From: Saprolegnia diclina VS20 | Lineage: Eukaryota > Oomycota > Saprolegniomycetes > Saprolegniales > Saprolegniaceae | Direction: 5' to 3' | Assembly (NCBI RefSeq): GCF_000281045.1 | Contig: NW_008246095.1 | Coordinates: forward strand, 547,990-611,989 | Length of the DNA: 64,000 nucleotides | Part shown: positions 1 to 64,000 of the stretch, piece after piece | Layout: each line of letters starts with the position of its first letter | Numbering within the stretch: the first letter of the stretch is position 1 | Program-made: the position numbers and the translations under genes | The notes under the pieces: generated by a model | The model's input: the letters and a program-made list of their open reading frames with translations, nothing else | Told to the model about the DNA's origin: nothing | Databases searched by the model: none

Positions 1-568
1 TGGACCCAAACGAGTGCATCGTCGCCAGAATCGGCCGGTACCCCGTGCAGCGGCAGAGGTTGCCGTCAAAGTGGTCTTCAATCGCAGCTTGCGTCGGCGA
101 CGCGTTGTTTTGCAGCAGCTCGACCATGTTCATAACCCAGCCCGGCGTGCAGTACCCGCATTGCATGCCCGACTTTTCGACGAGCGTCTTTTGCACTTGG
201 TGGAGGCCTGTCTTGGTGTTGCCAACGCCCTCGACCGTAAGCACTTCCATGCCGTCGATAGCAGCGAGCGGGATCAAGCACGCATTGACGGCGCGCGTCA
301 CGAGCTGCGACGAGGTCACACTGCGATGACGAAGCACGACAGTGCACGCGCCACAGCCGCCCTCGCCGCATGCGACCTTGGTGCCCGTGAGCCGTGCGAC
401 GTCGCGGATGTAGTCGACGAGCCGCAGCTGGCCAACGCTGCCTTCCTGCAGCACGACTTTCGCGCCGTTGAGCGCAAACGTGAGATCGGACGTCCACGTC
501 GATGGCATGTTGTCCGCAACGGCAATCTCGGAAAGTGCAAGTTGAACTTGTGCGCTTTCGTATCGCAT
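1..568 (-). CDS. XDH: Xanthine dehydrogenase/aldehyde oxidase-type molybdenum hydroxylase, N-terminal part (runs off left edge)
   Basis: This frame is open from the window edge to ATG at 568 (a second in-frame ATG lies at 508). The encoded ~189 residues hold both [2Fe-2S] domains of the molybdenum hydroxylase family. The plant-ferredoxin-type motif CGEGGCGACTV comes first, followed by the C-terminal cluster motifs CGYCTPGWVM and NLCRCTGYRPI. Xanthine dehydrogenase oxidises hypoxanthine and xanthine to urate in purine breakdown; aldehyde oxidases share this N-terminus. The FAD and molybdopterin domains would lie beyond position 1. What is seen are the clusters and the start; choosing XDH over aldehyde oxidase is inference, because the substrate-specific molybdopterin domain is not in the window. 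No intron is evident in this part. Confidence 0.88.
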   Translation of the reverse strand, partial: MRYESAQVQLALSEIAVADNMPSTWTSDLTFALNGAKVVLQEGSVGQLRLVDYIRDVARLTGTKVACGEGGCGACTVVLRHRSVTSSQLVTRAVNACLIPLAAIDGMEVLTVEGVGNTKTGLHQVQKTLVEKSGMQCGYCTPGWVMNMVELLQNNASPTQAAIEDHFDGNLCRCTGYRPILATMHSFGS

Positions 569-751
569 TATTTGTATGCCATACAATATTCGAGTTGATT
601 GCCAGCGGCGCGAACGTCGGCGAAGGTGCCGTGCTCCGATCAGGCGGTGCGACTCAGACGCACGAAGACGTAGGCCAAGCACCCGTACCGTACGCATCAA
701 GCAGCTACGTCAAGGCGACCAGTCGGTGACGCCAGCACCTAGTGGATGCAA

Positions 752-1038
752 GCCTAGTACCATCTTAGTGGGATAAGATATGCAATAAGCACAATATGCC
801 GTGTCATGGATACGTAGCTCGTGCGAGCTCTGGTCCGCGCTAGCCGAGCTGGCTCACTCACTGCCTGCACCAACTCGAAGCATGTCCAACGTCGGGCCTA
901 GTACCATCTTAGTGGGATAAGATATGCAATAAGCACAATATGCCGTGTCATGGATACGTAGCTCGTGCGAGCTCTGGTCCACGCTAGCCGAGCTGGCTCA
1001 CCGCCCGCACCAACTCGAAGCATGCCCAACGTCGGGCC
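752..1038. repeat. Two-copy tandem repeat, period 144 bp
   Basis: Copy 1 starts at 752 and copy 2 at 896, both opening with gcctagtaccatcttagtgg and closing with gtcgggcc. Copy 2 is a few bases shorter: tcactcactgcctgc in copy 1 is tcaccgcccgc in copy 2. The repeat fills most of the 509-bp space between the divergent XDH-type and MORN genes. No coding potential is seen in it. Confidence 0.9.
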
Positions 1039-1077
1039 GGCAATCAACGACTCGAGCAAGCTGTCGTGCTGGTGACG

Positions 1078-2675
1078 ATGACGGTTTCAAAGGATCTTTG
1101 GCGGGTGCGACAACATGGTGCGCAAGAACGTCGTCGCAATGCTAGCGAGTGTCATGGCTCATTGTAGAGCTACGTGGGCGAGACAAAGGACCGGCTGCGG
1201 CATGGCCAAGGCACGTACACGTTCCCGGGCGGTTACTTCAAGTACACGGGGTCCTGGTACCGCGGCAAGATGCACGGCCATGGCATCTTCTTTCTTGGCG
1301 ATGGCAGCACGTACGAAGGTGCTTTCGAAGAGGGCGAAATGACGGGCACGGGGCTTCGGCGCTGGCCCGACGGGTCGACGTACGCGGGTAGCTTTCGCCG
1401 CGGCGAACTCGACGGCCACGGTGCCACCTCTGCCTCCAAAGGGCAATCGAATCATGCTGTCGTAGGCAGCTTTCTCTCGGCCAGTGGGAAACGCTACGAA
1501 GGAACGTGGCGAGACAATCAGTACTGCGGTGCAGCATCTCCATTCATCCACCAACTTCACTTGGCACCATGCGGTAGGACACGGCGAGCTCTGGGATGCG
1601 GACGGCTCTCACTACGTTGGCGACTTTGAAGCACACACGTTTCACGGCGAAGGCCGCAAGACGTCTGCTGAACGAAACGAGGATCGAACTCATCTTCGAG
1701 CTTCCTATAGCTTTCCCGATGCGAGCACGTACGACGGGTTCTGGGCCCACGGACGTCAAGATGGCCTTGGTGCGCACACCCTATGCAGCCATACTGTGCT
1801 GACGATGCTCTTGAGGCTCGTATCTTGGCGCCAACGGAGAGAGCTACGAAGGCAGCTGGCGCGACGGACTCCGAGACGGCAAAGGCCGCGGCGTCTTTCC
1901 GGACGGCATCGTCTACGATGGCATGTGGACAGCCGACCGCCCCGAACGTATGCTCTACTGCATAACGAGGTGGTATGCAGAGGTCTCTAGATCGCTCGTG
2001 CGGTCTCGTGATCTCGCGACTCATGCCCGACTATACCACCGTGGACTTGACGCCCTTGGTGTTTCGAGAGGACAAGCCTGTGGAGCCTGCCCCGCCGAGC
2101 GAAGATGGCAGCGTCGACGCGCCGCCGCCGCCCGAGCCCAAGCGGCTACCGGCGTTTCGCATCGACTGCATCGACGCACCAGTGCAAGCTCGCACCAACA
2201 ACCAAGCCGTGCGTACTCACCGTGACTGGTCTCGAACTTGATCGACACGTACTAGGGCACGTGTGTCGTGGAAGAGTCGGGGCGGCAGCTGCGCATGCTC
2301 CTTTTAGCTGGCAAGATTCCCGGCTCGACCGAGCCCGACGTGGTTGCTGAGGTACCGAAGGGAAAGAAAGCCCCCGCGGTCGTCGCGCCGCCCCCCGAAG
2401 TTGTACCGGACGTCCCGCCGCTGCCGCTACCGCTCTTGACTCTGAGCGACGACAAGACGCCAATCGACGAGCACGCGATTGTGACGGAACACGGTGGCGC
2501 GCTTGTGCCAGCCATCTTTGCGCTGCCGAGTAGCCTCGCGCCGGGCGACTATTTCGTGCTGCTCGAGAGCGCGCTCGACACATCCTTGCCGCCAGCTTAT
2601 TACCCGATTACAATTGCAAAGGCAGACGATCCGACCGACAAATCGTCGTTCAAGAACGCGCCCAAGAAAAAATAA
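1078..2675 (+). CDS. MORN-repeat protein (seven exons, start uncertain)
   Basis: About eight or nine MORN units (pattern YxGxWxxGxxHGxG) run through the first 300 residues, for example YEGAFEEGEMTGTG and YVGDFEAHTFHGEG, followed by a proline-rich linker and a C-terminal domain ending in KNAPKKK. MORN repeats typically bind membranes or organise cytoskeletal and ciliary structures. Six short introns restore one frame: 1105-1167, 1529-1577, 1663-1710, 1770-1815, 1948-1990 and 2209-2255. Total about 433 residues. The first exon (ATG at 1078, nine codons) is the weakest call; a different upstream exon or start is possible. The layout recalls MORN1-like proteins, but the exact orthologue is not established. 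Confidence 0.75.
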
Positions 2676-2749
2676 CTGCAATAAAAATGCCAAAATTGTT
2701 CCGATATTGGTTATAAATTGTACATAATTGTACACAATTGTTTTGAGAT

Positions 2750-3990
2750 GTCGCGCACGATCAGGCCATGCGCTGCGACGAGATCGTCCAGGAACTCGTC
2801 GGGGCCAGACCTCCAGAGCGCGCCCTTGCCCGTCGTACCAAAGTCGTTGTTTGCAACGTCCAGCGTAAAGGGCACGCGGTTGCGGGCATTGGCGAGAGCG
2901 AGAGCCGGCGCCATCGTCATCGATCTTGGCGTCGTGGAGTCGAAGGAGCGCGAGCCCGTTGGCGAGGAGCCGTGGAAGCGCGCGCCATCACTGTGATGCA
3001 TCACTGTGATGCTGTCGTGCGCCAAGTGCAGGTGATTGGTTGCGATTTTGCGCAAAGAATCCGACTCGGTGGGGAGTGTGATCCAGCGTGGCCACAGCGT
3101 GTCGGGTACACGTACGCTGCTGAGGTGGATGACTTTGAGGTGCGGGCAATGCGCATCGTCGTCGATCCTGTGAATCGCGCACGATCCCAGTTCAATTGCG
3201 CGGAGCGCTGGGAACGAGAGCGCTGCGCTCCAGTCGACGTCGGTGGTTTGCGCTTAGTTGAACAGCCGTAGCGTTTGAAGCACTGTCGAGTCACGCAGCT
3301 CGTCGAATACGAGCGGCACCGCTGCGGCATCTTGCACGACGCCCCAAGTGAGCTTGGCAAGGCGGGAGAGCGGTTGTTGCCACTCTGGACAGGTGCTGCC
3401 ACAACATCGTCGCTGTCTTCCAAGAAGAGGGACGTGAGGGCGGGCGACGACGCAATCGCTTTGGCCAGCGCGGCGCTGTTATCGACCCTGTGCAGACGTA
3501 GCCTTTGCCCACACGACTGACGGAGCCATGGGATAAGACATGACGTCGGGAACGGTTCGCCAAACCAAGCCGCGAGATAGAACGAGCGCACGCGCTGCGT
3601 AGGGTGCATCATGGCGGCCATGCACAGGCTGGCAACGTGTCGTCCTGGCAAGTAGAGAAAGACGGCTTTGCGCATGTTGGTGCAGTACGCGACGGCGTCA
3701 ATGGCGGCGGCTCAAACTCTGCCTCGTCGTCGTCTTTAACAAGGTCGTCGTTCTCCTCCACCCCAGAGGCCTGTTCGACGTCATGGTACGCGTCCTGGCG
3801 ATGCACGGGCCCCACGCAGACGCCATGGACGCAAACTTCGCGTGCGTACCTTGGCCCAAGTTGAGGGACATCTGGATCGACTGCGGCAGAGTGACCTCGA
3901 GCCAGCGTGCATCAGAGCAGTCGAAGACGCGAGCACAAGCATGCCTACCCGGCGAGAACATGGCCACGCATACATTGCATTCAATCCACA
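2750..3990 (-). pseudogene. Decayed LRR-family gene
   Basis: Stretches in changing frames match the intact LRR gene at 4052-5554. DARWLEVTLPQSIQMSL here matches DARCLAAALPRTVRVKL there, and AALAKAIASSPALTSLFLED matches ATALADAIYSCDSLASLSL. A third stretch, ALRAIELGSCAIHRIDDDA, resembles the region around LTLQRISLLDV. At least two frameshifts and an in-frame stop (near 3260) interrupt the reading. The order of the matching pieces is the same as in the intact gene, so this looks like an inactivated tandem duplicate. Short introns could explain one of the frame changes but not the stop. Confidence 0.65.
2986..3011. repeat. Tandem 13-bp palindrome inside the LRR pseudogene
   Basis: The palindrome catcactgtgatg occurs twice head to tail. 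The pair could form a hairpin. It sits in the decayed LRR copy and may be an insertion scar or slippage product. Confidence 0.8.
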
Positions 3991-4000
3991 AATCCACACT

Positions 4001-4039
4001 GGATAGCTTGGATAGTTTGGATAGCTTGGATAGTTTGGA
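4001..4039. repeat. 9-bp microsatellite-like tandem repeat
   Basis: Four alternating copies of gatagcttg and gatagtttg lie just downstream of the intact LRR gene (minus strand). No further function is evident. Confidence 0.9.
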
Positions 4040-4051
4040 CATGTATCATGA

Positions 4052-5554
4052 CTAGGCAGGTGGAGACGCCATCTGAACGAAAATGACGTCGCCCGCGTCA
4101 ACATCCGGCTGGCCCAATCCGGCAGCTATCTCGAGCTTGTACTTGCGCGAGTGGCTCGAGAAGAGCCCGAGCGTCACCTGCCGGCACGCATCGATCGCGT
4201 TCGCCAGCTGCTGGACCGAGCCGCGGAGCAGCTGGCTATTGCTCAGCGCGATGCGAAGCGGTGACGGGTTGCGTCCCTGCTGGAGCGATGCTGCCAACCG
4301 TTTGGCGCCGTCGGCGTCGATCGGAATGCTCTGGAGCGACAGCGTCTCGAGGCCATGAGTCATCCAGTGCGGGACCGCCTGCGCCAGTGCTGTGAGGCCC
4401 TGGCGCCCGAGCTTCATGTCGGCCCACTCGAGACTTCGGAGCGACATGGACGTGCCGAGCCACTTGGTCACTTTGGGGATGTCTTTGGCTTGCATCGCGA
4501 GCTCGCGTAGCGTCACGCTACGAAGCTGCGGGCACGTTCCTGACGCGGACACGTCGAGAAGCGAGATGCGCTGAAGCGTGAGTTGCTGCAGCTTGGTGAA
4601 GCTCATGAGCGGCTTCCAGATGCCGGGCGGCGCGTCGATGATGCGACCGATCAGCGTCAGCGACGTCATCTTGGCGCCACTGAGCTTGTGCAGCAGTGCC
4701 GTGTCGTTTTGCGCGGCGCCGCGGACGTCGAGTGACAGCTCCGAGAGCTGGTGCAAGGGCCGAGGCGAGGCGAGAAGGGCATCGACGACGCTGCGGGCGC
4801 CCACAAGTGAGAGCGAGGCGAGCGAGTCGCATGAGTAGATGGCGTCGGCCAAGGCAGTAGCGTCCGTGACGCCCGTGCATGCGAGGCGAAGCGTCGTGGC
4901 GCCACCGCGACGTAGCCAGGCAGCCATGTCCGTTGTATCCAAGGGGTCCTTGAACATGACATCGAGGTCAAGCTGCTGGAGGCTCCGGGTCGTGACAGCA
5001 GCGACGATCTGCTGGGCGACCGTGGCGTTGATCGGGTCGACGATCGAGACGTTGCGAAGGTGCGTGCACTGTCGCAATGCGTCGACGACTGCCTCGGGCA
5101 TGTCGCTCGGCTTGCGGAAAGAGAGGTCCGTAATGTGATCGTGCCACGCGCGGACCACTGCATGGGTCGCGTCGGTCCACATACTCGAGGTAGACAGCTT
5201 GACACGGACCGTGCGTGGGAGCGCTGCAGCAAGGCAGCGCGCATCAGTCATGTCGGACACCTGGATCTGTGGGAACGCGGGCAGCGCCGATACCCCGAGT
5301 TCCATGTGGTCGGTTGGAATCGTTTGGAGGACGAGGCTCGGCCACTGAGTGGTGAGACTCATGACGCCACTGAGTTCCTTGAGCGCTACGAGCGAAGGTG
5401 GCAGCGCCGTGGAGGGCCATGCGTTGAGGAAGGCCAGAGCATCCCGAGCATTCGGAATCATCTGGAGCATGTCGATCAGCACTGCGCCGTTGAGGCGAGC
5501 GACGGCCGTCGAGGCGTCACGGACGACGCAGGGGCGCTTGGTTGGCGTCGCCAT
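4052..5554 (-). CDS. Leucine-rich-repeat protein, single exon, 500 aa
   Basis: A single open frame of 500 residues starts at ATG 5554. The N-terminal ~100 residues resemble an F-box/LRR lead-in (LIDMLQMIPNARDALAFLNA). The rest has degenerate ribonuclease-inhibitor-like LRRs every 25-30 residues, such as LRNVSIVDP, LQQLDLDV, LSELSLDV, LRSLEWADM and LETLSLQSI. LRR solenoids are protein-binding scaffolds; if the N-terminal segment is an F-box, the protein would be an SCF ubiquitin-ligase adaptor, which is only inference. No signal peptide or membrane segment is seen. Two decayed relatives flank it, so it is the surviving member of a local expansion. I do not recognise a named orthologue. Confidence 0.8.
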   Translation of the reverse strand: MATPTKRPCVVRDASTAVARLNGAVLIDMLQMIPNARDALAFLNAWPSTALPPSLVALKELSGVMSLTTQWPSLVLQTIPTDHMELGVSALPAFPQIQVSDMTDARCLAAALPRTVRVKLSTSSMWTDATHAVVRAWHDHITDLSFRKPSDMPEAVVDALRQCTHLRNVSIVDPINATVAQQIVAAVTTRSLQQLDLDVMFKDPLDTTDMAAWLRRGGATTLRLACTGVTDATALADAIYSCDSLASLSLVGARSVVDALLASPRPLHQLSELSLDVRGAAQNDTALLHKLSGAKMTSLTLIGRIIDAPPGIWKPLMSFTKLQQLTLQRISLLDVSASGTCPQLRSVTLRELAMQAKDIPKVTKWLGTSMSLRSLEWADMKLGRQGLTALAQAVPHWMTHGLETLSLQSIPIDADGAKRLAASLQQGRNPSPLRIALSNSQLLRGSVQQLANAIDACRQVTLGLFSSHSRKYKLEIAAGLGQPDVDAGDVIFVQMASPPA

Positions 5555-5629
5555 CGCTGTGCTTGGTTCTGCCGCTCTTTAAAGTACGAAACACGCAAAG
5601 TACGAAACGTATCCGAACTTCAGAGAGCC

Positions 5630-6340
5630 ATTCAAGATACGGCCGCTGCGTTTGCCACGTCATTGATCCTGAGTCTATCTCTCGATCTCACAAGGAAGAA
5701 GGGGTCTTCGAACCTCTTGCTGTTTGGTGGCCGTTGTCTCGTTCTACAGATTCGCTTCGGCAGCTGTGGTATGCTCCTCGAAGACCAACCACAACATGTC
5801 GGCAACGACCACGCTTCGCAAGTTGGCAAACATGGCTTTGCACGCATTGGGGGAGCGCATGAATGCCGGTGACAACGCTGTGGCGGATGCTCGTGGAGGT
5901 GTGCGTCCGTGTCCTCCTGGTGCGCCTCGTCGCCGTGAAGCGCGCCAATGCTGCGCTGCGGGTCCGCCTTGGCTTGGGTACTCGAGGATGCAGACGCTCG
6001 TGATCCATGCCACAGGGACCACAGGGAGCACTGTAAAGGTCTCGAAACAAGCGAAATTGCGATCGTCGGCGGCAGAGCGACATACAACCAGCGCTTGACC
6101 GGGAGCTGATCGATGTTGGCATGCGCAAAGACTGGAAAGGCGGCGACGCCAAGTTCGAAGCCTTCCTTTGGCACAGCGTAGCAATGCAGGCTTGGCCAAT
6201 GGTCACGCGGTTATTGGTCTCGCTGAGCTTATTGAGCGCCCTGAGGGCCGGCGGCAGCTCCGATGGCGGCCACGCATACATGAGAGCAGCAACCTCTTCG
6301 AAGAGCGGGAGCCTGCCTGGCCGGCAAGATGTCCTCGCTT
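5630..6340 (-). pseudogene. Decayed N-terminal copy of the LRR gene
   Basis: Reading from about 6340 downward, AWPPSELPPALRALNKLSE matches AWPSTALPPSLVALKELSG of the intact neighbour. It is followed in another frame by FELGVAAFPVFAHANIDQL (intact: MELGVSALPAFPQIQVSDM) and by NLRSVVVADMLW (intact: HLRNVSIVD). Frame changes and stops break the copy, and nothing equivalent to the C-terminal two thirds is visible. It lies directly upstream of the intact gene on the same strand, as expected for a truncated tandem duplicate. Confidence 0.65.
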
Positions 6341-6545
6341 GCTGCTGCCATTCTTTGTGAAGCTTTCGCAGTCCCCAACCCTATACCTGTTAAGTACGAC
6401 TGCATTTTTCAACATGTTGGTATATAATAGTGTGAACATGCTGCCTTGATACAGTGTTTTGTATTCTGTTTTAATGGAACACTGGATTGAGTAGGTGCTG
6501 GATCCAGCCAATCGGAAGCGCTGACGCCATCCGTGGACTTGGAAG

Positions 6546-9500
6546 ATGCGCAACTTGATCGTGCTCGACGAGCGCCGGGCAACGCTGCCGCCAAGCAGCT
6601 GGGTCGCGCAGAGCGTCGATGCTGCCGAAGACCGCGTCTTTGCCATGACGAGCGACGGCTGCGTGGCCTGCCTCGTCGCCAACGAAGTTGTTTGGGACTG
6701 TCGTTTGGACGGCGCCGCCGACTGGCTATGGTGCCACTACAACATAGAGCTCGAGGCCATCATCTGCGCCTCGCGCAGCGGCGCCATCGTGGCCATTGAC
6801 GCGAAAGACCATGATGTCGAGGTCATCGGCCACTTTGACGCGGGCCTTTGCGCCGTCGCTTGGAACGCCACGGACGACCAGGTCGCGCTCGTCACGGGCG
6901 AGAGCCTCCTCATCACGATGAGCACGTCCTGGGACGTCTTGCACGAAGGCCTCCTCGACGTGCCAAGCTTGCATGCGGCGTCGCTCGTCTCTCTGGCGTG
7001 GCGCGCCGACGGCCAGTTCCTCGTTGTGAACGCTGCCCAGCAGATCCAGGTACGTTGCTCATACAGCAACGCTGTGTCTCATGCTTGCTGTAGGTCTGGG
7101 AGCAGTCGAATGCGTCGTGGTCGCGTCACGCTACGGGGCGCTACGAAGACGGCCGGCCGCTCACGCAGCTCGAGTCGACAATTGCGTGGTCGCCAAACCA
7201 CACGCTGATCGCAACGAGCCAGATCCTCAAATCCCAGCTGCACGTCATCTTTTTCGAACGCAACGGGCTGCGTCACGGTGACTTTGCTGTCGACGCGGCC
7301 AGCGTCACGCATCTGCAGTGGAACACGCTCTCGGACGTGCTCGCGCTCGGCGTCGTGTCGTCGACGGGGCAGGCGCGGTTGCAATGCTGGACTCGGAACA
7401 ACTACCACTGGTACCTCAAGCACGAGCGGCGGCTCGAGGACAACCTCGCGGCGCTTACGTGGGACCTCGAGGCGCCGTACACTTTGCACATTTTGCAGCA
7501 AACGGGTACGCACCGCACGCTGACGCTCGAGCCGCATGTGCACGCGAGCGCTTCGGAGATGGCGACCGTCGCCGTCATTGATGGGTGCCAGCTCAAGCGC
7601 ACGCACTTTCAAAAGGCGCCGATTCCTCCGCCTATGTGCGCCAGCACGATCTCGGTGCCATCGCCGATCAACGTGCTTGCGTTCGCCAACGACATGGTCG
7701 TCCTCGTCACGTCCTCCGGCTCGTGGCACCTCGTGCGCGACGGCTGCGTGTGCCCTATCACGCATGAAGACGCGGTGTTTACCCAAGCCATGCAATCGCT
7801 AGCGTGGGACGGTGCTTTGTTCTGGGGCGTGCCGGAAGGCGACGCGACGACCTTGTGTATGGTGTCTCTCGATGTGACCACGGGGTGTGTCCTTCGCACG
7901 TCGTCGCTACCGGCGCCGATCAACGAGACATTTAGCTCCCTCTCGATGGACGGTCGCGCCGTGCAGCTCTCGTCCGGCGCACGCTTCCATCCCGCGCAAC
8001 GTGATGTTGACGAAAGTGCTCACCCGCTCTATGCGCACTGGGCGACGCTCGACCACGATCTCTGCGTCGGGTCGGCAGGCCACAAGCTCTTCGTCAACGG
8101 CGCCTTGCTGCATGCATCCGTCGCGTCGTTCCATCTCTCGCACATGTACCTTCTGACGACGACGCTCGGGGCCCACCCGCAGCTGCACTTTTACCTCCTC
8201 GACGATTTGGTCGATGGGAAGTATACCCCGGTGCACACGCAGCCGGTCGAGCGCGGTGCCAAGCTCGTGACGACCGTGCCGTCGCGCGCCGACGTCATTC
8301 TGCAGATGCCCCGGGGCAATTTAGAGATCCTCGCGCCGCGCCCGCTCGTGCTCCACCTGGTCGCGCAGTGCGTTGCGTCGGCGGCGTACGCACCGGCCTT
8401 GGAGCTCTGCCGCAAGCACCGTGTCGATATGAACGTGCTCGTGGACCTGGATCCGCCGGCGTTTCTAGCCAACATTGATGCGCTTCTCGACGCGCTGCCG
8501 CCGCGTCTTCGCAGCGACCGGCTCTGTCTCTTTCTCACCAACTTGCATCCGGTCAACGTCTGCGGCGCCAAGTACCCGCTGGCACCCGTCCAGAGCATGC
8601 ACGAGTCGTGGGACAAGGTGCTCGAGGTACATTCAACGGGCCAAGGAGTCCAGTCATGGAGAAGCCTTGCCGTAGGTGTGCTCGGCCGTGCGGTCGGCGC
8701 TTCTCGCGCGCGACGCTGCCACGTACCTCACGCCGCTTCTGACGTGCGAAGCCAAGATGCAGCTGTTGGAGCCCGCGTTGTTGCGACTCCAGGCCGTACG
8801 CTTTTATTGTGTTGTGAGAGGGAGCCCCACTGGATGCGCGTAGCTGCATGCGACGGACAAGGTGCTGGCGGAGAAGGGCTTGCAGCATCTCGTCTTCCTC
8901 GTGGACGTCGACATTCTCTACGACCACGCGCTCGGGTACTTGTGTTGTGTACAGTCCCCTTTGCCTGACCGCATGGCTAGGCTCTATGACATGGCCTTGA
9001 CGCGGCTTGTCGCTGGCCGGACCCAGCGCGACCCGCAAGAGTACCTTCCGCAGTTGGCAGCGTTTGAAGCACTGCAAACCACCAAGTCAGAGGCATATAT
9101 GAAGTACGCTATCGACCTCAGCTTGCAGCGGTTTGCGAAAGCGCTCACGCACCTCACGGCCGACGCCGACGCCGACCTTGCCCTCTCGCTCATCACGTCC
9201 CATCATTTGTACGAGGACGGGCTCCGGCTGTTTCGTGCAAAGTTGTCTCCGACTCGGCGGCACATTTTGGTCGCGTACGGGGCGCATCAAGTGGCGACCG
9301 GCGCCTTTGCCGCCGGTGGGCACACGTTTCTTGCGGCGGTGCCGCCGGCGCTCGAGCTGGCCGTCGACGCGTTCCGCAAAGCCCACGACTGGCGCCTCGC
9401 AATGAGCATCGCCGCCCGCATCGAAGACTACGATCTATATACGCTCGCGTACGAGATGGCCGACGAGCTCCTCAATGCGATGGGCACGGCCCGCAACCCG

Positions 9501-10455
9501 GTCGCGGCCGCCGAGCTGTACATTCACTACTGCCACGACGTTGACGAAGGTGCGTCATCGTCGTCGACCCAATCACGCGTCGACTCTCGCGATTCTGTCA
9601 TATAGGCGTGGCCACGCTTGTGCAGGCGCGCGAGTGGGGCCTCGCGCTGCAAGCGGCGCAGCTGCACAAACGACGCGACCTCATCGAGACCGAAGTCGAG
9701 CCGCTCGTACCCTAACCCTCTAGTTGCATGCACAGTGTGACACGCCACTGCGTTAGGTGCTCCAAGCCGCCGAGGACATGGAGACCGACATCAATGGACG
9801 ACTCGCGACGTACAAGAAGCACTGGGTGCGACTCACGACGTTGCGCGAGCAGATTCGGCTCTTCCGCCTCCACGGTATCGACGGCAAGAACGACGACGGC
9901 AACGGCTTGGACGACGGCGCGTCGAGTGCGGCGAGTGCCTTCTCCAACATGAGCATGAGCTCGGTCGGGAGCCACAATAGCAACCGCGACATTCGCTTTG
10001 GGTCGGCGCTGAGCTTTGAGACAGCGTCGCACAGCGCGACAACTAGTCCATTTTACGCTGCAATGAGCGCCGAGCCCACGAGCAGTTCGACCCCAAAGAA
10101 GATGCCGCGCCGCTTTCGCCGCACCAAGATCCAGGAAGGCAGCGCGGACGAAGATGCGTACGTTGAAAAGAGCCTCCGTGGCGCGATGCCCGCTCCCGAG
10201 TTCCTCGCGGATCTGCGCCAGCTGCTCACGATGCTGATCTACTTTGGCCATACGCCGACCGCCCAAGCTCTCCAGACGCAGCTCGACGCATTTCTCGATC
10301 ACATTCAGGACCACGTTCCGCCCGCACCCGTCCACGTAAGTTGATCCTCTGTGTGTCCGGCGTATGCACATGTATATGACTAGGGCGAGAGCACCGAGGC
10401 TGCGTGGACCCGGCCGGACGACGCGACGTGGAAGGTCGTGACGCGACTCGTCTAA
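6546..10455 (+). CDS. ELP1: Elongator complex subunit 1 (IKI3 family), eight exons
   Basis: The joined product is about 1,189 residues. It starts MRNLIVLDE and has two N-terminal WD40 propellers, then a TPR-type helical C-terminal half. Family-typical stretches include HERRLEDNLAALTWDLEAP, LFLTNLHPVNVCG, LYDMALTRLVAGRTQRDP and QEYLPQLAAFEAL. A basic patch near the C-terminus (KKMPRRFRRTK) matches the region of ELP1 that binds tRNA. ELP1 scaffolds the Elongator complex, which modifies wobble uridines of tRNAs in the cytoplasm. Introns are 7050-7093, 8627-8675, 8796-8843, 8936-8980, 9550-9605, 9707-9756 and 10336-10383. The gene is convergent with the TIM22-like gene, with only 80 bp between stop codons. 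Confidence 0.93.
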
Positions 10456-10535
10456 GGAGTTAGATCGTCGACGGCCTGTTGGTCGACTGCCACCGACTCA
10501 AAGCATTCTATACCATGAGTCTTGATTGCACCTTC

Positions 10536-11098
10536 TTACTCGCGGAAGCGGTCCAAGCAAAACTCCATGACAACGGCAAAGGCCGTGAAGCTGGCGGCGC
10601 CCTTGGCCGTGTTGGTGAGGAAGACTAGAGTATAAGAAATGAGATAGCAGTACGGGACAAGGACGTACGCTTGGCGGGCTGCTGGCGCGCGGCCCACGCG
10701 CCAAAGATCGCGCCCGACGACGACGCGGCCGCGATCGTGTTGACAACGTCGTGCTTGGCCCGCTCGCGCTCAATGACGCACTCGATGCCGGCGTAGACAA
10801 GCCCCACCGACGCGAATTGCTATCGTTTGCATGAGCTTCCATGCGAGCGAGAAGGCTACGTTAGTCGTACGCCAGAAAAGTAAATGCTGCGGTGGTAGCC
10901 GGCCAGGAAGCTCTTCCGGAAGCCGTGGTAGAGCTGCTCGCGCATGGTTGAGCCGACGAGCTCGCCGTGCGCGCCTTCAAAGGTGCCGAGGAACGTGCCG
11001 AGGCCGACGCCCATGACGATGCCCATGCCCGACGACATCATCGCATGCTTGACGCACGACTCGCGCGACTCGAGGATGAACTTGTTGACGGCCTCCAT
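10536..11098 (-). CDS. TIM22: TIM22-like mitochondrial inner-membrane translocase subunit (Tim17/22/23 family)
   Basis: Three exons (11098-10871, 10819-10669, 10624-10536) give 155 residues. The Tim17/Tim22/Tim23/OEP16 signature is visible: glycine-rich first membrane segment ([20 protein letters not shown]), then [20 protein letters not shown] followed by [13 protein letters not shown]. The last segment ([20 protein letters not shown]) closes the four-helix unit. The [18 protein letters not shown] arrangement is that of TIM22, the channel of the carrier translocase that inserts metabolite carriers into the inner membrane. The start at 11098 is the first ATG that begins the conserved part; an upstream exon cannot be excluded. 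Confidence 0.8.
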
Positions 11099-11140
11099 CA
11101 AGCGGATTTGGCCGATTTCATTGGTCGACGGCGCCAACGA

Positions 11141-11180
11141 AGCAATACTTGACGTTACAAAGCAATTCTTGACGTTAATT
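11141..11180. repeat. Two 20-bp direct repeats upstream of TIM22-like gene
   Basis: agcaatacttgacgttacaa is followed at once by agcaattcttgacgttaatt, 43-82 bp upstream of the TIM22-like start codon. They could be a regulatory element or a slippage duplication. The rest of the 443-bp space 11099-11541 shows nothing recognisable. Confidence 0.7.
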
Positions 11181-11541
11181 ACCGACACAGGAATATGCCC
11201 AAGGTGAGCTGGGACTGTGCAATAGCGTGGACGGGCTGCTCGACATCGTGCGGTCCGATCGATCGCCAAAGAGATTCCTCGCTCAACCAAGTTATATACA
11301 AACGACGAGTAGTATCCTAATACGATGCTCAAAGGGGTCCATGACGTGGCACACGCAGAGGCAAGTTTGCCATTGTTGGTGGAAAATGTGGATGCACGTG
11401 CCGGCTGCTACAAAACCAGATCTGACGAGGTCCTCTAGTATCCATCGACGCTAGCTACAAATGTCCTCTCGATGGCCGTGAAAATCAACGCAAACAACTG
11501 ACAAACCAAGTCCAATACGACGATGGCACTACTACTAAGGA

Positions 11542-14500
11542 TCAAATGTACCGGATAGGAACTGATGGTCGCACTGGGTCGTCGGTCGGACCAGATCCAG
11601 ACGTCGGTGGTGGTACCGGCGTCGAGGTCGGTGGGGGTGTCGGCATCGTGTCCGACGTCGCTGGGGGCAGTCCTACAGAACAAGCGTCGTGAGCCCAAAC
11701 GACGAGGCAAATGGGCGTGCTATATACCTGGCGCCGGCTCGGGAAAGCTAGCGGCAACTTGAAACGTGAGCGCTGCGAGCTGCTTGCTCTTCTTGATGAC
11801 GTCGTCGGGACTCAAGACGGGCGTCGCCACAATCTCGAGGTGCGACTTGTGGGGCTCCATGTTGAGTGGAATCGGAATCGGCGGCGACGGCACCTTCTTT
11901 TTGACCGACATGAGCACGGCTTCCATCGTACTCCGAAACTGCGACACGTCTTGCTCCTGGACGACGGCTGGCGGCTTGAGCACGACGGCCGACGTCTTGC
12001 GCAACGGCGGCGGCGGAATGCCCCCAAAGGTCGTGGCGGGGTACTTGAGGAGAAGCCCACTCGTATGGACGCCGACACGTGCCGTGAGTGCAGCCGGCGA
12101 CATGGTGAGCGGCTTCATTTTCACAGGTTTGGCCGCGTCCTTGTCCTTGAGCGTCGCGTTGGCACTTGTAAGACGCTGGTACTTTTCGTGGCACTGCCGC
12201 GCCGACCGGCGTTTCACCATGCTCTGCCGCGTCAAGATCTGCGCAATGAGATTCCAGTTGGCGCCGTACATATCGTGGAGCTTCTTCATGAGCGACTCCT
12301 CGACAAAGCTCCACCCTTCGCGGGCGAGCTCCGGCGTTGGCTTGCGCGGTCGCGGCAGCGCCGACGTCACGGGTGTCGACGTCTTGGCCTTCTTGGCCGG
12401 TGGCAATGAGCTCTCAATGCCGACTTGGATGCCGCCGAGAATCGACGTGTCATCCCACGACACCGAGTCGAGCGCATCGAGGTTCGTATCGCCCCAGAAA
12501 CCGTCGTCGTCAAAGCCACTCGAGTCGGGGAGCGGGAAGCCCGCATAGTCGGTACTCTTCTTGGAGCTTTCCTTGCGCTTGACGCTGGGACTGCCACCCG
12601 GTATCGGCAGCGACGTCTTGTTGAGCAGCTTGTTCTTCTTGACTTTGGTCGGCTTGGCGTCAGCCTTCTTGTCGGCGGCGGCGGGCGCCGTAGGCGTTGG
12701 TGGCTTCTTGGTGCGGTACGCGATCCACAGCGGCGCGTCATCGACGGGTTCTTTGACAAACGTCGTGGCCGGGTCGTACTCGGGGGCGTGCCACACGTCG
12801 TACGCAGGCGAAAGACCCAGCGCTCGGAAGTGGTTGACAATCGACGACACGCTGTCGCCGGCAACAGGACACTCGTAGTACAAGCCTGCCGTCGGCTCCT
12901 GCTTCCACGCGTCGACGCGGTGCGCGTCAACCATTTCGTCGTACGACCGGGGCGCGCTGTCGTCTTTGATTGGCTCGATCGCTGCCTTGGACGGGCGATT
13001 CGGCGGTTGCTTCTCCTTGAGCGACTGCACGAGGTGCACAGCGTACCACTCGACCGGCGTCAGCTCGTCATTGTTGGAGAGCAGCAAGTGTTCTTCGAGT
13101 TCGAGCTCGCCGCCGGTCGTGAGGGGCGCCTCGAGCGCATAAATATCGCCGTCGAGCGCGCTGTTGCAGTACTTTTCCATTGCTTCGGCGCGCGCCATGG
13201 CTTTCGGAAGGTCCGGCGTCGACACCGACCACCACGACGGGCACTCGATACCCTTGAAAGCCGACGACGCCACACACTCGGCCGGCGTCATCTCCCCAAA
13301 GAGCTTCTCCGAGAGGACCGCGCCGACACGCAAAAACGACGCCTCGAGCGTCGACTCGCTGTAGAGCCGAAAGACGGGCACGTCGATCGTGGTTGCGAGC
13401 AGCTGCCACGCAGCGCGAAGCTTCGAGTCGCACATCGGGTCCCAGTCGCTGTCGAGCACGACAATCTACACGGGCGCATGATGAGACGAACGCGCAAGAG
13501 ACGGGTCGTACCGCATGCGCGCCATAGACGCACACCGCGCGGTTCGTGCCCACCGTGCGCGTCCGTGTCGAGAGGATGGCCACTTGCACAGCGTCCTGGA
13601 GCGCAAAGTGCGACAATGCGCGGTGCTGGCACGTCGCCGAGCCCGTGATCCGCACTGTCGAGAAATTGAGCACGTTGGCCGTGAGGTGTTCGATGACCGG
13701 CAGCATCGCGTCGCTTTGAAGGTACACGGCCACCTTGCGCTTCTCGGAGCCCACGAGGCGCCCCAAGAGGTCCAAAAAGGCCGCACACTTGGACGAGCAG
13801 CTCGCGATAATCATACGGTCCATCGAGCCGAGCCGGTCGACGTCCAACGACACGCCGTTGCCGATCGCGCGCAGCCGCAAGAAGAGCCGCAGCCACCCGT
13901 CCATGGTCGCCTTGTCGCTGCCCGAGCAAAAGGCTGCGATCGCGCCAGTATACGCGTTGGCTTGCGACGACGTGAGCGCGACGCCGATTGTCTGCTCCTC
14001 AATCTTGCCGAGCTGCGCCTCCATGTCGTTGCGTATTCTGCCAAGCGTGAGGGCGCGCAGCGCAATCTGGAGACACGACACCTCGTCCTTGTACGGAAGG
14101 CCCGCGCGCTTCATCATGAGCTGCACCGAGCTCGAGTCCGCAACGTCGTCTTCCCACGCCGACGGTACGTACGGTGTCGACGACGTACCAAGGAGAAAGC
14201 CGCCGTAGAGACTCGCGCGCTCGGGTGCCCAGTGCTCGAGCCCGAGCTCGCTCACAACAATGCGTCGCGAGACATTGGTCAGGCCAAGCGACGGGGTCAG
14301 ATGCAACGCAAAGTCTTCGACGACAACGACCTGCCACGTGTGCTTTTGCAGCACCGCCGCATCCTCGAGGTAGCACGCATGCGGGCAGAGCACGACGTAA
14401 ATGTCTTGGCGTTCGTGCGGATCGAGGGACGCAGTATACTCCTTGTCCCACGTAAGGTGCTGGCGCCGCCGGTCCAGCGGCGTGCCGCCGTAGATCTGAA

Positions 14501-15629
14501 TGCGGCGCGAACCATGGAGCGTCTTGAGGTAGTGAGCCCACTTATGCACTTCGGCGTCGGGCACGAGGATCAAGTGCGGGTGCGCACTCGGTGTCTGGAG
14601 CTCGAGGTAGCGCAAGAAGAGCGAGACTGTAAACGCCTTGCCGGTGCCAAGTTGGTCGTTGAGGATGATGTTATAGCCCGCGCTGTGCACGTGCGACATG
14701 AAACGGAGCGCGCTCAGCTGGAACGGCGCGAGCTTGACGTCCAGGTCCAGCTCGAGCTCTTGCTTCTTCATGAGGTCGCGGGCTTCCTTGCCGACGGCAA
14801 AGATCGCAGCCACCAAGTCATGGATCGTCGCCGACGCGTCCGAGGTGGTCGCCCACGCAAAGTCGACGTGGGCGTCCGAACGCGGCGAGAGGGTCGCATC
14901 CTTCGGTGCGGCCCGCGTGTGCAGCTCGACGGACGACGGTGACCGGTTGTGGTACCTCGCAGCAATGCGTTCCATGGCGCGCCAGAACGATGCGACCTGC
15001 AGAGCGACCGACCGCGCCAGCTTGCGCTTGTCTTGCTCTTGGTTGCGCTTCTCAAGGCTCTTGGCGTCCGACGCGTCGCGCGCGAGACGCCACGCGCGCG
15101 CCCGTTTCCATTGCCGCTCCTCGGCAAAGTCGGTCGCCATCCAGCGCATCTCGTCAAGGAGCACGTCCCAGTGGCACTTGGTGCGCGGCGGATCGCGCAG
15201 CCGCTGCAACTGGCGCTTCTTGCTCGGGCCTTTCTCGAGCTGCTGCGTCTTCTCCACGTGCAGTCGCAACAAATCGGCAAATGCATTCACCGAGCTCGTC
15301 GTGTCAACAGGCGCGGGCTCCTTGACCTTGGTCGCGGGCAGGCCCAAGTAGGCCGAGTTGAGCGACACGACCGGCGACTGGTAGTGCCGGGTGGGCGCCG
15401 CCGACCGCTGGACCTTACGCGGTGGGCTAAGCACCGCAGGCGGCGAGAGCCGCGTCGGGGACTTGGACTTGGACCGCGTCCGCTTTCGCCTGACAGGCGA
15501 CCGGCCGTCGTCGGTCTACGAGGTCGTGAGCCGTCCGCGTGGGCAATATCGCACAAATCGATGCCCCGTGAGACTCGATATTTGTGCCAAACGCATGTAT
15601 TCGTTGTAAAGGGTGTACCTGTGAAACAT
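11542..15629 (-). CDS. HSA - SNF2-like (degenerate ATPase) - SANT chromatin protein, EP400/EAF1-like
   Basis: Four exons (15629-15619, 15489-13512, 13465-11728, 11672-11542) give about 1,285 residues. Residues ~105-145 are an HSA domain (WDVLLDEMRWMATDFAEERQ). An SNF2-type helicase region follows: Walker A position NDQLGTGKAF (canonical DEMGLGKT), Walker B/DEAH position VVVVEDFALHL, and a second lobe ending LDSDWDPMCDSKLRAAWQ where SNF2 enzymes have the conserved arginine-rich RxxRIGQ motif. Residues ~1043-1090 are a SANT/Myb domain (WSFVEESLMKKLHDMYGANW). This HSA-ATPase-SANT order is that of EP400, scaffold of NuA4/TIP60-type histone acetyltransferase complexes; yeast EAF1 keeps HSA and SANT only. 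The acidic DEAH and arginine finger are missing, so ATPase activity is doubtful. The first mini-exon (MFH) is inferred. Confidence 0.78.
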
Positions 15630-16632
15630 GATCTGCCGCGGCCCGGAGCGCCACGAGCTCGGCCAATAGGCGCGTTTGAAATGGCCCCCAGGTGGCGAGA
15701 AAGAGGTCGCGGGGCGCGGCCTAACGAATGCATAAAGTGTGAGAGGGCGACAGAAGTATACGACTTTGGAACGAAGTCGGCGACTGACGTACCGCGGGCG
15801 CGGGGCCGGGGCGGAGGGCGTGGCCGGCGCCGGGGGAGGGGGCGCCGGTCGAGGCCATGGGGGGGTCGTCGGAGGGGGCGATGGCGATGCGAAGGGGCCG
15901 ACACGTCGGAGTCGCGGGGCGCGTCGGTCGTCGGTCGGTCGCGGGCCGCGGAATCGAAAATACGCCAACGCTCGCGGGGCCCGTCCGCTCGTTGTATGGG
16001 AGAATGTATGGGGGCGATCTTCAAGCCCTCCCTTTTTGAAGCCACGTATCCGGATGCGCGCCAAACCGTCCCCACAAATCTAGAATTACCAACGGTGGCG
16101 TATCCGGACCATTCAAAGTGCGAGGACACCAGATTTAGCGTTCCAAGCCGACGCGGCCAGCCACCCAGAAATTGTGAGAATGAGGAGAGAATCGGACTGC
16201 TGGATAGTTGGATAGTAAATAGCTGGATCGCTCGTTCGTGGCGCGGCCAAGCCAATCTAGCATCCGACCAACGCGACTGCTCTGGTGGTTTGATGGCGGC
16301 TGTTGCTGGGTTGTTGAAGTCACACGTTGGCGCCAAGATGCGCTGGACGGGTGGCGGTGCACGTCGATACCTCTGGAGACCACTTATGTCACTTCCATGG
16401 CGTGCTAGCCATATAGGACGCTCGCAATAGAGGTAGCGCCAACAAGCTACGCGGCCACGAGAGATCGCTCAAGCTTGCAGCGCTCGCAACCAAGTTCCGC
16501 GGATCATCCACGTCGTCTCTGTTCAAAATGTCAAAAACGGTTTCGAGCATCTTTAATAAGAGGCGGTGTGTTTCGAGCATTAGTTAAGCCCCGCGCACAG
16601 CTAATTCGGTGCAAAGATCTCTCGGACAGGCC
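15630..16632. other. Intergenic region between divergent genes, partly very GC-rich
   Basis: Part of the 1-kb space upstream of both the EP400-like gene (-) and the MNS1-like gene (+). 15,780-15,960 is strongly G-rich on the plus strand (runs of G/C with ggggcc-like blocks). Two TATCCGGA motifs occur at 16047 and 16101. Open frames here are low-complexity proline/arginine translations of the GC-rich stretch and do not look like a gene. Confidence 0.6.
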
Positions 16633-16640
16633 TATAAATA
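16633..16640 (+). promoter_or_regulatory. TATA-like box just upstream of MNS1-like start
   Basis: tataaata ends 15 bp before the ATG at 16655. The spacing is short for a TATA box, so it could mark a transcript with a very short leader or be chance. Confidence 0.3.
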
Positions 16641-16654
16641 CGACCGGAGCGACG

Positions 16655-18082
16655 ATGCAGCACCGCGTGACGACGCGGCAGGTCGAGCGCACGATGGCGG
16701 ACCGGCGCCGGATCGAGACGCAGAACACCGAGCTCCTTCGGTATGCGTCGAGCAACCAAGTGCAGGCGATGGCCAACAAGGGCGACATGGCCGTGCTCGC
16801 CAAGCGGCGCGGGAACGCGGCCTTCCAGCGCAACGCCGAGGCGATGCTTGAAGAGCGCAGCTTTGTCGCGGAGCGCGACCTCAAGCGCAATCTCCGCACA
16901 AAGGAGCAGAACGACAGCCTCGCGCGGGCCCTCGAAGAAGAACGCCGATTGAGCGAGCGCCGCGAGCGCGAGATCCAGCGGATTTGCGAGTCGAGCGAAG
17001 AGCTCCGCGAGCTCGAGAGCATGCTCAAGGTCGCGTACGTCAACAAGGAGCGATCGGTGCAGCAGGCCGAGCGCGAGACCTTGAGCCAAATCGAAAAGTC
17101 GCGCGAGAAGGCCATCGAGACGCAAATGGAGTACGACCGGCAGCGCGCCGAGGTCGACATGGCAACGAAGGAAATCGCGCGGCGCGCCGAGGCCGTCGCG
17201 AGCAAGCAATCGATCCAAGAGCAGATGCTCGATCGTCTCAAGCTGTACGAAGAAGCCGCAAAGGAGGCTGAAGTCGACAAGGCCAAGGTCGACGCGATCA
17301 TGGCGCAAATTCAAGCCGAGGACCGCCACGAGCAGGAGAAGCGCGAGCGCTATGTCGCCCAAGCACGCATCATGATTGAAGATAGCAAGCTCCAGCGCGC
17401 CAACGAACGTGAGGACGCAGCGCGGCGCGATCGCGACGAAGACGCTCGGATTGCGCAGTACGGCAAGCGCGTCGAGCAGCGCGAGGCCGGCATCAAGGAA
17501 AAGCTCGCCGAGAAGAAGAAGCGCGAAGAAGAGATGTTCCTCGCGGTCGAGGCCGAGATCCAGCGCCAGCGCAAGGAAGAAGAAGAGTTTGTGCGGCTCC
17601 GCGACGAGCTCTGGGAAGAAGAGATGCTCGAGGCGCACCGCGAGAAGGCGCGCGCCAAGATGCTGCAAAAGCAAAAGGACCGCGACGAAATGATTCGTTG
17701 CAACCAGGAGCAGCAGCGACTCAAGGCCCAAGTGCTCCACGAGCAAAAGGCCAAGGAAGACGAGTACAATGCTTTTCTCAGGGCCAAGTTTGCGTCGGAA
17801 GAGCGCCGCGAAATGGAGATGGAAATCTTCCGCCGCAAGCAACGGGACGAGTACAAGCAAGCCATTGCCGACCAGAACGCGCTCAAGGTCCAAATGTATC
17901 AACTCGAACTGGAGAAGGAGCGCGCCGAGGCCGCGCGCATTGCCGACGAAGAAGCCTTCAAGAAGCAAATCGTCGAAGAAGCCAAGCGCCGGCTTCTCCA
18001 AGACCACGCGACGTCGCTCCAGGGATTCCTGCCCAAAGGCGTCGCACGTCAAGTATCCCGAGCAGGTCTTGGGTCGCGCTAG
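16655..18082 (+). CDS. MNS1: MNS1-like axonemal coiled-coil protein
   Basis: A single exon encodes 475 residues starting MQHRVTTRQVERTM. Nearly the whole length is charged coiled coil rich in R, E, K and A, the trichohyalin-plectin-homology style of ciliary proteins. The C-terminus LLQDHATSLQGFLPKGV matches the conserved end of MNS1 (…EHATKLLGYLPKGV). MNS1 is a microtubule inner protein of motile cilia doublets, needed for outer dynein arm docking. Together with the dynein light chain at 20160 it indicates an organism with flagellated stages, such as zoospores. Coiled-coil families are easily confused; the C-terminal motif is the main support. Confidence 0.72.
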   Translation: MQHRVTTRQVERTMADRRRIETQNTELLRYASSNQVQAMANKGDMAVLAKRRGNAAFQRNAEAMLEERSFVAERDLKRNLRTKEQNDSLARALEEERRLSERREREIQRICESSEELRELESMLKVAYVNKERSVQQAERETLSQIEKSREKAIETQMEYDRQRAEVDMATKEIARRAEAVASKQSIQEQMLDRLKLYEEAAKEAEVDKAKVDAIMAQIQAEDRHEQEKRERYVAQARIMIEDSKLQRANEREDAARRDRDEDARIAQYGKRVEQREAGIKEKLAEKKKREEEMFLAVEAEIQRQRKEEEEFVRLRDELWEEEMLEAHREKARAKMLQKQKDRDEMIRCNQEQQRLKAQVLHEQKAKEDEYNAFLRAKFASEERREMEMEIFRRKQRDEYKQAIADQNALKVQMYQLELEKERAEAARIADEEAFKKQIVEEAKRRLLQDHATSLQGFLPKGVARQVSRAGLGSR

Positions 18083-18628
18083 ACATGCACAATTCACGTA
18101 TGTTAATATATCCCACGTGTGTCCCGCGTCCGAGTGGCAAGCAGTACGTAAGCTTAGTCGACTACGCTCGATGTTCTTTCGGCTACAATTTAGTACGTGT
18201 ACTAGATTATAGTCGACTAGCCTCCAGACGCAACACGTGTGCACTTGCTGTTTTAGTCTCTTCGTGGTATCGAGTAGCAAGCAGTCAATTCCTTAATCAG
18301 CGGCGTGTCTCTACGCCGTCTCGGCGAGTTTGCCCGTCAACGTCTACCATCCCCATGAAGCATCGACGCTTGACCGATCGCAGGTACCTTGTACTGGAGA
18401 TAGCGCGGCAAGATGTGACCATAGTCGTCTTCGTCTTCGACCTACGCGCAGTGAGCTGCATGACGCTGGTGGGACCTCGACACCTTGCCGCCGCAGCAGA
18501 GATAAAAATGACGTTCGAAGATGAGCAGTTGCAGCTGGCACTTGTCCCTTGCGAGCGCGAGCTGGCTCGTTGTCGCAGTCTGGAGAAAGCTACTCGAAAA
18601 GGTGCAACACCGAACAGGGATAGGGTTT
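18083..18628. other. Intergenic, no gene seen
   Basis: 545 bp between the convergent MNS1-like and RhoGAP-like genes. Two copies of the palindrome tagtcgacta stand at 18155 and 18210. Nothing else is recognised. Confidence 0.6.
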
Positions 18629-19796
18629 CTACTCGTGAAACGATGTCGGGTCGGTGTCATCTTGCTGCCGCTGGTAGTCGAGTACGATGCGCAGAAAATG
18701 GTACATCTCGTATAGGCCAGCGTCCTTCTCCTTCGGCTTCGGCACGCGGTGGTGCGCTCGCGTAAACGCTTCGTCAAAGGCGCGGAGGCGCGTCTTGAGG
18801 CGCCGCTTCTCGGCCACAAGCTCCGACACGCTCCAGTGTAGAACGCGCTTGGTCATACCGAGGTAGTATCGCCGAAAGGAGCTCATTGGGGCGAGCGGCA
18901 TGGACGTGTACAGCAGCCGAAGCCCGATCCAGCGGCGGCACTGCCACCCCCGCGCCGCCGCCTGAATCCGAGTCGCCGCCATGTCGACTGCAGCCATCGT
19001 CAGGTCAATTTGAGGTCGTCTGCGTACCTGTCATGCTAGCACGAGGCGGCGGCGAGGCAAAGAGGCTTGTGTGCACCGTCTCGTGCAGTAGGATATCCAA
19101 GTGCTGGTCCAGCGCCGCGGAGGAGAGTCCGCCGTCCAGAACGTCCAAGTACGTCAGAAACAGCAGGAGGCATTCGGTCGCAGCGGGAAACCCTTCGATG
19201 TGGTGGAGCGACATGTAGGCGCTGCTGCCGTCGCGCAAGAGCATGGGCGCATACCGCTCGACGATGTAGAGTGTCTTGTCCATGTCGGTCACGTCGCACT
19301 GCGTCGCGAGGAAGCCGAGGATCATGTGCATGCGGCTTCGGTACGGCTCGGTCGTCCGCGCGTACAGCGCTCGCACCCACACCAATGTCTCGTGGTCGCT
19401 GCGCCCGACAGCGCCTAGCACACGAGCGGGATACGCAAAGAGCAATCGAGGGAGCAGCGTACGCCCGAGGTCGAGGAGCTCGTTGTAGAGGAAGGGCGAG
19501 AACACCAAGTACTCGCGCGAGTGGAGATCGCGGAGCTGCGTCTCGAGCACGCTCACGACCACCGATGGGTCCAAGACGCTGTCGAGAACACCGGCGCGCC
19601 GGGCGGCGAGGCCACGTTGGACATGGCGGACGTCTCCGATGCTGTCCCAGCGCTGGTACAGCACGTCCGGAAGGTGGAGCCCTACGCACGCTCGTCATGC
19701 GGCCACAAAGCGCGTCGCTACATTAGTACCCTCGAGGTATCGCACGCACATCTCGACGACCTCCCATGGGTCTGCCACCTGCGCGCTGCGGCCCAT
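18629..19796 (-). CDS. Divergent RhoGAP-like domain plus IQ motif protein, FAM13-like C-terminus
   Basis: Three exons (19796-19730, 19681-19028, 18987-18629) join in one frame; about 359 residues from ATG 19796. Residues ~10-230 resemble a RhoGAP fold: PWEVVEMCVRYLEGLHLPD at the start, DPSVVVSVLETQLRDLHSRE where RhoGAPs have the LLKxxLRELPEP segment, and a helical stretch ending YIVERYAPMLLRD. The family's catalytic arginine (GIFR) is not obvious. An IQ motif follows (ATRIQAAARGWQCRRWIG), then a charged helix and KPKEKDAGLYEMYHFLRIVL, which resembles the C-terminal domain of FAM13 proteins. Function is inferred only: a Rho-pathway or calmodulin-linked scaffold. In-frame ATGs at 19904 and 19970 would add 36 or 58 residues of unremarkable sequence. 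Confidence 0.55.
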
Positions 19797-20159
19797 GCTC
19801 CCACCTGCTGGATGTTCCAAGCGGTTGCGCTGGCCAAAACGCCCGAGGCTATCCGGATGCACCATTATCCGGACCTCAAGATGACGCAGGGCTTGCCACG
19901 TCATCGTTGTGCGAGAGTCCCGACCTCGCTCGCCTTGGCGATACGCAACTCCGCGGCTGCCTTGATACATGTCTGTAGAGGGTAGAAGGCTCTAGGATGC
20001 TTCGTCGGCGCGCTTCCTGTACAACCGTCTGTAGCGCTCGCCACCTGCGTACTATCCTCCACCAGAGTCGTCAACGAGCAGGAAGGCACGGCGGACTGGC
20101 CGTGCTGTCCTGTGTGCAAGTACCATCACGTGAGCCATCGCGCACGGTAGTACCAACGA
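19797..20159. promoter_or_regulatory. Divergent promoter region with two TATCCGGA motifs
   Basis: Space between the RhoGAP-like gene (-) and dynein light chain (+). TATCCGGA occurs at 19850 and 19866, 54-77 bp upstream of the ATG chosen for the RhoGAP-like gene. The same motif stands at a similar distance before the CobW and NOP16 genes. Confidence 0.35.
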
Positions 20160-20569
20160 ATGGGTCGTTGGATCGGCGATGCGATCTTGAAGAGACGGAA
20201 ACCGAAAATGTCGAAAGCTGCGGTCAAGAAGGACGACGTGAGCGTCGGCGCGTTGCGCATCGTGCACCGCGACAGCAGCACGGAGATGGAGGAGCTCCTC
20301 ATTGCGAGCGCGACGAACGCGCTCAAGGCGTACTACAAGGGCGAGAAGAGTCACTTTACCGAAGTGGCGCAGCAGATCAAGAAGGACATCGAAGAGACAC
20401 ACGACGGGAGCTGGCACGTCATTGTCGGCAAGTCCTTTGGCTCGTTCGTGACGCACGAAGTCAAAAAGTAGCAGCCCACCACCTTGTTCTCGTCTAACGA
20501 CCTCCCGTGGCTAGGCTGCTCTACTTTTTCCTCGGACAAATCGGCTTTCTCATCTTTCGCCATGGCTAG
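20160..20569 (+). CDS. Dynein light chain, LC8 type
   Basis: Two exons (20160-20467, 20515-20569) give 120 residues. The LC8 fold signature is clear: [54 protein letters not shown], and after the intron [17 protein letters not shown]. Without splicing, a stop would follow THEVKK directly, so the intron is needed to complete the final beta strand. LC8 chains dimerise and bind dynein intermediate chains and many other partners; the N-terminal extension and divergence suggest an axonemal variant. A second in-frame ATG at 20208 could be the start instead. Confidence 0.88.
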
Positions 20570-20619
20570 TAGCTCAACTCCACTAGCATACCCACACCAC
20601 CATGTATATATCGCGTTCT

Positions 20620-23600
20620 CTACGTCTCTTGCTGCCGCACCGCTTCGAGAAGCGTCGCCCACTGTTCGTACTTGGCCGCCGAGACCGCAGCGTGGAGCAA
20701 GCGCACCTCGTCCTTTGTCAAGAGGCCATCAAGGCGCTCGTGGATGAGCGAGAGACTCTCACTGCGGACGCCGAGATCGTCGCCGAACAAAACTGGCAAC
20801 GGCACTTGGGTCTGCGAGACGAGCCATACAACCTTGTCGAACCGGTACTGGACGAGCATCTAGACACACGAGTCGGCAACTGTTTGAGACCAACGAGAAC
20901 TGCACCTGGAAGGCGTATTTACCAAGCTGCTCGTCAATGTAGCGCTCGTACTGTGGGGACGCGCCGTTGCTCGCGTGGTAGTAGTGGTCGGGCTCCCACG
21001 CCCGCGCGACACGGACCAGCTGCAGCGCCAAATGGTCTTCGTCGCACTCGACGCAGTCGACAATGAGCTCGAGCGCGAGCGCGCTCCGGGACTGAAACTG
21101 AGCAAAGCTGTTGGTGCGCGTCCGATTCAGTAGCGTCGGCGTGCTCACCGACTCGTCCAAGCACAAGAGAAAGTTGGCGGCGGTCCGCACCTCGTGGCGC
21201 TGCCGGCACAGCTGGAGCAGCGCACTTGGGTCGCCGGCGAGCGGGAACAGCAGCGGGAGGCGGTTCGGCTCAACCTTGCGCGCAACGTTGGCGACGATTT
21301 CACAGTACGTTTCCATCTCGTTCTCGGGGTCTTGGAGCAAAAGCAGCGTCCGCTCGACGACTGCCGCCGGCCAAACGCGTCGAAAGGCATTGTCGAGCGC
21401 CGTCACGAGCACGAGCTCTTTTGTGGGCGTCGTGAGGCCGAGGCGCGCATTCATCACCTCCAAACACGCCTGCGCAAGCGTCGCCTGCTTCTGCACGAGC
21501 AAGAGCGAGAGAAGCGAGTGCAAGAGCGGCTGCACCCGCGCGGCAATGTCGTAGATACCGACATATTGGTCTTGGAACGCGCCGACGAGGACGCCAAAGC
21601 GTGCGTGAATACCTACCAGCTGCACTTCCGGGTTGAATTTCAGTACCGGGTCGACCATGATGCAGTGGACCGACGTCGGAACGTCGGACGACTCGGCGTT
21701 GGCGACCTCGAGGCGCACGCCGTACTCGGCCAAGAGCTGGTAGTAGGTACTGGCCACCTCCTCGGATGCGCCTTGGAGCTTGCCCATGCGGCGCGCACGT
21801 GGCGGGTCGTGGACTTGCAGGAACGATCGGAGCGCGTCGCCCGGCGCTTTCGGTTCAAAATCGACGCCGTCGAGGAGCGGCCACCACGCCTGGAAGCCCT
21901 TGGGACCATACAGCCCGTGCATGAGCGTGCACGGTGTCGGGAGCTCGCTCGGGCCGCGCCACGTCGAGACGTGCGAGATGTCACTGGCCAAGAGCACCTG
22001 CTCCTTGGTCTCTGGGTCCCATACATAGAGACTCCCGAGCGTATCGAGGAGGGCGAACCGAGGCAAGAGCATCGGCGCGTCCGCCTCGCCCAAGAGGCCG
22101 AGCCAGCCGTGAAACCACGCGCCGCTCGTCATATGCGCTGTACTTGAAGTTGCTGTCAGGCGCGGAATTGGCACAAAGAAATGAGCCTGGCCGACCATGG
22201 CGTTGCATCGCGGAAGGGCCTCGGCCCGCTCAAACGCAATCTCAAACGTAAACGTGTCGGCCGACTTGGACGTCGTAATGCGGTACACGAGCAGTTGCTG
22301 CAGCGAGAGGCAGTAGACGCGATCGTGGTCGACGGCCAGTGCATAGAAAAACGCGGTCGGCGGCAACACGAGCCGGCAGCAGCGCACATCGAGGCGGTCG
22401 CGGCCATAGACGTCAATGAGAAGCAGGTCGTCTTGCAGCACGAGCGCGACAAGCGCCTCGCTGTGCCACCACTCCATCGCGACAACTCGGAACGCTTGCT
22501 CGTCGTGGACGTTGCCGAAACAAAGCCACGTTCCCTTTGGCTAGCAACACCAAAAGGTCGTTAAATGGAGACAGGAGACCGCAGTACCTTGTGGAGAAGG
22601 GCAAAGCCTCGGGCACCCGCGACGGCGACGCGCGTATCGTCGGCCGAGACGGCGAGGAGCTGCATCGGGCTGTTTTGGTTGGTGTACGTACTCGGCACGG
22701 GAATCGCGATCGATGAGAGCACCCCGCACGGGTCGTTCTTGCAGTTGGCCGCGAGCACGTGGACGCTCGATGCCTCAAGGAGATGCAAGTCGCTCTTCCC
22801 CATCGGCAGCACCGAACGCGCAAAGTCGATGAGCACGACCGTGGGAGTTGCGGTCGGCAGCCGCGATGTCTCGGGGTTGTGAAACGCGACCAAGTGGTCG
22901 AGCGCCTCAATCGGCTGCCAATTCGTACGCGGGAAGCAAGAAAGGTAGAGCTTGAGGTACCGGTGCATGGCCAGCGTGCTCGAGAGACCCGCGATGGCCA
23001 TGTACCCGTCAAACTTAGCGCGCTCTTCAAAGGCCAGCATCGACGGCTTGGGCGTCACGCAGTCGCCAACTGTCGCTTGCATGCGCAGCGCGTATTCCCA
23101 CACGACGTGGTCTTCGTCAAGCGCCAGCTTGTGCGTCGCGCAAAACGCATGCGACTGGAGCGCCAGCGTCGCAAGCGAAAATGCTTTGGCAAAGTCAATA
23201 CGGAGCAGCGAGAGCTTCACGGAGGAGCGTAATGGGAGCTCCTTCACGATGGCCACAATGTCATCGAACGCCAAGTGTGCGACGGCTTGGTCGTTGATCG
23301 CGACGACGAGGTCGCCGCCGTCGATTTGGCCGCTGCGCTCGGCGGGACCGGGCAGGCCGTTGGACGGCTGCGGCACGAACGGCGCTTCACTGCGGACCCA
23401 AGCGCCGCATTGCTTGGGCTCGCCCGCCAGCGAGAGGCAGAGCCCGTCCTGTTCCTTGAGCATCTCGACGTGCACAAGGGCATAGGTCGGTGACAGGGCC
23501 CCGGCGCTGGTTGTCGAGGGCGGCGGCGTGTTGTTGCCGACGCGAGGTGTCACGAGGAGCGTGCTGCTGGCGTTCGTCCACTGCAGCGACGAGACGCCGT

Positions 23601-24704
23601 ACCGAAGCAGCTCGTTGTCCTTGGCGACCAACTGCTGCGGCAACGTCGACATGAGCTTGCAGCTGTCGATCGAAAAGACCGCCATGCCGCGGAGCCCAAA
23701 CCCGACTGCAATCGCGCGCCCGTCGTCAGTAAACGCGAGGGCAGTCACGGCGCCGAGGTCGTCGGGGGTGAAGCCCCATAACGCCAGCGAGAGAGTCGCA
23801 TGCTCGGTGATCTGAACCGGCACAAACTCGGGATCGGTCGGCCGCTTGTGGCGCAGCCGGAGGAGCGTCGTGACACTCGTGGCCGACCCGAGCGCGACGA
23901 GGGACGCTTCGCCGTCAACGTGGCAGGTAGTCACGTCGCCGAGCACCGGAATGACTTCGTTGAGCCACACAATCTCTTCGAGGCGCAAGTGCGTCGGTGC
24001 AAAGCTCATGAGCACCGCAAAGCCGTTCGCAAAGCTCACGCAGACATACACGAGCGACGTGAGCACATACGTGGCGCTACTGCACGCGATCGAGCACACG
24101 GCCGATGGCTACGGCAAGACATGAGGCCTCCTCTTGCTTGCCTAGATCGCCGTCGTTTGTATACCTCGGGGAGAACGGGGAACGCAGGGCGGCTGCCGAG
24201 GACGTCGAGGGGCGATACAAAGTGGCCGCCCGCGCGCAGATCCGCCCATTGAAACACCATCATGCGGCCAAGCGACGTGCCAATGAAGAGGTGCTGCTCG
24301 TTCGCGGCCAGCGTCGTGGCGACTTCGACGCCTTTGGTGCCTACACAGCCTGGCGTGTTTGCCACGTCACCCCACTGGCGAGCCCACGTACCGAGCGTGA
24401 TGCTGAGCGCAAACGTGAACGTGACGCCGTTGGCAATGTCACTGGCGCACAAGTACATCTCGAGACTCGTCTCGGTGAGTACCGCCAAGCGTGACGCCCG
24501 CGGGGCCTTGAAGGCGGCGGCGATCGGCGGATTCGCCGGCCGGTCCAGCGCATACACGGCCGGGTAGTCGTCCTTGATCTGGTAGCAGCGAAGATGCACC
24601 GCGTCCAGCAGTACGTCGGCCTTCCAGACGCCGTCGGCGCTAGCGCAGACGACCGCGCCCGGCGCCGAGCGCAAGATCCGCGGTGGCCCGCGAGCTGCCC
24701 ACAT
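20620..24704 (-). CDS. RIC1: RIC1 homologue (RAB6A-GEF subunit) with an inserted PDZ-like domain
   Basis: Four exons (24704-24165, 24108-22588, 22540-20906, 20859-20620) give about 1,311 residues. N-terminal WD40-like blades (DDYPAVYALDRPANPPIAAA, WGFTPDDLGAVTALAF) lead into the RIC1 domain (SALALELIVDCVECDEDHL and the helical region before it). RIC1 with RGP1 activates RAB6/Ypt6 in endosome-to-Golgi traffic. Residues ~398-486 (23190-23457) are a PDZ-like insertion, seen in CLSLAGEPKQCGAWV and QIDGGDLVVAINDQAVAHL, with the typical gap between the carboxylate loop and the G-D-xV-xx-IN strand. I know of no PDZ in human or yeast RIC1. The gene is divergent from PRP19 with 146 bp between start codons. 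Confidence 0.85.
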
Positions 24705-24850
24705 CCGCTTTTGAAGTGGATATTATCGACTTTGAAAAGGTTTAATCGGGCAATATCGAATATGCAAAGAGGCGGCCTATAAAGTTTGAAAGGTTGCTGC
24801 TGCAGGTGGGCCATTCAGCGGTTCGTACGCAACCACATTGAACGGTGAAG
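24705..24850. promoter_or_regulatory. Bidirectional promoter of RIC1 and PRP19
   Basis: The 146 bp separate two divergent start codons. A TATA-like tataaa at 24779 lies 67 bp before the PRP19 ATG. The tract between is AT-rich compared with the flanking coding sequence. Confidence 0.5.
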
Positions 24851-26371
24851 ATGCTCTGCGGCTTGAGCGGCGCTGTGTGCCAAGTCCCGGTCGTGAACGT
24901 CAAGACGGGCCATGTGTATGAGAAGCACCTCATTGAAGAGTACATGAAGACGCATGGCAACGTCTGCCCGCTCTCCGAGTCGGCGCTCTCGCCCGAAGAC
25001 CTGCTCCCGCTGAAGCTCACGACGCTCGCGACCGACGTGACGCCGCCGTCCAAGGCCACGTCGTCGATCCCGTCGCTGCTCTCGGCGCTGCAGACCGAGT
25101 ACGACGCCCACGCGCTCGAGATGTTCCAGGTCAAGAAGCACCTGCAGCAGACGCGGTACGCGAATCTTGGATCGTGGTGAATGATGGCTCATGCTGGCTT
25201 TAGGCAGGAGCTCTCGCACGCCTTGTACCAGTACGACGCGGCTTGCCGCGTCATTGCGCGCCTCAACAAGGAGGTCGAGCACCTCAAAGAAAAGAGCAAG
25301 CACGGCGCGTCCAACCCGATCGAAGATGCGTGGGAGACGGTCTCGGCCAACGTCGCCGCGCGTGCGAAGGAGCTCGCCCACTACCGCAAGAAGGAGCGCC
25401 GCGTCGAGGAAATCACCAAGAATGTGGCCGCGATGAGCTGCTCTGCAAGCCACACGCTGCACCAAAGCGACAAGCCGGGTGTGCTCTGCGTCGATATCAA
25501 GGACCACCTCGTCCTCACGGGCGGCAACGACAAGGACGCCAAGGTCTCGCTTCCACCCCTGCGCTCGTTCTGATTTGCATCTTCCTAGATCTTCAACACG
25601 CATTCGGGCCAGATTGAGGCGACGTTGAGCGGCCACAGCAAGAAGATCAACGACGTGCTCTTCCACCCCGCTGCCGACGTGGCGCTCACGGCCTCGGCCG
25701 ACAAGACGGTCAAGCTCTGGAGCGCCGGCGCCAATGAGCGCAGCTACTCGGTCGGGCACACGCTCACCGGCCACGACGGCGCGGTCACGAGCATGTCGCT
25801 GCACCCGTCGGGGTCGTACCTCGGCACGGCGTCGGAAGACGGATCGTGGGGCTTCTTTGACCTTGGCACGGCCACGCTCTTGAAGAAGGTGGCGGCGCAA
25901 GCTTCGGAGATGCACGCGCTGCAGTTCCACCCGGACGGTGCGATCTTTGCGACGGGCCAGGGGGACGCGACGATCCGCGTGTGGGAAGTCGCGTCGGCGT
26001 CGGTGGCCGCGACGTTCGAGGGCCATGGCAAGGCCGTGACGAGCCTGAGCTTTTCGGAGAACGGGTACCACCTTGCGTCGGGCAGCGCCGATGGCCTCGT
26101 CAAGTTTTGGGATCTCCGCAAGCTCAAGAGTGTGTTTGATTTGCAGCTCGAGGCGCCGGTCCACGCAGTCTCGTTTGAGCACAGCGGGTCGTTCCTCGGT
26201 GTCGCGACAAGCAAGGGCGTGCGTATTTTCCAGGAAGCCGGCAAGAAGAGCTGGAACCTCGTCAAGACGTTTGAGGACCACACGGCCGCGGTCACGGACG
26301 TCAAGCTCTCGCGCGGCCTCGAGTTTATCGCGTCGACGTCGCTCGACCGGTCGCTCAAGCTCTACGCGTAA
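24851..26371 (+). CDS. PRP19: Pre-mRNA-processing factor 19 (U-box E3 ligase)
   Basis: Three exons (24851-25155, 25204-25543, 25589-26371) give 475 residues. The N-terminal U-box begins [20 protein letters not shown] with [17 protein letters not shown]. Next comes the PRP19 coiled-coil segment ([20 protein letters not shown]). A seven-bladed WD40 propeller fills the C-terminus ([58 protein letters not shown]). PRP19 is the core of the NineTeen complex, a nuclear ubiquitin ligase that activates the spliceosome and acts in DNA repair. Length matches the family (about 500). The second intron starts GTCTCG, less typical than the others but frame-consistent. Confidence 0.95.
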
Positions 26372-26509
26372 GCCACGTCTCGGTACTAGCACACGAGGTG
26401 TCTTTCGTTTCAACTACTACTAATAACCAGCTCTATATACAATCCACACTCGTTCGCTTCATTCCCAACGCAAACGCCAAGGTTGATACGTTGATAATTT
26501 GATACGATT

Positions 26510-27640
26510 TTATCGTCGCGACCACGCGAGCCACTGCAAGAACCAGTGCTCCTTGGCCGCCATCTGAGCCGCGACCACGGACGGATCGAGCACGTCCGAG
26601 TACGCCGGTGACGCAGTCGACGCGCTAGCTTTTCGCGCCAATCGCTCGAAGGGCGTCTCGCCATGAACCACGTCTTTGGCCGTGTAGTACACTTGCAGCG
26701 GCAGCGCGAGGAGAAAGAGACTGCCAACAAACACATTTGTCCACGTCGTCGGGACGGGATCCACGTCAAACACGGTGTGCGTCACGTTGGGAATCGCATA
26801 GCTCAAGAACGTACCGCCATAGACCGCCACGATCGCACCAAGATACGCCGTGTGGAAGAGCAGGAGCGGGCGCGGCCAACGCAGCGTCATCAAGCCGGTG
26901 ACAACACCTGCCCCAGACACGGCGAGGGTCATGTACGTCGGCGTCAGGTGGACGTAGTCCAAGACGAGCATGGCCAGCGTCGCGCCTGCGATGGCCCCGG
27001 TGACGAGCCGTGCGAGAGCGTAGAAGGCGGCGCAAAAGAGGCCAAAGAGAATAGCACCGCCAACCCAAAGAAGAGTCTCGGTCGTAGAGTTGTCGATCCA
27101 GTCGAGCGGCGACGCAAACGCGAGCGAGAAGGCTACGAGGCCGTAGAGCACGAGAAGGAGCCGGAAGAGGTAATAGCCGTGCGTGGCCGAGGCGCCGCCG
27201 AGAAGCACCATACCGAGCGCTGTCACGATGCGGACGCCCCACGTTAGACCATTGTAGTAGAAGTACAGGGCCGTTGCCCGCAGCGAGAGCGCGTCGCCCC
27301 GAAGAAGTGTGCTATAGAGCGCGACGCAGGCCGGTGTCGGGTCGCGGGACCCGACCGTGTAGTCGGTGCACGAGTAGATGAACCCGGTCGGCGACGGACA
27401 GGACTCGGCGCGCGACGCAAAGAGACACACGTCGGTCGTCGCGTTGGTCGTGACGCACTCGAGGTTGTGGTTGCCGTTGGTGAGCCGCGCCGTGACGTAG
27501 CGCGACTCGGACGAGACGCAGGTCCACTGGGTCACGTCGACGGACGGCCCCAAGAGCGGTGGCGGGGTGGCCTGCGTGAGCGACGCGAGGATTGCGAGGA
27601 CGAAGGCGACGAGGCGCCGTCCGCTGATGCTGATGGGCAT
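26510..27640 (-). CDS. Seven-TM membrane protein, TMEM198/TM7SF3-like, with signal peptide
   Basis: A single exon of 376 residues starts at ATG 27640 with a signal peptide (RRLVAFVLAILASLTQA). A ~100-residue luminal or extracellular part with several cysteines follows. Then about seven closely spaced membrane segments appear (IVTALGMVLLGG, LFRLLLVLYGLVAFSLAF, LLWVGGAILFGLFCAAFYAL, LVTGAIAGATLAMLVLD, TLAVSGAGVVTGLMTL, HTAYLGAIVAVYGGTFL, NVFVGSLFLLALPLQVYY) and a short cytoplasmic tail. The glycine-rich helix pattern resembles the DUF4203/TMEM198 family, whose function is poorly known (TMEM198 is linked to Wnt/LRP6 signalling in vertebrates). Convergent with PRP19. Confidence 0.65.
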   Translation of the reverse strand: MPISISGRRLVAFVLAILASLTQATPPPLLGPSVDVTQWTCVSSESRYVTARLTNGNHNLECVTTNATTDVCLFASRAESCPSPTGFIYSCTDYTVGSRDPTPACVALYSTLLRGDALSLRATALYFYYNGLTWGVRIVTALGMVLLGGASATHGYYLFRLLLVLYGLVAFSLAFASPLDWIDNSTTETLLWVGGAILFGLFCAAFYALARLVTGAIAGATLAMLVLDYVHLTPTYMTLAVSGAGVVTGLMTLRWPRPLLLFHTAYLGAIVAVYGGTFLSYAIPNVTHTVFDVDPVPTTWTNVFVGSLFLLALPLQVYYTAKDVVHGETPFERLARKASASTASPAYSDVLDPSVVAAQMAAKEHWFLQWLAWSRR

Positions 27641-28860
27641 GGAGCTTTGAAAAATGATTGTGGCCGACACGGCCGATCACCTTCGAACAACCTGTGCTCG
27701 TCGAAAGTGACGGGCGTTCGTAATGCACAGCCTGTCCACAGAGCACCCTCCATCCATTCTTGCATCCAACTACACACAAGGTCTGAGAGCTTGGAGGCAC
27801 CAAGCGCAGACACGCGAGGTCCGATCTTAGACGATAACGTCACCGAGGGTGGACACCTGGTGCGCTGGACCAGCAGCTACACTGTCCGCATTGCCCGCTG
27901 GTGTCGCAACGGCAACGTGTCACGTCAAGGGGACCAACATTGCTTCCGTCCACCAATCCTAGAATGATGGTCGCATCGGAGACGCACCATGGAGCTTGAG
28001 GTTTGCTTGACCGTTCTGGGACCACGCTAGAACAGCACGAGGGGAGAGAGAACAGACTTCTTGCGTTCCAGTGATAGGGATCTCGATCCAATACCATCTG
28101 ATCCACCTCGTTTTATGGGAGCCGGCCGAGGCATGAGAGCTGTCGGACCAGAGTGGACGCAGCTGCGCTCCTCGCTTGATTATGACGGACATGTGCCAAC
28201 GTGGCAGATACGACCGGTTGACTCAGATGAAGTTCTTGCGTGTGATTGTCAATTGCTGGAAAAGGTATACCACTGGTTTAGCCCGTAATACTCCCGTCCC
28301 CGTACAGCCCCCGTACCAGAGTATTGGCAGCAGTTCTTGAGTCGTACAATGGCGGCGGGAATTCACGTACCAAGCAACACGCTAGCGCTTTGGCCATCCA
28401 TAGCCGCTCGTTTAACATGACTAGAGATTGGATCGTCGAGGTGGCATCGACTTCTAAATATCGCCATCGTCGGCTTTGGAGAGTTCAACCCAGAGTGTGC
28501 AGGCTTCCCGACTAGTGGAACGACGACGTACGACTTATTCCGGTCGAGACAGGCTCGTCACAGACCCAACCTCTTTTGGTTCGTTCGCTGGCCATTATTC
28601 GACCGTGATGCAAGCATCGCAGAGGGTCCAGTCGACGAAGAATACTAGCCTTTGCTTGCGTGGCCTTTCAGTCGACGTTGGGCGCCTTCCCGACGAAGTT
28701 AGGCACCTCAAACCCAAATACGCCAGAGCACATCGCAGGTCTCCATAGATCAGCACCCTCTATGGAACTGTCGGCGCTAGTGTCAGCACTCATGCAAGAG
28801 CTCGTATCGTTGAAGGTAGGTGTCTTTCTCTTGGACGACGGAGACATGGAGCTGCCGACA
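27641..28860. other. Intergenic, no gene recognised
   Basis: 1.2 kb between two minus-strand genes. Codon pattern and composition differ from the surrounding genes (less GC-rich), and short open frames show no family resemblance or splice-consistent continuation. No RNA gene or repeat was identified. Confidence 0.55.
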
Positions 28861-31208
28861 CTAGCGCACGAGCTCGGCGTGCTGGTTGGACTCGTGGTTG
28901 TATTTGGCGTGTATGTGCTGGATCGAGTACTGAAGTGCGACGAGGCTCTTGATGACAACGAGCGCCGCGTTGCGCGTTGCGTCGCGCTGACCGGCCGGCA
29001 GCGCTGGAAACGGCACGAGCGACGGGTGCGTCTTGAGCTCTGGGTCGTAGCCAGCGCCATACTAGACAATCATAAAAGCTTTTGTTTGCACCGCATATAT
29101 ATATACCTTCCACCCGAGTGCCATGTACTCGTGGGCCCACACCTCGTGGTCGTTCTCTGCGAGCAGGTCACCGAGAATGACCAAGTCACCAGAGAGCGAG
29201 ATGCGCTCAAGTGACAGCGGAAACAAGCGCGTTGGCGCCGACGCCTTGTGCGCTCGCAGCGCATAGCTGCAGACGTCCATGAGCGCAAGTAAACGACGTG
29301 CACGTACCCTAAGGCCACAATGCACTGCACCGAGGCCGTGACCGACGCCAGATTCCGGGTTTTTGCAGCGTCGTCGAGGTGCTGGTAGGGCACGAGAAGC
29401 GGGTGGATCTTCTCGTCTTCGCTGCGCTCAGGTCCCGCGCGCCACCCCTCGAGGGTCTTGGTCGTGCACCAAGCAAAGTGCACCTGCTGCGCCAGCCACA
29501 CAATGTCTTGGCGAAGCCGAACCGGCAACGGGACGTTCACAATGTCGATCGGCGTTGGCGTGTACTGGTTTGTCGAACACGCTACGGTCGAGGTTGACAG
29601 GACGCTCCACAGAGCGAGGTCCTCGGACGCGGTGACGCTCATTCGAAGTTGGTCAAACTTAAGCTGCAGGGGTGAGACCGCGCCCGACATGTCGGAGGCA
29701 TCAATGACCACCTAGTGTATATATACATGAAGATCATGAATTGTATTTGTGCAGAGAACCTCGCCGAGGGCCGCGGTGGAATGGTGGAGGTACTGCTTAG
29801 TCGCGCCGGTTGAGAGCCACGGATGCAACAGAACGTCGTCGAGCGTGATGCGTTGCGCGACATCTTTTGTCAGCATGCGCGTGATCAAGTCGGTGAGCGC
29901 CGGCGAAAGCGCTTTGGTGGTCGTCTACGCCCATTATCAACGCTGACAAAGCGACGTATGGGAACGCACGGGAAAGATCAGTGGCGCCGTCGCAATCACA
30001 TCAAAGAGCGCGAGGATGCTTTGCGCTTGGAACGGAAGTTGCCCGACGGCGAGGGCATACAAGGTGACGCCAAGAGCCCAAATGTCGGCCGCGTAACCGG
30101 AATACTCCTCCCCCGAGAGCGCTTCCGGTGACATAAACTCGTACGTTCCTAGCCCACGTTTGAATACAATAATGCAACAACAAATGGCTCACATAACCTT
30201 TGGTGTTGATGAGCATGCCGGGTGCCGACCCCGCCGCGGCCTTGTCGTCGTCGTCGCCCTCTGCAGATACGTCGCCTTGCAACGATGTGGGCGGCGGAAA
30301 AAAGTGCGCGACGCCTAGGTCGGCTAGCTTGCACTCGCGCCCGTCGTCCGTCAAGAGGAGGTTGTCGGGCTTGATGTCGCGGTGCACGAGGTGGTTGGCG
30401 TGCAAGTACTTGAGCCCGACGGAGGCGCAGCGCAAGAGCCGCTTCAAATCCCCTTCGCCCATGATGTGTTTCGTGTGGAAGCGTTTTGTGGCTTTGTCGT
30501 ACGACGCGATCGGACCGCCGCCAAGGAATTCCATGACCAAGTACACGCAGTCATTGGCGCTGTCGTGGATGACATCGTAGAGCGATACGACGTGCGGGAG
30601 GTTGCTCACTTTACGCAAGATTGCAATTTCGCGCCGCGCGTCGTCGGGCAAGGTGCCTGGCGGCTGGCCGCGCTTGTGCGACGCCGAGAGCCGCTTCACG
30701 GCGCAGGGCTTGCCGTGCCACGTGTACAGGTACACGATGCCGGACGCGCCGCGCCCAAGCTCGCGCACGAGCACATACTGCCCGTTCAAGACACCTCGGT
30801 GCGCCATGCGCTTCGAGATACCCGACGCGAGTCCGTGCGAACTGCGTGTGAGCGCGTCGACCCAGCGGGCGCGTTCCTTACTGGAGTCGGCGGTGAATGT
30901 GAGCTCCGTCATGCCGTGGTACAATGTCTTCAAGTGCAAAGTGAATGACGTGGCACTCTCAGACGCCTCGACGATTCGCGCGTCGATGATCTCGATGGGC
31001 CCACCAAGCAGTCGAGACCGCTTGGCACTCTCGTACTTGCTGAGCGTGTGGCGTGCGCCGTCGAGGACACACCAACGCGCGGTCGGCGTAGGGCGCCTAG
31101 CACGACGGTGGGTGGCGGCAAGAGGTAACAAACGTACCGCGGAGACGAGTAGAGAAGGAAGCCTTCGGCTACGATATCAACGGGCGGCGTCGATGTAAAG
31201 CGCCACAT
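28861..31208 (-). CDS. PH domain - Ser/Thr kinase - two RyR domains fusion protein
   Basis: Seven exons give 692 residues (introns 31097-31137, 30149-30197, 29925-29969, 29712-29759, 29267-29307, 29062-29106). Residues ~12-110 are a PH domain (VAEGFLLYSS… ARWCVLDG… KERARWVDAL). Residues ~135-415 are a protein kinase: Gly loop LGRGASGIVYL, CAVKRL lysine, catalytic HRDIKPDNLLL at ~262, DLG in place of DFG, and YEFMSPEAL. Two RyR-type domains follow: WLAQQVHFAWCTTKTLEGW/KIHPLLVPYQHL at ~499-573 and LAENDHEVWAHEYMALGW/YDPELKTHPSLVPF at ~586-680. PH suggests phosphoinositide membrane targeting; RyR domains are known from ryanodine receptors and scattered microbial proteins, with unclear ligand. 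All kinase catalytic residues I can check are present, so activity is likely. Confidence 0.85.
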
Positions 31209-31587
31209 ATTCGCACGGACAAATGAATGTCGAATGCAAATGCGATCTATTTACAGCAGCGACCGGTATACACTATACATGGACCCTAAATATATATGCT
31301 CTCTGCGATTTTGGTACCAACGTACAGGTTCCTTTTTGGCCATCGCGAGTGGCGCCAACTGCGCTGGGGACTGGAAGGAACTGTCATGGGTCAATAAGAT
31401 GCTCTCTTATTGCCCCTTGCAAATACGAGAGGGTTGTGAGATGGTGGCTCCGTTGGTTGGCTTCAAACCCGTCCTTTCTACTTTGTTGCAAACAAGACGA
31501 TTGTACAAGAGTGACCAAGAGTGCACCGAAGCGCAGACTTGAGTAGACCTTGGTATGCTGCAAGAGAGATGGCAAGCACGACGCAAA
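31209..31587. other. Intergenic, no gene seen
   Basis: About 380 bp upstream of the PH-kinase gene. It is AT-richer than the coding sequence on either side, with tata-like tracts near 31265-31300. No coding feature recognised. Confidence 0.5.
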
Positions 31588-32097
31588 TCATGTTGGTGGA
31601 TGCCGTTTCGGTCGGGTCTCGTGGTACTTGCGGTCGACAATTATCGCGTAGACTTGGTCGCCTGGTGCAGCCTTGGCAATGCGCTTCTGAAGCTGTGCGA
31701 CGTGGCGCTTGGTCGTCGCGAGGTCTTTGGCGCTAATCGGCGCCTCGGCGATCATGATGGCGTCGACGAGGGCGACTGCGATCTCGTGCGCGAGTGTGAC
31801 CGCGGCGCCTTGCTCCGACCCGAGCATGATGCGCGGCGACGACGTACCGTCGTTGGCAAAGCCCGAGACCATCTTGACGGCGAAGAGCGGCCGCGTCTTG
31901 GCTTCGAGCTGGGAGTGCACAATGCCGTCGAGCGTGCCCTCGAAACGCTCCTTGTTGAGGACGGCGACGATGCGCTCGCACCACTCGAGGACGCTGCGCT
32001 CAAGGAGCGGGATCTGGTACCCGGCGAGGTTGAGCATCGTGAAGAAGCACGGGCTCTTGAAGCCGAGGCTGAAGTTGACCTCCGTGCTCGGGGCCAT
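31588..32097 (-). CDS. Unrecognised 169-aa protein
   Basis: Open frame from ATG 32097, 169 residues, with codon use like the neighbouring genes (GC-rich third positions). It starts MAPSTEVNFSLGFKSPCFF and contains a long mixed helix/strand region (LLERSVLEWCERIVAVLNKE, GAAVTLAHEIAVALVDAIMI) and a basic C-terminus. I do not recognise the family. An upstream exon is possible: an open stretch with MRVTIDITANDMLSQIPLYK lies just upstream in another frame, but I could not find a convincing splice pair. The gene follows an acyl-CoA synthetase relic on the same strand; no functional link is evident. Confidence 0.45.
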   Translation of the reverse strand: MAPSTEVNFSLGFKSPCFFTMLNLAGYQIPLLERSVLEWCERIVAVLNKERFEGTLDGIVHSQLEAKTRPLFAVKMVSGFANDGTSSPRIMLGSEQGAAVTLAHEIAVALVDAIMIAEAPISAKDLATTKRHVAQLQKRIAKAAPGDQVYAIIVDRKYHETRPKRHPPT

Positions 32098-32397
32098 GGC
32101 CAACGTGCAGAAAATCCCGGCTTTGCGCCAATCACATCCGACGTGTACTTGTATAGGGGAATTTGAGAGAGCATGTCATTGGCTGTAATGTCGATCGTAA
32201 CGCGCATTGGATTGGTCGTATTTCCAGAAAACACAATATTTCATGTGTTTTAAACCAATCACACGTGTGGCGTGACCACCAAGTCGATGGATTTCTTCTT
32301 CATACCGTTCGCCGGAGGCGCGGTTCGCGCCCCGTCGGTGCTGTCAACCTCTTCTTTTCCCATTGACCGTTGGCATCGGAACCATCGAGATGGTTCA

Positions 32398-32700
32398 TCA
32401 CACGGTCGTCACCGTGTCCTTAGAGTCGGCACAGAGCTCTTGGGGCGTCTCCAAAATGTTGAGCGACTTGGTGAGTGCTTCGATCGCGGCTTCTTCGGGC
32501 ACAATGACACCGTCAAGGACGGCGTGGAGCGAGTCGCCGGACATAAACGGCTCGGCGACGTACGCTACTCTTGATGATACTTTCAATCTTCTCGGGCGCC
32601 AAATACTCGCCCTGCGAGAGGTTGGAGACATGGGTTGGAGACGTTCTTCTTGCTGTCGAGAATCTTGTCATCCAAGAGCTTGGGTTTCAAACAGACAACA
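32398..32700 (-). pseudogene. Fragment of a long-chain acyl-CoA synthetase gene
   Basis: Three pieces in successive frames match the C-terminal domain of long-chain fatty acyl-CoA ligases: LLDDKILDSKKNV, then GEYLAPEKIES, then SRVAYVAEPFMSGDSLHAVL followed by DGVIVPEEAA. In the living family these read K-x-ID-x-KK-N … GEY-AP-EKIE … VAQ-FV-GDSL … VVP. A short duplication (gtctccaacc appears twice within about 14 bp near 32640) shifts the frame between the first two pieces, and a further shift separates the second and third. No AMP-binding N-terminal domain is nearby and the C-terminus stops early. This is a truncated, frame-broken relic. Confidence 0.7.
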
Positions 32701-33155
32701 ATAACAACGACCAAGAACAACAGCGAGGACGAGGCAACGAAGCAGCGCACCCACTCGCACAATGGCGTGTACCGGCGACGCAAAGACGGCGTTGTCGACG
32801 AGTTTGAGAACCGCATGTCCATCGAGAGCTCCGAGGACGAAATTGAACTGTAGGTCAATAATCACGTAGCTGTCTAGTACACTATGTTGATGGCTACACA
32901 AATACGAACGTCTTGTCGGTGCGAATGATGCAACCAGAAAGGAAGTCGGTTGCGTGACGAGAGGCTGACACCACCGAGCTTCCACATGAAGCACCACGCT
33001 GAAGTCCAAGACAGCATCACCCCGCATTGGCGTCTGTGACACGTAACATTCGCGCGGCTATGCAGACAAGCTGACGCGCTGCACGGCTTGCTCTGGAAAG
33101 GAGCTATTTCCTTGTCATTACGGCGTGGACCATGGATGGCAGTGGCAGCACATCT
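32701..33155. other. Intergenic, no gene seen
   Basis: Spacer between the acyl-CoA synthetase relic and the foldback repeat. Low coding potential; nothing recognised. Confidence 0.5.
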
Positions 33156-33592
33156 TTATCCGGACATCTTTATCCGGATAAAATGGGCTCGGCGTCGCTG
33201 CTCGGCAGCTTGTTGACGAAGTTTGAAGTTTTTTACAGAGTCGCGTGTTATGTTCGATATGCATAGCGCATGACTCTGGGAGCCCACAAACCAAAGAATG
33301 GTGCTCGTAGCGTGCCTACAGCCTGAGTTAGTTGCAATTGTAAACTGGTAGTTGACTGATACCTTGATACATCGATACTAGAGTCTGTATCAGTTTCGCC
33401 AACTTGAACGGCGCATAACTCAGGCTGTCGGCACGCTGCGAGCACCATTCTTTGGTTTTTGGGCTCCCTGCGTCATGCGCTATGCATATCGAACAAAACT
33501 CGCGACTCTGTAAAAAACTTCAAACATCGTCAACAAGCTGCCGAGCAGCGACGCCGAGCCCATTTTATCCGGATAAAGATGTCCGGATAAAA
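33156..33592. repeat. Foldback (long inverted repeat) element
   Basis: Two arms of about 175 bp, 33156-33330 and 33417-33592, are near-perfect reverse complements around an ~86-bp loop. The outer ends carry atccggataaag-type motifs, two per arm (tttatccggacatctttatc on the left). Landmarks in both arms, in reverse order, are ccattctttggtt, atgcatagcgcatga and cagcttgttgacga. There is no open reading frame for a transposase. The structure fits a MITE or foldback transposable element, or a duplicated inverted fragment. The flank 33593-34058 up to the kinase gene holds nothing recognisable. Confidence 0.82.
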
Positions 33593-34058
33593 TATTTGCT
33601 GGCTGCCGCTTGTCCAAAAGCGTGATCCTGCCACCTAAATGATGTGCGCCTGCTAGCAATACTTTATCCTCTCGTATACAAATACCCACAAAACTACAAC
33701 GATTACATACTAATTGTACAATCATACAGAACTGGTTTATGCACGCGCGCTTTGCACCAGTGGGCGCTCTTGCCCGCGTGCAATGCAGAGAGTGAGCTGT
33801 GGAGACCCGGTGAAATAATTTCGCGTATTTGGGGTTTGAGGCGGTCAGGAAGGCGGCTAATGTCCAGTAAGGGCACACAAGAGGCTAGAATTCTTCGCCG
33901 ACGTCACCCTTTGCGGTGATCCAAACTCTTCGTCGAGCCTGAGGCCTTCCACGACCACCACGAACGATGAGTTCACAGCAGATGCCATAATGATGGACAA
34001 CTCTGCGCAGACTGGATATCTCTTATTTACGGCGTCGGGTGTTAAATAGAAGAGTGAC

Positions 34059-35306
34059 CTACAGCAGCCCGGATTTCAGACCAATGCCCATGCGAATGCC
34101 TTGCGATTGCTTTCGGTTGTTGTTTTCAACGGCCTCGGCATACGAGACGCCAGTGTCGATCGTGATGCTCGGCTTCACCTCGGTCCTTGCGTTGGCAAGC
34201 AGTTGGAGCACGGCGGGAAACGACGGCCGCTCGGCCGGGTCGGGGTGCCAGCACGACTTCATGAGCGAGTGGAGCACCTCGGGGATATGCACACAGAGCG
34301 GCGGGCGCAAATTCTTGTGCACCACCATATACGGCAAGTTGATTGGGTCTTGGTCCAGATACGGCTTCTTGAAGCAAAATAGTTCCCTAGCCCATTAAAC
34401 CATGCTAAGACGCTAACGTCATCTCTTGACGACATGTCGCACCACAAGACGATGCCGTACGAGTAGACATCAATCTTTTCCGAGTATACTTCGCCGCGGT
34501 AGACCTCGGGTGCAACCCAGCGTGGGGTGCCGCACACAGTGTTGGCAATCGCGTCCTTCTCGAGCGACCTCGAGAGCCCAAAGTCCGAGAGTTTGCATCG
34601 AAAGAGCTCGGTGATGAGCAAATTTTCCGCCTACATGTGCATTGCCAGTGTTTCATACAGTGGATCAAGGACCTTGATGTCGCGGTGCAAGATGATGGGT
34701 TCGAGCGAGTGCAAGTACCCGCATGCGTTCGCGCAGTCGGCGGCAATGTCGAGCACGAGGCCCCACGTGGCGCGGACCTTCTTGGACTCGACGAGCTTGA
34801 GCAGATCCAGCACCTACACGACTTGAATGTTTAAAATTGGAGAGATGTTGATGGCCACGCACCGAGCCTTCGCAAAGCTCGGTAATCAGACAATAATTGG
34901 GGTACTCTTGGACAGCGCCGAGAAAATGCACAATGTTGGGGTGTTCGAGCAGCGACAAGATGTCGACTTCTTGCTCAAAGTCGTCGAGGTCGCTCGCCTT
35001 GTCGCCGTCTTCGCGGAGGTAAATCTTCTTGACGGCGACGCGCTTGCCCTTGACGTACGCCTCATAGACAACGCCAAAGTTGCCCGCCCCGAGCGTCGAT
35101 TTCACGTCAATGTCCTTGAAGGGGACGTTGAGGCCAAAAAAGACTTCACCGAGGTTGCGCGACTCGGTGATGACATCGTCGCCCTTCTTTTTGACGCGGA
35201 CACGCGCCGAGTTGGCGAGCGTCCCGGCCTTGCTCGCGTGCACAAACTTGTGCGTGTCGACCGAGATGCCTTCCGGCTCTTGCAGAATCGACGCGCCACA
35301 GCCCAT
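34059..35306 (-). CDS. TKL/MLK-like protein kinase with myristoylation-type N-terminus
   Basis: Four exons (35306-34863, 34813-34674, 34631-34443, 34386-34059) give 366 residues. The N-terminus MGCGAS fits an N-myristoylation/palmitoylation signal, implying membrane attachment. The kinase domain begins IDVKSTLGAGNFGVVYEA and has VAVKKI, HRDIKAENLL (tyrosine-kinase-like layout), DFGLS and GTPRWVAPEVY. It continues with SYGIVLWELFCFKKPYLDQD and ends in SCWHPDPAERPSF, the TKL-class signature. Oomycetes carry many TKL kinases; no specific orthologue is claimed. All catalytic residues are present. A short tail follows the kinase domain. ATG 35306 is preferred because it begins the lipidation motif. 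Confidence 0.85.
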
Positions 35307-36012
35307 CGCCCGCCAAGACAAATGCCAAGTTAAGTTTAGTCAGCGGCCTGGCGCGAAACGCTCGGTAGGTCGAAACGGATTGTGTCATCGCTAGCAAAGC
35401 CAATAACGAGCCGCCACAGAGGCATTAGTGGGGGGGCGGAAGAATTCGATTTGCTCGCGCGCAGGGACTGTATTACGGACCAAAGCAAGACAAATTCAAT
35501 GACAAGTACAGGGTCAAATCGCAATGTTTTTCAAACTTGCTCTGCGTTCTACTCCACACCAAATGTGTGGACAAAGGTTTTGCAATGCGGCTACGACGGT
35601 CACTTCCACCTGCGGTCGCGGACAGGACCCCTCGGACCTTGCCAGGGCGTGAGATTCGTCCACTTGGCGACACTGCCCGCGCACCACCAACCGACTCGCG
35701 CGCTCAAGAACACTATATTGTACGCCGACAGACATTGTGTGCAAAACGAGCCAGTACAATCGAGCCACAGCGACACACCCCGCAAAAAGTCGGTGTCACA
35801 TCGACGCCCCGCTTGCAGTCCGCACCTCTGGTGCTGCAGCCAGCGCCTTCTCCATCGCAGTCGAGTTCTCGTCGACGAAAAGCCGACGCGGCCGCGTCAT
35901 CGCGGTACTCGCGCAAATCTTGAAACTCGCGTCGTTTGAAACGCGTATCTTTTTGACCAATCAGAACCGGGTGTCGGCTTACGCCCGTTTCCATAGTGCA
36001 ACGTGCGACGTG
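35307..36012. other. Divergent intergenic region, no gene seen
   Basis: 705 bp between the TKL kinase (-) and the ICME-like gene (+). It presumably contains both promoters. Open frames in it show no family resemblance. Confidence 0.5.
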
Positions 36013-37431
36013 ATGGGAAGGTCGCCGCGACGCATGCCAAGCTCGCCACTGCTCGAGGAAGGGACTTGCGCCCAGCGCCTGCCGTCGCCGCAGCCGCTGC
36101 TCAAGCGGCCAAGCGTCGAGACGCGGAGCCCGCAGCGGCGCAAGTCCGTGCAGCGCTCGGCCGTCGAGACGCCCCGCAGCCAGTGCGCGCTGGACCTCGC
36201 CGAGGTCTCGGCCGAGGTGTGGCTCATCACGACGCTGGCCGCCAAGCTCCTCTGGGCGCTGCGCGTCTCGTACAAGTGGGTCGCAATGTTTGTGAAGCTC
36301 CTCACATTCTCGTGCCTCCTTGCGCCGGCGTTCCTGCGCATTCTGTACTTTTGGCTCTATGACGTACGCGTGCACAAGAATATTCGGTATGGCTGCCAAG
36401 CCCGCAACCTCCTCGACATCTACATGGTGCCCGAGCCCAAGGTACGCGAGCTCTCTACATACAGCCATGTGGAGCAGGCCGTAGGCCAAGATGCCGGTCG
36501 TGGTCTTCCTCTCGGGCGGCGCGTGGATCATTGGCTACAAGGCGTGGGGCGCGCTTATGGGCCGAGTCCTCTCGTCCTATGGCATCCTCGTCGTGACGCC
36601 CGACTACCGCAACTTCCCGCAGGGCATCATTCCCGACATGATGGCCGACAGCAACACGGCGATTGCCTACGTCTTTGAAAACATCCACCTCTTTGGCGGC
36701 GGTACGGTCTCCGGAGTCAAGAAGCGCGCGAACTCATTTGTGCGTAGACCCGGACAACATAACGGTCGTGGGCCAGTCGGCCGGCGCGCACATTGGAGCG
36801 CTCGTGCTGCTCGAGAGCATCGAGCGTCCAAGCTTTGCGACGTGGTCGCCGTCGCGCCTCCGCAACTTTATCGGGATCTCGGGCCCGTACAACATCCAAG
36901 AGTCGATCGAGCGATTCCACGAGCATGGCCTCGACCGCCGCGTGCTCGGACGCATCATGGCCAACGACATTGCGCACCACTCGCCCACTGACCGCGTCGT
37001 CCGGTACTTGGCTGTGTGCATGCGCGCAGTAATTAATGGCATGGTTAGGCTGCCGCCACAAGCCGCGGCGCAGCTGCCCGTCGTGCACCTCTTCCATGGC
37101 ACGGCCGACACGACCGTGCGCTGGGAGTCGACCAAGAAGTTTGCCGACGTCCTCACGCAGGCCGGCGCGACCGTGCACGTCAAGTACTACGCCAACAAGA
37201 CGCACACGGACCCGATCATTGAGGTGTGTCACGTCTCTTACATCTCAAATGCAATAAGACACAACGTAGGACCCGATCGAAGGCGACGATCCGCTTTTGA
37301 ACGACGTCATTGGCATCATCCGCGACTCGAGCCCGCCGTACTCGCCGAAGCTCTCGACGAGCTTCCAGCCGCCGCATCGGCTGTGCCCCAGCTTTCTCGT
37401 TCGCTGCGCGCGCAGCGTCAACCCGTTCTAG
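36013..37431 (+). CDS. ICME: Isoprenylcysteine alpha-carbonyl methylesterase-like alpha/beta hydrolase
   Basis: Five exons (36013-36441, 36485-36701, 36748-37003, 37049-37223, 37270-37431) give 412 residues. A ~100-residue N-terminal region ends in hydrophobic segments ([19 protein letters not shown]) that would anchor it in the ER or Golgi membrane, as in plant ICME. The alpha/beta-hydrolase core has [15 protein letters not shown] (oxyanion loop), the nucleophile GQSAGAH near residue 226, the acid in [10 protein letters not shown] near 321 and the histidine in NKTHTDP near 352. ICME demethylates prenylated CaaX proteins. Intron 37004-37048 is 45 nt and contains no stop, so the unspliced frame would also read through. 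Bacterial-type BD-FAE esterases are a less likely alternative. Confidence 0.85.
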
Positions 37432-38587
37432 TTAGGCCAGTGTGGTTGAGAAAGAGTCGGCTAAGAAGCACATTGCGTGCATGCAACGCCATTATTCTGG
37501 TTCCAACGCGACTGAGAATCGCAGACACGTCCACAACGCCATCTGGGACACATTCTGGTGCACCTGCATGAAGGCACCGGTATTGATTCTCCTTGGAAGT
37601 TGAGGCGATCGCGGGCGGTGGAATCGCAGTGGCATGGTCAATAAGTTCTGGGTCGCGCCCTGTGCTGGCAGGATGCCACGAGTTGGCACGCCGGATACGC
37701 CATGCCGGGTTTGGTCGTTGGGTATCCGGAATGCGCCAGCGGCTGTTTTTTAAATTCGTGACAAAACACAGTATTTTGTATGGCCTTGGCGCCTTCGGGA
37801 ATAAAAACACACGGCCACTGCGTATGCGGACGATTTTATCCGGAGGCTTCAACCCCCCAGTTCAAGCCGTTGTTGGCAATCTTATTCATGGCCCCCCACC
37901 CCGTGCTTGGGACTTGTCTTCAACCTCGTCCAGCTGTCGCCAAATGACCGTCTTCTTCGTCGTCTTGCCTCGCGGACCCAGGTCCCTCTTGGTCGAACGA
38001 TAATGCAGGAAGGGCGATGAGGATGCCAGGATGATTCTCCTCCATCGCCGTGTCCTTGCCGCTGTACACGGTAGGGTGGTGTCGATACCGAGGCAATGCG
38101 CATCTCCTTCCGGGACATGGGTTGAAGCGCGACAATAATCCCGTCGCTTCAAAGACGCGACTCGCTCGATCACCTTCTTTGGGCAATCGAGTCAGTTGCG
38201 AGCATACCGTAGGTCACGTGGCCTGGGTGGTTTTCATGGGTCCCTCTGTTCTTTCTTTTTGATGGGGCCCAACCCCACGCGGCAAATAAACGCCTTACAA
38301 ATGCGCTGTCATTTTTATCGGATTTGGCGCGCGCACGATCCCAGACTCGGCTGGAGTGGGACAGGTCGGGAGCCAGAAAGGGACGGGGGACATGGGATTT
38401 GCGGCCAATCAGAGGAGAAGTCGCGTCACCGCGCCGAATCCGCGGCCAATCCGATCGCGCCAAGCAGGATGGGGACCGCAAACCTGTGGTGCGCATGTTG
38501 GAGCGGCCCAAAATTCGAAGAATTTTATTTAAATAAAATAATACACTGGATTGGGTCGGTGCAATATTCAAAGAAGTGCGACGACGC
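37432..38587. other. Intergenic, no gene seen
   Basis: 1.16 kb between two plus-strand genes. TATCCGGA motifs occur at 37723 and 37837. Composition is less GC-rich than the coding regions; no open frame resembles a protein family and no RNA gene was recognised. Confidence 0.55.
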
Positions 38588-40030
38588 ATGATGAGCAGCA
38601 GCGCGATGCGGAGCATGGAGGCGATCGACGTCCTTCCGCTCCATGAAGCCGACCTGGAGGAAGACGATATGCTCGAGGACGACGACGACGACGACATGAT
38701 GCTGGACGACGACGATGGCGGCTGGAGCGTCGACCTCGACGACCTCGACGACAACGTCGGCAGCCCGACGAGCGTCGCGACGCCTGATGCGTATGGCTAC
38801 GAAGAGCTGCTCTCGCGCGTCAACCTCTCGAGCGAGGAAGATGCGCCGTTCACGTTTCTGCTGCCAACGAGCTGCGACGACCTCATGGTGATCGACGAAG
38901 GCCGAAGCGCGCCGCCGAGCGAGTGCGGCAGCGAAGCCATTGGCGGCGACGAAACCGACTCGGACGACGTCGTGTGCTGGGGCGAGAACGAAGCCGACGA
39001 GAAGGAGTACTACGACATTGACCACCGTGTGATTTGCGACAAGCAAAACCGGTTTTGGTCGCCGGCCGACGAGACGAACAGTGGCGCGAGCAGCCCGAGC
39101 AGCGACGCCAAGCAGATGACGTCGGTAGTCGCGCCGCTGCCATCGACCAACGTGACCGAGTCGGGACGCATGGTCAACCATATTTTGGCGTCATGCCTCA
39201 AGAAGCGCAAGCTCCACGTGCCGTACAAGCACCAAGTGAAGCTCGTGAATTTCACACCGGTCGTCGCCAAGACGACGCCGACGCTCCTCTCGTCGACCAA
39301 GGCGATTATGGCGCCCGTCCGGACGCTGCCGTCGACAATTGCCGTCTCGTCGTCGTCCTCTTCGTATAGTGCAAGCAAAGCGCCGGACGAAGCGACCAAG
39401 TCGATCGAAACGACGGTGCCGTTGGCGCCCTTCATTGCGCTGCCGTCCAACCACACGCCGACGATGAGCAAGGCGCGGGACAAGGACCACGTCATGCAGC
39501 CGAACGAAGACCGCAAGAAGATGGAGACCTCGACGCCCAAGAAGCTGCCGACGCTCGGTGTCAATGCGCCGCTTTTGACCAAGAAGGTGGCCCAAGAGAA
39601 ACGCAAGCACGCAATGATGAGCATGGCGAGCGGCCTCACACTGGCGTCGTTCAAGGTGACACCGATGCCACTGCCGTCGTCGGCCGACGACTCGGACATC
39701 GACACGTTGGCGGTTGACCAAGAGCTACTGGACCTTTGCAACTCGATCACGGACACGACGTCGCGCATCTTGCGGCCAAAAGTCGACTTTATGCCGCTGC
39801 CGGACCTCGGCTGCATGCCCCAGGACCTACGCGACCTCAAGCTCAAGATTGAGGCCACCGAAGTCAAAGTCGAGGGCACCAAGCACCGGCACCGCAAGGG
39901 CGGGCCGTGTCCGCGCTGTCAAGTGCAAAATCAGCTCCGCGCGGCCAAGCGAGGTAAGCTCTTGGACCTCTCTACCTTTCTGCTCATGCTATATCTAGCG
40001 CTCCTCTGCCGCATGAAACGCTACAAGTAA
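38588..40030 (+). CDS. Unknown acidic, low-complexity protein with C-terminal cysteine/basic motif
   Basis: Two exons (38588-39953, 39999-40030) give 465 residues; a second ATG follows at once. The N-terminal 60 residues carry an Asp/Glu run (LEEDDMLEDDDDDDMMLDDD). The middle is Ser/Thr/Pro/Lys-rich and looks disordered, with a basic patch (CLKKRKLHVPYKHQVKLVNF). The C-terminus has GGPCPRCQVQNQLRAAKR, a CxxC that could bind a metal or nucleic acid. The intron has the consensus GTAAGC…CTAG, is 45 nt long and stop-free; splicing gives the end LLCRMKRYK. I do not recognise a family. Composition suggests a nuclear regulatory protein, which is only inference. Convergent with NOP16, 39 bp apart. 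Confidence 0.7.
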   Translation: MMSSSAMRSMEAIDVLPLHEADLEEDDMLEDDDDDDMMLDDDDGGWSVDLDDLDDNVGSPTSVATPDAYGYEELLSRVNLSSEEDAPFTFLLPTSCDDLMVIDEGRSAPPSECGSEAIGGDETDSDDVVCWGENEADEKEYYDIDHRVICDKQNRFWSPADETNSGASSPSSDAKQMTSVVAPLPSTNVTESGRMVNHILASCLKKRKLHVPYKHQVKLVNFTPVVAKTTPTLLSSTKAIMAPVRTLPSTIAVSSSSSSYSASKAPDEATKSIETTVPLAPFIALPSNHTPTMSKARDKDHVMQPNEDRKKMETSTPKKLPTLGVNAPLLTKKVAQEKRKHAMMSMASGLTLASFKVTPMPLPSSADDSDIDTLAVDQELLDLCNSITDTTSRILRPKVDFMPLPDLGCMPQDLRDLKLKIEATEVKVEGTKHRHRKGGPCPRCQVQNQLRAAKRGKLLDLSTFLLMLYLALLCRMKRYK

Positions 40031-40069
40031 TAGCACCTCTAATCTTATGGACACGAACTAATTTTCTAA

Positions 40070-40537
40070 CTACTTGATGATCTTGGCATCGACGAGCTTG
40101 AGGCGCGCGCACCGCCGCTTGAGCTTGGACTCGGTCCACTGCTCGTTGTTGATCTTGATGTCGCGGGCCATTGCGGCGTAGTCGTCGCCAAACTTGGCGA
40201 GGAGTGGGCGCAAGTAGGCAACCTCCATCTCCGACATGTGGTTCTCGGCCTTCTTGTGATTGCGCTCGTCGTTGAGGTTGAGGATGTCCGAGTCGGGCAC
40301 ATCAAAGAGCTCTTCCGGGTCGATGATCTCTTCCGTGCACGCCCGGATCTGCGCAATCGCGTTCGGGTCGCGGTTGAGCCCAATCTTTTCGTAGTTTTGC
40401 TTGGTCGTGAGCTTGTGGTCCCAGAGCTTCTTGATCTCGCCGTCGCCGACAAACTTGGTCTTGTACTTGCGGATCGGCTTGGACTTGCGCGAGACCTTGA
40501 CCTTGCCCTTGCCCGGGCGATTACGCGCGTGCACCAT
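40070..40537 (-). CDS. NOP16: Nucleolar protein 16 (60S ribosome biogenesis)
   Basis: A single exon encodes 155 residues from ATG 40537 (MVHARNRPGKGKVKVSRKSK). The NOP16 layout is present: basic N-terminus, IKKLWDHKLTTKQNYEKIGL followed by NRDPN (family: AWD…Q N…GL…DPN), an acidic middle, and MSEMEVAYLRPLLAKFGDDY with AAMARDIKIN near the end (family: YV..M…HGEDYKAMARD..N). NOP16 is a nucleolar factor of large-subunit pre-ribosomes. Length is close to that of the family. Confidence 0.87.
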   Translation of the reverse strand: MVHARNRPGKGKVKVSRKSKPIRKYKTKFVGDGEIKKLWDHKLTTKQNYEKIGLNRDPNAIAQIRACTEEIIDPEELFDVPDSDILNLNDERNHKKAENHMSEMEVAYLRPLLAKFGDDYAAMARDIKINNEQWTESKLKRRCARLKLVDAKIIK

Positions 40538-41054
40538 CTTTCGACTTGTGGCAACTCGGAGCGAGCACGAAAGCCGATTGGCCCTGATCCAACCAAACGC
40601 AACCGGATATAAGTCCGGATACAAGACCTGTCCGGAGAACGTGTTGATTTGCATCACACGCGCCTCCATCTTCATCATGGCCATTCGAGCAATGGTTCTC
40701 CCGGTGCTAATTTGTTACGGTTGGCTGCACACGATGCGAGTCTTATGTAGCTACAGCGGAAAGTTATAGCAGAAAATAGCGACGGCTGATGTAGGAGAGA
40801 TTTGTTGCCCTTTGTCAAGGGATCCCAAGTTCGTTGTCGAGGCCGACAACCGGCGAAGAAAGCTGTCTCTGGCGTTGATGGACGCAGGTATTAGGCCAGC
40901 TACGGACGCTTCTCAAGTGACGAGCTTGCGTCGTTGGTCTTATCGACTGAAGCGTTATGCTCGACAGGTCCTGAGTTCGAGATGATCGAAAGGAAGCACC
41001 CAGAAAGGTTTGTATAAAATGAAATGTCAAGAGCAACGCAGCGACGTGGCGACC
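40538..41054. promoter_or_regulatory. NOP16 upstream region with TATCCGGA motifs
   Basis: Minus-strand TATCCGG at 40603-40609 and TATCCGGA at 40614-40621 lie 66-84 bp upstream of the NOP16 ATG, with a further TCCGGA near 40631. The rest up to the helicase-fusion stop codon shows no gene. Confidence 0.4.
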
Positions 41055-44000
41055 CTAATCCTCGTCGAGCATGATTTGCGGAAACGGCTCAAAGTACGCG
41101 GCCTCGAGCTCCATTTGGACCCAGTCCCATTTCTTGCCCTTGGTCTTGGTCGTCGAAAAGAGCGCGTCCATCTCGGGGCCACTGAGGCTGGTCGATGGCT
41201 CGTTCATTGATCGCAGCGGCTTGGTGAGGCCGTGCGAGAGGTCCTTCCGGATCCAGTTGACGGTCGCCATGACCGATCGAATAGGGAGCGCGACACCTTC
41301 GGGCAGCAAGTAGTTGTGACCGTCGACCTTGAGCGCTACGCAAAGAAGCCCCGTCTTGTCCATAAGGAACCACACGCTGCGCTTTGCCGAGAGCAGCATC
41401 ACTAACCATAGCATGAGAAGGTTTTTCAGCCATTGAACGTACGAATCGCAAGGTAACTGTCGACCGCCGGCGGCAGGAGCGTGCACTTGCCGCCGAGCAT
41501 CATCGATCCATCGCCCGTCAAGAGCTGCTCGGAAAAGATACCGTGCACCGTGTTGTCCTTGTTGAGGTACTTGAAGGGGAGGCCCATCGGGTTGCGCCCC
41601 GAGCAGTTGACCTTGATGCCCGACAGGAGCTGCTTCCACGCAATCAAACTGCAGCCGACGACTTGGCGCTGGGGCATGCGAAGGCGGATCGAGTCAAACG
41701 ACCCGGGACTTGGCTCCCAGAGCGGCAGAGTCGACACGTCGATCGGGAACGATCGGTCGCGCATAAAGTGCAGCAGCGAGAGGCCAAACGGAAGCCCGTT
41801 AAAGGGGTTGGCGTCTTCTTCGTCATTGTTGGTCGTCGTCGCAAAGAGGATGGTGAGGCTCTTCGCATCGACCTTGAGCGAATGAATCTCGCTCGCCGCG
41901 TCGCGGGTGATGGGCCCCAGCGTGCGCAGCAGGTCATCCCGAGGGACACCTTTGGCCCACTTGCTCTCTTCGTCGATCGTGAGCGTGGCGTGGACCGGGC
42001 CCGTCTTGGGCTTGGGCGATCCCTTCTTGGCCTTCGCACCCGGGGTCGGCAAGCTCCCGGCCACCAGGCTGTCCGTGTAGTTGAGCAGGAGCACGAGACG
42101 CAGCATGGGCACGGGCGTGTGCTGGTGCTTCCAGTCGGGGCAAAACCCCTTGTTGCAAAACTTCTCGAGCGCCATGACCGAGCGCAACACCGAGGGTTGC
42201 AGCGCGCGCGAGTGGGCAAAGTCCTGGCGCTTGGCAAGCCGCACAAAGCGGAGGCACACGTCGCCCATGAGCACACACATCGTCTGGAAGCGGCGTGTCG
42301 CAATCGCGTGCTTGCGCAACAAATGCTGCACCGCGCTTTTCGACTTCAGCGCCAGGCAGCGCGTGACGAGGCGCCACATAGCGAGCGGCTCGCTCCACAG
42401 CGGCTGGTCGTCGTCTTCCTCCTTCTGCAGCGAGAGTTTGCCCTACAGTGCACATATATGTCACCATCGTATTGGAGCACGCAAGAAGAGTCTACCTCGA
42501 GTGCATGCTTCATCTCGGCCATGTACTTGCCCGCGCTCGTAATGTGAAAGCGGGACGGCGCTACGTGCAGATCGGGCGACGCGAGGATGCTGGCGAGAAT
42601 GATCACATCGACGAGGCCGTGCTGCATGCCGAGGTCGTAGGCGCTGAGGCCGTACATGAGGAGGCGGCAGAGACGCACGTCGAGCGGAAAGTTGGTGCAA
42701 AAGACGCCAAAGGGCGTGATGGCGTTCGTGGTCGTCTCGTTGGCTTCCGTGACGGCCGCCATGTCGTGCAGCACCTTGTAGGCGCCGGTAATGTTGTTGA
42801 GGTTCGGGACGCTCATCGCATTCTTGAGGAGGTTCGTCGGTGTGTCAATGTGGGCGAGCTGCGCTTTGAGCTGGAGCACAATCTTGTCGAGCGGCTTCCG
42901 GAGCAGCTCGGGCGTCGTGTACGCAGCCATGCACTCGTTCATAAACGACTTTGTGAACAAGTGGTACGCCGTACCCGGGCGAATGCGGCCCGCGCGGCCT
43001 ACACACAGAAAGGGTCATGAGCTTCGTTGCAACGTAAGAGGAGACGGACCCGAGCGCTGCTTGACCGACGCCTGCGAGCACCACGAGCGGACAAGGACTT
43101 CCATGTGGCCCGTCGTCGGCATCATGATCTGCTTCTCCATGCCAGAGTTGATAATGTGCGTCACGTCCGGGATCGTCACACTGCTCTCGGCAATGTTGGT
43201 CGAGAGGATGATCTTGACCTTGCCGTCCACCGGCTACACACATCGCTTAGCAATTGCAGTGATACCGTCCGTGGACGTACGGCAAAGGCCTTCTCTTGGT
43301 CCTCAATGTCGAGCTCGCTGTGCAGCACAAACAGCTGGATATCGCGCATCTTCTCAAGCTGCTCGTGGACATACTGAATGTCCGAGATGCCCGGGAGGAA
43401 GATGAGAATGCACGACGGGTCGACGACCGTCTTGGTGATGTGGAGCGCGAGGGCGACGCACAGATCGAGCTGGATCGGGACGACCTGCGTGATCTTCTTG
43501 CCCATGATTTCAGGGTCCAAGTCGGTCTTCTTCCAGCCCGCGAGCTGCGTCGTGAGCTTCTTGGCCAGCGTAGCAATCTCGGCGATGCCAGGAATGTGCT
43601 TGTGGACCTCGTCCATGTAAATGGCCGTCACATCGTAGAGCGCCGAGCCGACAAACAGCGGCTTCTTCCACGCAAGCGGCGAGGGAAGGCCTTCCTTGAA
43701 GTACTTAAAGAAGATGGCCGCGTCCATGGTGGCCGACATGATAATGAGCTTGAGGTTGGGCCAGAGGTGCCAGTTGGTCTTGATCATGAGCAAAAGGAGG
43801 TCCATGTCCATGCTGCGCTCGTGCGCTTCGTCGAGCACGAGGTGCGTCACTTGCGCAATCGATTCGGGCGAGTGGATGATGCGCTCGAGCATGTAGCCCG
43901 TCGTCGCGTACGTGATGCGCGTCGCCTTCGAGTCGCGCTGGAACTGTCCGACGCGGTACCCGATCGTGTTGCCGACGTCTTCGCCGCGCATCTTGGCGAC

Positions 44001-46438
44001 CGTCGATGCCAGCGTAATCGCGGCCACACGCCGGGGCTGCGTAATGTACATGTTGACGGTCGGGTCTTCGTCCAAGATAAACTGCGGCACCGACGTGCTC
44101 TTGCCGCAGCCCGTCTCGCCTTGGATGATCGTCAGCGGGTTCTTGGCCACATTGTTGAGAAGTTCGTCCTTATGCGCAAACACGGGCAGTGTGAAAATGA
44201 GCTTTTCAATGTGCACCGGCTCGCGTGGCGGCAGCGGCGCGCGGGGCTGAAGCGGCAACGGCGGTGGCATCGGCGGGTTCAACTGCAGCTGCTCGAGCTG
44301 CGTCGTGAGCGACGCAGTGGATGGCGCAGTAGAGCTTGTCGTCTTGGGGCGGCGAAGGCGCTTGGCCAGCACCGACGGCAATAGCGCGCCTTTCGGAGCA
44401 AGCAGCGGCAGCGGCGGCGGCTGGTACTCTTCAAAGAGCGGCGCCAGCATCCAGTATGACCACGAACAGAGCTGGAGCGAAGTGGCGTCGTCCCCGAAAA
44501 AGTGTCGCGCGACCGCGTTCACGTGGTTCTTCGAGTAGACTTGGGGCGTCACCAGCGACAGGATTGTCGAAAAGACACCAGCCGAGAAGAAGGCGTGTTC
44601 GTTGAGGCGCGGCGACAAGCCAAAGATCTTGAGGTGATGCAGCTGCCAGTCGATCCAGTAGCGGAAGACGACCGAGGCGTCCATCTCGGCCGCATTCGCA
44701 ACGGTTGCGAGCGGCACAATCGTCGTGTGCTTCTGCATCGTCTTGCACACGGCAGCCGTCAAGAGCAGCGGCAGCACGTACGCGTGGAGGCGCTCGTGGA
44801 GCGTCGGCACGAGCAGCGACATTGCATTGGCCACCACTTGGAGCTCGTAGTGGGTCTTGGCGCCCTTCCAAGCCTGGAGGCGCGACTGGAGCGCCGGGTG
44901 TTGGGCCAGAAGAAACACCACGTTGCGCTGAAACGCAGCCGCCCGCGCCTCTTTCCCAACGGCCAAGAGCCGGTGGATCGGGATCGGGGCTTTGCCGTCG
45001 CTGCTACGCGGCGTCATGCTGCGCGTGCTGCCGTCGGCAAGGATCTCGACAACCGGTTGGGTTTGTCCGAGCGCGTGGTACACAAGGCAGTTGGCCTCGA
45101 TTGCGATCGGGTGCGACTCGAGGGCGGCAAACCGCGCGCTCAAATGGCGCTCTTGGCAGTAGAGCACGTCGAGGGCAAAGTTCGGGTACGATTGCTTGTC
45201 GAGGAGCTTGATGGCCTTCTTCCACTCGGCGGGCGGGAGGCACGACAGCCGGTTTGCAGTCGGGTACCGCGACAGGAACTGGTCGTCGGCGCCGTAAAAG
45301 CTGTAGATCGCATAGACGTAGCTGAGTGCGGACGCGTTGCTCCTCAGAAACAGCTGAAACGACGGGTCGTCCAGCCAGTTGGTCTCGCCAAATTGGCTCC
45401 CAAGCCACTCGACGCTGGCCTGCACGCCAAGGTGCCCGTTTGCACGGCGGAGCGACGGCAAGTTGAGAAGCGACGCAAAGTCGAAATGGCGCTCGAGGTA
45501 CGGGGTAAAGTCGTTGCCGCATGCGAGCGCGACCTCGATGAGCTTGGTGGGCGCGACGCCGAGGCAGTCGGCTACCTTTGTCGCGCGGTAGACAAAGGCT
45601 GTCACGGTCTCGTCCTCCCTAGGAGTCGTACAGTCAGCATCATGCGATGCGCAGAGAGGAGCGTACTTGAAGATGATATTCGGGAAGGGAATGTACGAGA
45701 CGTTTTGCATGAGGAGGTAGTCCGAGTCTTGGGAGAGCACGGCAAAGGCGAGGCCGTCCCGCACCATCTTGCCGAGGGCTTCGTCGGCCTCGACGCTCGT
45801 CGTAATTAGCGAGCAGCCCGCATGTTGAATGCAACGCACCTATTGCAGCATGGCATCAACTCTCATGTACGAATCCACGAAGGAAGGACGCTACCACAGT
45901 GGCACGGGCAAGGGGAAACACAGCGTGGGCTTCGACGGCGATCTTGGCGGCGGCCGAGCTCTCGTCGACGCGGATCGTCGTCGGGTCCACCTCGGCATTG
46001 GTCTCGGGCACCTCGGGCGCCGGCGCAAAGATACCGTCGCGAACGATCGCGCTCTTCTCGGCGCGCTCGTCCGCACGCTTCTCGTGGGTCACGTCCTTGA
46101 TCGAGTTCAAGCGGCCGGGCGGGTCGCGTACAAACTTGAGGCGGATCTTGGCGCGGAAGAACTTCTTCATCCAGTCCTGGACCCAGAGGTATAGCGCGCG
46201 CTGGTCGCCTATCGCAAGATGCACGTCGTTGGCCTCGTCATGAAGTGGGCAAGCGATTACCGCCGAGGAGCACCCAGCTCGCATCAAAGGGCGCAAACTG
46301 CTTGGAGACTTGCTCGCACGCGTAGTGCAGGAACGAGTCGAGGTCGACGGCCAGCGTCTGCCCACTTAGGTCCACGTCGGCGTCGCCGCAGTCGGCTTGG
46401 TTGGCGTGGCAGTACGACGTCAGGCCTCGGATGCCCAT
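41055..46438 (-). CDS. PIN/FEN-like nuclease domain fused to a DExH-box RNA helicase
   Basis: Seven exons join to 1,694 residues (introns 46209-46260, 45840-45894, 43234-43280, 42999-43049, 42443-42495, 41402-41442). The N-terminus MGIRGLTSYCHAN is that of Asteroid-type XPG/FEN-like PIN proteins, and the acidic active-site positions look kept: LAVDLDSF, VEADEA (~180), SQDSDYLL (~202), ACGNDF (~272). A helical middle follows. The DExH core begins near 725: GETGCGKSTSVPQF (~737), TQPRRVAAIT, LVLDEAHERSMDMD (~831), IIMSATMD, LSTNIAESSVTIP, and VKQRSGRAGRI. HA2 and OB-type domains (FPLDVRLCRLLMYGLSAYDL) and a long C-terminal tail follow. The helicase half resembles the DHX29/36/57/YTHDC2 group. 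A role in RNA decay, processing or quality control is inferred. Confidence 0.85.
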
Positions 46439-47065
46439 GCTGATGATTTCTGCTGATCCCGAATTGGATTGTCAATGGCCTCCAAAAGAACCGATTGGAC
46501 CAATGGCGTGCAGAACCTCTAGCAACGCATATCTAACGGTATTCAAAATTAGAGGTTTGCACCGCCCAGGAGCACCTTCGGGGAAAGTGATCGTCGCGTC
46601 GCTTCGTTGCTGCTGTCGACGAGCTGAGTGAAGGTGCGGGTCTAGAGCTATCAACTGGATGCCTTACCACAAGTCACAGTTCTATGTTGCTGGGGTAAGG
46701 TCTCATTTCGAGAATATGATCTTAGGTGGCATTTATTGACATGAAAAGCTTGTGGTCGTCCTCAACATCGTCATTACTTGGTCCGCAGATAAGGAGCTTC
46801 TCGGTGAAAGGCCATCCTCGGGCTCGTTTGAACTCGATCGTTTTGCATCATTTTGCATCGTAGTAATCTGCGTAGCAGTACTGGAATCGATGAGGCCTCA
46901 TGTGGTTCCCGATTCTGAAAATGCGCGAACCAGAACCGAGTGAAAATGCGAGTGGGTGCCAGAGGGTGTCTATCTATGGTCAAACGTCTGGTGACAGACG
47001 AAAGAGACAAGAGTTGGATAGATAAAACACGGGATCTTGGATTTATGAAGCAAGTATTACGTGGT
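46439..47065. other. Intergenic, no gene seen
   Basis: 627 bp upstream of the nuclease-helicase fusion and downstream of XRN2, both minus strand. Nothing recognised beyond presumable promoter and terminator function. Confidence 0.5.
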
Positions 47066-50000
47066 TTACCGGTCGTATCGCTGGTTGGGGTACGAGGAAG
47101 ACGGCGCCTTGTCATATGTGCCGCGCTGCGCGTGCATGTTGCGCAGGCCGGCCTTGAGCGCATCCATGTTGGGCGCCTGCGGGCCGAAGCCCGAGCCGGC
47201 GACGCCACCTTGCTGCTGTGCGTCATTCGAATACGAGGCACCGCCTTGGTAGTCACGGCCGCCCTGGTAGCCGCCATGACCACCTTGGTAACCACCGCCA
47301 CCACCTTGGTAGCCACCGCCTTGATAGCCACCGCGACCGCCGCCTTGATAGCCACCACGGCCGCCACTACCACCTTGGTAGCTGTTGCCGCCCTGGTAGC
47401 CGCCGCGACCGCCCTGGTAGCCGCCACGACCGCCCTGGTAGCCGCCACGACCGCCCTGGTAGCCACCGCGCCCACCCGACGGCGCTTGATGCCGAAAGCC
47501 CGACGTCGTCGGCGGACCCTGCTGGTCGTTGTTGCTGTTGGGGACGTAGAGAAAGTTGTTGTGGGTCGGGGTCCCCCACCCCTGCTGACCTTGCGTCGGC
47601 TGGAAGCGGTTGTGGTTGTTTTGGCCGCCGCCGCGCTGATGGTTGCGGACGCTAATGGCAGTTCGGGCGGCGCCGGCCATGTCGATGATCGAAATGTTGG
47701 CGTTGCCAAAGAAGGGCGCGCGCACATCGCGGTCTTCAGGCGTCACGAGCACCGGTTCGTCTTCGATCGCACCGGGCAGCAAGACCGAGAGATGGCGGTT
47801 CTTGGGCGGCGAGAGAAACTCAAAGCTGAGGCACTTGTTGTTGCGAATGTCGAGGAGCTCGATCTTGGCCTTCTCGGGGCTCGGTACGATGCAGCCTTCC
47901 GGAAAGAAGCTCGGCTCGTGGTACGCCATACTGCCCGCCATCTCAAACGTCGCCGGCACGAGCGCCACGGGCGAGTTCGTTGGCGTCGGCAGCGGCTGGT
48001 TGGCGTTCGCATGGAAGAAGATGAGCTCCTTCCCAAAGCGCTCGTTGCGCTTCTTCTCGGCGTTCGTGAGCTTGGCGTTCATCGGCGCCATCGCATCCAG
48101 AAGGCGCTTCTCGTCAATGAACGGCAGCAGCGCGATCCAAAGCCACGGCACAGGCTTCCCGTTCGGGTCGAGCGGGATCTCTTCCGGGTAAAAGTCCAAT
48201 ATCGGCGACTCGGGGTCCGTCATGAGCCACTGGTACGGCTTGGGGATCGCATGCTTCGAGTCGGCAGGGAAGACGCCCATGAGCTGCTCGAACGGGCAGA
48301 ACGGCTGACCAAGATCAAACTTGATCTCGTACCGGTCAATGTTTTTGAGATCCGAGGCGAACGGCGCGTAATGGAACGGGTAAAACCACGTCCACGACAC
48401 ACAGCCCGCGTAGTAGTAGCGCATGACCCAGCACAGGCCTTCAATGTACGCCTGGAAGACGCGCTCGCGACCGCCACCTAATCGCATTGTCCATACATCG
48501 TCTCGAACACAAGAGGACACGTACCGATTTCAATGTCGTTGGCCTTGAGCTTGTCTTCGTAGTAGCGGGTCTTCCAGCCCGGCTCGCCGAGGCGCACCGT
48601 GTCCTTGATTTCGTCGCGGTACTTGTCGAGCTTGGCTTGCTCCATTTGCTTGATACGCTCCTTCAGCGCTTGCTTGGGCTCGAGCTGTGTGTACACCTCG
48701 TTCGAGGGCGTGGCCACACCACGGCCGTCCTTGTGGCGCTTGACCGAGACTGCGTCACCGCGGGCCGCTTCGGCGGCGACTTGATCGCGCTTCTTGTACA
48801 TCTCTCGCCGCGCTTGGAACTCGACGTTGCGACGCTCCTTCTCGATGCGGCGCTGGAAGATGGTTTCTTCGACAGTGCCGACCTCGGCGAGGAGCACGTC
48901 AGCTCGGGACAGATCGATCTCACCGCCGGGGTTGGTGATGTAGCCGCCGAGCGACGGAAGCAGCTTGGCGTACACGAGCAGGAGGTAGTCGACGGCGCCG
49001 TCGCGAATGTCCATGCACGGCAAGTGCGGCAGGAAATCGTTGCCGACAAAGAAGCAGAGGAACACAAAGTCGTCAATGATGCGCTCGAAGTCGTACGGGA
49101 AGGGCAAGGTACCAGCGACGGGCTAGAGAGTGCGGAATGAGGACGAGAAGCAGTTCGGAATGAGCGACGTACCTCAAACTCAATGCGGAGGTACTCGCGC
49201 AGTGTGCTAATGTGAAGAAACTGGAACGGCTTCAAGTTGGATGCAAGCATGGCTGCGTCGTGCTCGCCGTACTCGCCGGCCTTGCGCTTCGCATTGGACG
49301 GATCGTTGCCCGCGAGACGCGCCTTGGCTTCAATGGCCTCGTACTTGGCCTTGCCGAAGAGGACTTCTTCGCGAAGGACCGAAAAATGCGCTTCGTGGGT
49401 CGCGAGCCCAAGCATGATGAGATCGGCATCGAGACCATGCAGCACGTGGCGCAGGTTCGGGTTGTAGTCGGGTTGGCAGCGCTGGTCGCGGATGTACATG
49501 ATGAGCTTGTGCTCACCCTCCCCGGGAACCCCGGCGTCGGAAAAGAGCACCTATCGAGAAGACGGATGAGAGATGGAGCATGCATCTATGAAGTACCTTG
49601 ATGTTCTTCCAGCCAGGGCTCGAGTTGATCCGATCGCGGACGTAGAAGCGCATGAACTTGGCGAGCTTGGCCATGAACTTGGTGCCGGGCGTAATGACGT
49701 TGGAATCCCACGGCGTCTGCTTGGCCGGCACCTTGTGGCCGATGAGCGCCATGTACTCGCGCGCTTCGGCGTCGACTTCCTCGCGCTGGCGCGCTTCTTG
49801 AGCAGATCGGAAACGACGCGAACGCTGCTGGTTCATCTTGGCACGCGGTGCAACGCCATCGATGGCCATGTAGAGGAGGCGGCGCGGGCGCACGCAGGCC
49901 ACGAGGCGGTCAACGTAGTCCATGAGGCGCATGAACATCTCTTCTTCGGTCTTGGGCTGCTCGCCCTCTTCCGGGTGCGCGCACGGGTGGATGATACCGT

Positions 50001-50172
50001 TCATGTCGATGTAGAGGTTGTCGAACTCGGTGCCATTGGGGTTCTCGGCCTCGATGTCGATGAGGCCGAAGCGGTCGCGGCCCTCGAGCCTCGTCGGCGG
50101 GTCCTCGGTGGCGTAGACCACCGTCTTGGGGTACTTCATGCTGATCCAGCGGTAGAACGCGGGGACACCCAT
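47066..50172 (-). CDS. XRN2: 5'-3' exoribonuclease 2 (RAT1/XRN2) with RGG-type tail
   Basis: Four exons (50172-49597, 49550-49173, 49122-48525, 48477-47066) give about 987 residues. The N-terminus MGVPAFYRWISMKYP and catalytic-core stretches (NLYIDMNGIIHPCAHPE, LLYMAIDGVAPRAKMNQQR, DAGVPGEGEHKLIMYIR, LDADLIMLGLATHE, FVGNDFLPHLP) are those of the XRN family. GWKTRYYEDKL and YIEGLCWVMRYYYAGCVSW follow. The nuclear RAT1/XRN2 type is favoured by length and overall layout. XRN2 degrades 5'-monophosphate RNA in the nucleus, drives transcription termination and processes rRNA. The C-terminal ~120 residues are a GGYQGG/RGG low-complexity region (47250-47480) typical of RNA-binding, phase-separating tails. 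Confidence 0.93.
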
Positions 50173-50527
50173 GCTTCTTCGTCTCGCAAGCTCGCAGAAT
50201 GAACCTCGCCGATGGTCGTGGTCGGAATATTAATATACTAAGGTTTTAATATACCTTTATATTTGTATGCACATGCACGATTTTCGTTTAAAGTGCGTGG
50301 ATTATGCCACCGAGCTTCAAACCGGACCCATTTTTAGCCAATCCACGCCCGAGCCGCTGTGGACCAACCAGTGGAGAGCTTTTTCAGAATTCAAATGCTC
50401 TCTCTATTTGTATCCCATACTCCACGCTATATTGTGACGTGGCAGTACGATGAAGCGAGCTCGTCGACCCGTGCAGATGGAGATTTACGACGTACATGTT
50501 GGTTGCACATCGGCGGCCAAGACCTCT
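50173..50527. other. Intergenic, AT-richer spacer
   Basis: Upstream of XRN2. Contains a tract with several ttaatata-like stretches (50227-50265). No gene seen. Confidence 0.5.
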
Positions 50528-51440
50528 TCAGGGGCATACGTGCGTCTGCGGGTAGGTGGCAATCATCGCAATGATGCCGGGAGACGCAGACGAGGCAGCG
50601 TCGTTGGCCCCGTGGCCGCCCAGGATGTGGGACCGGCTCACTATATGCGGCTCGGCGCTAACGTTTAGAGCTGAGAGAGGACGTAGAGGAGCATGATAGA
50701 GAAGATGTATCACCACAAATCAACTTTGAACGTGCAGGTTTGCAGGTGACTGGTCTAGTACGGGACAAGGGGTTGTAGGGCACGACGTTGACAAACTGGC
50801 GGGATGCTACGTCGATCGTGAGGCGTTGTGCGAGCCATAGATCGTGAGCGCCGGTGGCGGGCCATAGTACCCCTCGTACCAAATACTGAGGAACCACGCC
50901 GTCGCGTTGCTCCCTGTGATGACCGTGACGGTCGCAATACCAGCAAACATAGTCTGCACTTGGGCGGTCAAGCTCTCTGTCAAGTTGGCCGACGTCACGT
51001 TGAGGAGTGCGCCGACGACATTCGACCCGATTGCAAACTTGACGTTCATGTTGAAACCGGCGATCGCGTGACGCAACTCTTGCGTCGCAGCGTCCAAGGA
51101 CCGTGTGAGCATGCGCCTGGCCGCGACCGACGCGGTCGTCGACAGCAGCGGACTCTGGTTGATCTCTATGCACGTCAGCGCCTGCGCAACACACATACCA
51201 CGCAGTGTACGCGACGTTGGCCGTGTCGCGACTGCCGACGTGTACTCGGTCGACGACTCCATATTCGCACTCGCCAGCGCCATCGTACAGTTCCGAGTCG
51301 TTTGGTTCCCGACGCACGAGATGATCGACGCGCATGGCGCCGCCATGACGCACTGGGCGGCGAGCGCTGGCTTGACACTTGGTTGCAGGATACGACAATG
51401 AGGACACCACGTGGCAGCGCGACAGGATAAAGCGTACAAT
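50528..51440 (-). pseudogene. Degenerate C-terminal module of the giant secreted protein
   Basis: Positions 51440 down to 51190 align with 52330-52087 of the intact gene on the same strand (AQCVMAAPCASIISCVGNQT here, ASQCAMSTPCASIVSCVGNQ there). Relative to the intact copy, a 4-nt deletion near 51216 shifts the frame and the splice-acceptor TAG is changed (ttg at 51383-51385 on the plus strand instead of cta). The reading continues with a B-type module (YYGPPPALTIYGSHNA), shifts frame again, and gives FVNVVPYNP, the motif that ends other modules. A possible last exon (SAEPHIVSRSHILGGHGAN, 50656-50528) closes with a stop. This may be a decayed paralogue, or the true 3' end of the giant gene misplaced by assembly. 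Confidence 0.55.
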
Positions 51441-51986
51441 GCCGCTGGGTACATCGGTCGATACCATGCACAGCACGGTACATCCTTTGCTTGGGTTGCC
51501 ACCAAGCGTTCTAAATCCTGTCGTGAGCACCCCTCGTAGCACGTGCTATGGGATGAATGCGAGTAGGGACGGCAACGTGAGGGGCAACCAAAGGAATCAT
51601 GTTTCCCTTGGGGTCAACGCCCAATGGCCACTCCGCAGCATAATATGCATTAGTGGTAGTCGTGTAGTTGCATGGTCGAGATAAATTGAAGAGCCACGTG
51701 CCCTAGGAGGGAGTCGCTCGTTCTAAGATGAGGACTTTGGCAACCGAGAGTCTGGGCCTTCGTCGACATCAAGCATGGCGCCAACATCTCGATATCCGGA
51801 TGCCCATGAGTATCCGGATACGCTTGTATTATCCGGATTTCCGTCGATCGGCCAGCACATTGCCTTTGCCATGGCCCGCAGCAGCGCGCAGCTCGAGGTC
51901 GACCGCCTCAACCTCTCTCTGCACTACGAAAAGCTCCTTCTGGCGCCGCCGACGCGCCACCTGCCCGTGACGATCCTCACGGGCTT
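51131..51986 (+). repeat. Left arm of a large inverted repeat
   Basis: Identical as far as I can read to the reverse complement of 63145-64000 (position x pairs with 115131 minus x). The arm ends exactly at the N gap. It contains part of the degenerate giant-protein module, a 430-bp spacer (51441-51870) and the 5' end of a CobW gene. Confidence 0.92.
51871..51986 (+). CDS. CobW/COG0523 GTPase, 5' fragment cut by the gap
   Basis: The first 38 codons of the CobW gene (MARSSAQLEVDRLNLSLHYE onward to the start of the P-loop, ILTGF) are identical to the complete copy on the minus strand at 61554-63260. It stops at the run of Ns. Whether a second complete gene exists beyond the gap cannot be seen. 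Confidence 0.7.
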
Positions 51987-52086
51987 NNNNNNNNNNNNNN
52001 NNNNNNNNNNNNNNNNNNNNNNNNNNNNNNNNNNNNNNNNNNNNNNNNNNNNNNNNNNNNNNNNNNNNNNNNNNNNNNNNNNNNNN
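51987..52086. other. Assembly gap (100 N)
   Basis: Exactly 100 undetermined bases, the usual convention for a scaffold gap of unknown size. It interrupts the giant secreted-protein gene on the right and a CobW gene on the left. Confidence 0.98.
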
Positions 52087-55000
52087 ACACATACCACGCA
52101 GTGTACGCGACGTTGGCCGTGCAGCTCGCGACCGCCGATGTGTACTCGAGCGACGACTCCATATCCCCACTCGCCAGCGCCGTCGTAAAGTTCCCGGTCG
52201 TTTGGTTCCCGACGCACGAGACGATCGACGCGCATGGCGTCGACATGGCGCACTGGGAGGCGAGTGACGCGCAGGCTTGGCACTTGGCTACAGGATACGA
52301 CAGTGAGGACACCACGTGGCAGCACGACAGGATAATAATGCGTACATCGTTGCATCGAATCCGACAGCATCGCCCAGTTGGACGTGTACGGAAAGCCAAA
52401 CGCTGAAATGTTGAGCGGAACAACCTTGTACAGCCAGCTCGATGGCGCGGACGATATATTTTCAAACGCACCGAGCACCGTGATCGTTGGTAGCGGCGCA
52501 ACGTAGTTCGCGTATGACAGCGTGAGGCTCCATGATGTCTGGCTTGTGGAGGCAGATGTAGCGGTCACTTGCCCCATGCCGCCGAGCAACGTCTGTAGTA
52601 ACGCCGCGATGGTCCGTGTCGGTGTTGCCAAGGCCACATTGGACACGCTGCCAACGCTCGAGCCAAAAAGACTCAGCTGCAACGTTACGTCCTTGGTCGT
52701 GTCCAAGAAGATGGTCTGGATCGCAGTCGTCACCGTTGGCACAATCATGCGGTAGGCCAAGATGGACGTGATGTTGGCCGCGAGGCTCAGGTCGGCGGCG
52801 ACAGGGCACCCGTTCTGCAGGAGGCAGCTCGTCGCCGCGAGAAAGGGACTCGCACTCGCAAAGGTTTGGTTGGCAAAACAGAGGGTAGCATTGGCCGTCG
52901 CGTTCACAGACGACAACTGTGGTGACGCTTGAAGAGCACTGAGGGTCGACGCAATCGACGCATTCGCGCGCCAGCAGCTCAGTATATTGGCACACGCAGC
53001 GTCGGCGGTGCATGCGCTAAACTGCGACACGCACGCATTGCAGGTCGCTACAGAGACCATGAGTCTCTCAAGAACATAGGATCAAACTGTACCGCTGAGC
53101 ACGAGGGCCGTTTTGGTGACCGTCGTCGGCAGCAAGAGCATCAACATATGGCTGGCCTGCACGGTGCGCGTCGCGGTCGTCGTCGCAAACGGTGACGTGA
53201 CCCTCGGCAATGACAACGGAATCGCAAGGTTCGGGAATGTCAGCGTGACGTTGCACGAGAGATCGCAAGCCAGCACAGCCGTGGGCGTTAGCGAGACGCC
53301 CCAGACCGACTGGAACGCGTAATTGAGCCCGCTTGACGCGCTGCTCGTCACGACCAGCGAGACGTTGAGCGATGGGTACGAGATGGTTGTATTGAAGGTC
53401 ACGGTCGTGTTGGGCACAGTAACGACGTGGACTTCGGGCGTCATCGAGAGGACCACGTTCTTGGGTATACCGTTGACCATTGTCGAGTTGAGCGCACACT
53501 GGTAGTTGCTCATGCACGAGTAGTAGAGCGCAAATCGAGTCATCGACTTGAGCGACGTGGTCGTGAACGGCGTTTGAGGTCCCAAGAGCACGGACGACAT
53601 CGACATTGGCAAAAAGAGCGCGCTGTTGACGAGCAGCGCCGAGACATTGGCGTTGATGGCCGCCCGGAAGCTGGACAAGAGATAGGTGCAGTCGGTATCC
53701 GTGAGGCAGTTTGCCTTCAAGTACGCTTCGCACTGGTCGCAAACTAGAAAAAAGTGAGCAAGATTCAACTCGAAAGCGCGTACCAGTGGCCATGGTTTTT
53801 GTTGCATTTGTCGTTGCCGTGTTGTTGGTTGGAGTCCCCGATGGAAACAGGTTGGTACCGTACGTGGGCATCGGCGCCGGTGACGTGGTCATCGGGGCTT
53901 GTGTCGGCACCGCTTGGTACGGGAACCCAAACTGGACAGCATGGAGCGGTACGACCTCGTAGTATTGCGACGGCGAATTGGCACCGATGACGTACGCGGT
54001 CACGGGCGATGACGTGGCAATCGTCAGCGTTGGCAGTGGCCCAATGTAGTTGCTGTACGTTAGCTGAATGTACCACATCGTGTTGGTTTCTTGCGACGTC
54101 GAGAGAGACACAGTGCCCAAAGACTTGAACATCGCTTGGAGCTGGCTCGCGAGCACGGACGACGACGAGTAGAGCGAAATGGACTCAATACGACCAAGAA
54201 AGGCGCCGAGAAGAGAAATGTCGAGGCTCACGGACGCCGTGAGGGCCCCCGAGACGAGGATCTTCTGGTAGCCAGGCGTCACCGAGGGCACGAGACTTCG
54301 ACCAGCCGAGATCTGGCTCAACGTCACGTTCACCGGACACTTGTTGGCCGCCAAACAGCTCGATGCCGCGAGGAACGGAGTCACCATTGCCAATGACTCA
54401 TCCGTGAGGCAAAACGCAACACTCCTGCCGTACTTGGCGTAGAGCGAAGCCGCTGTGACATCGAGGGACCCGTTGCGCACTTGCTGCGTCGTGCTGTCGG
54501 CGTTCGCACACGATAGCAAGCGGGTGCAGCCCGAGAGGTTGCTGTAGCACGCTTCAAAGTACTGCAAGCAGCGATTGCACGCCGCTAGTCCGGCGTTCTC
54601 AGACGAAATACATGCTAACACATCAACGTACGGCTCTGGGCAATCTCCAGGTTCAGCCCCGTGGTATTGGAAGGGAAGAGCTGAAGCACTTGCGACGCAC
54701 TCTTCTTGTATGCGGACACGTAGATGTCGTCCGCAACGACGTCTGGTAGTGTCAGCGGCAATATCGCGTGCGCAAAATCGAATGTCAAGTAGCACGGCAG
54801 ATTCGAACAGCCGAGCGACGCAGTCGGCGGCATCGATGCGTTCCATTGAGACGCCAGCGCATACGTGAGATCGGCGGGCGACATGGAGCTGTCGATGGCC
54901 ATGGTCACATTGAACGCTGGGTACGTCACCGTGAGGTTGAAGGCGGCCGATGTGTTGTAGATCATTGCGACATGCTTTTCGGTGCTCGCGACAAGCACGG

Positions 55001-58000
55001 GCACCAACGGCGCATTCGGTGGCGTCTTGACCAGTGGGCATTGATACTGCGAGAGACACGAGTGGTAGAGACCAAAAACGGACGCTGCACGCGCCGGGGT
55101 CCCCGCTGGTACGCTGCGCGCGATGAGATCCGAGACGTCGATGAAGCTTCCGTTGCCGGCGTTGATCATGCTGAGGATTGTTTGGTTCATGTTGCGCTGG
55201 AAGTCGGTCATGAGCTGTTGGCAGCTCGGATCGGGCCCGCAGTACGTCTGCAAGAAGGCGCGGCACTGGTCGCACACTACACAAAAGATGAGTTGTTGAA
55301 TAGCGTTTCTTGGGAGCGTACTGGACGTCATGTTGGTGGCCTTGAACATGTCCATGGGCATTGGCGCTCCCGCTGCAAAGTACTTGAGGTTGTACGGCAC
55401 GACCTGCAGGGCGACCGACGCATTCGGCGAAGAGACGCGGACGTAATCGTAGTTGCGGTACACTTGGATAGTCGGCAGCGGGCCCACAAAGTTGCCATAC
55501 GTGAGCTCGAGCGTCCAGAGACTCTGCGCGGCCGCGAGCGTCGTGTACGAGTACGCTCTGATGGACGAGGTAAAGTTGCTCAAAAACCAAAGCTGCGCCT
55601 CAAACGTCATGAAACCAGAGCCAGAAGCACTGACGTTGTAGAGAGCGCCCAGCGTCACGCCCTTGACCGAAAACTAGATGGGATCGATAAGACTTTGTCG
55701 CTAGTTGGGACAGCGTACCATGAGCGTCACGCTTTCATACGTCTGCATTTGGATCGTCTGCGTCGCGTTGTTGGGCTGCAGTGAGACCATGCGGGTCGAG
55801 CTCACGTCCTCCGTGATCGGACACGACGTGTTCATGTAGCAGCGCAGCGCCGACGTGAGCTGCTGCCAGCCCGCAAACGAGACGCCGAGCTGGGCATAAC
55901 ACGAAGAAAAGTTGCTCGTCAGGTTGGCAGTGTAGCCCATCGGGTACGTGGTGCTGAGCAAAATGGACGGGTTGTCAAAGATCGCCGACGAGTTGGCCAT
56001 GCATGCAAACGCCCCGGAACAGTCGGCGCTCTTGCGACACGCCTCCATCTTGTCGCTACACGCTCGGCACTCGGCTACAATCAACAGTTGAGTGTCGAAT
56101 GCCAGCACTCGAGGCGCGTACGGATCGGGGTCAGACCCATCCCGGACGCGGTCGGGCCTGGCGGCGGCGGCCCAGGAGCAAATGTCAGCTGCAGGTTCAG
56201 CGGCGCCGGAACGTCCGTCGACGAGACTGGCGCGTTCGAGTTGAGCACGAGGTGCGGCAAGGGGCCCACAAGGTCCTTGTACTGCAGCAGAATGTACCAG
56301 TAGACACTCATCTCTTGCGAGATCGGGTCAAACTCGGGAGTCGAGTAAATTTGGACTCGAACACCGGTGGTGACCGCCGAAAGCAGCGTCGTCAGCGGCA
56401 TGGACAGCGTCTTTGGGTCCGTCGACGCGACGATATTCCCCAAGTCCATCGATTGGCTGCCCATTTGCACCTACGACACAAGATGGTCATGTCCTGCGTC
56501 CCAAAATCACAAATTTTCGTACCCAGAGGCTCACATACGAGCCTTGCGGCGCACGAATGAGCTGGCGTGACGAGAATGGCTGCGACAGCGTAATGTTGCC
56601 CGAGGGAACTTGCGCGACGGGGCACCCCGACTCCATAAAGCTCTGGAGCACATCGACGAGCGGCGCAGCGCTGGCCGGCGGCAGACTCCCGAGGCAGTTT
56701 GCGGCCATGTCCGAGACGTCCCACTGCGAGTTGTTGTACCACAGTGTTGCGTTGCGCGCCATTTGATCCGCCAGCGCCGGCAAATCCAAGCAGTCGTAGG
56801 CCATCGGGTACGTCTTGCTCAGCGCCGAGAGCTGCGCGTTCGCCTTGGCGCACTCGGCGCTTTGGCCAGTCGCGATCGACGAGAAGAACGCCGTGTTGTA
56901 CGGGAGGACCTCGACCGCGTAGTACGGTGCGACGTTGGTCGAAATCGAGACGGGCGGCTGCGGACGCGCGTTCGGGTTGTACACGCTTAGAATCGGGAGC
57001 GAGCTCATGAGATTCTGGTACGCAATCTGGATCGTCCACGCATTCTGGGACGGGTTCCAGCTCTTGGAGACCGTCGGGACGACGCCAGTCGCTGCAAATT
57101 GCTGGGAAAGCGTGTTGCTGAGCGCGGCGACGTCACTTGTCTCGGTAAAAAGAGGAGTGATCGCAATGCCGTTAAACTCGATCTGGAGCTGGAGCTCGTA
57201 CGTCGACGCCATGATAAGGACCGCGTGGCTCGGGTCGTTGGAGTAGAGCACCGCCATATTGGTCGTATTTGGCAAGAACGGCGCGAGCGGGCACCCCGAG
57301 TGGAGGAAGCACGACGCGGCAATCTGAAAATCCGCCCACGCATTCGCCGAGGTCGTGTTCTGGCACTGCAAAAGCGCTTGCGTAATGTCGCGCGTGAAGC
57401 CCGGGAGGTAGTTTTGAACGGTTTGCGTGAGGAAATTCGGCGTCAGAATCTGGTTCTGGATGCAGTAGACGTCGCTCGACTGCGCGAGCAAATTCTGGCA
57501 CAAGGCGCAAGCCTCGGACGGAAGCGTGAACAGATTCAAGGTCTGGTTGCCTCCATCGGTGAGTGGCGACGCCGGATACAAGCTGAGGTTGAGACTCAGT
57601 ACGTTGTTGGCGATGATGGCACTGTAGTAGTTGACGCTCTCTTCGCCCGAGTGGCTCACAACCGTCACGGACGACGCGGCCGTCGTCGGGCTCATCATGC
57701 TATATGTGCATCGTTAGACAATATTGTACAAGCATAGCATTCGTACTGGGCGATGACGCGCACGACGAGGTCGTCGGAGGCATTCTGGAACGAACCAGGC
57801 GGCGTCAAGTGCAGCACAACGTCGATGCGCGACGGGTTCGAGTCGGCCGACGGCCAAATCTGCCACACGGTCGCATTGCTCGCATCGATGATCGGCGCGA
57901 CGGCCCCGGGCGCAAACGCGTTGGAGAAGAGCGGACGCTTGGTCTCGTACGACGCGAGGACATACGGGACCTCCACAAACGCCGACGTGAACGCCAGCTG

Positions 58001-61000
58001 GAGGCAGAAGAGCGCGTTGCACGGCGGCGACGGCTGCGTCACGTGCACAAAGCTGCCGTCCAAGAGTGGGTACGACTGGCGTGGCACGAAGAGGTCGCCC
58101 GACGACGTCACTTCGTACGTCGTGTAGCCATCCGCATACAAGTTGAGCTGGATGCCCAAGATGGTCTGCGCCGTCGGCCACTCGACGGCCGCGAGCGACT
58201 GCGGAAGATTGAGCTGGACTTGCGTCTGGACCGCGTCGCGACCGACGTTGGATCCATCCGCCAACGGCAACTGGAAGGTCCACTGCATCGCGTTCGAGTT
58301 GTACGGCTTGTAGAGCTTGAGGAGCGAGATCGCATTCGATGGAATGCCCGACGCAGCCGCCACGGCGAGCTTGATGCGCGCATAGTCGAGCGCCGAGTAC
58401 GTCATGGACAACTCCTGGTACAAGGTCAGGTACAAGAAGACGTACGGACCGATGGGCGCGGCCACCGGTGCGAGCCCGGTCGAGAGCTCGACGCCGACGA
58501 GGCCAAACGGTGGCAAGCCCGGCGATGCCGCCACGACGGCATTGATGACGGCCGGGTTGACGAGCGCCGACGTCATGTTGGTCGTCTGCTGCGTGTCGTT
58601 GGCGTCCGTAAAGAGCAAGAGACGCGCCTCGTAGTACGCAGCCTGCGCGGCCGACGGCGCGTTTGTGTGGATATCATAGATCTGCGTCGCATTCGCACCG
58701 ACGTGGTAGCCCAACATGGTCGTCAGCGTCGGCAGCGACGCTGTCAGGTTCGCGAGCGTCACATTCGCAAACGAGACCGTCACGCGCAGGTAGGTGTTGG
58801 GCGAGATGGCATCCGGCGGCGTCTCGAGCACACTCGCTTGGTAAAAGCTCAGCGGTACGACAAAGCCGTCTGCGCCGAGGTCCAGCATCGCCGAATCAAA
58901 CTCGTCGCCAACCCCGTTGCGCTTGAGATGGTTCGCGAGCGTCGTCTGCAGCGGCCCGGACAGCGCCATACGGTCCATGGTCGCATTGAGCTGGAGGTGC
59001 ATCGTGACAATCACCAAGTAGCTGCCGCTGGCCTTGGTGACGGGGCCCGTGATGATGCGACTGGTCGAGTTCCACCCGAGGTTGGACGCGATCGCGAGCT
59101 TGATGCGCTGGAAGAAGAACGCGTCGTACGTGTTGAGCGGGACAGGGTTCGCGTCGTAGTACTGCAATTTGACGTCAAAGTACGGCGACGTGAGGGCGAC
59201 CGCCGGCTCGGGGCTGCTAGTCGTGCTCGTGCTGTAGTTATAGACACTCACAAGGACCGGGTTGGGCGCAAAGACCGACCCGAGCTGGTCGAGCAGCGTC
59301 GCATTGTAGAACGTGGTCGCAGGTGCCAGCATCGAGTCGTACGGTGCGTAGAGCCGGAATGAGACGTTGAAGCTCCCGTATGCATTCGCATCGCGAAGCG
59401 ACGAGTGCACGCTGGCCACGTCCGACGTGTTGCTGAACACTCCTGCTGCGGCTTGGAGCACCGAGAGGAGCGCGGTCTCGTGAACCTCCAGATCGTGGAG
59501 ACTCAAGCTGCCGTCGAACGTCAACCACACGCGCGCAAACGACGACGTGAGCGGCACCGGGGGAATGTACACGACCGAGTTGAACCACGAGACGTACCCG
59601 TCCGCGCCCAAGTTGAACTTGACACCTTGGTATCCCGTGAGGAGACTCATGTCCGGTCGGTTGTTGAAGAGGAAGCGCGACGGCGCGTTGAGCGACATGA
59701 GCTGCGAGATCGTCTCGCGGGCCGGCATGCCTGCCGTCAAGTACGCCCGGACGGTCCACGTCACCGTGTACGAGTGCATGGGCTTGGACACGTCGAGCAC
59801 CTTCATCTGCGACGGCAGGACCGCGCGGTTTGAAGCGCCGGCCAGCGCACACAGACCGCGCTGGAGGTCAAACACGGGGCTTCCTTGCGTCGTTGGCGCG
59901 ACTTGGATGAACGTCATTGTGAAATCAAAGAATGAAGGTGTCGCGACAACTCCCGCCGCTGCTGGCGACAAGTAGAGCGCAACCATGCCTGCGGGTAGCT
60001 GGAGCGCGGTGAGAATATCCTGCAGGAGCGCGCTACTGTTGGTCGCGACCATCGCCGCAATCGCATCCTCGCTGCTGACCGGCGTCGGCTGCGCGCGGAG
60101 CGACAGCCCAATGTACGTGGGCGTGTCAATGTCGCTGGCGTCGCATTCGATGGCGACGACACTCATGGACGCTCCGAGGTCGGCCGCAAGACTCTGGAGG
60201 ATCGCGGGAGTATACGCCTCGACTTGGCGAAGGCTGAACGCAATGCCAAACGACAGCGTGACGTTCACACTCACGTTGGGCGGCGACGGCAGACTGTACG
60301 CCGAGCTGTACCACGACGTGATGGCGCCGTCGGCCGTGAGGTTCATCGTGTACATACCAGACCCGAGGAACGTCAAGTCGTTGGCTTCGAAGATCGGCGC
60401 ACAAATCAATGCGCTGTCAAAGGCCAAGTGCAAGCTGTCGCGCGAGACGAGCCCGTTGTCGAGACCAATGAAGAGCGAGACGACGAGCAGCGGCTGCCAC
60501 GACGCTTTGGCCGCTTGCGTCACATGCACCCACGTCGCGTGGTATCCCAGGAGTGCGGCAGCGGCAGCGAACTCGACCGATTGGAAGAAGAAAGCGTCGA
60601 GCGCCACTTGTCCGTCGGCCGGCGCCGGCAGCAAGAGGTCCATGCCAATGTACGGCGCACTCGGGAGGAACGGCGTCACGGGGCCAAGACCTTTCACGAG
60701 CACGTTGTTGGCCGACATGGACGGCGAGAGCGCACCAAACATGGCCTGCGCCAACGCCAATGGCAGCATCTGCCCGACGACCAGACCGAGACTCGTATAG
60801 TTGACCATTGGCGGCATGGCTCCGGTCGGAGCGGTAATGACGTCACCGGTGCCGTTGGTTGCATTCTTCAAAAAGAGGTTGATCGAGACGACGTAGTCGA
60901 GCATCGAGTAGAGCGATGGCTGGAGGTTTGTCGCTGCGAGGTTGGTCGTGACTTCAAACCCGGCCGTGTCGACGTGCGTCACGAGCGCCGTGTCGTTGTC

Positions 61001-61216
61001 GTTGTTGTTGAGGTAGCTCATAAGCATATTCTCCATCGTATGCTCGTTCATCTTGAGTGCTTGCAGTGACGTGGCGTACGGAAGACGCAGGTCCAATCGC
61101 ACGTAGCTGGCGTTCGCTGGGTTGGGCACCGAGGGCACGACGTAGTCGTACGTCTGGCCGAGCACGAGCCATGAGAGGTGTCCGAGGAGCACGAGGCCCA
61201 AAAGTCGCAGTCCCAT
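52087..61216 (-). CDS. Giant secreted modular protein, at least ~2,900 aa (3' end lost in gap)
   Basis: A signal peptide (MGLRLLGLVLLGHLSWLVLG) starts the protein. Ten exons are visible: 61216-57747, 57699-56523, 56470-56122, 56074-55719, 55673-55322, 55276-54632, 54584-53784, 53743-53093, 53047-52346 and 52287-52087. All joins keep frame. Exon 1 (~1,157 residues) holds repeated ~200-residue units, each ending in an LxADG motif (NLTADGAI, NLGADGYV, DLGADGFV, NLYADGYT). The rest is alternating cysteine modules. Type A: CDQCRAFLQTYC, CDQCEAYLKANC. Type B: CNRCLQYFEAC, CNACVSQFSAC with SCLAANKCPV and YxNYxGPLPT. N-glycosylation sequons are very frequent. No membrane segment is seen before the gap. 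It is most likely an extracellular or cell-surface protein; function unknown and no named family recognised. Confidence 0.8.
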
Positions 61217-61553
61217 CCTCGAGTCGAGTTGTCTACTGCATGCCACGTCGTCCTCTGCGTTCAATTATCGAACAAGAGAAAAACCTTCGTATTGGCGACT
61301 CTTGTCCAAGGGTCGTCCTCGTAGATCTCTCTTCAGACCTCTCGCCCAGCGATGCTATGAGCTCCCAACATCTACTTGATTCTTTGCGTTAGATTGACCT
61401 CTTGGCTCTACGCCACAGCTTACAACGGGCTCACATTGATATCCCAGGAAGCTCTACAGCGAGCCTGGCTCAGGATCACGTGGAAGAAGAAGACGAACGA
61501 TATAATCCGAACAAGAGAACGATCAAGAGCTTGGCGTGGGACGACGTCGAAGG
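61217..61553. other. Intergenic, no gene seen
   Basis: 336 bp between the giant-protein start codon and the CobW stop codon, both minus strand. It presumably holds the giant gene's promoter; nothing distinctive found. Confidence 0.5.
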
Positions 61554-63260
61554 TTAGAAGCCACACATGCACTCGGAGAGCTTTTTGCGAATGTCGTACA
61601 AGATCAGTTTGGCGCGCGCATCGATGGTCGGCCACATGCTCAGAAGGGTGTGGGACCCCGCGGCCGACGCGACCAACACCAGACTGCTTTCATCGTCACC
61701 GGGCAGCGCGAGAAGGAGGGCACCGTCGCCGCTCGCGTTGACTTGGGTCGCCAATTGGAGGTTGAGCGCCTTCATGTCAATGTGATGGTGGTGTCGGATC
61801 ATGGTTTCGTTGAGCGAGTTGACGGGGCACACGAGGCGGAAGCGCACCTGCAACACCATCCGTTAAGCTGCAGGCGCTCACAGGTCCGAGATACTACCTC
61901 GTTGGGTGTGGCGCGGAGGAGCTCAAAGCGGTCGTCGGAAGCGAGCTGCGCAACACACGCCGCTTGGTGTGACTCGAGCGCGTCACGCGCAATCAACGAC
62001 TGCAAATCCGCTTGTACGGACGCCGCCTCGAAGCCGGTGCCAATGACAGCCAGCTGCGTCAACGGCGCACACGGCCATTTGCCCGTGTTGGTCATCTCGA
62101 GCCTTGCACTTGGCGATCAGACGCGCATGATACGGAAGAAAATGCTACCGTTGCTTGCCGCTGAGCTGCAGCACGTAGCGGTGGAGCGGGTCTTCCGCGA
62201 GATAGAAAATGCCCTTGGCGCGCAGCGTCGACGGTGGGAGCTTGGCGCCAATCCACGCAGTCAGCGCCGGCAGCGACACGGGCGTCTTGGACTCGAGGAC
62301 TTCGGTGGACCATTCAGTGTGGCTCGGCGTATACGCGCGACCATCGACTCTAGAAGAACACCATTATAACCACTCTGCTCGTTATCGGCGTTGGCTGTGT
62401 ACTGGGTGCGACGCAAGGTCGAGGCCGCCGACGTGTTCCAATGCGCCTGGACACGCTCGTGGCTCACCGAGTTGTAGATACCCTCGGGCGGCGCAATGTC
62501 GAGGATGCGCGGAAGGTACACGTCGCAGTGCGTCGTCTCGTAGATGTGCGCGCCGGCCGGCGTCAGCGCCCGCACGACCTCCTGTGCCCGCGCCTTGCGT
62601 TCTGGCACATCGCATCAGAGAGAGGGAGTCGGACGCCAAGGCATGCGTACCTGGCGAATGGAGCAAGTCGATCTTGTTGAGAAGCACGACGTCGGCGCAC
62701 TTGAGCTGGTTGAGCGCGACGGCGCAGGGGGCCACGTTGTTGTCGGCGTCGGCGACTAGCGCATCGGCATCGACGACTGTGACCACTGAGTCGAGACGGG
62801 CACGCGTGAGCTTGCCAAAGCGCGCTTGAATGGCTTCGATGAGCGCGAGCGGGTCCGTCGTGCCGCTCGTCTCGACCACGAGGTAGTCCATGGTCATGTC
62901 GTCTTGGCTGAGCACCTGCCACACCACGTCCTTGAACTCGTTCGTGTTGTCGACGTCGAGGCGCACGGGGCAGCACATGCAGCCGTTCTCCATAAGAAAT
63001 CCGGTCGACGTCCGCGTCTTGGACTCGGTGATGAGCTGCTCGTCCACATTGAGCGCGGCGACGTCGCTCACGCAGCAGCACACGCGCAGGTTGAGGCGGT
63101 TCTTGAGGATGTGCCGCAATAGCGTCGTCTTGCCGCTGCCGAGGAAGCCCGTGAGGATCGTCACGGGCAGGTGGCGCGTCGGCGGCGCCAGAAGGAGCTT
63201 TTCGTAGTGCAGAGAGAGGTTGAGGCGGTCGACCTCGAGCTGCGCGCTGCTGCGGGCCAT
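61554..63260 (-). CDS. CobW/COG0523 family metal-chaperone GTPase
   Basis: Five exons (63260-62651, 62601-62403, 62349-62149, 62108-61898, 61847-61554) give about 504 residues. The G3E GTPase motifs are all present: P-loop TGFLGSGKTTLLRHIL (~38-50), the metal-binding ENGCMCCPVR (~91-100, the CxCC signature), ETSGTTDP (~130-137) and NKIDLL (~195-200). The CobW C-terminal domain follows (LPALTAWIGAKLPPSTLRAK, GKWPCAPLTQLAVIG), then an extra ~95-residue C-terminal region (VRFRLVCPVNSLNETM onward). COG0523 proteins are GTP-driven zinc or cobalt metallochaperones; the euk ZNG1 type supplies zinc to methionine aminopeptidase. ATG 63260 is preferred over 63356 because the extra codons coincide with a promoter-like TATCCGGA cluster. 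Confidence 0.88.
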
Positions 63261-63292
63261 GGCAAAGGCAATGTGCTGGCCGATCGACGGAA

Positions 63293-63338
63293 ATCCGGAT
63301 AATACAAGCGTATCCGGATACTCATGGGCATCCGGATA
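63293..63338 (-). promoter_or_regulatory. Triple TATCCGGA cluster upstream of CobW
   Basis: Three copies of TATCCGGA(T) within 46 bp, 33-78 bp upstream of ATG 63260; mirrored at 51793-51838 in the left arm. The same motif precedes NOP16 and the RhoGAP-like gene. Confidence 0.45.
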
Positions 63339-63690
63339 TCGAGATGTTGGCGCCATGCTTGATGTCGACGAAGGCCCAGACTCTCGGTTGCCAAAGTCCT
63401 CATCTTAGAACGAGCGACTCCCTCCTAGGGCACGTGGCTCTTCAATTTATCTCGACCATGCAACTACACGACTACCACTAATGCATATTATGCTGCGGAG
63501 TGGCCATTGGGCGTTGACCCCAAGGGAAACATGATTCCTTTGGTTGCCCCTCACGTTGCCGTCCCTACTCGCATTCATCCCATAGCACGTGCTACGAGGG
63601 GTGCTCACGACAGGATTTAGAACGCTTGGTGGCAACCCAAGCAAAGGATGTACCGTGCTGTGCATGGTATCGACCGATGTACCCAGCGGC

Positions 63691-64000
63691 ATTGTACGCT
63701 TTATCCTGTCGCGCTGCCACGTGGTGTCCTCATTGTCGTATCCTGCAACCAAGTGTCAAGCCAGCGCTCGCCGCCCAGTGCGTCATGGCGGCGCCATGCG
63801 CGTCGATCATCTCGTGCGTCGGGAACCAAACGACTCGGAACTGTACGATGGCGCTGGCGAGTGCGAATATGGAGTCGTCGACCGAGTACACGTCGGCAGT
63901 CGCGACACGGCCAACGTCGCGTACACTGCGTGGTATGTGTGTTGCGCAGGCGCTGACGTGCATAGAGATCAACCAGAGTCCGCTGCTGTCGACGACCGCG
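63691..64000 (+). pseudogene. Inverted copy of the degenerate giant-protein module (partial)
   Basis: Mirror image of 51440-51131, with the same 4-nt deletion and the same altered splice-acceptor position. It runs off the right edge of the window. Confidence 0.6.

Follow-up and report, generated by a model that had tools for sequence, protein, structure and literature searches.

A predicted FEN/XPG-type PIN nuclease joined to a DEAH helicase in a single gene of Saprolegnia diclina

In the literature examined, the helicases TDRD9/Spindle-E figure as piRNA factors of animals, and a silkworm study reports that the ATPase activity of Spn-E is required for ping-pong piRNA production (PMC11094040). 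Of the six active-site residues of the FEN-like PIN class, the RNAi-linked Mkt1 of fission yeast keeps only two, and silencing was reportedly not disrupted when both were mutated (PMC7026591). Here we describe a gene of the water mould Saprolegnia diclina VS20 in which a predicted FEN/XPG-type PIN nuclease is followed by a DEAH helicase. Asteroid itself, the PIN protein with which this nuclease had been compared, is not known to be joined to a helicase.

Gene structure and reading frame

The gene occupies positions 46438..41055 on the minus strand of the window (the whole stretch of DNA analysed, 64,000 nucleotides), and all the other features described below lie on the same strand. The spliced translation of 1678 amino acids was equal to SDRG_09070 of S. 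diclina VS20 (row P0002), annotated as "hypothetical protein", with no letter differing. As this entry originates from the genome of the same strain, the match is not independent support for the gene model, whereas the proteins of the relatives are independent. Eight exons were assigned (46438-46261, 46208-45895, 45839-45667, 45618-43281, 43233-43050, 42998-42496, 42442-41443 and 41401-41055), with the ATG at 46438, the stop codon at 41057-41055 and seven introns, all GT..AG.

The original prediction was correct in the coordinates and strand of the gene, and in the boundaries of the intron at 45894-45840. Its description as a single in-frame gene also held, but not the count of seven exons, as the intron at 45666-45619 had been taken as exon. 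This intron can be read through because it is 48 nt long and in frame, and the 16 residues that it would encode were missing in SDRG_09070 and the aligned relatives. What had been seen as a continuous 2.56-kb exon (45839-43281) is therefore two exons split by this intron, although the exon 45618-43281 (2338 nt, stop-free) still spans both parts of the protein, encoding aa 223-1001 with the end of the nuclease, the entire linker and the larger part of the helicase. Identity to the protein was 91% for S. parasitica and about 47% for Aphanomyces, so the observation is not due to chance. The presence of the nuclease-helicase fusion in a single gene and a single frame was thus confirmed.

Nuclease domain and linker

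The FEN/XPG-type PIN nuclease domain was assigned to aa 1-340 (45264..46438) on the basis of Pfam XPG_I, which scored above its cut-off, the AlphaFold model (pLDDT 90.8), Foldseek/VIA comparisons and residue conservation. Structure prediction had been named as the check that could overturn an N-terminal PIN fold; the model gave a FEN-type nuclease fold, and the fold matches were FEN1, EXO1, XPG and GEN1, with Rad2 also among the best solved folds listed. The Foldseek TM-scores against FEN-family chains were modest, ranging from 0.41 to 0.60 when normalized by target length.

The predicted catalytic residues are D32, D88, K97, R104, E181, D183, D202, D204 and D258. The four acidic sites recognized at the outset were all present (D32 in VDLD, E181/D183 in EADEA, D202/D204 in DSD and D258 in GND), and D88, K97 and R104, which had not been mentioned, complete the FEN1-type site. 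Across the 55 fusions aligned, the acids and R104 were invariant and K97 was kept in 53; the alignment omits P0007-P0009 (near-duplicates of P0006) and the N-terminally incomplete or disrupted P0026, P0031, P0035, P0040, P0047, P0051, P0053, P0058, P0059 and P0084. Sequence and model agree in predicting a FEN-type fold with the complete FEN-type set of acids and Lys/Arg. When compared with FEN1, EXO1, XPG (Rad2) and GEN1, the domain shares the fold and the seven acids, and its Lys and Arg are separated by seven residues, the spacing of FEN1. The fusion differs from these enzymes in its extra helical linker and in its joining to a helicase. The sequence pattern G[IVL]G...A, canonical for the H2TH motif of FEN1, was not seen after D258 in any of the 10 fusions inspected.

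The label of an Asteroid/FEN-like PIN stood for the FEN-type part. The Asteroid part was not established, since the Asteroid-type family XPG_I_2 gave 17.7 bits in SDRG_09070, below the cut-off of 24.2, while the general XPG_I passed. The likeness to Asteroid-type PIN proteins, compared via the Pfam family, is found in some of the relatives: XPG_I_2 was above the cut-off in one of the six fusions scanned (diatom P0073, 29.1 bits), and it also appears in the precomputed domain lists of P0055, P0109 and P0131. Mkt1 resembles SDRG_09070 in the FEN-like PIN class and in RNA-linked biology. However, a dead nuclease of the Mkt1 type was rejected, as every catalytic residue is kept in SDRG_09070, in contrast to the two of six given for Mkt1 (PMC7026591).

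The helical linker domain, aa 341-690 (44214..45263), was delimited from the helices of the model, confident as far as about aa 620, and from homology in non-diatom fusions. Between the S. diclina and Aphanomyces rows, identity was 28-29% in the linker and 61-65% in the helicase. The linker was detectably homologous among the fusions outside diatoms, and homology between the diatom linker and that of the other fusions was not detected (0.1%).

The helicase half and its relatives

The core of the DEAH/RHA helicase, including its winged-helix and ratchet, was located at aa 691-1235 (42428..44213) by Pfam DEAD and Helicase_C, fold matches and trees, with the Walker A motif at 44120-44097 and the DEAH motif at 43832-43821. 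As had been claimed, the motifs of a full DExH helicase were intact, with GETGCGKS, DEAH, SAT and QRSGRAGR all present. The DEAH/RHA feature set (Walker A, DEAH, SAT, QRxGRxGR, winged-helix, ratchet and OB) was present when sequence, Pfam, model and fold matches were combined, and the Pfam HA2/OB families gave no match in SDRG_09070. The fold matches were DHX8, Prp2, Prp43 and DHX36, and the Foldseek list had DHX36 and DHX29 at the top. After the core, the segment of aa ~1380-1467 (41732..41995) is provisionally regarded as RRM-like from the beta-alpha-beta-beta-alpha-beta order of secondary structure in the model. An OB-fold-like beta barrel, broken by the intron 41442-41402, was assigned to aa ~1481-1603 (41283..41692) from the model strands and the VIA alignments, those to Prp43/DHX15 extending to about model residue 918.

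The helicase core grouped with animal TDRD9/Spindle-E versus other DEAH/RHA rows with support of 100/98 and 100/99 in two trees, sampled without DHX36, DHX9 and DHX30, and the sampled DHX29/57/YTHDC2-type rows fell outside this grouping in both. The rows of the trees were matches to the query (best 120 of 3845, and further relatives), so that the sampling of outgroups is biased, and the second tree omits P0141, P0126, P0128, P0086, P0015, P0016 and P0137; P0086 was the sole helicase-only row placed among animal proteins in the first tree. The animal TDRD9/Spindle-E family was sister to, not nested within, the clade holding the fusions. By pairwise scores, TDRD9 and fungal DHX helicases could not be told apart (271 and 275 bits, respectively). 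By profile, the stretch after the ratchet in other protist relatives, corresponding to the RRM-like segment, matched Spindle-E (89.5%, with four shuffled controls at ≤0.9%). The oomycete C-terminus gave no direct match (1.2%; 0.1%), and its link to Spindle-E goes via the other protist rows.

From these comparisons, the helicase half of SDRG_09070 looks related to TDRD9/Spindle-E. The proposed DHX29/36/57-type label was right about a full DExH helicase, but the grouping lies away from the sampled DHX29/57-type rows, and the likeness to DHX36, DHX29 and DHX9 consists in the overall DEAH/RHA architecture and the OB fold. Many TDRD9/Spindle-E proteins have a Tudor domain (precomputed PF00567), and none of the 12 animal proteins so named among the matches listed had the nuclease (E 0.81 or worse). 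SDRG_09070 has the predicted FEN-type nuclease and gave no Pfam TUDOR match among families up to E 1.

Possible roles and distribution of the fusion

With slightly better than even confidence, sequence and model suggest that SDRG_09070 is a single-chain enzyme, composed of a FEN/XPG-type PIN nuclease, a helical linker and a DEAH helicase that is related to TDRD9/Spindle-E and carries an RRM-like insert and an OB fold, in which the helicase would expose 5' flaps or ends for its own nuclease. DEAH/RHA helicases translocate 3'→5'. Moving in this direction on one strand, the helicase would displace the partner strand from the partner's 5' end, and the displaced strand would be a 5' flap or a free 5' end, which the FEN-type nuclease would thread through its Lys/Arg gateway and then cut; the helicase would supply the nuclease with a substrate to trim. 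The substrate is probably RNA, as the closest helicases are RNA-silencing helicases. The H2TH duplex-binding motif is a feature of FEN1, EXO1 and GEN1, and as its pattern was not seen, the fusion may lack the FEN1 mode of duplex binding, and the details of the flap model may be incorrect.

Upstream, the gene adjoins an XRN-family 5'-3' exoribonuclease (47066..50172; Pfam XRN_N and XRN_M in three open frames), in agreement with the predicted proximity to XRN2, and downstream lies the ribosome biogenesis protein Nop16 (40070..40714; Pfam Nop16). The suggested role in RNA decay or ribosome quality control, based only on family membership and gene adjacency, is not established. A housekeeping role in RNA processing or decay (rRNA maturation or surveillance) near an XRN-type exonuclease is possible, if rather unlikely; besides the same-strand neighbours, it has a precedent in ribosome assembly, where PIN endonucleases pair in trans with DEAH helicases (Nob1 with Prp43, Utp24 with Dhr1), but the PIN domains of Nob1 and Utp24 belong to a class different from FEN, and adjacency of genes is weak evidence.

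We also regard as unlikely a function in small-RNA silencing, where an Argonaute-linked helicase-nuclease would free and trim guide precursors or sliced targets, one chain doing the work of the animals' TDRD9/Spindle-E and separate nucleases. The grouping of the helicase, the two Piwi-domain loci in the S. diclina genome and the requirement for Spn-E ATPase activity in silkworm are consistent with such a function, whereas the missing Tudor match and the sister position of the animal family argue against it. Nucleic-acid repair, with action on R-loops or DNA 5' flaps, seems improbable: the best solved folds listed are DNA nucleases and the FEN-type active site is complete, but the fusions inspected lack the H2TH-type pattern, the DEAH/RHA helicase family is mainly RNA-directed, and S. 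diclina has other FEN-family loci (contigs C4, C10, C12 and C33 in a Pfam family search). For the preferred reading, a helicase that supplies its own nuclease, the geometry of a 3'→5' helicase with a 5'-flap nuclease offers a sharp biochemical prediction.

The nuclease-helicase order, searched for as the original prediction had proposed, was common to oomycetes and diatoms. The same order was detected in a dinoflagellate, a prokinetoplastid and further sequences, and the pairing is not confined to stramenopiles. It was found in 65 of the 127 relatives scanned, the scan omitting P0018 and P0057 (fewer than 30 residues ahead of the helicase motif). A gene-model artefact merging two adjacent genes is hardly credible and was set aside, since the stop-free exon 45618-43281 bridges the nuclease/helicase junction and the order recurs in these relatives, some with transcript-style ids, while nothing speaks for it except the general hazard of eukaryotic annotation. 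Two enzyme families known apart are joined, with both predicted active sites kept, in distant lineages that range from water moulds and diatoms to a dinoflagellate and a prokinetoplastid, and no earlier description of such a fusion or of SDRG_09070 was found in the open-access literature searched.

A single helicase clade of all 22 fusion rows was rejected by the AU test (p 7e-5), so that losses or several fusions are needed; we infer a single fusion event early in eukaryotes, followed by repeated losses. It is doubtful whether an ancient eukaryotic nuclease-helicase fusion was the ancestor, or the sister, of animal TDRD9/Spindle-E, with many protists keeping an intact single-chain RNA-silencing enzyme that unwinds and cuts RNA, and animals having kept the helicase, lost the nuclease and gained Tudor. 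TDRD9/Spindle-E gain candidate protist relatives with a built-in nuclease, which makes the origin and the original biochemistry of the helicase directly testable. Viral carriage was rejected, as none of 90 pattern matches in IMG/VR was a relative by tblastn. The dinoflagellate P0132 had no Pfam XPG domain, and P0068, P0118 and P0074 had sub-threshold Pfam XPG matches only; the nuclease in these rows was called from the catalytic residues and from matches to the oomycete profile (E 6e-21 for P0068, 2.7e-19 for P0074, 2e-15 for P0132 and 9e-9 for P0118).

Gene structure of SDRG_09070

The nuclease-helicase fusion gene (46438..41055, minus strand) was spliced by hand with its boundaries checked, giving seven introns, all GT..AG and 41-55 nt long. 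The product of 1678 aa, a FEN/XPG-type PIN nuclease followed by a helical linker and a DEAH/RHA helicase, was identical to SDRG_09070 of S. diclina VS20, named 'hypothetical protein' in the database. The gene model of the original prediction agreed in all but one point, as the intron 45666-45619 (48 nt) had been taken as exon; its 16 residues were missing from the annotated protein and from aligned relatives. The length of this intron is divisible by three and it holds no in-frame stop, so that read-through is possible, in which case the nuclease domain would gain 16 residues with the frame intact.

Two separate genes in place of one fusion are very unlikely, because the exon 45618-43281, encoding aa 223-1001, runs without a stop from the nuclease interior far into the helicase. 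An open frame of 449 codons antisense to the fusion gene (44460-45809, plus strand) probably reflects no more than the codon bias of G+C-rich coding DNA.

Relationship of the helicase to TDRD9/Spindle-E

The tree of 69 helicase cores contained one clade (support 100/98) of 22 fusion, 15 helicase-only and 11 rows of Spindle-E/TDRD9, the animal piRNA-pathway helicases (nine so named, and two with a Tudor domain but not so named). The 13 YTHDC2/DHX29/57-type, three S. diclina spliceosomal-like and five bacterial HrpA rows fell outside it; DHX36, DHX9 and DHX30 were absent from both this and a second tree. The latter, of 62 rows after dropping seven relatives (P0141, P0126, P0128, P0086, P0015, P0016 and P0137), supported the same clade at 100/99. 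Inside it, the animal rows were sister to a clade containing the fusions (100/99 in the first tree, 100/100 in the second), and the helicase-only P0086 joined the animal rows in the first tree (95/85). The 2383-aa EukProt relative P0050 carries two DEAH helicase units per chain, the first of which was placed in the TDRD9-related clade.

Past the core, a protist profile of 12 mixed fusion and helicase-only rows matched the Spindle-E profile at 97.4% over 174 columns. Spindle-E also matched the DHX set (98.0%) and HrpA (92.1%) here, presumably through a shared ratchet, so the protist match by itself was unspecific; the protist profile matched DHX at 24.1% and HrpA at 18.1%. When only the later part was compared, protist and Spindle-E profiles matched at 89.5% over 84 columns; none of four shuffled controls exceeded 0.9%, and the other pairs gave 1.2% (protist-DHX), 0.4% (protist-HrpA) and 4.6% (Spindle-E-DHX). 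The oomycete profile alone did not match Spindle-E (1.2% post-core, 0.1% in the later part) and the diatom profile did so weakly (47.8%, post-core); oomycete and protist profiles matched at 97.3% in the later part. Tudor was not among the Pfam families listed for the window protein up to E 1.

Distribution and origin of the fusion

A profile scan detected the nuclease ahead of the helicase in 65 of 127 N-termini at E <1e-5 (the profile's own 13 seeds included), the weakest accepted match being 1.3e-6 and the best below that group 0.81. As the relatives scanned draw on the best 120 of 3845 matches, this spread is a lower bound. P0068 carries an identifier in what we take to be the style of choanoflagellate transcriptomes. 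Further search gave P0131, P0132 and P0133, with P0132, from the dinoflagellate Effrenium voratum, lying on a 422 kb contig and having 14 member sequences. The label 'PhM_4' of P0118 fits PhM-4, a free-living prokinetoplastid (PMC7859406). Of the matches listed, 12 were animal proteins bearing the name Spindle-E or TDRD9, and the nuclease was absent from all of them. One scan found no relative among viral contigs.

Within the sister clade of the animal rows, the fusions (oomycetes, diatoms, P0132, P0065, P0068, P0074 and P0118) were scattered with helicase-only rows interspersed, part of which may be incomplete gene models. Placement of all fusions in a single helicase clade was rejected (AU p 7e-5).

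Comparison of nucleases and linkers speaks for one ancient fusion event and subsequent losses: the oomycete nuclease profile matched the nucleases of eight other fusions (E 6e-42 to 9e-9), and outside the diatoms the linker was co-linear. The same profile matched S. diclina's other FEN-family exons far more weakly (best 1.5e-4), although exon fragments such as these are bound to score low. By hhalign, the linker of 12 oomycete-type rows matched that of P0065, P0068, P0118, P0132 and P0074 at 73.9% (E 2.8e-5, 210 columns), and that of P0065, P0068 and P0132 only at 88.4% (E 2.8e-6, 279 columns), all five shuffled controls being at 0.1% or less. The diatom linker gave no hhalign match to the oomycete linker (0.1%) and barely matched the five-member set (6.3%); diatoms may have shortened or replaced it.

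Possible mechanism and pathway

DEAH/RHA helicases travel 3'→5'. Where a duplex carries a 3' overhang, such movement would strip the partner strand off from its 5' end and leave it as a 5' flap or end; FEN-type nucleases thread and cut strands presented in this way. SDRG_09070 probably works in this helicase-then-nuclease mode, and the conservation of both active sites over large distances points to a need for both activities.

Database entries for these proteins already give their domains, which makes the fusion architecture visible there; no description of the fusion was found among the open-access papers listed by literature searches, a scope outside which most subscription papers lie. The component kinds are already known, and the fusion gives an evolutionary link to piRNA helicases open to testing.

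The helicase kinship with TDRD9 and two Argonaute/Piwi-domain loci in the S. diclina genome (G000:C10:1019082-1019954 and G000:C1:620252-621142) suggest a role in RNA silencing; BmAgo3-dependent piRNA production requires the Spn-E ATPase (PMC11094040). A ribosomal or decay role is suggested by the neighbouring genes as its sole basis, an XRN-family 5'-3' exonuclease (47066-50172) and Nop16 (40070-40714) adjoining the fusion gene on either side, both on the same minus strand. A 497-codon open frame, without a Pfam match up to E 0.01, lies at 38537-40030 on the plus strand and contains acidic runs.
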